From the IMG/VR virus record IMGVR_UViG_3300046740_000258, positions 1 through 36,224 of that record: DNA of 36,224 bases, one strand, 5' to 3'. Source of the stretch: a virus. The position numbers and the translations under genes were made by a program. This document shows, one piece after another, positions 1 through 36,224 of the stretch. The notes beneath the pieces are model-generated. The model saw only the letters and a program-made list of their open reading frames with translations. It did no database searches and was not told where the DNA came from. Numbering within the stretch: the stretch's first letter is position 1; each line of letters opens with the position of its first letter.

Positions 1-505
1 CCAGATGAATGCAATCGGACGCGCCACACGGACGCATCCCGTTGTGGATATTCCACTCGCACTTGTTCGGCATCGCCGAGTCATCGCGCGAACCGGGGCC
101 AAATGCCAAATCTCCCGGCGCTACCCCAGGAGAAGGGACTGCGCCGAACTCCAGCAGAGTCACGGGCGACGACTCAGCGTCTGGAGTCCTTGGCGTCACT
201 TGCCGGGAAGCGTACCCCGAGATGGTGTCGGGCTCCAGGGGAGGCGCTATAGGCGCCGTAGAGGGGCCGAGCGGTTCGAGCGTGCCGTCGGTGAACGATG
301 AGAAGCGAAACCATTCCCCGGGGTGTCCCTCGACGTCCCAGCCCATCGGCTCTCCGCCCTCGAAGTGCAGCCCGCCGACGGTGAAGTCCTTGGCCCAATG
401 ATGCTTGAGGTACGGCGACACCCATGACCACCGCTCTCCCACTCTGCTCTGTGGGGAAGCCGTCTTCGGCGTGGACGGTAAGGCCCCTATCTCTTTGTCC
501 CTCAT
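1..505 (-). CDS. Hypothetical protein, cut by the left edge
   Basis: An open frame runs leftward from ATG at 505 to the window edge without a stop, giving at least 168 residues, so the C terminus is missing. The visible part is rich in Pro, Ser, Gly and acidic residues, with a Trp-rich segment near residues 27-70 and a Cys-containing stretch near the cut end (Cys at about residues 149, 161 and 166) that could bind metal. I recognise no family. Its ATG overlaps the stop of the upstream leftward gene (ATGA at 505-502), the usual coupling in this genome, which supports both reading frames. An internal ATG at 73-71 could start a separate short protein, but the longer frame is fully open. Confidence 0.6.
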   Translation of the reverse strand, partial: MRDKEIGALPSTPKTASPQSRVGERWSWVSPYLKHHWAKDFTVGGLHFEGGEPMGWDVEGHPGEWFRFSSFTDGTLEPLGPSTAPIAPPLEPDTISGYASRQVTPRTPDAESSPVTLLEFGAVPSPGVAPGDLAFGPGSRDDSAMPNKCEWNIHNGMRPCGASDCIHL

Positions 506-885
506 TTTCCAGCCTCCTCCAGCTTTGTAGCTATCCCCTCCCACTCCCTCACAGCCTCTAGAACCTCCCTCGCTCGTACCTTACCTGAACCCCACAAGCG
601 GAGCCTTCTCGAGGCTCGGCCGTGGGCCTGGCGCTCCTCGATGATGAGCCGGGAGGCTTCGGCGGGGGACGTGTTCGGCCATTCCGCGATGCGATCCTCA
701 GCTTCGTGGGGGCCCGCGTGACCAGCTTCATGGGAGCAGGGCAGGGAGCGACGCGCGGTCATCTCCTTCCACGGGGCTCGCGTCTGGCCACGGTTCGGCG
801 AGCCCAGCGGCGACATCGACGGGCAACGCTTCACGGTGTTAGCTTCCCGCCCGATGAAGCCACCCGCGCTCCACTGGTCAGCCAT
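502..885 (-). CDS. Hypothetical Cys/His protein, leftward operon
   Basis: A 127-residue protein of unknown function. The C-terminal 85 residues are charged and helical. In the middle, Cys followed by HEAGHAGPH resembles short Cys/His metal-binding patterns common in phage accessory proteins. The frame stays open upstream to 1338, but that extension is Ser/Arg/Pro-rich and reads like the antisense of the rightward regulator. I therefore start at ATG 885, which has GAGG about 6 bases upstream. A shorter start at ATG 762 (86 residues) is possible. The stop overlaps the start of the next leftward gene. The pair forms a small leftward unit divergent from the regulator gene, a typical temperate-phage control layout. 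Confidence 0.55.
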   Translation of the reverse strand: MADQWSAGGFIGREANTVKRCPSMSPLGSPNRGQTRAPWKEMTARRSLPCSHEAGHAGPHEAEDRIAEWPNTSPAEASRLIIEERQAHGRASRRLRLWGSGKVRAREVLEAVREWEGIATKLEEAGK

Positions 886-1018
886 CGCCATCCTCGAAGC
901 CTTCGGGCGCCAGTCTGGAATCGGAGCCCGTCGATACCTGGAGATTGCCCTCCAAGGGGCCGAGCCCACAGACGAGGAAGACCGGGCGTTACGAGAAGGG
1001 TTCTTTCCGCTGGGGGGA

Positions 1019-1047
1019 TTGACATCTCCACACATTCCTAGCACACT
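1019..1047 (+). promoter_or_regulatory. Candidate promoter element for the regulator
   Basis: TTGACA at 1019-1024 is a perfect sigma70-type -35 hexamer. The matching -10 is poor (CACACT at 1042-1047, 17-base spacer). It precedes ATG 1054 by a short leader. CCACAC at 1028-1033 is the inverted form of the GTGTGG half-site found in the repeats at 1390-1406, so the same protein might bind both places (inference). Confidence 0.3.
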
Positions 1048-1053
1048 TCCCGA

Positions 1054-1351
1054 GATGCCGTCCATTGTTCTTTCGTCCAACCGACTCCGAAGCAAGGCCC
1101 GGATCACCGAAGCCGTGCGCGCCCACCGCTTCGTGCAGACCATGGAGAAGCGGGGGCTGACCTTCTCCGAGGTCGCGCTTGAACTTGCCCGGAAGTTGCG
1201 GCGCAAGGTTCCACTGTCGTCGCTGCTGTCGTGGGTCAAGCCCGCCGATGACGACAACGCGCGAGGTATCCCAGGGGACGCGGCCGAAGCCCTCCGGGAG
1301 TTGTATGGCGTGCCGCTGACTGCCTGGCGTCGGGTCATACCGAAGGCTTAA
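1054..1351 (+). CDS. Helix-turn-helix (Cro/CI-like) regulator candidate
   Basis: About 98 residues. Residues 15-60 contain a predicted helix-turn-helix region (ITEAVRAHRFVQTMEKRG then LTFSEVALELARK). The C-terminal pattern of an acidic linker followed by AAEALRELYGVPLTAW resembles the last helices of small phage repressors, in which a conserved Trp follows the fifth helix. The frame is open upstream to 836, so a longer protein (from ATG 836 or 854) cannot be excluded. I chose 1054 because third-position GC drops just upstream and a TTGACA hexamer lies at 1019-1024. The gene sits between the leftward pair and the rightward early operon, where a lysogeny switch regulator would be expected. The 11-bp repeats at 1390-1422 are a candidate binding site (inference). 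Confidence 0.55.
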
Positions 1352-1385
1352 CGCGCCGTGTCCGAGATTGCGTTAGCCATGTCGA

Positions 1386-1414
1386 TTGTGTGTGGACACA
1401 GTGTGGAGTAAGTG
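1386..1414 (+). promoter_or_regulatory. Candidate early-operon promoter
   Basis: TTGTGT at 1386-1391 and TAAGTG at 1409-1414 are separated by 17 bases, directly upstream of the first early ORF (ATG 1427). Each hexamer matches the consensus only moderately. The spacer contains two copies of the GTGTGG repeat unit, so a bound regulator would occlude the promoter. Confidence 0.35.
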
Positions 1415-1422
1415 TAGAGTAG
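1390..1422 (+). repeat. Three tandem 11-bp repeats (operator candidate)
   Basis: GTGTGGACACA (1390-1400), GTGTGGAGTAA (1401-1411) and GTGTAGAGTAG (1412-1422) are head-to-tail imperfect repeats with an 11-bp period, one helical turn. Inside the first copy, TGTGT-GG-ACACA (1389-1400) is an inverted repeat. The array fills the gap between the regulator gene and the first early ORF, as expected for an operator bound cooperatively on one DNA face. Confidence 0.6.
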
Positions 1423-1426
1423 GCAC

Positions 1427-1570
1427 ATGGAAACGACAAAGACCCAACCGACCTTCCGCCGCCCGGCCTCCCGTCCCCTCGCTGTTCGCCGGTTCCGCCT
1501 GCGCCTCGCCGGCCTCGCGGACGTCAACCGCCTCAAGTACGAGTTGACGATGCAGGCGGTGGCGTCGTGA
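1427..1570 (+). CDS. Small basic hypothetical protein, first early gene
   Basis: A 47-residue Arg-rich protein (METTKTQ... to ...MQAVAS). ATG 1427 follows the operator-like repeats by 4 bases; GAGTAGG at about 1417-1423 may serve as ribosome binding site. The stop overlaps the GTG of the next ORF (GTGA at 1567-1570). I recognise no family. The middle of the protein could form a short amphipathic helix. Confidence 0.5.
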   Translation: METTKTQPTFRRPASRPLAVRRFRLRLAGLADVNRLKYELTMQAVAS

Positions 1571-1701
1571 GCTTCGGGGCGCGATCGGTCAGGGTGTTCG
1601 AGCAGGCCCAGCACGCGGACGGTTCGATCCGCTGGGCGTGGGTCTGGTGGACCATCGGCGACGGGGAGCGGCGCGCGGTCAAGATCGAGTGGGTGCGCTA
1701 G
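1567..1701 (+). CDS. Small hypothetical protein, GTG start
   Basis: A 44-residue protein with a Trp-rich core (WAWVWWTIGDGERRAVKIEWV) that reads like a small beta-rich unit. The GTG start overlaps the preceding stop by GTGA, and its own TAG shares the G of the next GTG at 1701. No recognised family. Support comes from the tight coupling on both sides. Confidence 0.5.
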   Translation: MSFGARSVRVFEQAQHADGSIRWAWVWWTIGDGERRAVKIEWVR

Positions 1702-1910
1702 TGGGCGGCCGGGACATGGGCAGCCTCACGTACCACGACCTCAGCGCGGATGAGCACGAGCAGGCCCTCGACGACGCGGCCGATCCGAATGCCTGCCCGG
1801 ACTGTGACGGCTTCGGCGGTCATGCGGGGAAGGGTCTCGAGTACACGACGTGCGCTACGTGCAATGGCTCGGGCGAGCGCGACGTAACGGAGGTGATTCA
1901 TCATGGCTGA
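1701..1910 (+). CDS. DnaJ-type zinc-finger small protein
   Basis: About 69 residues from GTG 1701 (64 if ATG 1716 is used). It carries two CxxCxGxG motifs, CPDCDGFG and CATCNGSG, separated by about a dozen residues. This is the half-zinc-finger pattern of the DnaJ cysteine-rich domain, and small phage proteins often have this single pair. It probably binds one zinc ion; a chaperone role cannot be claimed because the J domain is absent. The end overlaps the next gene by 8 bases. Confidence 0.65.
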   Translation: MGGRDMGSLTYHDLSADEHEQALDDAADPNACPDCDGFGGHAGKGLEYTTCATCNGSGERDVTEVIHHG

Positions 1911-2232
1911 CGTATCGTTTCCCCGCCTCGAGGCCTCTTGCTCTCACGGTCCCGGGGCCTACCTCACTGGCACGCGCATCTGTACGGCATGCCTTCCCGC
2001 TGACCGTCTGTTCGGCGCTGAGCGCGTGGCGGGCCTCCCGTCTGCCGAGCCCGTCGACGGCCTCCCCCGCCCCCTAGGGGAGCAGCTCACCGACGTCGTG
2101 CGCGCCGCGCTGACGACTCAGGTCATCGCGGGCGATATGACGCCCACGCCCGATTGGGTGGAGGCCGCCGCCCGCAACATCGCCACCGTTCTGCTGGCCG
2201 AGTTCGATATTGACCGAAGGAGGATCCGATGA
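1903..2232 (+). CDS. Hypothetical protein upstream of recT
   Basis: A 109-residue protein. The N-terminal third has a Cys/His set (C13, H15 and a CxxC at about 27-30) that may bind zinc. The C-terminal half is helical (EQLTDVVRAALTTQVIAGD ... WVEAAARNIATVLLAEFDI). No family recognised. It overlaps the genes on both sides, and its last codons contain AAGGAGG, which is the ribosome binding site of the RecT-like gene. Confidence 0.6.
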   Translation: MADVSFPRLEASCSHGPGAYLTGTRICTACLPADRLFGAERVAGLPSAEPVDGLPRPLGEQLTDVVRAALTTQVIAGDMTPTPDWVEAAARNIATVLLAEFDIDRRRIR

Positions 2233-3488
2233 CCGTCACCGACATCGCCACGCGCCCGACGGGCGGCAACCTCAGCGAGGACCAAGTTGCCCTCGTCAAG
2301 CGCACCATCTGCAAGGGCGCCACCGACGACGAGCTTTCCATGTTCGTCCAGACGGCGCAGCGGCTCGGCCTCGACCCCTTTGCCCGCCAGGTGTTCGCGG
2401 TCAAGCGCTGGGACTCGCGCGAGCGACGGGAGGTCATGTCGATCCAGGTCTCGATCGATGGCTTCCGTCTCGTCGCCGAGCGTACGGGGAAGTACGCGGG
2501 CCAGCTCGGGCCGCTGTGGAGCGCGGACGGGAAAGAATGGCTGGAGGTGTGGCTATCGAAGGAGCCGCCCGCCGCCGCGAAGGTGGCCGTCCTGCGCAAC
2601 GACTTCAAGGAGCCGCTGTGGGGCGTGGCGACTTGGGACCAGTACAAGCAGACGAACAAGGAGGGCAATCCCACGGCGATGTGGGGCCGGATGGGGCCGC
2701 TGATGCTGGCGAAGTGCGCCGAATCGCTAGCGCTGCGTCGCGCGTTCCCCAACGAGCTGTCGGGGGCGTACACGGCCGAGGAGATGGCGCAGGCGACGCC
2801 TCCCGAGCCGCGCGAGGAGTACGCGCCCCCCGGCCCAAAAGGGGATGCCGGTACTGCGGTCAAACCCGCGGTCACTGGCCAACCTGCTCCGAGTCAGAAG
2901 CCGGTTTCGACGACCAGTCCTAAGCCCCCCAAGGCGAACACGGTCGCCCATGACGGCACCTTCGCCTCAGCCGAGCAGGTGAAGTTGCTGCACATCTTGC
3001 GGGGGAAGGTCGGGGGGCTCGTCGTGTGCGGGGACAAGAACCCCTGCTCGCCCCCGAAGCGCTGCGCGTATCACGTCCAGCTCGCGGCCTTCAAGGACTG
3101 CGACGGGAAGCCCATCAGCTCGAGCAAGGATTTGAGCGACGCGCAGATCATGAACCTGATCGGCCGGTACAAGGCGAAGATCGACCAGCAGGGAGCGCGG
3201 GCAGCCGAGCCCATCGACATCGGGGCGATGCCTCAAGGCTTCTCGCGGGCCGAGTCCTCGAAGCTCTCCGCAATCGAGGTCGCTGACCTTCGCACGAAGC
3301 TCATGGATCAGGACTTCGACGAGATGCAATGGTGTCCCGAGCTTTTCGGCGTCGATCGGCTCGACCAGCTCGACAAGGCAGCAGGGGCGACGGCGCTACA
3401 GCTTCTCCTCGCGCGGGCGAAGGGCCCCGACGACTACGATTACGCGCTGGAGGCGGCCCGAGAGAAGGGGCTGGTGCCACCGAGATGA
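2229..3488 (+). CDS. recT: RecT/Bet-family single-strand annealing protein
   Basis: A 419-residue DNA recombination protein. Residues 15-190 carry the Bet/RecT hallmarks: a helical N terminus, KGATDDELSMFVQTAQRLGLDPF with QVFAV just after it, then the IDGFR segment with the Y-G-pattern beta region, and WGRMGPLMLAKCAESLALRRAFP near the core end. Such proteins coat and anneal single-stranded DNA during phage replication and recombination. The family is usually about 260-340 residues. Here about 200 extra residues follow a Pro-rich linker (about 195-235) and include several Cys and His in the region CGDKNPC...KRCAYH. No partner exonuclease (Exo, RecE or YqaJ type) is recognisable nearby. AAGGAGG lies just upstream of ATG 2229. 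Confidence 0.9.
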   Translation: MTVTDIATRPTGGNLSEDQVALVKRTICKGATDDELSMFVQTAQRLGLDPFARQVFAVKRWDSRERREVMSIQVSIDGFRLVAERTGKYAGQLGPLWSADGKEWLEVWLSKEPPAAAKVAVLRNDFKEPLWGVATWDQYKQTNKEGNPTAMWGRMGPLMLAKCAESLALRRAFPNELSGAYTAEEMAQATPPEPREEYAPPGPKGDAGTAVKPAVTGQPAPSQKPVSTTSPKPPKANTVAHDGTFASAEQVKLLHILRGKVGGLVVCGDKNPCSPPKRCAYHVQLAAFKDCDGKPISSSKDLSDAQIMNLIGRYKAKIDQQGARAAEPIDIGAMPQGFSRAESSKLSAIEVADLRTKLMDQDFDEMQWCPELFGVDRLDQLDKAAGATALQLLLARAKGPDDYDYALEAAREKGLVPPR

Positions 3489-3703
3489 TCGACGACCTCT
3501 GCATCTACTGCGGGCACACGGCCGAGCAGCACACGGGCACAAGTGGGGAGGACGACTGCGACGCCTGTTTCGACCAGGGAAAGGTGGTCATCTGCGACCG
3601 CTTCCGCGACGAGCCACCAGAGCCTGACGGCGAAGACTTCCGGGGAGGGGAGGCTGCTGCCTACCAGAGGGAGCGGATGGAGGAAGCTAGGAGGCTGAAG
3701 TGA
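3485..3703 (+). CDS. Small zinc-binding acidic protein
   Basis: A 72-residue acidic protein starting with CIYCGHTAEQH and followed by CDACFDQGKVVIC, giving about five Cys plus His that could bind one zinc ion. The C terminus is a charged helix. The start overlaps the recT stop (ATGA). I know of similar short Cys-rich proteins in phage early regions but no assigned function. Confidence 0.6.
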   Translation: MIDDLCIYCGHTAEQHTGTSGEDDCDACFDQGKVVICDRFRDEPPEPDGEDFRGGEAAAYQRERMEEARRLK

Positions 3704-3963
3704 CCATCTTCAAATACGCCATCGGCATCACGGAAGAGATCTCGATCCCTATGCCCGTCGGCGCGGAGATTCTTTGCGTCCAGGAACAGCGCGGCTTCCC
3801 GTGCATCTGGGCCCGCATCAACGAGCGGGCCGCGATGGCTCCCCGCGCATTCCAGTGGCGCGGCACCGGGCACCCGGCAGATGGGACGGGCCGCTACGTG
3901 GGCACGATCCAACTCGGCGCGCTCGTCTTTCACTTGTTCGAGGCGCCGACCGTTACCGCTTAG
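3700..3963 (+). CDS. Hypothetical beta-rich protein upstream of integrase
   Basis: An 87-residue protein from a GTG start overlapping the previous stop (GTGA). The sequence alternates hydrophobic strands (ISIPMPVGAEILCVQEQ, YVGTIQLGALVFHLFE), suggesting a compact all-beta fold. No family recognised. It ends 58 bases before the integrase ATG. Confidence 0.6.
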   Translation: MTIFKYAIGITEEISIPMPVGAEILCVQEQRGFPCIWARINERAAMAPRAFQWRGTGHPADGTGRYVGTIQLGALVFHLFEAPTVTA

Positions 3964-3969
3964 GTCGCA

Positions 3970-4017
3970 GAAGGACCCAACCGAAGGACCCCGCCCATGG
4001 GGGAATGGGCGAAAGGG
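3970..4017 (+). promoter_or_regulatory. Leader hairpin and repeat before integrase
   Basis: The 58-base gap before the integrase holds two direct copies of GAAGGACCC (3970-3978, 3983-3991) and an inverted repeat CGCCCAT (3992-3998) / ATGGGCG (4005-4011) with a 6-base loop. The hairpin abuts the ribosome binding site GAAAGGG (4011-4017) of the integrase, so it could modulate integrase translation (inference). Confidence 0.45.
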
Positions 4018-4021
4018 TGCC

Positions 4022-5062
4022 ATGGACCGACACAAGATCGAGGCGGCGCTTGCCGTACTCGGAGCGGAGTTGCGCGGCCTGGATGTGACGCGAGATAGCA
4101 CGTGTCAGACGGTCGGACAGGTCTACATGCGGTTCCGTCGGTCGCGCCCTCATGACCGCGCGTGGACGCTAGTGCGGGGCCTTCTGCGCCCGTTCGTCGT
4201 GCGCTACTGGCGTGAGCCCTGCGAGGCGATCGGCGTCTCGGCCTGGGACGCCCACCGGAAGCTACGAACAGCGGAGGTGACGCGGCTGGGGCGGCCTCCG
4301 TGCGGCGCCACGCTTAACCTGGAGCTCGCCCGGGCCAAGCAGCTGTTCAAGTGGGCCGTGTCCCGAGAATTGATCCGCGTGAACCCGCTCGAAGGCGCGA
4401 AGCGGGAGGCGGCCATCTCGGCCCGGGAGACGTGGCTCACCGCCGGCCAGGTGGACCAGCTGCTCTGCGCGGCCCGGGAGGATCCGTTCCTGACGGCGTG
4501 GATCCTCATCGCGGTGGGGACCGGCATGCGGATGGGGGAGATCATGTCCTTGCGGTGGGACCGCATCTCGCCGCTCGGGGTCGTGATCTTGAACGCGCGG
4601 AGCACGAAGACCCGGACCCGGCACGTCGTCGCGCTCCCGGCCTCGGCCCTGGCCGCCCTCGAAGCCCTCCCCAGATCCATCGGCTGCCCGTACGTGTTCA
4701 CCAACCCCTCGCGGGACCGCCGCTACAACCCCTGCACCATCCGCCGTTGGTTTCGGCGAGCTGCCGAAGATGCGGGTCTTGACGCGGTCGTGGCCGAGGG
4801 GGACGTGAAGCTTCTGTGCCACGATTGTCGCCATACGTTCGCTTCGATCGCCGACTCTCGCGGAGCCTCACCGACGGCGATCCGAGACGCCCTCAACCAC
4901 GCTTCGTTGGCGACCACCGCGCGCTACATGCACCGGGCGCGGGCGGACGGCGCGCTGGCCATGGCGCTGCTGATGGACCGACGCCCCGCGCAAAAAAGTG
5001 AACGGGTGGGCGCGCGAAAGCTTGACGTCTCGATTTCGACGGGAGTACAAAGATCATCGTGA
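4022..5062 (+). CDS. int: Tyrosine recombinase (phage integrase)
   Basis: A 346-residue site-specific recombinase for integration into the host chromosome. The core-binding domain covers about 25-130 and the catalytic domain about 135-310. Visible catalytic residues are R170 (GTGMRMGE), K196 (STKTRTRH), H267 and R270 (CHDCRH), H293 (LNHAS) and nucleophile Y302 (TARYMH), so the set is complete. The frame is open back to 3881, but ATG 4022 with GAAAGGG upstream gives a normal N terminus. The first 20 residues are short for an arm-binding domain. It lies inside the early operon and reads with it. A promoter-like sequence and a palindrome cluster sit at and after its 3' end, so attP may be there (inference). 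Confidence 0.93.
   Translation: MDRHKIEAALAVLGAELRGLDVTRDSTCQTVGQVYMRFRRSRPHDRAWTLVRGLLRPFVVRYWREPCEAIGVSAWDAHRKLRTAEVTRLGRPPCGATLNLELARAKQLFKWAVSRELIRVNPLEGAKREAAISARETWLTAGQVDQLLCAAREDPFLTAWILIAVGTGMRMGEIMSLRWDRISPLGVVILNARSTKTRTRHVVALPASALAALEALPRSIGCPYVFTNPSRDRRYNPCTIRRWFRRAAEDAGLDAVVAEGDVKLLCHDCRHTFASIADSRGASPTAIRDALNHASLATTARYMHRARADGALAMALLMDRRPAQKSERVGARKLDVSISTGVQRSS
5022..5051 (+). promoter_or_regulatory. Candidate promoter inside the integrase 3' end
   Basis: TTGACG (5022-5027) and TACAAA (5046-5051) are separated by 18 bases, a good sigma70-type match. Transcription would start in the palindrome cluster at 5059-5151 and drive the small-gene operon that begins at 5171. Confidence 0.45.
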
Positions 5063-5151
5063 CGCTGTTGATCCTGAATCGGAGTCCCGTCCGCAGCTGT
5101 GACCCGCCCGACAGCGTCACAACTGCGGACTGTCCGCTGCGGGCGGGACTC
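5059..5151. repeat. Nested inverted repeats downstream of integrase
   Basis: Three interlocking inverted repeats fill the only real gap in this part of the operon. GTGACGCTGT (5059-5068) pairs with ACAGCGTCAC (5111-5120), a perfect 10-base match. GTCCGCAGCTGTGAC (5089-5103) pairs with 5116-5130 at 14 of 15. GAGTCCCGTCCGCAGC (5082-5097) pairs with 5136-5151 at 15 of 16. Because the arms compete, alternative structures are possible. Candidates are an attP region with recombinase/excisionase sites, an operator, or a structured leader RNA. No T-run follows, so a simple terminator is unlikely. Confidence 0.65.
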
Positions 5152-5170
5152 GGGAACAGGAGGCGCGCCG

Positions 5171-5326
5171 ATGCGTGATTTCATCCGAAAGCGTGGCAGG
5201 GTCCGACAGCCTAACGCAGTAAGCCGGAAGGGCAAGCGCGGCGTCACCCCCTCCCGGGTACGGGCTGCCTTGGTGAGGGTCCTGGGGGCGTTTGCTGCCC
5301 CCGTGGCGAAGGCGATGCGGTCGTGA
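5171..5326 (+). CDS. Small highly basic protein
   Basis: A 51-residue Arg/Lys-rich protein (MRDFIRKRGRVRQ... to ...KAMRS). ATG 5171 has AGGAGG at 5158-5163, 7 bases upstream, a strong site that marks the start of a new translational unit after the palindrome cluster. Its position just after the integrase would suit an excisionase-type protein, but no winged-helix pattern is visible, so the function stays open. Confidence 0.55.
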   Translation: MRDFIRKRGRVRQPNAVSRKGKRGVTPSRVRAALVRVLGAFAAPVAKAMRS

Positions 5327-5460
5327 GCCGCCGCCCAATCCGCCTCGACGCCTTCCTCTCTCCTGAACCCCCGGGGTGGCTAGGGGCCCTGGCTCTCGTG
5401 GGCATCGTGGGGACCCTCGCCTTTGTCCTGGCGGGGCTGGCCCTTGGAGTAGGGCTTTGA
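5323..5460 (+). CDS. Small single-pass membrane protein
   Basis: A 45-residue protein from GTG 5323, overlapping the previous stop. After a polar N terminus, residues 20-45 are almost entirely hydrophobic (LGALALVGIVGTLAFVLAG and onward), forming one transmembrane segment that reaches the C terminus. The function is unknown; small early membrane proteins in phages can act on host membranes or in superinfection control. It ends by TTGA overlap with the next ORF. Confidence 0.5.
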   Translation: MSRRPIRLDAFLSPEPPGWLGALALVGIVGTLAFVLAGLALGVGL

Positions 5461-5663
5461 AGTCCCACAGCATTCAATGCGACTGCTGCAGCCACGACCG
5501 CGAGGATCATGTCGAGGAGGGGCCATGCAAGTGCGGCTGTAAGGGCTTCTTTCGCCAGGGCGCGGCCTATTGCGAGAACCCCAAGTGCGACGGGAGTTGG
5601 TGCGCGGACAAGCGCCGCGAGCAGGAAGAAGCAGCGGCCCGCTACCGACAGAGGAATGACTGA
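5457..5663 (+). CDS. Cys-rich zinc-binding protein, TTG start
   Basis: About 68 residues, starting at TTG 5457, which overlaps the preceding stop (TTGA). It has about nine Cys in the patterns CDCC, CKCGC, CENPKC and WC, plus two His, enough for two zinc ions. The C terminus is a Gln/Glu/Arg helix. The TTG start is inferred from the overlap and because upstream sequence in this frame covers the membrane-protein gene. Confidence 0.5.
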   Translation: MKSHSIQCDCCSHDREDHVEEGPCKCGCKGFFRQGAAYCENPKCDGSWCADKRREQEEAAARYRQRND

Positions 5664-5776
5664 TGAAGCCCACCAAGCTCATGACCGCCGCCGACCTCTT
5701 AGGACCCAAAGGAGACCGCTTGCTTCGCCGTTTGCGCAAGTTGATCCGAGAGCTCAAGCCACGGGAGTGGAACTAG
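5663..5776 (+). CDS. Small basic hypothetical protein
   Basis: A 37-residue protein (MKPTKLMTAADLLGPKG then an Arg/Leu-rich helix, ending PREWN). The start shares the A of the previous TGA (TGATG). The next gene starts immediately after its TAG. No family recognised. Confidence 0.4.
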   Translation: MKPTKLMTAADLLGPKGDRLLRRLRKLIRELKPREWN

Positions 5777-5992
5777 ATGGCCACCGAGGCGCCGGATTGC
5801 CCCGAGTGTGGGGCTGGGTGCGGGACGCCCGTCAACAGCGAATGCGGCGTGGAGCGCGGACGCTGGCATGGTCCTGACGACGCGAACCTGAAGTGCCCAG
5901 CGTGCGGGACGGGTTGGGTAGGTGACGACATCGACGTAGCCGACGCCTGGCGAGCCTTCGTGGAGTACGAGCAAAGCCAGGTGGGCCGATGA
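5777..5992 (+). CDS. Restriction-alleviation/Lar-like zinc-ribbon protein
   Basis: A 71-residue protein with CPECGAGC, then a second pair CPACGTGW, and a C-terminal segment DIDVADAWRAFVEYEQ. The layout of two CxxC knuckles followed by an amphipathic 'AWxxF' helix resembles the small Lar-like zinc-ribbon proteins of phages. The similarity is in pattern only, so the role in restriction alleviation is a guess. It overlaps the next gene by ATGA. Confidence 0.5.
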   Translation: MATEAPDCPECGAGCGTPVNSECGVERGRWHGPDDANLKCPACGTGWVGDDIDVADAWRAFVEYEQSQVGR

Positions 5993-6153
5993 AGCCGACG
6001 GGTATGGTCCGGATGACGGTTCGCCTGCCGGACTTGATCCGCGACCACATCAAGAACCGGGCGCGCGTGCTCGGCATCGACCCCGGCACGCTCATCATGC
6101 GGGCGGTCTGCCGCGCCACCGACAAGGCCCTTAAGCGCGAGCTCGGCTCATGA
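5989..6153 (+). CDS. Ribbon-helix-helix DNA-binding protein
   Basis: A 54-residue protein. VRMTVRLPDLIRDHIKNRARVLGIDPGTLIMRAVCRA has the Arc/CopG/MetJ-type arrangement: one beta strand with alternating polar and hydrophobic residues (MVRMTVRLP), helix A (DLIRDHIKNRARVLG), a turn, then helix B (GTLIMRAVCRATDKAL). Such proteins dimerise and bind repeated operator half-sites. It is a candidate binder for the palindromes at 5059-5151, 12802-12821 or 15650-15681 (inference). It overlaps both neighbours by ATGA. Confidence 0.65.
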   Translation: MKPTGMVRMTVRLPDLIRDHIKNRARVLGIDPGTLIMRAVCRATDKALKRELGS

Positions 6154-6326
6154 CCTTTCGGTGCGCGTGGATGCCCTGCCGTCGCGTAGCTCCCAAGCCC
6201 TCCCCGGGCTGGCGGTACTGGTTCGACGAGGTGGACCAGGAGGAGTGCGGGGTGTGCGCGGAGCATGACCTTCGCTCGAGCAACCAAGTCGAGATGTTCA
6301 TCAGCCCCCGTGGGGTCGCCCTGTAG
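6150..6326 (+). CDS. Small Cys-containing protein
   Basis: A 58-residue protein starting MTFRCAWMPCRRVAPKPSPGWRYWFDE and ending with a CGVCAEHD zinc-type knuckle and a short beta segment (VEMFISPRGVAL). The two Cys pairs probably bind one zinc ion. It overlaps the preceding gene by ATGA; the replication gene starts 2 bases after its stop. Confidence 0.55.
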   Translation: MTFRCAWMPCRRVAPKPSPGWRYWFDEVDQEECGVCAEHDLRSSNQVEMFISPRGVAL

Positions 6327-6328
6327 TC

Positions 6329-6985
6329 GTGTTGTGCCCCAGGTGCCAACGGAAAACGACCGTGGTTAAGACCGAAGATCATAGCTCGGGGGCCAAACTC
6401 AGATTGCGCCGCTGCGAGGCCGATGGGCGCTTCTGGACGAGGACGAGTGAAAAGGTCGACAGATGGTTGCCGGCAACGGCAACTGACGTTGCCCACAACG
6501 GCGATCTAACGGCGATTGCCGTTGCCCAGCAGTTGGGGGGAAAGGGGGGTTCTGCTCTGGGATTGATCCCCCTTCCGGATTCAGACCAGAAGGCTTCTTC
6601 GAAGCCTCAGACGCGGGCGCGTAGAGGCCGTCCCGGCGAGGATTACCCCGCGGACTTCGAAGCTATCTGGACAGGTTGCAAGCCCCGCAAGGGGAATAAA
6701 TCACCCGCATTTAAAGCGTGGGTGAAATTCAAGCCCGACCCGATTTTCACCGTCGAGCGTTACCAGCTCCGGATGCGCACCGATTCGTGGCAACGGGGGT
6801 TCATGCAGAACCTCTCGACTTGGCTCAACGACAAGGGGTGGGAGACCGAGCCGGACCCCTCTGAGTTCGCCACCAGGAAGGCCGAGGTCAGGCCGGCTAC
6901 CAGCTTCGCCGTACGCGCCGAGCAGGAGCGCGAAGACCGGCATCTCGACCGAATGGCCAGCCTTGCCTTTGGAGACGACGAATGA
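6329..6985 (+). CDS. Replication initiation protein (DnaT/O-like C-terminal domain)
   Basis: A 218-residue protein from GTG 6329. Residues 105-175 match the C-terminal domain of phage replisome organisers: DFEAIWTG...PRKGNKSPAFKAWVKFKPDP, then the helix before FMQNLSTWLNDKGWE, equivalent to the family pattern of 'FIPHPATWLN..RWED'. This domain recruits the host helicase or loader. The N terminus (CPRC ... LRLRRCEADGRFWT) resembles the NrdR zinc ribbon, but the fourth ligand is Asp instead of Cys. The middle (about 45-75) is a low-complexity linker encoded by an iteron-like repeat cluster at 6466-6526, the same architecture as lambda O with its internal origin. It ends by ATGA overlap with the next gene. 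Confidence 0.7.
   Translation: MLCPRCQRKTTVVKTEDHSSGAKLRLRRCEADGRFWTRTSEKVDRWLPATATDVAHNGDLTAIAVAQQLGGKGGSALGLIPLPDSDQKASSKPQTRARRGRPGEDYPADFEAIWTGCKPRKGNKSPAFKAWVKFKPDPIFTVERYQLRMRTDSWQRGFMQNLSTWLNDKGWETEPDPSEFATRKAEVRPATSFAVRAEQEREDRHLDRMASLAFGDDE
6466..6526. repeat. Iteron-like cluster inside the replication gene (origin candidate)
   Basis: Within 61 bases there are GTTGCC at 6466, 6488 and 6521; its complement GGCAAC at 6472 and 6478; AACGGC direct at 6475, 6497 and 6508; and GCCGTT inverted at 6518. The first two units form the perfect palindrome GTTGCCGGCAAC (6466-6477). AACGGCGAT occurs twice, 11 bp apart (6497, 6508). Clustered short repeats inside an initiator gene are typical of lambda-type origins. 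G-runs and the inverted repeat GGCTTC-TTC-GAAGCC (6592-6606) follow. Confidence 0.6.
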
Positions 6986-7521
6986 ACGAGACAGCGGCGA
7001 AGCAACTGATCCAGCGGTACGGCCGAAGCTACTACTTCGACCGCACGGCCGAGGGCTGGTTCGAGGCCAATTCGGACGCTCGGAGGCGAGGACAGGCCGA
7101 TGGCACCATCGACGCCCGGGCTGTTGGGGGAACCACGGTCCCCATCGCGAAGGGGCGAGAGTTGGCGTCCATCATGCTCGACAACGTGCGGGAGGCCCGG
7201 GACGATCTCCAGGCCACCGCGGCCCGCCTCAAGCGCGCCCGCCTCGATGGCCTCCTGAACAAGAGCGAATTCGAGGGGCTGGACAAGAAGCTACAGGAGG
7301 CGTGGGTGAAGGCCGCGATCGTCGTCCGCGGGGACTATCAGCAGGCCGTGGCCGAGCTCGCGCACTGGCAGCGGTATGCCGAAGAGGCAAGCGCCGGCAC
7401 GCTCCCCACGCTCAAGACTTCGGCTGGGGGTGGGACGGAGTTGCTCAAGGCGCTCGCCGAGATGAAGGCATATCCGCCCGATCCGCGTCTTCCGCCCGAG
7501 CGCGACGAGGAGGTGGCCTGA
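6982..7521 (+). CDS. Hypothetical helical protein
   Basis: A 179-residue protein. Residues 62-130 form a long charged helix (LDNVREARDDLQATAARLKRARLDGLLNKSEFEGLDKKLQEAW), likely a coiled coil. The N terminus has aromatic and acidic residues (YGRSYYFDRTAEGWFEAN). No family recognised. It is coupled to the replication gene by ATGA and to the next gene by TGATG, so a role in replication or DNA handling is possible but unproven. Confidence 0.65.
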   Translation: MNETAAKQLIQRYGRSYYFDRTAEGWFEANSDARRRGQADGTIDARAVGGTTVPIAKGRELASIMLDNVREARDDLQATAARLKRARLDGLLNKSEFEGLDKKLQEAWVKAAIVVRGDYQQAVAELAHWQRYAEEASAGTLPTLKTSAGGGTELLKALAEMKAYPPDPRLPPERDEEVA

Positions 7522-7982
7522 TGCCCATGGGAGCCGAGAACCAGGCCGCCCGGGTCTTCCGCCTCAAGAACCAGGGCCGGTGTGTCCGCTGCGCCGAGAA
7601 GCTGGGGGAGTACGTTGGCCGGTATTTCTCTTGCCAGTCCTGTCGCAACGATGACGCCGCCAGGCTGAACCGCCGGCGCCATGCCGCGAAGGCCGAGGGG
7701 GTTCTATGCAGCTTCGAGGGCTGCACCAAGCTCCCCCGGTCCAAGGGCATGTGCTCCGGGCACTACAACCAGCAACGCATTGGGAAGCCCCTGGAGCGCT
7801 TCCTGACCAAGAGCGAGGCCGCGCACCTCGGGAACCTCAAACGCATCGCAGGGCTCGAACGGGAGCGTCTGGAGCCCACTACAACGCTGCCCCGGTGTCG
7901 CTGTGGGCTACTCCTCCCCTGCAACAACTGCATCGGTGGAATCGACACGTTCGCGGAGATTCGGCGAGGTGTCGAATGGTGA
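7521..7982 (+). CDS. Zinc-binding protein with CxxHY motif
   Basis: A 153-residue protein with three Cys clusters: CVRCAEKL...CQSC (about 17-40), CSFEGCTKLPRSKGMCSGHYNQ (about 62-85) and CRCGLLLPCNNC near the C terminus. The middle pattern, C-x4-C-x8-C-x2-HY, is a recurring zinc knuckle in phage and actinobacterial proteins with no fixed function. Between the clusters lie Arg-rich helices, so nucleic-acid binding is plausible. The start follows by TGATG overlap. Confidence 0.65.
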   Translation: MPMGAENQAARVFRLKNQGRCVRCAEKLGEYVGRYFSCQSCRNDDAARLNRRRHAAKAEGVLCSFEGCTKLPRSKGMCSGHYNQQRIGKPLERFLTKSEAAHLGNLKRIAGLERERLEPTTTLPRCRCGLLLPCNNCIGGIDTFAEIRRGVEW

Positions 7983-8116
7983 GCGCGGCTGTACTCGTCG
8001 AAGTCGTAGCCGAAGAGACAGGGGAAGACGTGGAGACCGTCGCGGAGCTCCTAGCCGAGCTGCTCGAGGCCGAGGACCCCAAGGGCGTGCGGCGACCGCC
8101 ACGGAGGGCGCCTTGA
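7976..8116 (+). CDS. Small acidic helical protein
   Basis: A 46-residue protein (MVSAAVLVEVVAEETGED then a long Val/Glu/Leu helix, ending in PPRRAP). It overlaps the previous gene by 7 bases and ends by TTGA overlap with the next. GTG 7979 is an equally possible start. No family recognised. Confidence 0.45.
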   Translation: MVSAAVLVEVVAEETGEDVETVAELLAELLEAEDPKGVRRPPRRAP

Positions 8117-8304
8117 AGTCGGCGGGTTTCGGTTCGGACTGGCTACTCCGGGCTCTCCGCGAAGGAGAGGTCAAGGACGTCGTCAGGTTCATCAAGCCGG
8201 CCGACGGTGAGCCCACGTACGAGCTTGGCGAGGGCTTCACGGCCGAGGACGCCTTACGAGAACTCGCCAAGGCGCTGCCCTGGCCACCGGCGGTGAAGTG
8301 GTGA
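8113..8304 (+). CDS. Small hypothetical protein, TTG start
   Basis: A 63-residue protein starting at TTG 8113, which overlaps the previous stop. It has a helix (SDWLLRALREGEVKDVVRFI), a short hinge and a second helix (AEDALRELAKALP), ending PPAVKW. The composition is natural for a real protein. No family recognised. Confidence 0.5.
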   Translation: MKSAGFGSDWLLRALREGEVKDVVRFIKPADGEPTYELGEGFTAEDALRELAKALPWPPAVKW

Positions 8305-8693
8305 GCCTTCGCCGGTCCTATATCCGCCGAAAGTCCCCCCGCAGAATCTCCAAGCAAACCCCCGAGGAGAAGGCGTACCAGGAGTGGATCCACGAGCAGG
8401 AATGCGTGGGGGTCCGCAGCTTCTCCACGGTGGAGTACGGCCGCCGGCAGACCTCCCACGTATGCCAGGGACGGATAGAGCAGAGCCACGACCGAAACAT
8501 GACGGGGATGGGCTTGAAGGCGCCCGAGCGAGACTCAGTGCCGATGTGCTCGGAGCTGCATCGGCAGTGGACGGACCACTCGGGGCTTTTCTCGCAGTGG
8601 GAGAAACCGTATCGGAGGCTTTGGATGCGGGAAAGAATTCGAGAAGCGAACGACGCGTTCGATGCGGGGCATCCGAGGGAGGCGACAGCATGA
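8301..8693 (+). CDS. HNH-like (DUF968-type) protein
   Basis: A 130-residue protein from GTG 8301. CQGRIEQSHDRNMTGMGLKAPERDSVPMC followed by LHRQWTDHSG fits the phage family with consensus C.....EaaHv...GmG.Ka.D...vPLC..hH...H, a diverged HNH/beta-beta-alpha zinc nuclease fold. Putative metal or catalytic residues are H63, C83, H87 and H93. Relatives lie in phage replication/recombination regions and may process branched DNA. The N terminus is basic. It overlaps the next gene by ATGA. Confidence 0.65.
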   Translation: MSLRRSYIRRKSPRRISKQTPEEKAYQEWIHEQECVGVRSFSTVEYGRRQTSHVCQGRIEQSHDRNMTGMGLKAPERDSVPMCSELHRQWTDHSGLFSQWEKPYRRLWMRERIREANDAFDAGHPREATA

Positions 8694-8905
8694 GCAAACA
8701 CAATCTGGTCCAGGTCGAGGCAGTCGGGGAGTTTGTCGAGGTGCGCTGCTACATGGACGACGAGATGAAGTACAAGTGCGAGTTCACTCGCGAGCAAGCG
8801 CTCGCGCTGGCGTCCGCTCTGCGGGAAGCTGCCGAAGGCAGCGTGGGAAAGGGCAAGGCCCAGATTCAGAATCTCTCGTCAGGCACAGCCAAAGGAGAGC
8901 CATGA
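8690..8905 (+). CDS. Small hypothetical protein
   Basis: A 71-residue protein: a beta-rich first half (VQVEAVGEFVEVRCYMDDEMKYKCEFTREQ), then a helix (ALALASALREAAEGS) and a polar tail. The pattern of a beta hairpin followed by a helix starting 'EQALALASALREA' recurs in small phage proteins, but I cannot assign a function. It is coupled at both ends by ATGA. Confidence 0.6.
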   Translation: MSKHNLVQVEAVGEFVEVRCYMDDEMKYKCEFTREQALALASALREAAEGSVGKGKAQIQNLSSGTAKGEP

Positions 8906-9933
8906 GCGACGAGAAGCGACTCGAGGATTCCGTGGCCTGGCGCAAGTTCTACGAGGAGCGCGCCCGGCGCATCGCCACGGCAAAGGACCTGGACACGACC
9001 CGCGCCGACCTCACCGCCGCCCGTACTCGGGTAGCTGAGTTGGAGGGGGGAAATGCTCGGCTTGTTGCGCTGGGCGTGGCGGGCGCCGACAACTACGGGC
9101 AAGCGATTGTCGCGTTAGCCGATGCTCTGCATGAGCGCGACGCCTACAAGCGAGCCAAGGAAGAGAATGACGAGCGGTTTATGACTGAGCGAGACCAGGC
9201 AAGGGCCGAGGTCGCCGCTCTCCGAGAGACGCTGGGATGGGCTGCCAACCTCGCCGACCCGCTCTACTCGTTCGGCGTTAGCGAACGGCTGGCACTAGGC
9301 CGCAAGGCCCGGGAGGTGCTCGGCCTGCCGGCGCTCGACGCCTCCCCCCAGGCTGACCGGCCCCGTTTCGTCGACCCAGGGCGTGGACCGAGACAAGCGG
9401 TCGTAGCCTCCCCCCAGGCTGCTCCCCCGGGGACAACGCGCGTATTTGACGGCAAGAACTGGAGAGAGACTCCTGCGTGTGCCGAGTGCGGGTTAGACAC
9501 GGTTACCTATACCCTTGTGAGCGCGGGCAAAACAGAAACGGTAGTAGCTTGCCCGGACTGTGGGCCGGCTACCCCCGTACAGGGAGCGCCCCATGCCTGC
9601 CGCCTGTCCTGCGTAGAGCCTGGACACGATGAGTGGGTGGCAGCCGTACAGGGAGCGCCACCCGAGGTCATCCCCGCAATCAACGGCCCATGGATTCCCG
9701 GGGCAGCGCCAGCCGATGGGCCGACGTGCGCGGCGTGGTGCGGGCACGAAGTCGGGACGGTTTGGCCTGTCGTCGATTCGTTCCAGCGATGGAGCACGGT
9801 CACACACTCGTTTTGCTCTGCCGACTGCCGCGACGCGGGCCGCCCCCTCCACCCCGCCCCAGCCGTACCAGAGCCGGTACGGGAGCTGGTTCCATACCCT
9901 GCCACACCTGCCGCAGAGGAGAAGAAGACGTGA
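8902..9933 (+). CDS. Coiled-coil protein with Cys-rich C terminus
   Basis: A 343-residue protein. Residues 1-140 form a long coiled coil (SVAWRKFYEERARRIATAKD ... DQARAEVAALRETLGW). Then comes a region with LALGRKAREVLGLP, a repeated Pro/Ala linker containing ASPQA twice, and a C-terminal half with several Cys/His groups (CAECG, CPDCG, CRLSC, CAAWCGH, CSADC) ending in a Pro/Val/Glu tail. Two pairs of exact 16-base DNA repeats lie inside it (9340/9406 and 9575/9644), encoding ASPQA and VQGAP. It looks modular and rapidly changing. No function can be assigned. Confidence 0.6.
   Translation: MSDEKRLEDSVAWRKFYEERARRIATAKDLDTTRADLTAARTRVAELEGGNARLVALGVAGADNYGQAIVALADALHERDAYKRAKEENDERFMTERDQARAEVAALRETLGWAANLADPLYSFGVSERLALGRKAREVLGLPALDASPQADRPRFVDPGRGPRQAVVASPQAAPPGTTRVFDGKNWRETPACAECGLDTVTYTLVSAGKTETVVACPDCGPATPVQGAPHACRLSCVEPGHDEWVAAVQGAPPEVIPAINGPWIPGAAPADGPTCAAWCGHEVGTVWPVVDSFQRWSTVTHSFCSADCRDAGRPLHPAPAVPEPVRELVPYPATPAAEEKKT
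9340..9421 (+). repeat. 16-base direct repeat, first pair
   Basis: GCCTCCCCCCAGGCTG occurs at 9340-9355 and 9406-9421, 66 bases apart and in the same frame, encoding ASPQA both times. Confidence 0.8.
9575..9659 (+). repeat. 16-base direct repeat, second pair
   Basis: CCGTACAGGGAGCGCC occurs at 9575-9590 and 9644-9659, 69 bases apart and in frame, encoding VQGAP both times. A related inverted form, CCGTACcagagccGGTACGGGAGC, lies near 9872. Confidence 0.8.
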
Positions 9934-10205
9934 GATTCGAATGCGTGGACATCGAAGAACCGCAGGCGACGAAGACGGTGGAAGCGTTCGATCATCGCGC
10001 GGCGGCTGAGTGCTTCGTGGAATCCGTCTGGTCAGCGACGGACCATCAAGCTGCCTACGAGGTGCTCGTGCGCAGCGTCGGCGAACCGAACGTCAAACAC
10101 TTCACGGTCGACGTGGTCCCAGTGCCGTCCTTTGAAGCTACCGAGATAAAGCCTCGTCGCACCACCCCTGCCACCCCCAAGAGCGGAACGGAGCCGAGCC
10201 GATGA
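9930..10205 (+). CDS. Hypothetical protein
   Basis: A 91-residue protein from GTG 9930 (GTGA overlap). The core has an alpha/beta pattern (ATKTVEAFDHRAAAECFVESVWSATDHQAAYEVLVRSVGEPNVKHFTVDVV), followed by a basic Pro/Thr tail. The form resembles small phage proteins with 'D..eAAe.fa......' repeats, but I cannot name a family. Confidence 0.55.
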   Translation: MRFECVDIEEPQATKTVEAFDHRAAAECFVESVWSATDHQAAYEVLVRSVGEPNVKHFTVDVVPVPSFEATEIKPRRTTPATPKSGTEPSR

Positions 10206-10492
10206 CGACGCTGGAAGAGGAACTGCTCGACGCCGCCAAGGACGCCGAAGCATGGGGCACCGACACGATAGCGGGCCGGCAGTACCACGCCCGAGCCGCC
10301 CGTCTCCGTGCCAGGGCAGCATGGATTCGAGCGCGCATCGAGTTTCTGCGCGGCATCACCGACGACAGGATGCGCGCATGGAGGCAGCAAGTACTTGGCG
10401 AATGGGAAGTCTTCGCCGGTCCAAACATAGACCCACTCGGTGACCTCGCCGGTCCCGACCTCGGCCCTACTCGTAGAGACGGTGGGACATGA
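10202..10492 (+). CDS. Hypothetical helical protein
   Basis: A 96-residue protein with long Arg/Ala-rich helices (residues 3-60) and a Gly/Pro/Asp tail. The tail is encoded by the 17-base repeat that also ends the next gene. No family recognised. It overlaps both neighbours by ATGA. Confidence 0.55.
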   Translation: MTTLEEELLDAAKDAEAWGTDTIAGRQYHARAARLRARAAWIRARIEFLRGITDDRMRAWRQQVLGEWEVFAGPNIDPLGDLAGPDLGPTRRDGGT

Positions 10493-10606
10493 GCAAGCCG
10501 TGCGGCTTCTGCAAGGGCGACAACGCCATCCACTGCATGGGCGGCGGATTGTGGGTCTGCTTTCGTTGTTGGTTGCGCGCGTTGTTGCGCGGCCCTACTC
10601 GTAGAG
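10462..10606 (+). repeat. 17-base repeat before two consecutive starts
   Basis: CGGCCCTACTCGTAGAG occurs at 10462-10478 and 10590-10606. Each copy encodes GPTRR near a C terminus and lies about 11 bases before the ATG of the following gene, so the repeat may act as a duplicated gene-junction and ribosome-binding segment. Confidence 0.75.
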
Positions 10607-10620
10607 GAGAGCCTACATGA
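10489..10620 (+). CDS. Very small zinc-knuckle protein
   Basis: A 43-residue protein: CGFCKGDNAIHC ... WVCFRCW, then a basic tail ending GPTRRGEPT. Two CxxC pairs plus His can bind one zinc ion. Translation is coupled by ATGA at both ends. No family name. Confidence 0.5.
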   Translation: MSKPCGFCKGDNAIHCMGGGLWVCFRCWLRALLRGPTRRGEPT

Positions 10621-11351
10621 GCCGGTACCTTACCCAGCCTACACCTGCCCGCAGAACGGAGGAGACGGTGGCCGCGCTGTTCGTCGAGAAGGGTGGCGCG
10701 TACTACGGGTTACCCAACGTCGACCCGTGGGACGAAGAACGGGACGCAAGAAAATACGCTGGACCGTGGCCAGTGGTGGCACATCCGCCGTGTGAGAGGT
10801 GGGGACGGAGCGCGACGAAGGGCGGGCGCCGACTCGGGGACGATGACGCTTGCTTTCAGGCCGCGCTATCCGCGCTATCCAGGTTTGGGGGAGTGCTCGA
10901 ACACCCGGCAGACTCAAGGGCGTGGGACGCGTTCGGCTTGAGGAAGCCGGTAAGGTCCGGAGGTTGGTGTCGCGTTGGGTATCGCGATCTCTGGGCGTGT
11001 TGCGTGGAACAGGGGCACTATGGGCACCGCGCGCGAAAGGCGACGTGGCTGCTGGCGAGGGCGCCCATGGACGGGATGGGGCTTCCGCTCCTTCCTGAGT
11101 TGATTTGGGGCCGAGCTCCGTTTGAACGAACGCGACGCATGCGGGAGGCGACAACCGAAGCCGAACGGCGACGCGCCCGCCGCACCGGCGTCGTCCAGAA
11201 CATGTCGAAGAAGCAGCGCCGCGCTACCCCACCCGCCTTTCGTGACCTCCTCCTCTCAATCGCCCGCTCTGCTCTGCGGGAAGGCGCTCCTGCGCCGGGT
11301 GCAGGGCAAGGCCCAGATGCTGATCCGAACCCCGTCGGCGGCAAGCTATGA
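10617..11351 (+). CDS. Conserved phage protein with HPPC and GGVLEHP motifs
   Basis: A 244-residue protein. Motifs seen are ALFVEKGGAYYGLPNVDPWDEERDAR (21-45), VVAHPPCERWGR (53-64), GGVLEHPADSRAW (91-103) and a C-terminal YGHRARKATWLL (135-146). I recognise this set from a phage family usually called hypothetical. The order of a Pro-Cys loop then a Glu-containing GVLEHP strand recalls motifs IV (PC) and VI (ENV) of cytosine-5 DNA methyltransferases, so a diverged nucleic-acid-modifying role is possible (inference), but the SAM-binding FxGxG motif is not obvious. The C-terminal 90 residues are Arg-rich and probably disordered. Confidence 0.65.
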   Translation: MSRYLTQPTPARRTEETVAALFVEKGGAYYGLPNVDPWDEERDARKYAGPWPVVAHPPCERWGRSATKGGRRLGDDDACFQAALSALSRFGGVLEHPADSRAWDAFGLRKPVRSGGWCRVGYRDLWACCVEQGHYGHRARKATWLLARAPMDGMGLPLLPELIWGRAPFERTRRMREATTEAERRRARRTGVVQNMSKKQRRATPPAFRDLLLSIARSALREGAPAPGAGQGPDADPNPVGGKL

Positions 11352-11629
11352 CTGCGAGGGAGCGAGCACATGAGGCCGTGAATGCGTATGGCCGCTGTCT
11401 CTTCGGTAAAAAGCCCGACAACGTCCACGGCGTGCTTTGCAACGCGCTGACTGCCGCCATCCTCGCCGCCCAGAGCGACACCATCGAGAGATGCGCGAGG
11501 CTAGTTCGGAGTACCGCCTTGCACGTCTCTGACGACCCGGGAGACAACTGCGTGTGCGCCCCCTGTTTGGCCGCGCTTGATCTTGCCCGCCGCATCCGCG
11601 CTCTCCCCCCAGAGGACGTGAAGCCGTGA
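11348..11629 (+). CDS. Hypothetical protein
   Basis: A 93-residue helical protein with a CxxC pair (CVCAPC) near residue 70 and other Cys at about 17, 31 and 48. The layout of a helix containing 'AAILAAQSDTIERCARLVRS', a Cys pair and a final 'ALDLARRIRALP' helix is common in short phage early proteins of unknown function. Both ends overlap neighbours (ATGA, GTGA). Confidence 0.55.
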   Translation: MTARERAHEAVNAYGRCLFGKKPDNVHGVLCNALTAAILAAQSDTIERCARLVRSTALHVSDDPGDNCVCAPCLAALDLARRIRALPPEDVKP

Positions 11630-11727
11630 GCCGGCTAGGCAAGGCGCTGCTGCTCATCGCGGGCGTTCTGGAGGTCGCGTGGCTGTGGTGGCTGATTCAT
11701 CTTGCCGCGAAGTTGGCCCGCCCATGA
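11626..11727 (+). CDS. Very small membrane protein
   Basis: A 33-residue protein from GTG 11626. Residues 6-28 are a single hydrophobic segment with three Trp (LLLIAGVLEVAWLWWLIHLAA), flanked by basic ends, so it should span the inner membrane. Coupled by GTGA and ATGA. Function unknown. Confidence 0.5.
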   Translation: MSRLGKALLLIAGVLEVAWLWWLIHLAAKLARP

Positions 11728-11942
11728 GAAGCATGCAGGAAATAGACGACGTGCTGGCGAAGGAGCGCACAGGAGAGCGTCAGACGTGGTGCGGTGGCTG
11801 CCGCTGGTGGCACTCCGGCCCATGCACGCGCGCGACGTCAACCCCGTGGTGGGGTCGGATTCTCATCGACACGGCGTTCCTGCCGCCGAACGACGTTGCG
11901 TACTGCACTACGTGGCGAACCGACTGGGAGGCCCGCCCATGA
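11724..11942 (+). CDS. Small Cys/Trp-rich protein
   Basis: A 72-residue protein: a charged helix (RSMQEIDDVLAKERTGERQ), then WCGGCRWWHSGPC and a distal C, which could bind one zinc ion. Coupled by ATGA at both ends. No family recognised. Confidence 0.5.
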   Translation: MRSMQEIDDVLAKERTGERQTWCGGCRWWHSGPCTRATSTPWWGRILIDTAFLPPNDVAYCTTWRTDWEARP

Positions 11943-12316
11943 CCCCCCACCGTCACAGGTGGGTGAAGGGACTGGCCGTCCAATGCACCGCGCTGGTCAA
12001 TGGTGGACCATGCTCACGAAAGGCCGTAGTCGGCTGCTGGGACGCCGGCGCGCCTCCCTGCGGCCCCGACCAATGGATATCGGGCCGCTGCTTAGCCCAC
12101 GACCCTCGCCGCCCCCCTACTCCAGCAGAGCGGGAGGAGCGCCGGGTATTGCTGAGGGCGATGACAGAATTCTTTGACTGCCACATCGGCGGATGCCCCC
12201 GGTGTGAGTTTAACAAGTCGGTGGGAGCCGGGCTCGATGCCCTCGACGCCATCCTCGAGAGCGCCGCCTACTCCTGGACCGGGGGCCCTAGAACGGGTGG
12301 GAAGGCATCGCCGTGA
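11939..12316 (+). CDS. Hypothetical Cys/His protein, last early gene
   Basis: A 125-residue protein. It carries Cys and His at HRHRW, C18, C27, C36, C43 and CLAHD, then a helix with 'CHIGGCPRCEFN', consistent with two zinc sites. It ends the rightward early operon. Its last 29 bases overlap the 3' end of the leftward lipoprotein gene, so the two transcription units converge tail to tail. Confidence 0.6.
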   Translation: MTPHRHRWVKGLAVQCTALVNGGPCSRKAVVGCWDAGAPPCGPDQWISGRCLAHDPRRPPTPAEREERRVLLRAMTEFFDCHIGGCPRCEFNKSVGAGLDALDAILESAAYSWTGGPRTGGKASP

Positions 12317-12731
12317 AGGCCATCGAGGCAGGGTCAAAGCAGCCGTAGGTGATAGCTGTGGCGTTCCCCGGGGCCGTTAGTGGGGCAAACACCAGCAACC
12401 CCGCCGCGGTCGATAGCGTCAGCCTCGAGGATGAGACGGTGTAGTCCGCGGTAGCTGTGTCGGAGACGTAGTCCGTCGAGGGGCAGGTCACCTCCCGCAT
12501 GACGAGGGTAAGGCTCGATCCCGCGGTAGAATACTCGCCCGCCTCGATCTCAGCAGCCGGACTCCCATCGGTGAGGCTACACGCCGTGATCCATTTGTAC
12601 GCCCCTGCGGTGAACGCCACGCCAGTGACACATCCGTCGGCCGTCGTAAGCGCCCACTTGGTACCCTCGAGACCGTCGCCCGATCTCCCGCCACAGCTGA
12701 TCACCATCACGAGCAGAATAACGTATCGCAT
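12288..12731 (-). CDS. Predicted lipoprotein, leftward moron-like gene
   Basis: A 147-residue protein with a signal peptide and lipobox (MRYVILLVMVISC, lipidated Cys13), followed by GGRSGDGLEGTKWAL and an alternating beta pattern with four more Cys, suggesting a small lipocalin-like or beta-barrel domain exported and anchored to a membrane. It is the only leftward gene between early and late operons and has its own candidate promoter. A single lipoprotein in such a place is typical of lysogenic conversion or superinfection-exclusion genes (family knowledge); the specific role is unknown. It converges with the early operon. Confidence 0.75.
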   Translation of the reverse strand: MRYVILLVMVISCGGRSGDGLEGTKWALTTADGCVTGVAFTAGAYKWITACSLTDGSPAAEIEAGEYSTAGSSLTLVMREVTCPSTDYVSDTATADYTVSSSRLTLSTAAGLLVFAPLTAPGNATAITYGCFDPASMAFTAMPSHPF

Positions 12732-12791
12732 GAGCCGAAGCGTGTCCCCGGGCTCGGCCGCCCGTCAATCGGGTGCATGCGTTCAGGGTGG

Positions 12792-12821
12792 TTGCTATAT
12801 GTGACCATACGTGTATGGTCA
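12792..12821. promoter_or_regulatory. Palindromic operator across candidate divergent promoters
   Basis: TGACCATAC (12802-12810), GT, GTATGGTCA (12813-12821) form a 20-base palindrome with perfect 9-base arms. Rightward, TTGCTA (12792-12797) and TATGGT (12814-12819) are 16 bases apart, ahead of the late-operon gene at 12826. Leftward, ATGACC and TATAGC, 17 bases apart across the same palindrome, could serve the lipoprotein gene. The same half-sites recur at 15650-15681. Confidence 0.6.
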
Positions 12822-12825
12822 TGGC

Positions 12826-13290
12826 ATGCCTACTAACCCTCAGCCCCAAGGAACCCCGGAAAGTGAATGGTCGATCCAGGTGGCTGGTGCCAAGGACTTG
12901 GATTACATCCGAGCCGCGTTGGCCATTGAGCTCGGCCGCAATAGCTATCTCCACGGTTGCCCTCCAGATACCGCGGGCATCGTGGCGAGCCGTATCCTTT
13001 CCGGCTTCCCCGATAGCTGGTCATGCGACGTCATCGCTCCGGCTGAGGACCCCGATGTCCCCTGCGGGTGGGTCATCTACGAGCGCATTCCCACTCTGAC
13101 GGTGCTCTTCGCGTTCGTGAGCCCACAGTTTCGAGGCTTCGGGGCCTGGCGGCAACTCGCCAAGCACATCGGTCTCGAGCCCCGCCGACATGTAGCAATC
13201 GTGCTCGGCTCCCCGTCCGCCTGCGGCATCGCCCGGGACCATTACGCGGTCAAACACAACTGGGGGAGGGTGCTCGAATGGCTAACGTGA
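12826..13290 (+). CDS. GNAT-like acyltransferase-fold protein, first late gene
   Basis: A 154-residue protein. KDLDYIRAAL near the N terminus, a central DVPCGWVIYERIPTLTVLFAFVSPQFRGFGAWRQLAKHIGL and the beta-alpha order match a GNAT-related family often found just before terminase genes in tailed phages. The 'FVSPQFRGFG' segment corresponds to the acyl-CoA-binding motif A (R/Q-x-x-G-x-G/A), but here it is RGFGAW, so catalytic activity is uncertain. GTG 12811 is also in frame, but it lies in the operator palindrome, so ATG 12826 is preferred. It overlaps the next gene. Confidence 0.65.
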   Translation: MPTNPQPQGTPESEWSIQVAGAKDLDYIRAALAIELGRNSYLHGCPPDTAGIVASRILSGFPDSWSCDVIAPAEDPDVPCGWVIYERIPTLTVLFAFVSPQFRGFGAWRQLAKHIGLEPRRHVAIVLGSPSACGIARDHYAVKHNWGRVLEWLT

Positions 13291-13571
13291 ACAAGCTCCC
13301 AATCCCCGTTCTGATGCCCCCGTCCAAGGGCGAGCCCTACGGTTTCGTCCAGTTCGGCGGCCTCGTCGCAGTCCACGACATCCGCGACATGGAGGAGCTA
13401 ACCGACCGCGCTACCGTGGGAAAGCCCCTCGGTCCCCATGGCCACACGGTCAAGTCCATCCACCTCGATGGCGCCTGGTTCGCGATCCGAACCGAGGGCC
13501 GAAACTATCTGGTACCTGTCGAGAACGTCCGAAGTGCTCGGAAGGCTGAGCAGGGCGAAGCCAGATCATGA
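13278..13571 (+). CDS. Hypothetical beta-rich protein
   Basis: A 97-residue protein (KLPIPVLMPPSKGEPYGFVQFGGLVAVHDI ... HTVKSIHLDGAWFAIRTEGRNYLVPVENVRSAR). The alternating strands suggest a small barrel. It overlaps the GNAT-like gene by 13 bases and sits in the packaging module. No family recognised. Confidence 0.6.
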   Translation: MANVNKLPIPVLMPPSKGEPYGFVQFGGLVAVHDIRDMEELTDRATVGKPLGPHGHTVKSIHLDGAWFAIRTEGRNYLVPVENVRSARKAEQGEARS

Positions 13572-13657
13572 GGCCACAGTCCGAGAAGGTGTCAAGAGGT
13601 GGGGCTTACAAAAGCGACGCGAAAGGTATGCCATTCGCGCGCGCGCGTTCTGAATGA
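13568..13657 (+). CDS. Candidate 29-residue microprotein
   Basis: ATG 13568 overlaps the previous stop (ATGA) and its TGA (13655-13657) overlaps the ATG of the next gene, filling the only gap in this stretch. The peptide is MRPQSEKVSRGGAYKSDAKG followed by MPFARARSE. It is basic and without a hydrophobic segment. A GCGCGCGCGCG run lies near its end. It may be real or only a spacer. Confidence 0.3.
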   Translation: MRPQSEKVSRGGAYKSDAKGMPFARARSE

Positions 13658-13992
13658 GCGAAGTTCACGGCAAGGGCTGGAAGAAGATCGGCGGGAAGTG
13701 GGTACCGGACGTCATGCAGCCCGCGGAGCCGGCTCCCATCGACCTCGAGGGCCTAGACGACTCCCTCGACGCCAGCCACAAGCGGATGCGCTATGCCCTA
13801 GCGGTTCAGTCGAGGCGGATCGAGATCGCCGCCCAGCAGGGGCATTTGACGCCCCTCGAGATTCAGACGCTCGGGGAGATCTCGAATACCTGGCGAACGC
13901 TCGTGACGCATGAGCCCCCGCCGGACTTCGGAGACATGACCGAGGAGGAGATCAAAGCGGCCCTCGCCGCAGTCAGAGCCCGTGGGAAATAG
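13654..13992 (+). CDS. Candidate small terminase subunit
   Basis: A 112-residue acidic, helical protein that ends 11 bases into the large terminase gene, the usual position for the DNA-recognition subunit. The C-terminal two-thirds (DDSLDASHKRMRYALAVQSRRIEIAAQQGHLTPLEIQTLGEISNTW) are helical, suitable for oligomerisation. No clear N-terminal helix-turn-helix is visible, so the assignment rests on position and size. Confidence 0.45.
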   Translation: MSEVHGKGWKKIGGKWVPDVMQPAEPAPIDLEGLDDSLDASHKRMRYALAVQSRRIEIAAQQGHLTPLEIQTLGEISNTWRTLVTHEPPPDFGDMTEEEIKAALAAVRARGK

Positions 13993-15412
13993 GGCGCACG
14001 ACAAGCGCCTAGAGAAGCGTCTCCTGGGCGAACTGCAGCGCCGCACCAAGCTCCCATGGGACCCTCGGAGCATCCTCGACCCCCAGCAGCTCGCCGTTCA
14101 CGACGACCCGACCTCCGATCGGGTGCTTGAGGGCACCCGCCAGCTCGGCAAGTCCTGGCTAGCCGCTGTCGAGCACGTCGACGTGGGGCTCCGCATCCCC
14201 GGCTCCGAATCCGCCTTCATCGACTTCGACAAGGAGCACGCCGAGAAGATCGTGCTTCGCGACTTCGAAACCCTGCTCGAGAAGTACGACATCCCCGCCC
14301 ATCTAGTCGAAGACCGGCTCGAGTTCGACAACGGGAGCATCGCCTACATCTTCTCCGGCCGCCCCTCAGAGGTGAAGAAGCTGCAGGGGCTCAAGCTGGC
14401 TCTGCTGACCTGCGACGAGTCGAACGACGCGGAAGCCCTCGAGGAGATCTTCCGCATGGTCCGCCCCGCCCTCATGCGTTACCGGGGGCGCATCCTGGCC
14501 ATGGGCATCCCAGGCCGGGTCTCGGGGATCGGCTTCTGGTGGGAGATCACCCACGGCAAGCGGGCTGCAGCCTTCGGCCAGCACCGCGGCCACATGCGTG
14601 ACAACCCTCACTTACCCCCCGATGCCATCGCGGAGCAGCGCGCCAAGGCCATGGAGGAGCTTGGGGCCGAGTCTCCCGACTTCATCCGCCACTGGGATGG
14701 GCTCTGGCCCGCCCTGGACAACGCCCTGCGCGTCTTTCGCTACTTCCCTGACGTCAACGGCTTCGATGGGGACGCACCGCCCTGTAATCGCTATGCGCTT
14801 GGCCTGGACCCCGGTGGAGTCAGGGACTCGGAAGCCGCGGTCATGCTCGGCCACAACCCCGGGAAGGGTGAAGCATGGGTGGTCGACGAGGACGACTCGG
14901 GCAAGGGGCGCGGAGGAGACTGGCAGGACACCGAGGTTAGGCTCGACCCCATGATCGCCCGGTGGAACCCCCTCGACCTGTTCTATGACTACGGCTCGGC
15001 CAAGAAGGCCGCGAATCTGGTCATCGAGGGCGACCGAAACGTCCGCCTCGAGCCCGTGCCGATGAAGGATCTCGACATCGAGATCCCGCGGGTCAACAAG
15101 CTCTTCGCCCGCAAGGCCCTGTGGGTCAAGCGGGGGTCCAAGCTTGAGCAAGACCTCCTGTATTTGACGTGGGACGCCAAGGCCCGGGCCGTGGGCAGGA
15201 ACAAATACGCCTCGACCTGGAAACAAAACCTCTGTGACGCGTTAAGAGCTGCACTATGGGCGGTCGAAGGCTACGCCAACCCCCCCGAGGACGAGCTATC
15301 GCCCCGGGAGAAGCGCCAGCGCGAGATCAGGGCCATGGTCGCCTCAGCCAGTGAGGATGATTACGGAAAACTCGTCGACTCGGGGGTAAACAATGCGTCA
15401 GATCCTTGGTAG
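13982..15412 (+). CDS. terL: Terminase large subunit
   Basis: A 476-residue DNA-packaging motor ATPase and nuclease. The N-terminal ATPase shows Walker A GTRQLGKSW (51-59) and Walker B LALLTCDE (139-146, with the catalytic Glu). The C-terminal RNase-H-like nuclease has acidic residues at D276 (YALGLDPGG) and D336 (LFYDYGS), and a final Asp-containing helix (NLCDALRAALWAVEG). The start is GTG 13982, overlapping the upstream gene by 11 bases. Length and motif order are normal for the family. Late position and neighbours support a headful-type packaging enzyme, but the type cannot be told from sequence. Confidence 0.93.
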   Translation: MGNRAHDKRLEKRLLGELQRRTKLPWDPRSILDPQQLAVHDDPTSDRVLEGTRQLGKSWLAAVEHVDVGLRIPGSESAFIDFDKEHAEKIVLRDFETLLEKYDIPAHLVEDRLEFDNGSIAYIFSGRPSEVKKLQGLKLALLTCDESNDAEALEEIFRMVRPALMRYRGRILAMGIPGRVSGIGFWWEITHGKRAAAFGQHRGHMRDNPHLPPDAIAEQRAKAMEELGAESPDFIRHWDGLWPALDNALRVFRYFPDVNGFDGDAPPCNRYALGLDPGGVRDSEAAVMLGHNPGKGEAWVVDEDDSGKGRGGDWQDTEVRLDPMIARWNPLDLFYDYGSAKKAANLVIEGDRNVRLEPVPMKDLDIEIPRVNKLFARKALWVKRGSKLEQDLLYLTWDAKARAVGRNKYASTWKQNLCDALRAALWAVEGYANPPEDELSPREKRQREIRAMVASASEDDYGKLVDSGVNNASDPW

Positions 15413-15653
15413 GTCCATACTGCTGCTCGCCCTCCTGGGCTGTGGGGAAGAAGCCACACCGGCGCCCGAGCCGAGCTCGGCAATCGTGGCGCCGCCTACC
15501 CAGCCGCCCGCCCCCCTCGTGGGATGGGGATGCATCCTCGATGGCCCGTTCTGCACCTGCAGCGGCGTCACGGACCTGACTGACGAGGTCTCGGCGCAGT
15601 TGGCACAGGAATGCGCCAGGCTCCGGGCCGAGAAGGCCGACGCCGGTCAGTGA
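15393..15653 (+). CDS. Small Pro-rich lipoprotein
   Basis: An 86-residue protein with signal peptide and lipobox MRQILGRSILLLALLGC (lipidated Cys17), then a Pro/Ala/Glu-rich stretch (about 18-42), a Cys-rich part (WGCILDGPFCTCSG) and a helical end. The Pro-rich lipoprotein form recalls outer-membrane spanins (Rz1-type), but spanins lie in the lysis cassette, while this gene overlaps the end of terL by 20 bases. A host-surface or exclusion role is equally possible. Its TGA lies inside the operator-like inverted repeat at 15650-15681. Confidence 0.6.
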   Translation: MRQILGRSILLLALLGCGEEATPAPEPSSAIVAPPTQPPAPLVGWGCILDGPFCTCSGVTDLTDEVSAQLAQECARLRAEKADAGQ

Positions 15654-15693
15654 CCATATACATATTGCTACGTATGGTCACGTAGTGTAGTCT
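15650..15693 (+). promoter_or_regulatory. Second TGACCATA operator-like repeat with candidate promoter
   Basis: GTGACCATA (15650-15658) and TATGGTCAC (15673-15681) are perfect 9-base inverted arms around 14 bases, the same half-site as at 12802-12821. TTGCTA (15665-15670) and TAGTCT (15688-15693), 17 bases apart, would form a promoter straddled by the second arm, ahead of the gene at 15701. Confidence 0.5.
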
Positions 15694-15700
15694 CGGCTTC

Positions 15701-15829
15701 GTGCCGCTGAAGAGCCAGGCGCAGGCCGCCTATCTCAAAGACCACAACCCGAGCGTTTTTCGGGAGTTCGCGGCCATGACTGCGAAGGGGACCAAGCTCC
15801 CCTACAAGGTCAAGAAGAAGGCCAAGTGA
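15701..15829 (+). CDS. Small conserved-type phage protein (MPLKSQAQ family)
   Basis: A 42-residue basic protein from GTG 15701: VPLKSQAQAAYLKDHNP ... KLPYKVKKKAK. It resembles the short 'MPLKSKAQ.RYL...P..A..FA..T....LP..V' proteins seen in the structural regions of many tailed phages, of unknown function. Preceded by the candidate promoter at 15665-15693. The end overlaps the next gene by GTGA. Confidence 0.6.
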   Translation: MPLKSQAQAAYLKDHNPSVFREFAAMTAKGTKLPYKVKKKAK

Positions 15830-16044
15830 CGCTGGTGGAGCTCCATGAGTTCCTGGCGTCGCGCAAGCTGGCCCTGCGGAGCGCGCACCTCGTCGGCAGT
15901 GGCACCGATCTCGTAACCGTCGACTCATTCACCTGCGATCCGGCCGAGCCCGACGCGGCTCCGGTGGTCGTCCCCAAGACGGATGACTCGGAGCCCGAGC
16001 GCGATGCCCTCGAAGACTTCGTCAACCGCAAGGCTGCGAAGTGA
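15826..16044 (+). CDS. Hypothetical protein upstream of portal
   Basis: A 72-residue acidic protein from GTG 15826. It begins with an amphipathic helix (LVELHEFLASRKLALRS) and ends in an acidic tail. It overlaps both neighbours by GTGA. Its place between terminase and portal suggests a head accessory role, without further evidence. Confidence 0.6.
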   Translation: MTLVELHEFLASRKLALRSAHLVGSGTDLVTVDSFTCDPAEPDAAPVVVPKTDDSEPERDALEDFVNRKAAK

Positions 16045-17924
16045 TCCAGGACTTCCGAGAGCCCACATGGGACGAGGAGGAACAGCCCGACGTCGCCGCG
16101 CGCAAGCTGCTGGCCGAGGTCGCCAGGGTCGAGCAGCTCAACTTCGAATACATGTGCGATGGGTACGTCTACCAGCAGTATGCGAGCGGTAGGCGCCTCC
16201 CGAACATCTACGGTTTGACGATCGCCCGCGGCTACAACTATCCGGGGGGAACGCTCCCCTCGATGCTGTCGTTCGACATCTCGAGCGACAATCAGATCGC
16301 GATCGGCGTCGAGACCCTCACCAGCACGGTCGGCAGCGCTCGCCCCTGGTGCAACTTCGTTACGACCGATGGGGACTATTCCCAGCGGACGAAGGCCACG
16401 CGCAAGGGCGACTACTTCTACGGCCTGCTCAAAGACTGCGGCTTCTACGATGAGCTGCCGAACATGTTTCGGGACATGCTCACCTGGGCGTGGGGCGTCG
16501 GTAAGATCGTCGTCACGAAGAAGGGGCGAAAGCAGGACATCGGGGTCGAGCGATGCCTACCGAGTGAGGTGCTTTGGGATCGAGCCTATTCGCTGATCCC
16601 CGGCGACAAGCAGCCCATCTATCACCGTCGCTTCGTGCTCCGCAAAGGACTGATGCGGAAGTACCCGGAGCACGCCGACGAGATCGCGAACGCCCCCGGG
16701 GCTTACTCGGGCAACGTGCCGGGCCTGGTCGTCGAGATTCCCGCTGACTTCGTCTGCCTGGCCGAGGGCTGGTCGCCGAGCATCGACGGCGAGAAGGCTG
16801 GGCGGCACATGATGAGCGTGGGGGACGTCGCGATCTGCGACGAGAAGATGTCCCCAGACGAGGATCATCCCTTCTTCTTCCTCAAGGGCTACAACGTCGG
16901 GCCCGGCTGGCAATATCAGGGAGTCGTTGAGCAGACGCTCGCGGATCAGCTCCGGCTCAACAAACAGAACGCGGTGATCTGGGAGAACCAACACCGGGGA
17001 GCGCAAAACCGCTGGCTGGTCGAGGAGAAGTCCAACGTCAACAGCAACTCACTGATTAACCGCACGGCCCAGATCACCAGCTACAAGGGTACGAAGCCCG
17101 ACCTCGTCGTCTATCAGACGAACCCCCCTGACCTCTATAGCGACCGCGACGCGACTCGCACGCGCATCCTGAAACGCCTCGGGGTAAATGACTTCCAGAG
17201 CCAGGGACTCAAGCCTTCGGGCCTCAACAGCGGCGAGGCGATCCGAGAGTACGGCGACCAGGCGAGCGCTCGGCATACCACCCTCGCTCGCAATCTCGAG
17301 GAATGCGTCACGGACGGCACCAGGAAACTCGATCGCGTGTGCGAGCGAGTCAAGCCGGTGGTCAAGGCCCCCGGCAAGCGCTCGGTTCGCAAACTCAAGT
17401 GGGACGACGTCGCGTTGCCCGAAGGTAGTTACCGGGTCGAGCTCGCGTTCCCGATCTCGAGCCTGCCGCGGACACCCGAGGGGCAGATCGACAAGGCGAA
17501 CGAGCTCCTGCAGATGCAGAGCATCGACAAGGTGACGTATGCCCGCCTCACCTTGAACGCAGACGTCAGCGCGGAGATCAATCCGCTTACTTCGGCCCGG
17601 GACGCCATCGAGTCGATCCTCGACGGCATTGTCGAAGACGGAATCTATGAGTCTCCCGACGATGGGCTCGACCTGAAACAGGCTTTCAGCATGGCCAACG
17701 CGCGGTACTGGCGTTGCAAGGCCGACAAGGCCCCCTCCGACATCCTCGGCATGCTCGCCGACTGGCGGGATGACGTGAAGCGCCTCGACGAAGGCAGGCA
17801 GCCCGCCGGCGCTACGGGTCCCGGGCCGACCGCGGCGACTGGAGACCTTGCGGCAGCGGCTCCCCAGACCGTTCCCGGACCGAACGTAATCCCAGGACCC
17901 CAACCCACCCAATTCCCCCAATAG
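16041..17924 (+). CDS. Portal protein
   Basis: A 627-residue dodecameric head vertex protein through which DNA enters and leaves the capsid. Support comes from the size, the position after terL and before scaffold and capsid genes, and portal-like segments: an N-terminal helical wing, AWGVGKIVVTKK, and VVEQTLADQLRLNKQNAVIWENQHRGAQNRWLVEE, the long helix and following strand that precede the tunnel region in this portal family. The C terminus is Pro/Gly/Ala-rich (about 590-627). The start is GTG 16041, overlapping the previous stop. Confidence 0.85.
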   Translation: MIQDFREPTWDEEEQPDVAARKLLAEVARVEQLNFEYMCDGYVYQQYASGRRLPNIYGLTIARGYNYPGGTLPSMLSFDISSDNQIAIGVETLTSTVGSARPWCNFVTTDGDYSQRTKATRKGDYFYGLLKDCGFYDELPNMFRDMLTWAWGVGKIVVTKKGRKQDIGVERCLPSEVLWDRAYSLIPGDKQPIYHRRFVLRKGLMRKYPEHADEIANAPGAYSGNVPGLVVEIPADFVCLAEGWSPSIDGEKAGRHMMSVGDVAICDEKMSPDEDHPFFFLKGYNVGPGWQYQGVVEQTLADQLRLNKQNAVIWENQHRGAQNRWLVEEKSNVNSNSLINRTAQITSYKGTKPDLVVYQTNPPDLYSDRDATRTRILKRLGVNDFQSQGLKPSGLNSGEAIREYGDQASARHTTLARNLEECVTDGTRKLDRVCERVKPVVKAPGKRSVRKLKWDDVALPEGSYRVELAFPISSLPRTPEGQIDKANELLQMQSIDKVTYARLTLNADVSAEINPLTSARDAIESILDGIVEDGIYESPDDGLDLKQAFSMANARYWRCKADKAPSDILGMLADWRDDVKRLDEGRQPAGATGPGPTAATGDLAAAAPQTVPGPNVIPGPQPTQFPQ

Positions 17925-18122
17925 GTGACCATGGTACTTCCGAATCGTGAGCCCAAAGAATCAGAGGTGAACTTCAGGGAGGCCAAGAAACAGGCAGAGA
18001 GATCTGCGCTTTCTCTGATTCACGCCGCCCTGATCCTGGTCGAGGACGATACGCCCGTCGGATTCGATCGTGACGCCACGCTGTTTGCTGCGGTGGACAG
18101 TTATCGAAAGCTGCGCGGCTGA
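17925..18122 (+). CDS. Small hypothetical head-region protein
   Basis: A 65-residue protein starting at GTG 17925, or 63 residues from ATG 17931. AGGTGA just upstream suits the ATG only loosely. It has a Lys/Glu-rich N terminus and a helix (AERSALSLIHAALILVEDD). The gene sits between portal and scaffold. No family recognised. The next gene begins by TGATG overlap. Confidence 0.6.
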   Translation: MTMVLPNREPKESEVNFREAKKQAERSALSLIHAALILVEDDTPVGFDRDATLFAAVDSYRKLRG

Positions 18123-19027
18123 TGGAAGCCAGCGCAGTGCAGGAAGCGACGGAGGCGGCCCCCGCGGCCGAGCCCTCAGCCGCGCCCGAAACGCCCGTCA
18201 CAGCCCCAGCGGCGAAGCCTGGGCCCATCTCGGAGCTTGCCCGTGCAATCCGCGCAAATCGCAAGCTCGAGACCGAGCTGGCCGAGCTTCGTAAGGCCCC
18301 CGCGGCTCCAGTTGCCCAACCCACCCGGGAGCAGTGGCTCGCCGACCTCAAGAAGCGTTACGAGGAAGATCCCGAAGCCATGCTGGCTGAGGTGGCGGGG
18401 GAGGACTTCTACAAGCTAGCCGCCCGCGTCGCGAAGAAGGCCGAGCCCGTCGAGGAGTCGGTCAAGAGCCTGGCCGAACGCGCGGCCGCACTCGAGGCCA
18501 AGGAGAAAGCCCGCGAGGACGAGCGGATCAAGGCCGAAGAAGCGGCGGCCGACGCCCGAACCGACGGGCACATCAAGCAGGTTGGGAAGATCATCGAGGA
18601 GACCGACGAGTTCGGGGAGCCGAAGTACCCCAACCTCGCCACCCTGGATACCGAGGTAGTCGAGGACCCTGCGACAACCGCCTACAACGCGGTCAATTAC
18701 GCCTGGCAGCATGAGTGCTGCAAATGTGGCCCCGACGGCGAGCCAATCGTGGACGCCAATGGAAAGCTCACCGTCGTAACAAAGTGGTCCGAGGAGGAGG
18801 TCGAGAAGCGCTTCCGCGGCGCGTTCGACAGTCTCGAGGCCCATTATGCTAGGATACGGACGCCGAAGCCAAAGAACCCCAGCGACCCGACGACCCCCGA
18901 ACCGTCACCGACGATCAGTCAACACACATCGTCGGGCCTCGCTGATCCTCCAGCACGCGTGGCACCTGGGACGATGACCGTCAAACAGGCGCTCCAAGCT
19001 GCATTGAGAGAGGCGGGCCTGACGTAA
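18122..19027 (+). CDS. Scaffolding-like protein
   Basis: A 301-residue Glu/Ala/Lys-rich protein immediately upstream of the major capsid gene, the usual place for the scaffold. The N terminus is Ala/Pro-rich and probably disordered (1-40). Then a long coiled coil (about 45-160) holds repeats of EE.AA.E.K. A small Cys patch (HECCKCG) lies near 200, and a C-terminal helix ends in MTVKQALQAALREAG, resembling the short capsid-binding helix of scaffolds. No protease motif is seen. The Cys patch is unusual for a scaffold. Confidence 0.7.
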   Translation: MEASAVQEATEAAPAAEPSAAPETPVTAPAAKPGPISELARAIRANRKLETELAELRKAPAAPVAQPTREQWLADLKKRYEEDPEAMLAEVAGEDFYKLAARVAKKAEPVEESVKSLAERAAALEAKEKAREDERIKAEEAAADARTDGHIKQVGKIIEETDEFGEPKYPNLATLDTEVVEDPATTAYNAVNYAWQHECCKCGPDGEPIVDANGKLTVVTKWSEEEVEKRFRGAFDSLEAHYARIRTPKPKNPSDPTTPEPSPTISQHTSSGLADPPARVAPGTMTVKQALQAALREAGLT

Positions 19028-19042
19028 CTCTCGGGGGTTACC

Positions 19043-20311
19043 ATGGCACTTCCAGGCATTTCCAATCAGGACTCGGATGCAGTCCTCCGCAAAACATACG
19101 CCAACTCGATCAAGTCGCTGCTCTACGGCGATGACTCTCGGTTCCTCCTCGGCGCGGTAAAGAAGACCGTCGGCGGGGGTGAGTCGTTCACCGTCCCGGT
19201 GGTGTACGGCGGGCAGCCGGGCCGGTCGAAGACCTTCGCGTCGGCGCTCGCGAACCGCGCGCTGTCCAAGAAGGTCAAGTTCTCGATGGACTGGACGGAG
19301 GATTTCGTTCAGGCGATCGTGAACAACTCCATGATCTCCCTCTCGAAGGGAGTCGGGGCGGCCGTCAACCTGAAGATTCAGGAGATCGCGTCTGCCACGG
19401 AGACGCTGGCCAACTCGATCGAGCACTCGCTCATTCGGTCGGGCTACAACGAGATCGGACAGATTCTGTCCATCACGGGCGGCTCCAACAACATCGTCAC
19501 CCTGGCCTCCCGCGGTGATGCGAACTTCGTCGACCCGGGCCAGTCCCATGTCGCCGCGGCTTCGCTGGCTGCGGCTTCGCTCCGCGCTCCGACGACCCCT
19601 CCTGTGGTGCAGTCGGTGGATCGCGACGCGGGGACCATCACCTACGTGGCTTCGGTCATCGGCGGCACGCCGTGGGCCGTGGGCGACTTCATCTTCCAGA
19701 CGGGCGACAAGATCGACGCGGGGACTCTGAGCTGCATCGGGCTCGGGGGCTGGTTCCCGCTGGTCGCTCCCTCGGGGATCGACGTCGGTGGCGTGGATCG
19801 CTCTGTTGCTCCGCAGGCCCTCGCGGGCGTGCGGGTCGACGGCCGTGGCAAGTCGGCCAAGGAAGCGGTGTTCGACCTCGTGACTCGGATCGGGGACGCC
19901 GGTGGTAAGGGCGATCTCGTCATCGCGACGAACGACTTCGTGGGCCGTCTCTGCAAGGAGATCGAGGGCGCGACCACGTACTACAAGATGCCCGCCCAGG
20001 ATGCGGATGGTCCCATCCCGGGGATCTTCTACGAGACCGTGCTCGTGAATGGCCCCAAGGGACCGTTCAAGGTCAAGGGCTCGCCCTACATGTACTCCGA
20101 CCGGATCTTCGGTCTGACCATGGACACACTGGAGATGCGCGTCGCCCCCGAGGGGACGAACAAGGACCCGATCTTCAACGGGACCTACAACAGCACCAAC
20201 AGCCCGATGATCGACGATCCGTCGACGGACTCGCAGATCGCCCGGCTCAAGGCGCTCTTCCTGTTCGTCTGCAATGCGCCGCAGAAAAACGGCGTGAGCC
20301 AGATCGCCTAA
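19043..20311 (+). CDS. Major capsid protein
   Basis: A 422-residue protein, the main shell subunit. It follows the scaffold by 15 bases with a good ribosome binding site, and has the composition of an HK97-fold subunit: few Cys, a central helix (SLSKGVGAAVNLKIQEIASATETLANSIEHSLIRSG), a loop region, and a C-terminal beta-rich P-domain (FGLTMDTLEMRVAPEG). Its N terminus is short, with no cleaved delta domain visible, consistent with a separate scaffold. Confidence 0.85.
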   Translation: MALPGISNQDSDAVLRKTYANSIKSLLYGDDSRFLLGAVKKTVGGGESFTVPVVYGGQPGRSKTFASALANRALSKKVKFSMDWTEDFVQAIVNNSMISLSKGVGAAVNLKIQEIASATETLANSIEHSLIRSGYNEIGQILSITGGSNNIVTLASRGDANFVDPGQSHVAAASLAAASLRAPTTPPVVQSVDRDAGTITYVASVIGGTPWAVGDFIFQTGDKIDAGTLSCIGLGGWFPLVAPSGIDVGGVDRSVAPQALAGVRVDGRGKSAKEAVFDLVTRIGDAGGKGDLVIATNDFVGRLCKEIEGATTYYKMPAQDADGPIPGIFYETVLVNGPKGPFKVKGSPYMYSDRIFGLTMDTLEMRVAPEGTNKDPIFNGTYNSTNSPMIDDPSTDSQIARLKALFLFVCNAPQKNGVSQIA

Positions 20312-20356
20312 CCCGCTCCGCTGGTCGCCGTCCTTCGGGGCGGCGGCTGGCGGGTC
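20311..20356 (+). other. Strong RNA hairpin with UUCG loop after capsid gene
   Basis: ACCCGC (20311-20316) pairs with GCGGGT (20350-20355), and the inner stem GCCGTCC (20327-20333) pairs with GGGCGGC (20338-20344) around a TTCG tetraloop. No T-run follows, so it is more likely an mRNA stabiliser or translation-level element after the highly expressed capsid gene than a terminator. Confidence 0.55.
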
Positions 20357-20371
20357 GAACCAGGAGAACCT

Positions 20372-20764
20372 ATGGCAATTTTCAGCTACGCAAACAAGGC
20401 CGCCGAAGCTGGCGTCAAGGATCTGTATCTCGCGGTTGCCATCGGGGCGGCTGGTGCGGTCGGAACCTTCACCCGTCAGCAAGGCTTCACTCGCTCGCCA
20501 GCCGCCGCAGTCCTGGGCACCGCGGGCGTCTATACCCTGAACCTCGATCAGCGCTGGCAGGGGCTCGTCGATGCTCAGGGGAAGATCATCGGGGCGGTTG
20601 CCGTCGCCGATGGCGTCCAGATGGAGGTCACCACGGTCACGCTGAACGCAGCGCAACCGCTGGTGGTCGTCACCTGGAGGAGAACCGACACGGGAGCCGC
20701 GGCGAACCCGCCCAACGGCTCGATCATGAACGTCCACCTGCAGCTCAAGGACAGCACCGTCTGA
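20372..20764 (+). CDS. Small structural protein after the capsid gene
   Basis: A 130-residue protein with AGGAGAA upstream. It is beta-rich (KDLYLAVAIGAAGAVGTFTRQQGF ... QMEVTTVTLNAAQPLVVVTWRR), the kind of sequence seen for head-decoration or capsid-stabilising proteins that follow capsid genes. The assignment is by position and composition only. Confidence 0.65.
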   Translation: MAIFSYANKAAEAGVKDLYLAVAIGAAGAVGTFTRQQGFTRSPAAAVLGTAGVYTLNLDQRWQGLVDAQGKIIGAVAVADGVQMEVTTVTLNAAQPLVVVTWRRTDTGAAANPPNGSIMNVHLQLKDSTV

Positions 20765-20979
20765 TGGCTGCCCCGCTGTACGAGAAGATCGGCAAATCCA
20801 TTGCCAAGGCGAAAGCTCCCGCCATGTCGATGGACGACGCCGAAGGTGCTCCCGACGACGCAGCCGAGGAATCGGACGAGTCGCCGGGGGCGAAGCTGGC
20901 CGAGGCGCTGGGCATCACTGACGCGGATACCGCGGCGGTCGACGAGGCTCTGGCGGCGGCTATCAGGAAGCTGAAGTGA
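20764..20979 (+). CDS. Small acidic protein
   Basis: A 71-residue protein with a basic start (KIGKSIAKAKAP), an acidic middle and a C-terminal helix. It starts by TGATG overlap and ends just before the terminator. No family recognised; probably a head accessory. Confidence 0.6.
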   Translation: MAAPLYEKIGKSIAKAKAPAMSMDDAEGAPDDAAEESDESPGAKLAEALGITDADTAAVDEALAAAIRKLK

Positions 20980-20983
20980 CATC

Positions 20984-21017
20984 CCGGGGCCGCGACTCAT
21001 AACCGCGGCCCCGGTTT
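20984..21017 (+). terminator. Rho-independent terminator after head genes
   Basis: CCGGGGCCGCG (20984-20994) and CGCGGCCCCGG (21004-21014) are perfect 11-base arms with a 9-base loop, followed by TTTCTC. It separates the head genes from the HNH/connector block; read-through or a downstream promoter must then supply the tail genes. Confidence 0.75.
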
Positions 21018-21020
21018 CTC

Positions 21021-21458
21021 ATGGCCAAATCCCTCACAAACTTGATTCTCCTCGCTCGGCAGTCCGCCGACATGGGGGTTACTGCGCGCTTTTGGTCAAA
21101 GGTCTGCGTCGCTGAGGATTCCGACGTCTGTTGGCCATGGCTTGCCTATCGGGACAAGGACGGTTACGGGATTTTCCGGCCCGTCGCTGGTCAGACAATG
21201 AAGCGCGCACCCCGTGTCGCCTGGGAGATGGCGAATGGTCGCATGCCGAAGGGCCTGGAGATCGACCATCTTTGCAAGAATCCCGCATGCGTGAATCCCG
21301 CACACCTCGAAGCGGTAACGCACGAGGAAAACATGCGACGGCGTGCGAAGCGGCGAGAGCCTGGAACGTTCTGCATCCGCGGCCATGAGTACACGCCAGA
21401 CAACGTGAAGGTGCGGGCGAGCGGGCGACGTAGCTGCCGAGCGTGCGAGAATGGCTAA
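21021..21458 (+). CDS. HNH homing-type endonuclease with connector-derived N terminus
   Basis: A 145-residue nuclease. Residues 80-97 hold the HNH core (LEIDHLCKNPACVNPAHLE; H83, N92, H95), followed by a zinc-type C118, H122, C139, C142 set (FCIRGHEYTPDN ... GRRSCRAC), as in HNH_3-type mobile nucleases. Residues 1-17 (MAKSLTNLILLARQSAD) are nearly identical to the start of the following connector protein but use different synonymous codons. The HNH domain then begins at about residue 18. It looks like a free-standing homing endonuclease inserted 18 codons into the connector gene. The stop overlaps the connector start (ATGGCTAA). Confidence 0.85.
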   Translation: MAKSLTNLILLARQSADMGVTARFWSKVCVAEDSDVCWPWLAYRDKDGYGIFRPVAGQTMKRAPRVAWEMANGRMPKGLEIDHLCKNPACVNPAHLEAVTHEENMRRRAKRREPGTFCIRGHEYTPDNVKVRASGRRSCRACENG

Positions 21459-22104
21459 GAGCCTTACACAGCTGATTCTGCTCGCTCGACAGTCGGCGGA
21501 TTTCGAAAATGACCCCCTCTGTGACGACACGGAGATCACGACCTATGTGAACGACGGGCTCCGAAAGCTCTATCTCGCTTACGTTAAGGTCTACACCGAC
21601 GCCTACATCCTTTCGCAGTCGTTCACGGTAGCGCCGGGAGCCACCACGGCGCCGCTGCCGGCCCTGTTCCTCAAGAGCCGTGGCGTCGACATCTTCTTTA
21701 ATTCGCGCTGGTCGCCGGTTCGCCATTTCACGTGGCGCGAGCGGGGCTCCTACCATTCGGGTCGGCGAGCTCACCGGGTCGACACCCTAATCCGCCTCGA
21801 TCCTGAGTTTCTCGACCTCTCGGGGAGCTATCGCATTTGGTACTACCCCACGGCTCCGGTCCTCGTGAACGGGACTGACGTCCTCGATGCGCTGATGGAT
21901 CAGTGGAGCGACTTCATCGTCGACTACGCGGCCTCCCGCATGCTGGTCAAGGCCAAGCTCGACCCCTCGGCCCAGTTCGGGAACATGAACGCCGTACTCG
22001 CGGCAATGAGCGAGGAGGCGCCTCGCCGAGATGACGAGCCCGACCAGGCGCCCGATGTCGACACCGACAGAGCGAGCATCGCAGATTCCGAATGGGGGCT
22101 CTGA
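21451..22104 (+). CDS. Head-tail connector (adaptor) protein
   Basis: A 217-residue protein that begins MAKSLTQLILLARQSADFENDPLCDDTEITTYVNDGLRKLY. An N-terminal helical bundle with 'D.EI..YVNDGLRKLY', a beta domain (SRWSPVRHF) and a C-terminal helix (DFIVDYAASRMLVK) are typical of short-tailed-phage adaptor proteins that dock on the portal. It starts inside the end of the HNH gene. Its start is recoded relative to the copy at 21021. Confidence 0.7.
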   Translation: MAKSLTQLILLARQSADFENDPLCDDTEITTYVNDGLRKLYLAYVKVYTDAYILSQSFTVAPGATTAPLPALFLKSRGVDIFFNSRWSPVRHFTWRERGSYHSGRRAHRVDTLIRLDPEFLDLSGSYRIWYYPTAPVLVNGTDVLDALMDQWSDFIVDYAASRMLVKAKLDPSAQFGNMNAVLAAMSEEAPRRDDEPDQAPDVDTDRASIADSEWGL

Positions 22105-23699
22105 TGGCGCTCACCCCCCAGAAGCCGCCCGCGAAGATCCTCCGGGTCCTCGGCCCCAAGGATCAGCCGACCTGGGAACGAGCCCTCGTCGGAATCTACG
22201 ACTACCTCGATGCGCTGACCTCGATGGCCTTCCAGCAGTCGGTCATCAACAACACCCCTGTTATCGTCACCGGCGGGGGCCCTGCGGGGCCCGCCATTGC
22301 GTCCCTTGGCGCCCCGGGGGCAGATGGGGCGGACGGCGAGGAGGGCTCTCTAGGCCCTCCCGGGGCCACTGGCAAGACCGGTATACAGGGTGTCGCAGGC
22401 CTCCCGGGCACGGTCGGCGCTCCGGGGACTGACGGCGAGGATGGCGACGAAGGGGCGCCAGGGGTTCCGGGCCTGACTGGCCCTCGAGGCCCAACGGGGA
22501 CCGCTGGATCGGCGGGGCCTCCTGGGACGGACGGCGAAGGCGAGAGCGATTCGTTCTATCCGACGGCGCCTTGGCTGGCGTGGCCCGCCGCCGGACAAGT
22601 CGTCTACTCCAACGGCACGGGGCCTATGGGGAATTTCAGCTTCACGTTCGACGACGTGAACCACGTTCTAACGCTCGCCTCTGCCGACACCAACACGATC
22701 TCCTTGAATCTCACCAGGGGAGGAGATCAATCGATCCAGAAGGCGGGTAGTGGAACCTTCTGGATCGGCACGCTGGGCGCGCAGTCTCTCAAGCTCTACA
22801 CCAACAATGTCGGCCGGCTGATCATCGATAGCTCGGGAAACGTCCAACTTGCGCATTACGGCGCCGGCGCGCTCCTGACCGATGCGAGCGGGAATGTCAC
22901 CGCGAACGCCTTCCCGACTGCGGGCCAAGTCCTCGTAAGTAGCGGGACCACCACGGCGCCCGTGGGGGATTCACTCTTCACCTTCAACGCCGCCGCGGAT
23001 GAGCAGCTCGTGATTGGGCCGACTGCGTTTCAAGCCTGGTACAACGCCACCGGCGCAAACTATGAGCGCGTGCGGGCGTTCTGGTCGGGGAACGTCTGGA
23101 ATCTCGTAAGCGAGAAGGGAGGCGTGGGGACCGTCCGTCAGCTCGCCATTGATGCAGGCACGGCCGACGCGACGGTGGCCGGCGGAAGGATCTTCCTTTC
23201 CACAACTGGACAAATAGGAATCCAGGGGGGGAGCGTCAACGTCGGGCTTGCAACACAGTTCACGAACTATACCGCCGCACAGATGGTCACGCTTTATCAA
23301 CCGGCCGTCGCGAGCGCGGCCGGCGCGACGCTGGACGCTGTCTACTGGGGCCTTGGCGCGGCGATTAGCGGCTCGACGAATATCACGACTGCGAGCGGAT
23401 TCAACGCCTTCACGATCCCGTCGCCATCCTATACGGGGAACGGATTCACGATCACAAATGCAGCCACCTTTACGGTGAAGGATGCCCCTAGCACATCCGG
23501 CAGCATGACCATCACGAACAAGTATGCCGTGTGGGTCCAGGCTGGCGGTACGCGGCTCGATGGAAACGTCGGCTTCTGCGGCGCGCAGCCTGCGGCCCGC
23601 CAGACGGTGACGGGGTCACGCGGAGGAAACGCCGCGCTCGCCTCACTGATCAGCGGCCTCGCGACTCAGGGCCTCATCGCGGATAGCACGACCCCATGA
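22104..23699 (+). CDS. Collagen-repeat fibre protein
   Basis: A 531-residue virion fibre. After a helical N terminus (1-55) it carries 26 uninterrupted Gly-X-Y triplets (about 69-146, for example GPPGATGKTG and GPRGPTGTAG), which form a collagen-like triple helix. A beta-rich shaft follows (150-440). The last 45 residues end in the pattern VGFCGAQP...TGSRGGNAALASLISGLATQGLI, a C-terminal trimerisation-like segment common in phage fibres. Proline is frequent in X and Y positions, which favours a stable helix. Probably attached to head or tail. It is coupled to the connector by TGATG. Confidence 0.8.
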   Translation: MALTPQKPPAKILRVLGPKDQPTWERALVGIYDYLDALTSMAFQQSVINNTPVIVTGGGPAGPAIASLGAPGADGADGEEGSLGPPGATGKTGIQGVAGLPGTVGAPGTDGEDGDEGAPGVPGLTGPRGPTGTAGSAGPPGTDGEGESDSFYPTAPWLAWPAAGQVVYSNGTGPMGNFSFTFDDVNHVLTLASADTNTISLNLTRGGDQSIQKAGSGTFWIGTLGAQSLKLYTNNVGRLIIDSSGNVQLAHYGAGALLTDASGNVTANAFPTAGQVLVSSGTTTAPVGDSLFTFNAAADEQLVIGPTAFQAWYNATGANYERVRAFWSGNVWNLVSEKGGVGTVRQLAIDAGTADATVAGGRIFLSTTGQIGIQGGSVNVGLATQFTNYTAAQMVTLYQPAVASAAGATLDAVYWGLGAAISGSTNITTASGFNAFTIPSPSYTGNGFTITNAATFTVKDAPSTSGSMTITNKYAVWVQAGGTRLDGNVGFCGAQPAARQTVTGSRGGNAALASLISGLATQGLIADSTTP

Positions 23700-23902
23700 G
23701 AAGGCTCGCCCAGAAGATCCATGAGACGCAGAAGCTAGCGGCTCGCGTTCCCGTTCCGGCGCCCTCGCTCGAGACGCAGATCGCGATCTTGCACGAGATC
23801 ATCACTGCACTGATCGAGGTCGTGGGCCCCGCTGCAGTCCAGGCAAAGCTTGACGCCCGCCGCGCCGCTCGGGCGGTTCAACCAAAGAAGGGATCGAAGT
23901 AA
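23696..23902 (+). CDS. Small helical protein
   Basis: A 68-residue basic helical protein (RRLAQKIHETQKLAARV ... ETQIAILHEIITALIEVVGPAAVQAKLD). It is coupled by ATGA to the fibre gene and by TAATG to the next gene. It could be a fibre-associated chaperone, but this is a guess from position. Confidence 0.55.
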   Translation: MRRLAQKIHETQKLAARVPVPAPSLETQIAILHEIITALIEVVGPAAVQAKLDARRAARAVQPKKGSK

Positions 23903-24228
23903 TGTCCAAGGCACTCACTGAATTCTTCGGCCCCGCCCAGCTCACCAACGCCGCGGCCACGAAGTACACGGTCCCCGCCTCCTCGCTGGCGATCATCCGC
24001 TACATCCACGTCAGCAACCCCACGGGGGCGGCCGTGACGTTCACGATGAGCATTGGCGCCGATGCGGCGGCCACTCGTATCTATGACGTCCTCAGCATCC
24101 CGTCGGGCTCTGTCTTCGACGTCTGGTGCCTGCATCCCGTGGCCGCAGCGACGATCATTCAAGCCTTCGCGGGCGTCGCCGCGTCGCTGGTTCTCACCTT
24201 CTCGGGAGATCTGATCACCCTCGGGTAA
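23902..24228 (+). CDS. Small beta-rich structural protein
   Basis: A 108-residue beta-sandwich-like protein (TKYTVPASSLAIIRYIHVSNPTGAAVTFTMSIG ... IIQAFAGVAASLVLTFSGDLI). The form matches the small 'NxtgaavtftlsiG' proteins found among tail and head-decoration genes in many phages. The function is unknown; probably virion. Confidence 0.65.
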   Translation: MSKALTEFFGPAQLTNAAATKYTVPASSLAIIRYIHVSNPTGAAVTFTMSIGADAAATRIYDVLSIPSGSVFDVWCLHPVAAATIIQAFAGVAASLVLTFSGDLITLG

Positions 24229-24230
24229 CG

Positions 24231-27200
24231 ATGGCGGTCCAGCGCACACCGGCCCCAGTCACCCTTCGGGGACTTTCCCAAAAGTCCTCGGGGAATCTCT
24301 CTGTCCCGGGGGAGATGATCGAGGCCACGAACGTCCAGGTGCTCAAGGGCGCCGATGCTGGTTCGGTGGAGTTCTCGAAGCGCTACGGGACCACTTCAAT
24401 CCCCGCGACGGATACGGGCTCCGTTGGGATGACGAATCCGCTCCACCTTGTGACCCTCGGCCTACAGCTCGTGCAGGACAACGCCCAGGGAGTCTTCGTC
24501 CGCGACACCAGCCAGAACGCCTACGTGACTCACTCGCGGCAGGGCTACAACTTTTCGTCTGACACCGACGTCATCAGTCAATCGCTCTATCAGAAGGTGG
24601 CGCCGTCGCACGCATACGACACGGCGAGCGGGAACGAGATCATCGCCTGGTATGACGAGCAAGACGGGCTTCGGTTTTCGGTTCGAGGGCGGGACTTCTT
24701 CGACTGGTCGGCCCATGAGACCAATGTCCCGAGTGCTGCAGCTTACGTCTTCACCTATAAGACGCAGAGCTTCGCCCCCGGGGATGGGTTTTTCTACATC
24801 TTCGCGCCGAAGGTGGCGGCGACATCGCTCGCCGTCGTGAGGGTGATCGCCAACAACCCGAGCGCCGCGCCGACGATCTTCACTCTCAACTTCGATCCCA
24901 CATCATCCCCCTTCGACGTTCAGCAGAACCCGGAAGGGAAGTTCGTTATTGCGATCCGAAACGTCGGCGCGACCTCGACCACGGTGGGCGTCTGGAATCC
25001 AGCTACTCAGAGCTTCATCACCTCGAGCAGCACGGCGACGCTCGGCCTCTTCAACGCCATGTGGCTCTCCCAGAATCCATTCGGCACGCCACGGCGTTAT
25101 TACCTCGTGATCGGGGATGCGACGAACGGGATCAGTCTGCTGACGTTCGATTCCACGTCGGTGCTGCTCTCTAACGTCGTCCTCGATGCGACGGTGACCG
25201 ACGTGGCTTCGAACTTCGTTGGGTGGGTCAATTCCGTTGGGGTCATGACCCTGTTTCACGATCACAAGGTCCCCGGCTTCTACAAGCTTCTTCAGACCAC
25301 CGGCGGAACTAGCAATCGGTGGATCGGAAGTATCAACTTCGCCTCCCGGGCGTTTCTGGTCAACGGCGCGTGGCACGCGATGGCGCGCTTCGATTCGCTG
25401 CTCCAGCCCGAGCTTTATCTGGTCGCCCTGGCGACAAAGCAGATCGTCGGAAAGGTCGGAGTCGGCGGCCCGCTCTGGCAAAACTACGCGAGCACGGCGA
25501 CGGGAGTGATCCCATGGGTCACTCAGATCGGCACGAAGGCGATCATCGCGGCAATGGCGGGGCATACGGCCGTGAATCAGACGGCCGCGACTCCCGTGGG
25601 AACCCAAGTCCAGGGGATCGATCTCGTCACCTTCGATTCATCGCCAGCACTCAGCAAGCCGGCCGAGCTCGGGGGGGTGCTGCATTACCCGGGCTCCATC
25701 CCGTGGATCTTCGACGGGGCGAACGCGATCGAATCGGGCTTCAACGTGTTCCCCGAGGCCGCGCGAGTGAATGGCACTGCCGGCTCGGGGCCTTCCAAGA
25801 CCATCGGGGCCACCTACGGCTACCGCGTGACCTACATCAAGCAAGACGCCGTCGGGAACGTCTACGAATCAGCCCCGTCGCCGATCTTCTTCTTCGTGGC
25901 CACCTCCACGAACGACATCAACATCGAGGTGCCGACCGACAACCTCACCTCAGACACCACGATCTCCCTGAACGTCTACCGGAACGATCCGACCTCGCCC
26001 ACGGTGTTCAAGCTGGTCAATTCGGCCATCGTCCCGAACGTCACGACCGCCGACACGGTCACCATCGTCGACAGTCTCAAGGACAATGCCTATTTCCCCG
26101 CGGTCGGAAGCTCGCTGCCGCTGACCGACTGGGGGACGCGCCCGGCCCTCTATGCCGGTGACGGTGGGGCTGGTCAACCCGTCGAGCACATCCCCCCGCC
26201 CCCCTGCACCCTGATCGCCACGGCGCAAAATCGGATCTTCCTGGCGGGCGTGGACCAGGATCCTACCGCCGTTTGGTTCTCGAACGAGTACGTCACCGGG
26301 GAGCAGTCGGGCGTCTCCTACTTCGACGGCTTCATCTTCCGGGTGACGGGAGCCGTCACGGCCATCGTCGGGCGAGATCGCAACATCGTCGTTTTCACGG
26401 CTGACTCGATCTGGACGGTTACGGGCGAGTTTCCCGATGCGAGCTTCGGCAGCTTCCAAATTCCAACGCCGTTCAAGCTCCCTCATGCGCTCGGGGCTAT
26501 CAGCCAAAATGCCGTCGTCGTCTCCACGGCTGGGATCTTCTTCCAGTCGAGCAAGGGGCTTCACCTCCTCGGCTGGGATTGGAGCGTCAAGTACATCGGC
26601 GGGGACATCGAAGATACCTTGGGGACCGAAGCGATCACGGCGGGCCTCGACGTCCCCGAACTGCATCAAGTTCGGCTCTACACGGCGAGCGGAAACACGT
26701 TCGTGTGGGATACGGAGTTTTCCTGCTGGACGCTGTTCGACAACCAGCCCGCGCGATCGGCCTGCAATTGGTCTGGGGTGCCTTGCTATGTCGGGGCCGA
26801 CGGGGTCGTCCACAAGGAGACGCCGGGCATCTTCGGCGATGACGGCGCCTTCGTCTCGTCGACGCTGCTTTTCGCGATCATCGCCCCGGCGGGGATGCGG
26901 GGGTACTTCTGCCTCCTCGAGCTGCAGCTACTCGGGGAGATTCGCGGCGATCACACCCTGAACGCCTCACTCGGCTACAACTCCGAAGCGTTCCCGACGA
27001 CCACCTATACCGCCAATGAAGTGAGCGGGGTGTATGGCTCGGTCGATTTCGGGACCGGGGTCTATGGGGCAACCGATGGCGTCTTGCGGCTCGAAATCAG
27101 GCCCAAGAAGCGCCAGTCAGCCGCCTATCAGCTCAAGCTATGGGATACCCAACTCACGACGGGCACGAGCGGCGGCTTCACGCTGCAGGCCATCGCGTCG

Positions 27201-27263
27201 CTGATCGGAATCGAGGATGGACTCTATCGCGCCGAGCCGGCGCAACGAATGTTGAAGGTCTAG
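24231..27263 (+). CDS. Large tail protein (podovirus tail hub/stabilisation-like)
   Basis: A 1010-residue protein, the largest here, starting ATG 24231 with the previous stop 3 bases upstream. The N terminus (GLSQKSSGNLSVPGEMIEATNVQVLKGADAGSVEFSKRYG) is typical of tail proteins that begin with a 'gl.....P.G....a.Nv....g....R.G' beta unit. The C-terminal third (LIATAQNRIFLAGVDQDPTAVWFSNEY ... IVGRDRNIVVFTADSIWTVTG ... VVVSTAGIFFQSSKGLHLL) has repeating strand blocks as in beta-propeller-like short-tail hub or stabilisation proteins (P22 gp10 and T7 gp12 type). The exact structural role is inferred from these features and position. Confidence 0.65.
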   Translation: MAVQRTPAPVTLRGLSQKSSGNLSVPGEMIEATNVQVLKGADAGSVEFSKRYGTTSIPATDTGSVGMTNPLHLVTLGLQLVQDNAQGVFVRDTSQNAYVTHSRQGYNFSSDTDVISQSLYQKVAPSHAYDTASGNEIIAWYDEQDGLRFSVRGRDFFDWSAHETNVPSAAAYVFTYKTQSFAPGDGFFYIFAPKVAATSLAVVRVIANNPSAAPTIFTLNFDPTSSPFDVQQNPEGKFVIAIRNVGATSTTVGVWNPATQSFITSSSTATLGLFNAMWLSQNPFGTPRRYYLVIGDATNGISLLTFDSTSVLLSNVVLDATVTDVASNFVGWVNSVGVMTLFHDHKVPGFYKLLQTTGGTSNRWIGSINFASRAFLVNGAWHAMARFDSLLQPELYLVALATKQIVGKVGVGGPLWQNYASTATGVIPWVTQIGTKAIIAAMAGHTAVNQTAATPVGTQVQGIDLVTFDSSPALSKPAELGGVLHYPGSIPWIFDGANAIESGFNVFPEAARVNGTAGSGPSKTIGATYGYRVTYIKQDAVGNVYESAPSPIFFFVATSTNDINIEVPTDNLTSDTTISLNVYRNDPTSPTVFKLVNSAIVPNVTTADTVTIVDSLKDNAYFPAVGSSLPLTDWGTRPALYAGDGGAGQPVEHIPPPPCTLIATAQNRIFLAGVDQDPTAVWFSNEYVTGEQSGVSYFDGFIFRVTGAVTAIVGRDRNIVVFTADSIWTVTGEFPDASFGSFQIPTPFKLPHALGAISQNAVVVSTAGIFFQSSKGLHLLGWDWSVKYIGGDIEDTLGTEAITAGLDVPELHQVRLYTASGNTFVWDTEFSCWTLFDNQPARSACNWSGVPCYVGADGVVHKETPGIFGDDGAFVSSTLLFAIIAPAGMRGYFCLLELQLLGEIRGDHTLNASLGYNSEAFPTTTYTANEVSGVYGSVDFGTGVYGATDGVLRLEIRPKKRQSAAYQLKLWDTQLTTGTSGGFTLQAIASLIGIEDGLYRAEPAQRMLKV

Positions 27264-27272
27264 GGGGCAATT

Positions 27273-28631
27273 ATGTCAGTAGCACCAGGACTTTACGGAT
27301 GGGCACAAAGCTTCGCGCCCGGGGGCGTGAACTATGACCCTAACCGGCCCCCGACGAGCTTCGCCGATCAGGTGACGGGGGGAATCAAAAAGGAGATCTC
27401 CAGCGTCCCGATCATTGGCCCCAAAATCGCCGGCACAGGAGCCTACGGCCCAGCCGATCTTACGGCCCTGAACGCCGACACGGCTGCCGCCCAGCAGCAG
27501 CGCAATCAGTTTTCTCAGCAATACGCCAACCTTAAGCCGACGATGGCTCCCCAGATTCACGGGACGACCATCGACACCACACAGAGCAATCAAGCGCGGG
27601 GCGTCCAGGGCCAAGGCGTTGGCGTTCAGCGCCAGGGGATCGGCGTCCAGCAGGGGGCGGTCGGGACCCAGATGCAGGGAGTCGGAGCCGCCCAGCAGGG
27701 ACTCGGCACCCAAGGCGAAGCCGCGCAGTCATATCGGGACGTCCTTTCGGGTGGGGCGCCCAGCGTCGCTGACCTCTCCGCGCAGCGGCTCGCCGGTCAA
27801 GGCATCGCCAATCAGTACGGCGTGGCCAATAGCGCCACCGGGGCTAACCGCGCCATGGCTCTCCGCGCGGCGATCAACGGGGCTGGGGGAATCGCCACTC
27901 AGACCGCCGCCGACGCTGGTATCCGACGGGCTGCCGAGATGGATCAGGCGCGCCAAGGACTGCTCGGGGCCGGCTCGGCGATGTCCGGGACCGGGGCCAC
28001 CCTCGGGAACCTGGGGAGTGGGATCGCCAACACGGGCCAAGGCATCACGCAGAGCGGGCAGGGGATCACGGCCAGCGGCACGGCGATCCGCGGGCAGGAC
28101 ATCACCGGCGCCACGAACCAGGCAAACCTCACCCAGCAGGCGAACGAAGCGAACCAAAACGCCGCCGTCACGACGCAGGGCCAGAACATCACCCAGCAGC
28201 TTGGGATCGGCTCGCTTGCTAACCAGGCGACGGCGACGCCGCTCAATGCCGACGTCAGCAAGATCAACGCCGAGAACTACGCCAAGGCCGCCGCCCAGAA
28301 GAACAACAACGACCTAATCGCCACGGGCGCCGACCTCCCCAGCGACGAGCGGGTGAAGACGGACGTCAAGCCCGGGGCGGCTTCGGCACGCGAGATGTTC
28401 GCGGCCCTGCTCCCGAAGAAGTTCCGATATGAAGGCGACATCGGCCCATCAACCGAAGGCGATCAACACCTCGGGGTCATGGCCCAAGATATCGAGAAGT
28501 CCGGGAAGCTCGGCAAGGGCATGGTTTCGGAGTCTGGGGGCCTGAAGGTCATCAACATCCCGATGGCGGTCTCGGCCCTCATGGCGGCCATGGCTGACAT
28601 CGAACGGCGAGGGAAGCGGAAAGCCGCATGA
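27273..28631 (+). CDS. Internal virion protein with heptad repeats and S74 chaperone domain
   Basis: A 452-residue protein. Residues 112-146 hold five copies of a 7-residue Gln/Gly repeat of the type VQxQGxG. A second set (about 250-275) has copies like GIANTGQ and GITQSGQ. The C-terminal 96 residues match the peptidase S74 intramolecular chaperone: SDERVKTDV (S357, K362), FRYEGD, HLGVMAQDIEK, INIPMAVSALMAAMADIE. In endosialidase-type proteins this domain trimerises the protein and cuts itself off before the Ser. Here it follows an ejection-like rather than a fibre-like body, between the tail hub and two other internal proteins. Self-cleavage is predicted just before S357. Confidence 0.65.
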   Translation: MSVAPGLYGWAQSFAPGGVNYDPNRPPTSFADQVTGGIKKEISSVPIIGPKIAGTGAYGPADLTALNADTAAAQQQRNQFSQQYANLKPTMAPQIHGTTIDTTQSNQARGVQGQGVGVQRQGIGVQQGAVGTQMQGVGAAQQGLGTQGEAAQSYRDVLSGGAPSVADLSAQRLAGQGIANQYGVANSATGANRAMALRAAINGAGGIATQTAADAGIRRAAEMDQARQGLLGAGSAMSGTGATLGNLGSGIANTGQGITQSGQGITASGTAIRGQDITGATNQANLTQQANEANQNAAVTTQGQNITQQLGIGSLANQATATPLNADVSKINAENYAKAAAQKNNNDLIATGADLPSDERVKTDVKPGAASAREMFAALLPKKFRYEGDIGPSTEGDQHLGVMAQDIEKSGKLGKGMVSESGGLKVINIPMAVSALMAAMADIERRGKRKAA

Positions 28632-30370
28632 GCGCCCCAGGATACGATGACGAGCTCGCCAGGGCCCTTGCAGAGGGCGGCCAGCCCATGGGCGATCCCA
28701 TGGAGCTGGTAGGGGGGCAGGACGCGCCCCCGCCGGCTCCGATGGCGATGCCTGACGCCTCCCTGCCCTCCGGACTGGCGGGGGAGCCCCCGCCCGAGGC
28801 GATGCCACAGGCTCCGACGCAGGGCGCTGCACAGGCCCCGCTTGCCCCCGTCATCCCCCTGGTCCCCCAGCCCACGGCCGCCCCCCCGGGGATGTCGGTA
28901 GTCAAAGGCTCCCGAACGGTCGTCACCCCGGTTTTCCCTGGCGAGATGCAGCAGGGCTATGAAGCCGGTCAGGCCGCCATCGCGGGAGAGAGAAAGCTCG
29001 CCGGCGATCAGGCGAAGACCGCCGAGGACGAAGCCCAGATCAACAGGGAGCTTGCCGAGAAGACCGACGAGGCGACGCGGCAGGCGAACGCCGAATATCA
29101 GGCCGAGCAGCTTTTCCAACAGGAGCAAAAAGAAGCTCGCCTGAATAGGTATATGTCCGACCTCGACGCCCTCAAGGCCGACAAGGGGCCCGGCGGCTTC
29201 CGGGACTGGGAGGGCGGCAGGAAGGCGCGCGGGTACCTCTCGATCGCGCTCGGTGGCCTCGCCCGGGGCAATACCGGGGGCGTGAATGTCGCCCTCCAGC
29301 GGATCGACCAGCAGATAGCGAACGACCAGAAGCAGCATGCCGCGGAGATCGAGAATCGGATCAAGGCAATCGAACTCACGCACGGCTTCAACAAGGACCT
29401 CGATGCCCAGGGGCAAGCCGCGCTCGACAAGCTCGCCGTCCGAAAACAGCTCATCTACCAGGACTTGAACAAGCACGCGGCGGCTCAACTCGCCGCGCTC
29501 GGCATCCCGAAGGCACAGCAGGCCGGGACCCTCGCACAGCTCGGCTTCGATGCGAAGGCCGCCAAGGCCGAGCAGGAATTCGGCAAAGAGCACGAGATCA
29601 AGCTCACCGATACGATGCAGGTACGCCCGGGTAAGGGCGGAGGCTCGGGCACGCCGCGAGATGCCCTTTCCAAGCTGGCGGCATTCGCGCAGAAGAACCA
29701 AGGCCCCGAAAATGACCCGACGGTCACGGCCTTCGCGGAGCATCTCTATCCGGGCATGAAACCCGCGCAGCTTCAAGGGCTCGTCACCTCGGTCAGGAAG
29801 TCCGCCCAGGATGCCGCCGCGGCGAAGGGAAGTCAGATTCCGACCAACTTCGATTCCCAGGGCGTTCATTACGTCGTCAACCCCAGCCAGACGACGGTAC
29901 GCGGGCTCACGGCCGCGCGCGCACAACTCGGCCTCATCGAGGGTGCAATCGCGAACGGGGATGAAGCGCTCGCGATGGTCGAGAAAGGCGCTCCGACGAA
30001 TTTCGGCGTGATCAAGGGCGCCATCGGCATCGGCAATGAAAAGAGCAACACGGCGCGTGCAGAAGCCAATGCCAAGGTGGCGTCGCTTCGAAACGCAGCG
30101 GCCTCGGCACTCAAGGAATCGATGGGCGTCGAGGCGGGGAAGGAACGCGCCGAAGCCATCTTTCCAGACCTTCCGCATACCGATGCCGGAATGCCGCAGT
30201 GGCGCGCGAAGGTCAAGGCCGGGCTCGACACGATGAAGGTGCTGAAGCGAGCGGCCCTGAATGCGGCGGGGGCTACTCCGGCGCCGGCCGGAGCCGTCGG
30301 GAAGCCGGGCGGCCGCCCGGATCCGATCGAGACCGCGATCGATGCCCTCGCAGAAAAGAATGGGCTCTGA
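28628..30370 (+). CDS. Internal virion (DNA-ejection) protein
   Basis: A 580-residue protein. A Pro/Ala-rich N terminus (1-90) is followed by a very long Ala/Glu/Gln coiled coil (100-185), a segment RGYLSIALGGLARGNTGGVNVALQRIDQQIANDQKQ typical of podovirus internal proteins, and further helices. Such proteins lie in the capsid and form a channel through the cell wall at infection. No lytic transglycosylase motif is seen. It overlaps the previous gene by ATGA. Confidence 0.6.
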   Translation: MSAPGYDDELARALAEGGQPMGDPMELVGGQDAPPPAPMAMPDASLPSGLAGEPPPEAMPQAPTQGAAQAPLAPVIPLVPQPTAAPPGMSVVKGSRTVVTPVFPGEMQQGYEAGQAAIAGERKLAGDQAKTAEDEAQINRELAEKTDEATRQANAEYQAEQLFQQEQKEARLNRYMSDLDALKADKGPGGFRDWEGGRKARGYLSIALGGLARGNTGGVNVALQRIDQQIANDQKQHAAEIENRIKAIELTHGFNKDLDAQGQAALDKLAVRKQLIYQDLNKHAAAQLAALGIPKAQQAGTLAQLGFDAKAAKAEQEFGKEHEIKLTDTMQVRPGKGGGSGTPRDALSKLAAFAQKNQGPENDPTVTAFAEHLYPGMKPAQLQGLVTSVRKSAQDAAAAKGSQIPTNFDSQGVHYVVNPSQTTVRGLTAARAQLGLIEGAIANGDEALAMVEKGAPTNFGVIKGAIGIGNEKSNTARAEANAKVASLRNAAASALKESMGVEAGKERAEAIFPDLPHTDAGMPQWRAKVKAGLDTMKVLKRAALNAAGATPAPAGAVGKPGGRPDPIETAIDALAEKNGL

Positions 30371-31944
30371 TGGCGCTCACGGACGACGAGCGGGCATATT
30401 GGCGGAAGCAGGCCGATTCGGGCGTGTCCACCGATCAGATCGTCGCGTCCATCAAGGCCCAGCGCGCGGGCGCCCCCGCCGCTCCCCCGGCCGGCGCCCC
30501 TACGCAACCTGCGCAAGAATCCCCGAGCGTCCTTTCTCAGATCGCGCAGCCGTTCAAGGACATCGGCTCCGGCCTGCTCAAGGCCAACGACTTCGCGGCC
30601 CGGGCGATCACCCATCCGGTCGACACCCTCGGGACGCCCGAGAAGCGCGGCGCGGCTCTGCGCGAGGGGATGCGGGGCGTCAATTCGAACATCCCGTTCG
30701 CGAATAGCGCAGTCGAGGCCATGGGTGGACCCCCCGCAGAATCGCCCCAGGACGCCGCCCTTGCCCCGGGGGCGAATGCCCTCGGGAATGTGGCCGGGCT
30801 CCCGGTCGGGGGCGCTGTCGGCGAGATAGGGGCCAGGGCGATAGCTCCGGTGGCCGGCGCTATCGGGCGAGGGGTGCAGGGCGTCGCGCGGGGTGCCCTC
30901 GACCGGATGGCGGTTCGCGGCACCGAAGATCTCGGGGTCGGGGCGGGTAAGTCCGCCCGGCGGGGGCTCGAGCAGAAGGCGGACGAGATCGGCGAGGCTA
31001 TGGCCGAGCGCCCGGCGCTCCGCAAGGCCGCGGCGGTACATGCCGCCACCGGCGAGGGCAAGCTCCTCCTGTCCGAGGCCGACAAGCTCGCCAAGACGGG
31101 ATCCACCACCCTCGACCGCATTTACGCCGACGCAGCGAAGCCGGGGTATACGCCGCCCGACTTCGCCCCGGCCGTGACCGGGGAGGCCGAACAGGCCGTG
31201 ACGCCCCTCAAGGGCGGCGTTCCTACGGCGTCGGTAGCGGCCAAGCTCAACTCTCGGATCGCCGGGCTTCGGGAGGGGAACGCGGTCGAGAACAAGATCG
31301 CCGATCACCTCGAGGGCATTCGGGACGAGCTCCATGGGCGGATCGGCACTGATGGCGTCGTCGACCCGAAGAAACTCCGACACGAGCAGTCGGGCTATCA
31401 GCAACTCGGCAAGTACGGCAAGGGCACGGCAGCCGAGGCCGCGGTCGCCCAGGCGAATCAGATGGCATCCGAGGCCACCGGGGATGCCCTCCTTGAGCAC
31501 GTTACCGGAATGCCCTACGCCGATGCGGTCGAGTTCGCGAAGGCCAACCCGGAAAGCGTAGCCGCCCAGGTGCTCCACGCGAATGGCCAGATCACTGCGG
31601 CCATGCGGATCAACAAGGCCGTCGAGGGGCGGGCGGGATCCAATCCCGGCGCCCCGAACCGCCTGACGGCGCTCCTCCACGGCATGAAGCATTTCGGTAC
31701 TGCATCGGCCGCCGGCGCCGCGACCCACTTCGGGCACCCTGGACTTGGAGGGGCGTTGGTCGCCGCGGACGTGATCCACTCGGCCATGCCGAAGATCGGG
31801 CGGGCGGTCGACCCCATCATCGCCAAGCTCGTGAAGCAAGGGATCGACGAGCAATGGTCGCCCGCCAAGCTGGCCGCGGCCATCTCGAAGGCCGCCCCCG
31901 CCGAGAACACCGCCACGAATCTGCAGCTTGCGGGGGCGCAATGA
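30370..31944 (+). CDS. Internal virion (DNA-ejection) protein
   Basis: A 524-residue Ala/Gly-rich helical protein starting ATG 30370. Residues 1-30 (LTDDERAYWRKQADSGVSTDQIVASIKAQRAG) look like a small helical unit also seen in other virion internal proteins. The middle has Gly/Ala hydrophobic segments (ALGNVAGLPVGGAVGEIGARAIAPVAGAIGRGV) that may enter the membrane, and the C terminus includes GTASAAGAATHFGHPGLGGALVAADV, a second such segment. It is coupled to both neighbours. The function is inferred from position and composition. Confidence 0.6.
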   Translation: MALTDDERAYWRKQADSGVSTDQIVASIKAQRAGAPAAPPAGAPTQPAQESPSVLSQIAQPFKDIGSGLLKANDFAARAITHPVDTLGTPEKRGAALREGMRGVNSNIPFANSAVEAMGGPPAESPQDAALAPGANALGNVAGLPVGGAVGEIGARAIAPVAGAIGRGVQGVARGALDRMAVRGTEDLGVGAGKSARRGLEQKADEIGEAMAERPALRKAAAVHAATGEGKLLLSEADKLAKTGSTTLDRIYADAAKPGYTPPDFAPAVTGEAEQAVTPLKGGVPTASVAAKLNSRIAGLREGNAVENKIADHLEGIRDELHGRIGTDGVVDPKKLRHEQSGYQQLGKYGKGTAAEAAVAQANQMASEATGDALLEHVTGMPYADAVEFAKANPESVAAQVLHANGQITAAMRINKAVEGRAGSNPGAPNRLTALLHGMKHFGTASAAGAATHFGHPGLGGALVAADVIHSAMPKIGRAVDPIIAKLVKQGIDEQWSPAKLAAAISKAAPAENTATNLQLAGAQ

Positions 31945-32714
31945 TCGATCCCTCTCTCCTCGTCGCCACTACGGGTTTCGTCGACTACATCGAGGGCGAT
32001 CCGAAGTACCTGACGATCGCCGACCTCGAACGGGCCCAAGGCATCCCCCGCAAGATTCGCTCAGCGATCCGCCACTACGTCGCCGGTACGACATGGCCCG
32101 GGCTCGACCTCGAAAAGGTCGCTTACGACTGGAAGAAGCTATCGAAGGCAATTGCCGCTTACGACCCCGAGGATGAGCCGAGGATGGAGAAGCTGCTATC
32201 GGGGCTTCCCGATGTGATCGACATCTCGGCCGGCTATATCGGGGCCCTGCAAAAGGTCGTGCAGTACGTCTCCGACCAGATGCCCCACAACGCGGATGCC
32301 CAGATGACCGGCATCCGCCAGCGGGACCCGGCGGGCGTCGACATCTACCGCTGGGGGCGATGTGTGACCGTCGCTGAGGAGCCGCTCTATGTCCTCCAGT
32401 GGATTCATGAGGGCCGACTCACGGGCCACGCGGTCGACTGCCTGACCGCGATGTATCCGGCGATCCTCGAGATGATGACTTCGGAGATCGTCCAGGCCCT
32501 AGCCGAGCAGACCATCAAGGGCGGCTGGGTGTTGCCCCGCGAGAAGGAACGACAGCTCGCCCTAATTCTCGGATCGTTCGCCGCGCCAGGACTGCAGCAG
32601 GCGATCCAATCGATGCTCGGAGACGAAGCCCAAGGCCAAGCCAGTAAATCACCGTCAAGCGCTGCCGGTTCCCGAGTGGCGAAGACGTACCACTCGATCA
32701 GCAAGGAGGATTGA
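31941..32714 (+). CDS. Hypothetical virion-associated protein
   Basis: A 257-residue helical protein (MIDPSLLVATTGFVDYIEGDPKYLTIADLE ... PLYVLQWIHEGRLTGHAVDCLTAMYPAILEMMTSEIVQALAEQ). It follows the internal-protein genes by ATGA overlap and is probably part of the same ejection or tail set. No catalytic motif recognised. Confidence 0.55.
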   Translation: MIDPSLLVATTGFVDYIEGDPKYLTIADLERAQGIPRKIRSAIRHYVAGTTWPGLDLEKVAYDWKKLSKAIAAYDPEDEPRMEKLLSGLPDVIDISAGYIGALQKVVQYVSDQMPHNADAQMTGIRQRDPAGVDIYRWGRCVTVAEEPLYVLQWIHEGRLTGHAVDCLTAMYPAILEMMTSEIVQALAEQTIKGGWVLPREKERQLALILGSFAAPGLQQAIQSMLGDEAQGQASKSPSSAAGSRVAKTYHSISKED

Positions 32715-32717
32715 TCC

Positions 32718-33164
32718 ATGTCCGACGCAGAAAGACTCCCAGACCCGGCCCCATTTCTCACGTCGGCTGGCGTAACCACCGACGTGACTGGGGCCTTCAC
32801 CGTTACCGGGGCTGTCAGCATGTTCTCGAAGAAGTTCGTCACGGCCAAGATGGGCGAGATCTCTCTCTTCGTCCAGGGGACGGGGACGGGCGCTGGCGGG
32901 ACGTGGAAAGTCCTCGCCGCGAATGATTACGATCCCACGCGGCCCGTCCAGAAGCCGGGGACGTTCACCGACGTCAGCGCGGACTACGGAGCAGCCGGAG
33001 CGTCGACGATCCCAGGGACTCACCAATTCGCGGCGGCGTTCGTGGGCGTGCAGAACGATCGATTTTCGACGTGGGCGTGGCCCTACTTCGCGATCCAGTT
33101 CCAATACACACAGACATCGGGAACCGAAGTCATCACCGGACAATTCTTCGGGGGAGAGGTTTAA
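32718..33164 (+). CDS. Small beta-rich tail or fibre protein
   Basis: A 148-residue beta-rich protein (TGAFTVTGAVSMFSKKFVTAKMGEISLFVQGTG ... WAWPYFAIQFQYTQTSGTEVITGQFFGGEV). AAGGAGG is found just before ATG 32718. The form is a jelly-roll-like structural protein. No family named. Confidence 0.6.
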   Translation: MSDAERLPDPAPFLTSAGVTTDVTGAFTVTGAVSMFSKKFVTAKMGEISLFVQGTGTGAGGTWKVLAANDYDPTRPVQKPGTFTDVSADYGAAGASTIPGTHQFAAAFVGVQNDRFSTWAWPYFAIQFQYTQTSGTEVITGQFFGGEV

Positions 33165-33165
33165 C

Positions 33166-33978
33166 GTGGGAAATCCAACGCTGTCGGTAGCTCAGCTCGA
33201 CATCATGGCATCGGGCGACACGGTCGGGCCAGTCGGCGCCATTCGCCTGACCCGAAACGGGTCGAGCATTCAGGCCAGCATCGACGGGGCCGCCGCTGTC
33301 CCGTTCAACACCGGCGGACTCGGAGGTGGAGGCTCGGCCGGAGCTGCGCTTGCGCGGGCCCAAGCTCTCGTCGGCCCGACCGTCACCAAGGTCATCGGCT
33401 CGGACTTCGATAATGATCAGTATCACGTCGCCGCAGTCGTGAGCACGGGCGCCGTGGCAATGTCGGCGACTCTTCGGAGCTGCATTAATCTGACGTCGGG
33501 CGCCACGGCTTCGAGCTCGGCGGCTATCAAGCCTCACGGGTCGCCGATCTGCCAGGTCGCGAACATGCAAACCGATCGCTGGTTTTTCCAGTACCGGGCG
33601 CAGCTCACCACGGCCGTCGACGTCCAGGCTGAGGTCGGCTACGAGGTCGCCAACAACGGGGGGAACCCCTTGGCCGAGGTGGGCCTCATCGGCTCTCTTT
33701 CGGCGACCGTCTTCTCCTGGCGCGTGACCGTCAATGGCGGGACCGCGACCACGGGGCTTTCGACCATCGCGGTCGATACCAACTTCCACACGTTCGAAGG
33801 GTGGAACGACGGAACCTCCGTCTTCTTCGCCATCGATGGCGTGATCGTGGGCTCCACGGTGGTCGCCAACATCGGAACCAACCCGGGGCAGATCTTCTCC
33901 ACCACGGCGAACGGCACGACCGCGGCGGCGCGCACTCAGAACATCGACCACGCATACGTATGCGTCGCGGGGAACTAG
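33166..33978 (+). CDS. Tail fibre or receptor-binding candidate
   Basis: A 270-residue protein from GTG 33166, one base after the preceding stop, with GGGGGAGAGG upstream. Residues 55-65 are Gly-rich (GGLGGGGSAG), a hinge. The rest is a beta sandwich (FFQYRAQLTTAVDVQAEVGYEVAN ... FHTFEGWNDGTSVFFAIDGVIVGSTV), with a 'FF.IDG..VG' strand pair typical of concanavalin/LamG-like sugar-binding domains. Glycan binding is plausible but unproven. Confidence 0.6.
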   Translation: MGNPTLSVAQLDIMASGDTVGPVGAIRLTRNGSSIQASIDGAAAVPFNTGGLGGGGSAGAALARAQALVGPTVTKVIGSDFDNDQYHVAAVVSTGAVAMSATLRSCINLTSGATASSSAAIKPHGSPICQVANMQTDRWFFQYRAQLTTAVDVQAEVGYEVANNGGNPLAEVGLIGSLSATVFSWRVTVNGGTATTGLSTIAVDTNFHTFEGWNDGTSVFFAIDGVIVGSTVVANIGTNPGQIFSTTANGTTAAARTQNIDHAYVCVAGN

Positions 33979-33979
33979 C

Positions 33980-34774
33980 ATGCCGGATCCAATCTCGCCG
34001 CTGATGAGTCTGTACCTCCCGATCCCCGGGACCACCCCGGGGCCGACGTGGGCGTCCGAGCTCACGGCGAACATGACTACGATCGACACCCACGATCATT
34101 CGGCGGGGAAGGGAGCGCCCATCACGGCGATCTCCGGGGGGTTCGGGTCCGATACCCTCGTGACGCTACCGAACGCCAGCGCCTCGGACGTCAACGCGCT
34201 GGAGCTAATCACGACGCTGACGACCAATACCCCCGGGGTCGAAGCGTCAAAGTGGGTCCTCAAACTCTTGAGTGCGGGTGCTCAGGTGACGGCGCTCGAC
34301 CTCCGGCCCGGTCAGCTACTCGCGGCCTCGGGACTCGTCGGCGCGCCGGCCTATTCGTTTCAGTCGTTCCCAACCGCTGGCCTCATGGCCTCCGCTGGCA
34401 TCGGCGGGAACGGAGACGTCCGGGTCGTGGTGAATGGCACCTCGCTCGTGTTCTTCGACTGGCAACTCGGGATCATGACGGCTGGCTTCGGCTATTCGTA
34501 CATGATCGGAATCGACGCTCTGCGCGGGTTCGGCCAAAACGGCAGCGGCGGAAACCTGTACCTGTTCGGGGATAAGAATTTCCAGATCGGCGCCAACGGT
34601 GCTCTGAACACCACGGCGACCGTCGGCTACCTGGAAATCCCCTCGTGCGCGGGGGCTCCGACGGGGGTTCCGTCGCCCATCGGCACGGGGAAAATAATCC
34701 TTCACTACGACAGCACCAATAACAAAATCTACGCCTACAACGGGGCGTGGAAGAGCACGGCGGCTCTTACGTGA
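33980..34774 (+). CDS. Tail fibre/spike protein
   Basis: A 264-residue protein. The N terminus (MSLYLPIPGTTPGPTWASELTANMTTIDTHDHSAGKGAPI) is the recognisable 'G...GP.WA..LN..L..ID.HdHs.G.G..I' attachment segment seen in many phage tail fibres. The rest is a beta-rich, Gly/Ser-rich shaft ending in a short repeat (KIILHYDSTNNKIYAYNGAWKS). It overlaps the next gene by GTGA. Confidence 0.7.
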   Translation: MPDPISPLMSLYLPIPGTTPGPTWASELTANMTTIDTHDHSAGKGAPITAISGGFGSDTLVTLPNASASDVNALELITTLTTNTPGVEASKWVLKLLSAGAQVTALDLRPGQLLAASGLVGAPAYSFQSFPTAGLMASAGIGGNGDVRVVVNGTSLVFFDWQLGIMTAGFGYSYMIGIDALRGFGQNGSGGNLYLFGDKNFQIGANGALNTTATVGYLEIPSCAGAPTGVPSPIGTGKIILHYDSTNNKIYAYNGAWKSTAALT

Positions 34775-35511
34775 TCACCGTCCACGGCGGAAAGCTGCTC
34801 CTATTCACTGGCGACTCAATCACGGCCGCCGGTTGGCCCGAGGTGGCCGGGGGGTTTGTCGATCAGATCAATGCCCAGATTCCGACCGTCGTAGCCCCCC
34901 GCTACTCAGTGCCCACGACTAACTCAGGAACGATCCTTCGACCCGGGTCTACCTCGTCGACGGTTAGGGCCGTGTCGCATCAGTCGACGATCCGAACCGT
35001 CAACACCGGGATCGCCGGGAACCAAACGTCAGACATTGCGGCGGCAGTGCCGACCAGAATCACGAACTATAACCCCGACATCATCGTGATCCTCATCGGG
35101 ATCAATGACTGCATCAACAGCGTCGGCTTGGGCACGTCCACGACAAACTACACGTCGATCCTCACCCAGATCCGCGCCTGGTCGTCGACGGTTCAGATCG
35201 CATGCTTGTCGCTACTCTGCTACGGCGAGCACTGGGCCTCGGGGCCGCTATCCTGGGGACCTAACGCCCCCGCCCTCCTCGACGGTCCTATCGCGGCCTT
35301 CAACTCGATGGTCCAAGGGCTGTGCGTGACCTACAACGCGACTTATGTCGACGCGCGTACGCCGCTTCTGACCTGGGAGAGCCAGAACAACACCCCCGAG
35401 CCGGGGCTACAGAACGGGCCCTTCGCCGGCGGCGGTCCTCACCCGCTGGTGCCCTCCGGCCAAATCCTCCTCGGCAGCTGGGTCCTGCCTTCTTTTACCG
35501 TCATCCCGTAG
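34771..35511 (+). CDS. SGNH/GDSL-type hydrolase on the tail
   Basis: A 246-residue protein from GTG 34771. It has block I GDSIT (nucleophile Ser16), block II NTGIAGNQTSDI (G80/G83), block III GINDC (N112) and block V near H224 (GGPHPLVPSG). The usual Asp three residues before the His (DxxH) is replaced by Gly221, so the triad may be a Ser-His dyad. Such enzymes on tails often deacetylate or de-esterify host surface polysaccharide. The gene follows the fibre by GTGA overlap, suggesting an attached or co-assembled depolymerising enzyme. Confidence 0.75.
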   Translation: MITVHGGKLLLFTGDSITAAGWPEVAGGFVDQINAQIPTVVAPRYSVPTTNSGTILRPGSTSSTVRAVSHQSTIRTVNTGIAGNQTSDIAAAVPTRITNYNPDIIVILIGINDCINSVGLGTSTTNYTSILTQIRAWSSTVQIACLSLLCYGEHWASGPLSWGPNAPALLDGPIAAFNSMVQGLCVTYNATYVDARTPLLTWESQNNTPEPGLQNGPFAGGGPHPLVPSGQILLGSWVLPSFTVIP

Positions 35512-35518
35512 GAGCGCC

Positions 35519-35815
35519 ATGAACACCCAAGACAAGCTCGACGACATCGACCGTATCGGACTCCTATTGCTCAACGCGCAGAGCGAAGCCGCGCAACTGC
35601 GCCTGAAGGTGGCGACGCTCGAGATACAAGCCAAGTACGGCAACCCGGGCCAGCCGATCGAAGTGAAGGCCGACGGGACGATCCTCCGTCTCCCCCCGGA
35701 GTTCGGGCGACCCCTGGCGTCGGTACCGCCTGAGCCAGAGAAAGCGCCCCCCGAGGATTTGCCGTTCCCGGTAGTGAACTTTCCCGACGAGCCCGAGGAG
35801 TCGACAGGGCCGTGA
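35519..35815 (+). CDS. Small coiled-coil protein
   Basis: A 98-residue protein. Residues 1-40 form a coiled coil (TQDKLDDIDRIGLLLLNAQSEAAQLRLKVATLEIQAKYG). The C-terminal half is Pro/Glu-rich and disordered. AGGAGCGCC precedes ATG 35519. It overlaps the next gene by GTGA. Proximity to the holin candidate suggests a lysis or tail accessory role, but this is uncertain. Confidence 0.55.
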   Translation: MNTQDKLDDIDRIGLLLLNAQSEAAQLRLKVATLEIQAKYGNPGQPIEVKADGTILRLPPEFGRPLASVPPEPEKAPPEDLPFPVVNFPDEPEESTGP

Positions 35816-36051
35816 CCTGGCACCATGTCGCAGCGCTCATGCTCGCCGTTGGGCTCGTGCTCGGCGTGGTTTTCCTCATCTTGAAGTACCCGCACTCAGG
35901 CGATCAGGTGGCGACGCTCGTCCTCTCCAACACCCTGGCCTTCGCCACCGGCATCGCCGCAGGGGCCTTCGGGAACGCGGGGACGGGGCTACGAGCGAAG
36001 CAACGGCCCAGCGACAACGAGCACGGCGACCGAGGGGGCGATGCGAGATGA
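35812..36051 (+). CDS. Holin candidate, small membrane protein
   Basis: A 79-residue protein from GTG 35812 with a hydrophobic segment at 7-25 (AALMLAVGLVLGVVFLIL), a short polar loop, a second moderately hydrophobic segment (ATLVLSNTLAFATGIAAGAFG) and a charged C terminus with many Asp/Lys/Arg. Two transmembrane segments and a charged tail after the tail genes fit a class II holin. No endolysin is seen in the window to confirm it. Confidence 0.45.
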   Translation: MTWHHVAALMLAVGLVLGVVFLILKYPHSGDQVATLVLSNTLAFATGIAAGAFGNAGTGLRAKQRPSDNEHGDRGGDAR

Positions 36052-36224
36052 GCCCGCTGGCGGCGTCGGTGGTGGACCACATCGAGATGACCTCGACGTC
36101 GAGCTCCAAGGCTGGGACGAGTGCGCCATCGCCTTCGGAGTGGCCGAGAAGACTTTCCGAGCTGGTGCTGAACGAATGCGGCTTGCTGACACGGCACTTG
36201 AACGCGATCGAATCCGTGCCGAGG
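36041..36224 (+). CDS. Partial hypothetical protein at the right edge
   Basis: ATG 36041 opens a frame with no stop before the edge (at least 61 residues). The N terminus is Gly-rich, and WDECAIAFGVAEKTFRAGAER looks like a helix-turn-helix unit. The other candidate frame, ATG 36048, overlaps the previous stop as ATGA and has high third-position GC, but its protein is Ser-rich. The choice is uncertain. Confidence 0.35.
   Translation, partial: MRDEPAGGVGGGPHRDDLDVELQGWDECAIAFGVAEKTFRAGAERMRLADTALERDRIRAE

Follow-up and report, generated by a model that had tools for sequence, protein, structure and literature searches.

The location of a replication origin within the gene of its own initiator is already known from phage lambda (PMC6022878, PMC7466680). 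There, ori-lambda consists of four 18-bp iterons with hyphenated symmetry inside gene O, and in the O protein a flexible linker joins the N-terminal DNA-binding part (PF04492) to the C-terminal part. In NrdR, a pair of Zn-ribbons occupies each 16-bp palindromic box, one ribbon per half, and the boxes of a pair usually lie 15-16 bp apart, at about three helix turns (PMC12051234, PMC9110341). The "primosomal" initiators of phrog_270 and phrog_9327 combine the same C-terminal domain as the protein described here with a repeat-bearing linker; however, the relatives examined have mostly winged-helix-like or other N-termini, whereas this protein appears to begin with a Zn-ribbon. It was found in IMGVR_UViG_3300046740_000258, a virus record of 36,224 bp with a GC content of ~65%, which was analysed over its full length (the window). 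From the sequence comparisons and the predicted structure, we consider it likely that a 61-bp repeat block in this gene is the iteron or operator part of an origin of the lambda-O type, which lies where the linker of the initiator is encoded and would be bound by the Zn-ribbon N-terminus of that protein.

The window encodes a RecT-family annealing protein, a tyrosine integrase, a terminase and a portal protein, and its source is therefore a tailed, probably temperate phage. None of the window genes tested was recognised as a helicase or helicase-loader gene. Close relatives were found neither through peptide patterns of the initiator (IMG/VR and GTDB genomes) nor through those of the terminase and of the gene that follows the initiator. 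A DNA similarity search against phages and plasmids gave nothing useful, and the initiator protein had no match (0) among plasmids. Other features of the window were recorded as well. Small Cys-rich proteins of the early region (5777-5992, 1638-1910 and 7521-7982) have weak zinc-ribbon, DnaJ-type zinc and HNH-like matches. Two 33-nt copies that are 79% alike (10462-10494 and 10590-10622) begin with CGGCCCTACTCGTAGAG and end with ACATGAGC; the second enters the ATG of the gene at 10617-11351 and the first finishes at another ATG. The pair might have arisen by duplication of a gene start or of a control site. The gene at 8662-9933, which has no recognised family, contains exact 16-nt direct repeats (9575-9590 and 9644-9659) and 25-nt direct repeats of 88% identity (9331-9355 and 9397-9421), both pairs being spaced 66-69 bp. 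ARAGORN reported a tRNA-Ala (GGC) at 14404-14501 (-), on the opposite strand within the terminase gene, which is likely a false positive.

The replication initiator gene (6329..6985, +) is an open reading frame with a GTG start that encodes 218 residues, comprising a probable Zn-ribbon, a linker predicted to be disordered and a helical C-terminal domain. The NrdR-like Zn-ribbon, a putative origin-binding domain, spans residues 1-45 (6329..6463, +) and has C3, C6 and C29, with D32 replacing the fourth Cys. Its first 37 residues match PF22811 weakly, at an E-value of 0.011 and 16.1 bits, below the cutoff of 27.2. AlphaFold2 prediction with 44 sequences gave a three-stranded N-terminus at high confidence, with three β-strands and a mean pLDDT per 10 residues of 78-88 over residues 1-40, followed by a disordered stretch at residues 46-79 (pLDDT < 50) and a helical C-terminal domain. 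The conserved helical C-terminal domain of the primosomal/initiator family covers residues 107-175 (6647..6853, +), with helices from H108 onward. Residues 69-202 match the replication initiation proteins of phrog_270 (E=5.7e-12), and the C-terminal part also matches phrog_9474 (3.4e-8) and the "primosomal" phrog_9327 (4.2e-7). Alignment revealed that the motif FW..YPRK ... TWLN..W of the phrog_270 proteins is present in this domain. The initial annotation had called the C-terminus DnaT-like, a label that we reject, as profile comparison (hhalign) against E. coli DnaT gave a probability of 0.4%; all that is shared with DnaT is the "primosomal" annotation of some relatives. Searches of the PDB by sequence and by the fold of the model returned nothing significant.

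The repeat block, which we propose to be a set of initiator-binding sites, extends over 61 bp (6466..6526) and encodes residues 46-66, within the predicted disordered stretch, in keeping with the initial description of this segment as the coding sequence of a linker between the N- and C-terminal parts. All the units that had been counted there in mixed orientation were located. The five GTTGCC/GGCAAC units comprise GTTGCC at 6466, 6488 and 6521 and GGCAAC at 6472 and 6478, and the four AACGGC/GCCGTT units comprise AACGGC at 6475, 6497 and 6508 and GCCGTT at 6518. The perfect 12-bp palindrome GTTGCCGGCAAC (6466-6477) and the 11-bp-spaced direct repeat AACGGCGAT (6497..6516, with copies at 6497 and 6508) are likewise present. 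Moreover, the block contains three perfect 16-bp palindromes of 6-4-6 form, namely TTGCCG-gcaa-CGGCAA (6467..6482), GGCAAC-tgac-GTTGCC (6478..6493) and AACGGC-gatt-GCCGTT (6508..6523). The latter two are separated by 14 bp, with 30 bp from centre to centre.

As a score for such clusters, we took the number of 7-mers that are repeated, on the same or the opposite strand, inside a span of 70 nt. With 29, the block has the highest score of the 36-kb window (the runner-up, at 30276, scores 22), and this value was not attained in simulated first-order Markov windows (0/60, maximum 25). When the protein was recoded synonymously 40,000 times according to the codon usage of the phage, the block score was reached only once, and the same recoding test was significant for 0 of 13 other window genes. 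In addition, a run of rare codons coincides with the block (6458..6526, +; the stretch starts at 6458/6461), in which 9 of 22 codons are used at <10% for their amino acid; it is the densest among 6,924 windows in 16 phage genes. Given this rarity among recodings and the rare-codon maximum at the block, constraint appears to act here on the DNA rather than on the protein. The same measure detects the iterons of lambda: gene O, used as a positive control, scores 23 at nt 342-412 (annotated iterons at 348-432), a value reached by 0 of 2,000 recodings. These results bear on the explanation that the linker is a neutral stretch of low complexity, its repeats arising from slippage or from Ala/Thr/Val codon bias with no function in cis. 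The linker is indeed predicted to be disordered and is rich in Ala, Thr and Val, and several relatives have simple tandem repeats at this position; but simple slippage does not make inverted repeats, and the recoding result and the concentration of rare codons exactly at the block both speak against this explanation. With the control ORFs described below, which almost never contain such clusters, we regard a neutral linker as very unlikely.

Iterative searches of phage DNA yielded a non-redundant set of 133 proteins that share the C-terminal domain; in 107 of these, at least 60 residues precede it. This sample was collected through motifs of the C-terminal domain and through neighbouring genes rather than through linker features, and should therefore be unbiased for linker repeats. 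A significant cluster (p<=0.01) was present in 75% of the 107 relatives; among 226 control ORFs, which came from the same loci and had similar lengths, the proportion was 0.9%. All significant clusters (80/80) lie 0-90 residues upstream of the C-terminal domain, where 36% would be expected from a uniform distribution; the median distance is 27 residues (5-95% range 9-60), and that of the window is about 52. The repeat units vary from phage to phage, so that of the conservation anticipated in relatives, the position holds and the repeat sequence does not. The sequences of a small family alignment (A2) were too diverse to serve as the basis of a pattern scan. Perfect hairpins are ~4 times denser in the linker zone of the family than elsewhere in the same genes, and the mixed orientation of the repeats in the window is thus not odd. 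The N-terminal domains of relatives with linker repeats include the DNA-binding domains PF04492 and HTH_36. In two of these relatives (L164 and L139), PF04492, the N-terminal domain of lambda O, was recognised (E=4e-22 and 6e-25, respectively) together with the same C-terminal domain and linker repeats. Separately, several loci (L169, L152, L163, L140 and similar ones) contain ORFs of ~130-160 residues that consist of the C-terminal domain alone, with no N-terminal DNA-binding domain.

Immediately 3' of the repeats the sequence is G-rich, with the tract GTTGGGGGGAAAGGGGGG (6532..6549, +); a similar tract occurs in the linker of L264, a relative that also has the Zn-ribbon. Between the repeats and the C-terminal domain lies a perfect 7-bp hairpin, AGGCTTC-ttc-GAAGCCT (6591..6607). 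Perfect hairpins are similarly placed in the linkers of L297 (overlapping L120), L176, L187 and L189, for example GAGGCT-GGCG/GA-GCCTC and AGACTC-TAAA-GAGTCT, and a hairpin at this position could be a shared origin element. The hairpin CATCATCnnnnGATGATG was observed right at the start of the C-terminal domain in three different phages (linkers of L203, L245 and L254). An AT-rich patch (6688..6747) with 47% GC ranks fifth among the lowest-GC 60-nt stretches of the window and is a possible unwinding element. It is the most AT-rich patch in the vicinity and lies ~160 bp 3' of the repeats rather than adjacent to them; the mean GC dip of the family lies at most 80 bp 3' of the repeats. GC skew, proposed as a check in the initial annotation, shows no switch near 6.5 kb.

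The palindromes might alternatively be an autoregulatory operator or a cluster of regulatory hairpins, with a palindrome-bound protein repressing the operon or with transcript folding controlling expression. Palindromes are the targets of many phage repressors, and as a single strand the block folds better than its shuffles (z=-3.9), both of which speak for such a role. However, the block sits ~140 bp inside the gene, no promoter-like site was found in 5900-7200, and no other part of the phage has a cluster of this repeat unit. The linker position shared throughout the family is, moreover, that of the lambda origin. A purely regulatory role is accordingly quite unlikely, and the block is better read as part of an origin.

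The Zn-ribbon was found in only two relatives, L065 and L264. Both also match PF22811 weakly (E=0.0012 and 0.069, respectively). A search with the Zn-ribbon alignment in 396 and 398 genomes returned only matches to the C-terminal domain, joined to other N-termini. The L264 gene lies directly upstream of a DnaB helicase gene. Exact 7-mer repeats are not significant in either relative, but the L264 linker has imperfect palindromic repeats, for which a mismatch-tolerant measure found 25 of 4000 recodings as strong gene-wide and 1 of 4000 in the linker, p-values that are post hoc since the measure was adopted after these repeats had been seen by eye. By the same measure the L065 linker has no repeat cluster, which is the main weakness of the reading that the Zn-ribbon binds the block. 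The block could instead be an origin bound by another host or phage protein, the Zn-ribbon serving, for example, in dimerisation or helicase contact. Such an arrangement would account for L065, as well as for the short family members that entirely lack an N-terminal DNA-binding domain, but repeat-bearing relatives include proteins with DNA-binding N-domains, and in L264 the Zn-ribbon and the linker repeats occur together. We judge binding by a different protein unlikely, and favour the Zn-ribbon as the putative binder of the block.

Comparison with NrdR suggests how such binding might occur, with clear differences. The three initiators with the Zn-ribbon share the weak match to PF22811, and the two 16-bp palindromes of the window that lie 30 bp apart recall the paired NrdR boxes. 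Several of the arginines by which NrdR contacts the DNA backbone appear, from an alignment made by hand, to be retained in the window protein (RLRR before C29), which seems to differ at two specificity positions. By contrast, the window protein lacks the ATP-cone, has one Cys changed to Asp and scores below the cutoff. The box sequence is also unrelated; NrdR boxes are AT-centred, and the sequence recognised here would therefore have to differ entirely. A literature search in which few subscription journals were covered turned up no Zn-ribbon phage initiator of such type.

With respect to lambda O, both systems have a cluster of hyphenated palindromes in the initiator gene and a flexible linker between the N-terminal DNA-binding part and the C-terminal part. 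The initial annotation, which had proposed the lambda O/ori arrangement, is strongly supported by position, through the linker repeats found across the family and the two relatives with PF04492, but not by the skew. It had also noted that the repeats and the DNA-binding domain look unlike those of lambda, and this is correct: the repeat sequence is unrelated, and PF04492 is absent, with the weak PF22811 match in its place. Furthermore, the layout of the window mixes direct and inverted repeats, its AT-rich patch is not adjacent to them, and no P-like partner is recognisable in the window. Profile comparison of the window initiator with lambda O found no relationship. The lambda-O-like reading is nevertheless probably right in kind.

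Altogether, we propose that the N-terminal Zn-ribbon would bind the 16-bp palindromes, probably in pairs with one ribbon per half-site, as in NrdR. Wrapping or distortion of the DNA by the bound protein may then open a weaker region nearby, and recruitment of the host primosome or helicase would fall to the C-terminal domain. More tentatively, and with somewhat less than even confidence, the protein might represent a distinct class of initiator, in which an NrdR-like Zn-ribbon takes the place of the winged helix. Its targets would be 16-bp palindromes, paired at a distance of about three helical turns within the linker-coding sequence of the initiator itself. The arrangement itself is that of lambda; the new part is the Zn-ribbon N-terminus as a putative origin binder, which points to a Zn-ribbon performing the job of a winged helix. 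The survey of relatives suggests that an internal origin is the norm in this initiator family, and that the lambda plan is the rule across a large and diverse group of phage initiators, in which the position is kept while the repeat sequence and the DNA-binding domain change freely. The conserved linker position would thereby offer a simple means of predicting origins in uncultured phages.

Follow-up and report, generated by a model that had tools for sequence, protein, structure and literature searches.

Why should a nuclease gene and the structural gene that follows it begin with the same 17 residues? The stretch of DNA analysed here, to which we refer as the window, comprises the 36,224 bases of a virus record and contains integrase, RecT, large terminase, portal and capsid genes, so the virus is probably a temperate tailed phage or a part of one. 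The upstream gene of the pair (21021..21458, plus strand) encodes an HNH_3 endonuclease of 145 residues (PF13392, E 2e-17; 62.9 bits as compared to the curated cut-off of 24.8) and its product starts with MAKSLTNLILLARQSAD, while the downstream gene (21451..22104, plus strand) encodes a head-tail adaptor, or connector, of 217 residues that starts with MAKSLTQLILLARQSAD. The match to HNH nucleases covers residues 19-143 of the upstream protein (phrog_826, E 1.6e-44) and residues 1-17 are an adaptor-type start. The two ORFs use different frames and have 8 nt in common, the TAA stop of the nuclease (21456-21458, plus strand) being found inside the first codons of the adaptor, within ATGGCTAAG. 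The nuclease has a tail of 3 residues after its C-terminal CxxC, as opposed to a median of 18 in 221 HNH proteins (3 or fewer in 2 out of 221), and it looks as if it had been trimmed to fit the adaptor start. A collagen-like, tail-fibre-type protein (22092-23699; PF01391 and PHROG tail families) is encoded directly 3' of the adaptor.

The initial annotation called the downstream protein a connector, and both profile and fold agree with this name. The protein matches the SU10_adaptor profile (PF24175, E 9.7e-9; 36.4 bits, cut-off 27). A structure was also predicted from an alignment of seven adaptors (mean pLDDT 75, pTM 0.69). It matches chains in the tail or portal-tail complexes of SU10, GP4, Pa223, KHP30 and A4, as well as the P1 connector, with TM values of 0.44-0.59. 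The best Foldseek match is 7z47_B, a chain of the phage SU10 tail (E 4.8e-6, TM 0.50, rmsd 11). The titles of these structures name only the complexes, and we take the matched chains to be the adaptors. The first helix of the model consists of residues 5-16 (block pLDDT 92), so the shared 17 residues correspond to that helix.

The two copies, located at 21021..21071 and 21451..21501 (both on the plus strand), share 16 of 17 residues (N versus Q at position 7) and 38 of 51 bases. The copies differ at 11 of the 17 codons, ten of them synonymously and one non-synonymously (AAC/CAG), so the shared residues and the ten synonymous codons reported in the initial annotation were exactly reproduced on recount. 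An independent direct-repeat search also recovers the copies, as a 50-nt repeat of 76% identity with a spacing of 430. It is conceivable that two similar short N-terminal helices arose by convergence or chance, given that the match is short and that some adjacent non-HNH genes also share their ends: among 5,674 adjacent non-HNH ORF pairs, three score at least 71 without wider similarity, one of these in start-to-start register. However, the window copies score 71 in start-to-start register, and non-cognate pairings of HNH N-ends with downstream gene starts reached a maximum of 46 in 6,191 pairings and of 50 in 2,344; the base identity given above also holds in register. Chance is thus largely refuted, and we consider it very improbable. 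When non-HNH ORFs of 100-260 residues were tested in the same way as the HNH ORFs (n=3,655), none reached a score of 70.

The pattern of substitutions is informative as to how the copies were used. In simulations with 13 neutral base changes, at most one amino-acid change was obtained in 0 out of 20,000 runs, and if one copy alone was left free to change, this outcome was seen in 0.3%, 0.9%, 2.7% and 8.3% of the runs for 7, 6, 5 and 4 changes, respectively. Taken with the ratio of 10 synonymous to 1 non-synonymous codons, the simulations argue that the copies most likely diverged as working adaptor starts; judging from these codons, the greater part of the divergence very likely arose while each of them had this role. 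Codon usage is the same for both copies, at the 4th percentile of the 17-codon stretches of the window genes. Q7 is found in the downstream copy and in 4 of the 6 aligned relatives, and N7 in the upstream copy; by this residue the downstream copy is more family-like than the upstream copy, which deviates from the family at position 7.

These data bear on a reading in which the adaptor gene was duplicated in tandem, a nuclease subsequently took the place of the first copy's body, and the remaining start drifted synonymously. The copies are indeed arranged head to tail in the same register, end-sharing neighbours occur among non-HNH genes, and two SU10_adaptor matches were found in 2 of the 50 records searched. 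A start that has lost its body is, however, free to change its residues, so that a 10:1 ratio is unlikely, though possible if few of the changes took place there. Moreover, no second adaptor is seen beside the first in the ORF lists of five HNH-free relatives (inspected by eye), and a tandem duplication does not predict the C-terminal mirror cases at HNH genes that are described below. We therefore regard the duplication as unlikely.

It could also be argued that the 17 residues serve the nuclease itself, as an expression signal, a leader or a contact, and that both copies are now under selection. This would be in line with residues that are conserved despite differing codons, and the nuclease begins where the adaptor start of the relatives lies. 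On the other hand, other HNH proteins do without this peptide: in the 40 matches listed of 2,128 records of named phages, the similarity does not begin before query residue 14. The shared peptide is a different one in the other cases, and the upstream copy is the one that departs from the family at position 7. We rate a function in the nuclease as quite unlikely. A degenerate DNA pattern for LILLARQSAD (arginine written as CGN) gave 0 matches in viral contigs, so neither this pattern nor the 40 matches revealed another HNH gene with this N-terminus; the initial annotation had named such genes, with no connector gene nearby, as a finding that would speak against its proposal.

The initial annotation further asked whether related phages without the nuclease have a matching connector start. 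A close relative of the window phage was not found in the collections searched, and neither was an empty allele at the DNA level. A tblastn search of 50,697 phage records with the adaptor gave no match at E 0.01 and one chance-level match at E 4; the first 46 residues of the adaptor gave one match (E 9), MCP and portal gave none, the adaptor of a distant relative (L159) gave none, and the terminase gave one weak match in a Thermus phage (E 3e-3). Single-protein scans with the adaptor, MCP and terminase in viral contigs, and with the adaptor in genome contigs, yielded no confirmed match. Distant relatives were reached through a neighbouring gene and then by alignment of the major capsid protein (MCP; 19043..20311, plus strand; phrog_9953, E 7.5e-4), which served as the synteny anchor. 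MCP relatives were detected by tblastn in L088, L159, L160 and L161, and by position and alignment only in L156.

In all five of the distant relatives whose gene order was read (20-29% identity in adaptor or MCP) the adaptor comes after a small gene and there is no HNH gene in between; the adaptors of these HNH-free relatives are only 20-25% identical to that of the window. The gene order is MCP, a protein of about 130 residues, one of 73-85 residues and the adaptor in G001 (L155), G002 (L156) and L159. L161 has the same order with one extra gene after MCP, the third protein having 73-100 residues across these four relatives, and L160 has a different set of small genes before the adaptor. The adaptor start lies between a 1-nt overlap with the small ORF and 79 nt after it in all five (the start in L160 is our choice), so that a nuclease would not fit in between. 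The small gene of the window (20764..20979, plus strand, 71 residues) resembles in size the gene that directly precedes the adaptor in the relatives, and it thus marks the left side of the insertion. The adaptor starts of the relatives, such as MAATLAQIRARSAKRANMDD and MITLTQLRNRCLSRADMANS, align with both window copies; the start that was asked for is therefore present, if in relatives of low identity, and the idea of an insertion survives this comparison.

As to the identity of these adaptors, PF24175 matches 4 of the 6 aligned relatives (L155, L160, L161 and L010). For the adaptors of L156 and L159, Pfam gave nothing at 0.01, and in the G002 record, to which L156 belongs, neither the window adaptor nor PF24175 found a match; these two adaptors were thus placed by position and alignment. 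SU10_adaptor matches lie about 2.7 kb apart in record G034 (L144/L153) and about 27 kb apart in record G020 (L140/L154). In the distant relative L010 (record G004) an HNH_3 gene at 3896-4432 is located directly 3' of an SU10-type adaptor and overlaps its end; this gene is absent from the gene-end copies listed below.

The reading that we favour, and hold to be fairly probable, is an insertion into a resident adaptor gene, directly behind codon 17, of an HNH gene to which a recoded adaptor start was already attached. The upstream copy would then be the resident start that now forms the N-terminus of the nuclease, and the downstream, recoded copy the imported start that now works for the adaptor. 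The entry point of this homing-type HNH_3 nuclease gene would lie where the first helix ends, and the process would have been one of asymmetric homing, i.e. a cut after codon 17 of the resident gene followed by repair from a donor. The donor may have been a related phage in which the nuclease gene already abutted that phage's own diverged adaptor start, its last codons overlapping the start codon. The right end of the insert would have been formed by a crossover within the homologous adaptor body, and the left end may have been joined where the cut is presumed, perhaps on an ATG that both sides shared. By these events the nuclease would have gained the resident 17-codon start as its terminus, and the adaptor would now begin with the imported one, which encodes the same peptide in another spelling. 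As the adaptor remains intact, the insertion would do little harm; a precise loss that leaves a good adaptor would be unlikely because the copies are only 75% alike in DNA. The recoding may likewise protect the insert from being cut again. The initial annotation placed the insertion about 18 codons into the gene and had the lost start replaced by a divergent copy; with the insertion at about 17 codons, this remains the best reading, while the cutting near codon 17, the horizontal origin of the second copy and the direction of the event, that is which copy was resident, are steps that we infer.

The left junction offers a candidate for the shared ATG. Residue 18 of the nuclease ORF is a methionine (21072..21074, plus strand), the nuclease similarity begins only at residue 19, and a methionine is aligned at position 18 in two relatives, G001 (L155) and L159; the junction ATG may thus be either the original nuclease start or codon 18 of the resident adaptor. 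Upstream of the nuclease there is a hairpin (20984..21014, plus strand) with an 11-bp G+C stem and a 9-nt loop that ends 6 nt before the ATG at 21021 (RNA fold -28.8 kcal/mol, z -5.0). A terminator scan found no terminator-like site at the hairpin, and no ribosome site was seen by eye between the hairpin and the nuclease ATG.

HNH genes do ride in introns and inteins, and the insert might accordingly be one of these, with the second copy as a part of it. However, no Rfam family was detected at E values up to 1 over 20300-22300, and the region does not qualify as a group I or group II intron. The nuclease ORF fills the insert, it is in another frame than the adaptor and it has its own stop, so there is no intein. 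An intron or intein is extremely unlikely here.

If an insertion of this kind took place at one adaptor gene, similar traces might be expected beside other nucleases. HNH relatives were gathered from viral contigs, from genome contigs and from further matches in the same records. The 414 sequences contain 264 distinct HNH ORFs; a candidate downstream gene was available for 249 of them and a candidate upstream gene for 230. The wider genome sampling for HNH genes covered 3 of the 274 genomes of one class. At the N-end, copies of the next gene with scores of at least 45 were observed three times versus 0.12 expected from shuffled neighbours (the window, 71; L293/L323, 49; L252, 46), and C-end copies of the previous gene at scores of at least 40 were observed four times versus 0.00 expected (L242, 105; L199, 71; L163, 44; L166, 43). 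L303/L326 has a score of 39 in register (p 0.0016), and a fourth N match of at least 40, in L231, is of low complexity but remains counted. In an earlier run of 205 HNH ORFs, shuffled N scores went up to 50, which means that L293 and L252 do not lie beyond all shuffles. The nuclease and its neighbour overlap by 1-17 nt in 7 of the 8 cases and are 2 nt apart in L163, with start codons chosen by us.

The individual cases differ in quality. In L242 the last 29 residues of the previous gene recur at the C-terminus of the nuclease (21 of 29 alike), which is also found by tblastn (E 1e-6), and the nuclease is the best-scoring HNH relative in the scan of genome contigs (49% identity, residues 17-143). 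A homolog of this previous gene in L180 aligns over residues 16-156 of 160 (36.7%), and the sole HNH ORF of the L180 locus lies elsewhere, upstream. L199 shares 12 out of 12 residues with 7 synonymous and 0 non-synonymous codons. The gene next to the nuclease in L293 is a RusA gene (PF05866, E 4e-35); the HNH protein starts with MNINFTIPGTPVAKG and the RusA protein with MMISFTIPGAVVGKG, and the shared stretch is a RusA start as in the RusA-like genes of L091 and L109. The ratios of synonymous to non-synonymous codons are 8:5 in L293, 7:7 in L252 and 4:4 in L303 on the N side, and 14:8 in L242, 3:10 in L163 and 6:2 in L166 on the C side. The window, L242 and L199 each hold up individually; L252, L163 and L303 are weak candidates.

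Several other searches and candidates should be mentioned. Fifteen HNH ORFs of 12 named phages contained no credible gene-end copy, the top N score of 39 being due to an Arg-rich stretch, and a first scan of 52 HNH ORFs, restricted to N-ends, showed no further case besides an HNH-HNH pair in one locus. L287, L217, L302 and others had high raw scores that came from Arg/Gly-rich frames, and they were removed by the complexity filter. L009 was excluded as it pairs two HNH genes; its virus record (G375, 127,992 bases) contains nine matches to this HNH family. L316 was set aside by eye for a helix-turn-helix-like stretch. A single gene seems to be divided by an HNH gene at L186 (2369-4949): ..RPAMPGAAEPVA is the end of the upstream ORF, ..RPAMPL that of the HNH ORF, and another frame continues downstream; the divided gene is primase/polymerase-like as judged by eye. 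Short tandem ORFs that share their ends (scores 93-127) are present at L169 (1316-1995), with no recognised HNH gene among them.

End-sharing neighbours also occur among other genes, and the frequency beside HNH genes was compared with two controls. The looser control consists of adjacent non-HNH ORF pairs, with one neighbour per pair and shorter ORFs than in the HNH test; L242 and L199 were taken out of it, which lowered its C cases from 18 to 16. At scores of at least 40 without wider similarity this control gives 23 N cases in 5,674 and 16 C cases in 5,672, as compared to 4 in 249 and 4 in 230 for the HNH set. The pooled counts are 8/479 versus 39/11346 (odds ratio 4.9, p 5e-4; p 0.0023 if L231 is left out), and the individual ends give p 0.025 for N alone, 0.007 for C alone and 0.09 for C at scores of at least 45. 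The stricter control, built like the HNH test from non-HNH ORFs of 100-260 residues, gives 20 N cases in 3,655 and 11 C cases in 3,481, i.e. 8/479 versus 31/7136 in the pooled comparison (odds ratio 3.9, p 0.0025; odds ratio 3.4, p 0.0086 without L231). Here the N-ends alone are not significant (p 0.06, or 0.18 without L231) and the C-ends have p 0.011. The cut-offs of 40, 45 and 70 were chosen after the scores had been seen, and with the post hoc cut-off of 70 three HNH cases (the window, L242 and L199) out of 479 stand against 0 of 7,136 in the stricter control (p 2.5e-4) and, with the same post hoc cut-off, 5 of 11,346 in the looser one (p 0.003).

The enrichment is thus moderate, and it suggests that the arrangement in the window is probably not a one-off. 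A general tendency of HNH genes to copy gene ends is probable for C-ends and may extend to N-ends, and there is moderate evidence that the gene-end swap recurs beside some other HNH_3 genes, at gene starts as well as at gene ends. Gene-end copies lie beside a few percent of the nucleases examined in viral and bacterial sequences, which suggests one route by which such genes may settle into genes that are needed.

We speculate further, with less than even confidence, that phage HNH_3 nucleases regularly establish themselves within essential genes by swapping gene ends: the nuclease would carry a recoded first or last stretch of its target and make the resident end its own terminus, and would hence cause no harm, escape its own cutting and be difficult to lose. 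In the usual view, free-standing nuclease genes settle between genes, or hide in introns or inteins within coding sequence. A nuclease with a spare, differently spelled gene end could instead occupy an essential gene without splicing. If so, the target gene would come to depend on the element through the recoded end, and repeated swaps would pass gene ends from phage to phage, which would explain some of the mosaic gene ends of phages. The signature, a gene end copied at a nuclease with mostly synonymous divergence, can be searched for in any genome. The homing step can be tested directly with one nuclease and one empty gene.

It is instructive to compare this locus with known systems. Integrative elements that restore their target gene are known, e.g. 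phage 21 and e14 in icd. They resemble the window in that the interrupted gene receives a recoded end from the element; however, they use an integrase and an attachment site, whereas in the window a nuclease is fused to the old end.

Among phages, free-standing HNH insertions beside lysA are described in Cluster J mycobacteriophages (Courthouse gp46 and Omega gp51), and that of Omega gp51 is associated with a new 3' end of lysin A and the loss of 35 bp of the presumed target (PMC3706429). Cluster J and the window thus share an HNH insertion in a phage, but the HNH section of that paper describes no copied gene end on the nuclease. ICP1 carries homing endonuclease genes close to or within essential genes, at the boundaries of exchanged segments (PMC10448857), a position similar to that of the window nuclease, though the passages on these ICP1 genes are without a gene-end copy. 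The initial annotation knew of no such case at a phage connector start; within the open-access literature searched, we found no description of a copied gene end for phages generally.

The closest parallel is found in fungal mitochondria. The initial annotation pointed to in-frame mobile nucleases that replace a gene end in Allomyces atp6, and the passages on these elements support this: mobile nuclease ORFs with a foreign carboxy-terminal end are described in atp6, atp9, cox2 and nad3 of Glomus sp. mitochondria, the same signature is cited there from earlier work on Allomyces macrogynus atp6, and the two atp6 ends of Glomus are 63.5% alike in DNA and 91% in protein (PMC3630166). C-terminal duplications of cob and atp6 near nuclease ORFs are described as well (PMC6279837). 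As in these systems, the window has a nuclease ORF at a gene end, fused in frame to a copy of that end (residues 1-17), and a gene with a second, presumably foreign end that is alike in protein (16/17) and diverged in DNA (38/51). The mitochondrial cases in these passages involve only carboxy-terminal ends, with a LAGLIDADG nuclease in atp6, while the window has a copy of an amino-terminal end and an HNH_3 nuclease; C-terminal copies like the fungal ones are found not in the window but in the other records (L242, L199, L163 and L166). On this comparison of sequences, the arrangement is best read as a form of the known mitochondrial nuclease ORFs that carry a gene end, the new elements being a 5' end, a phage and an HNH nuclease.
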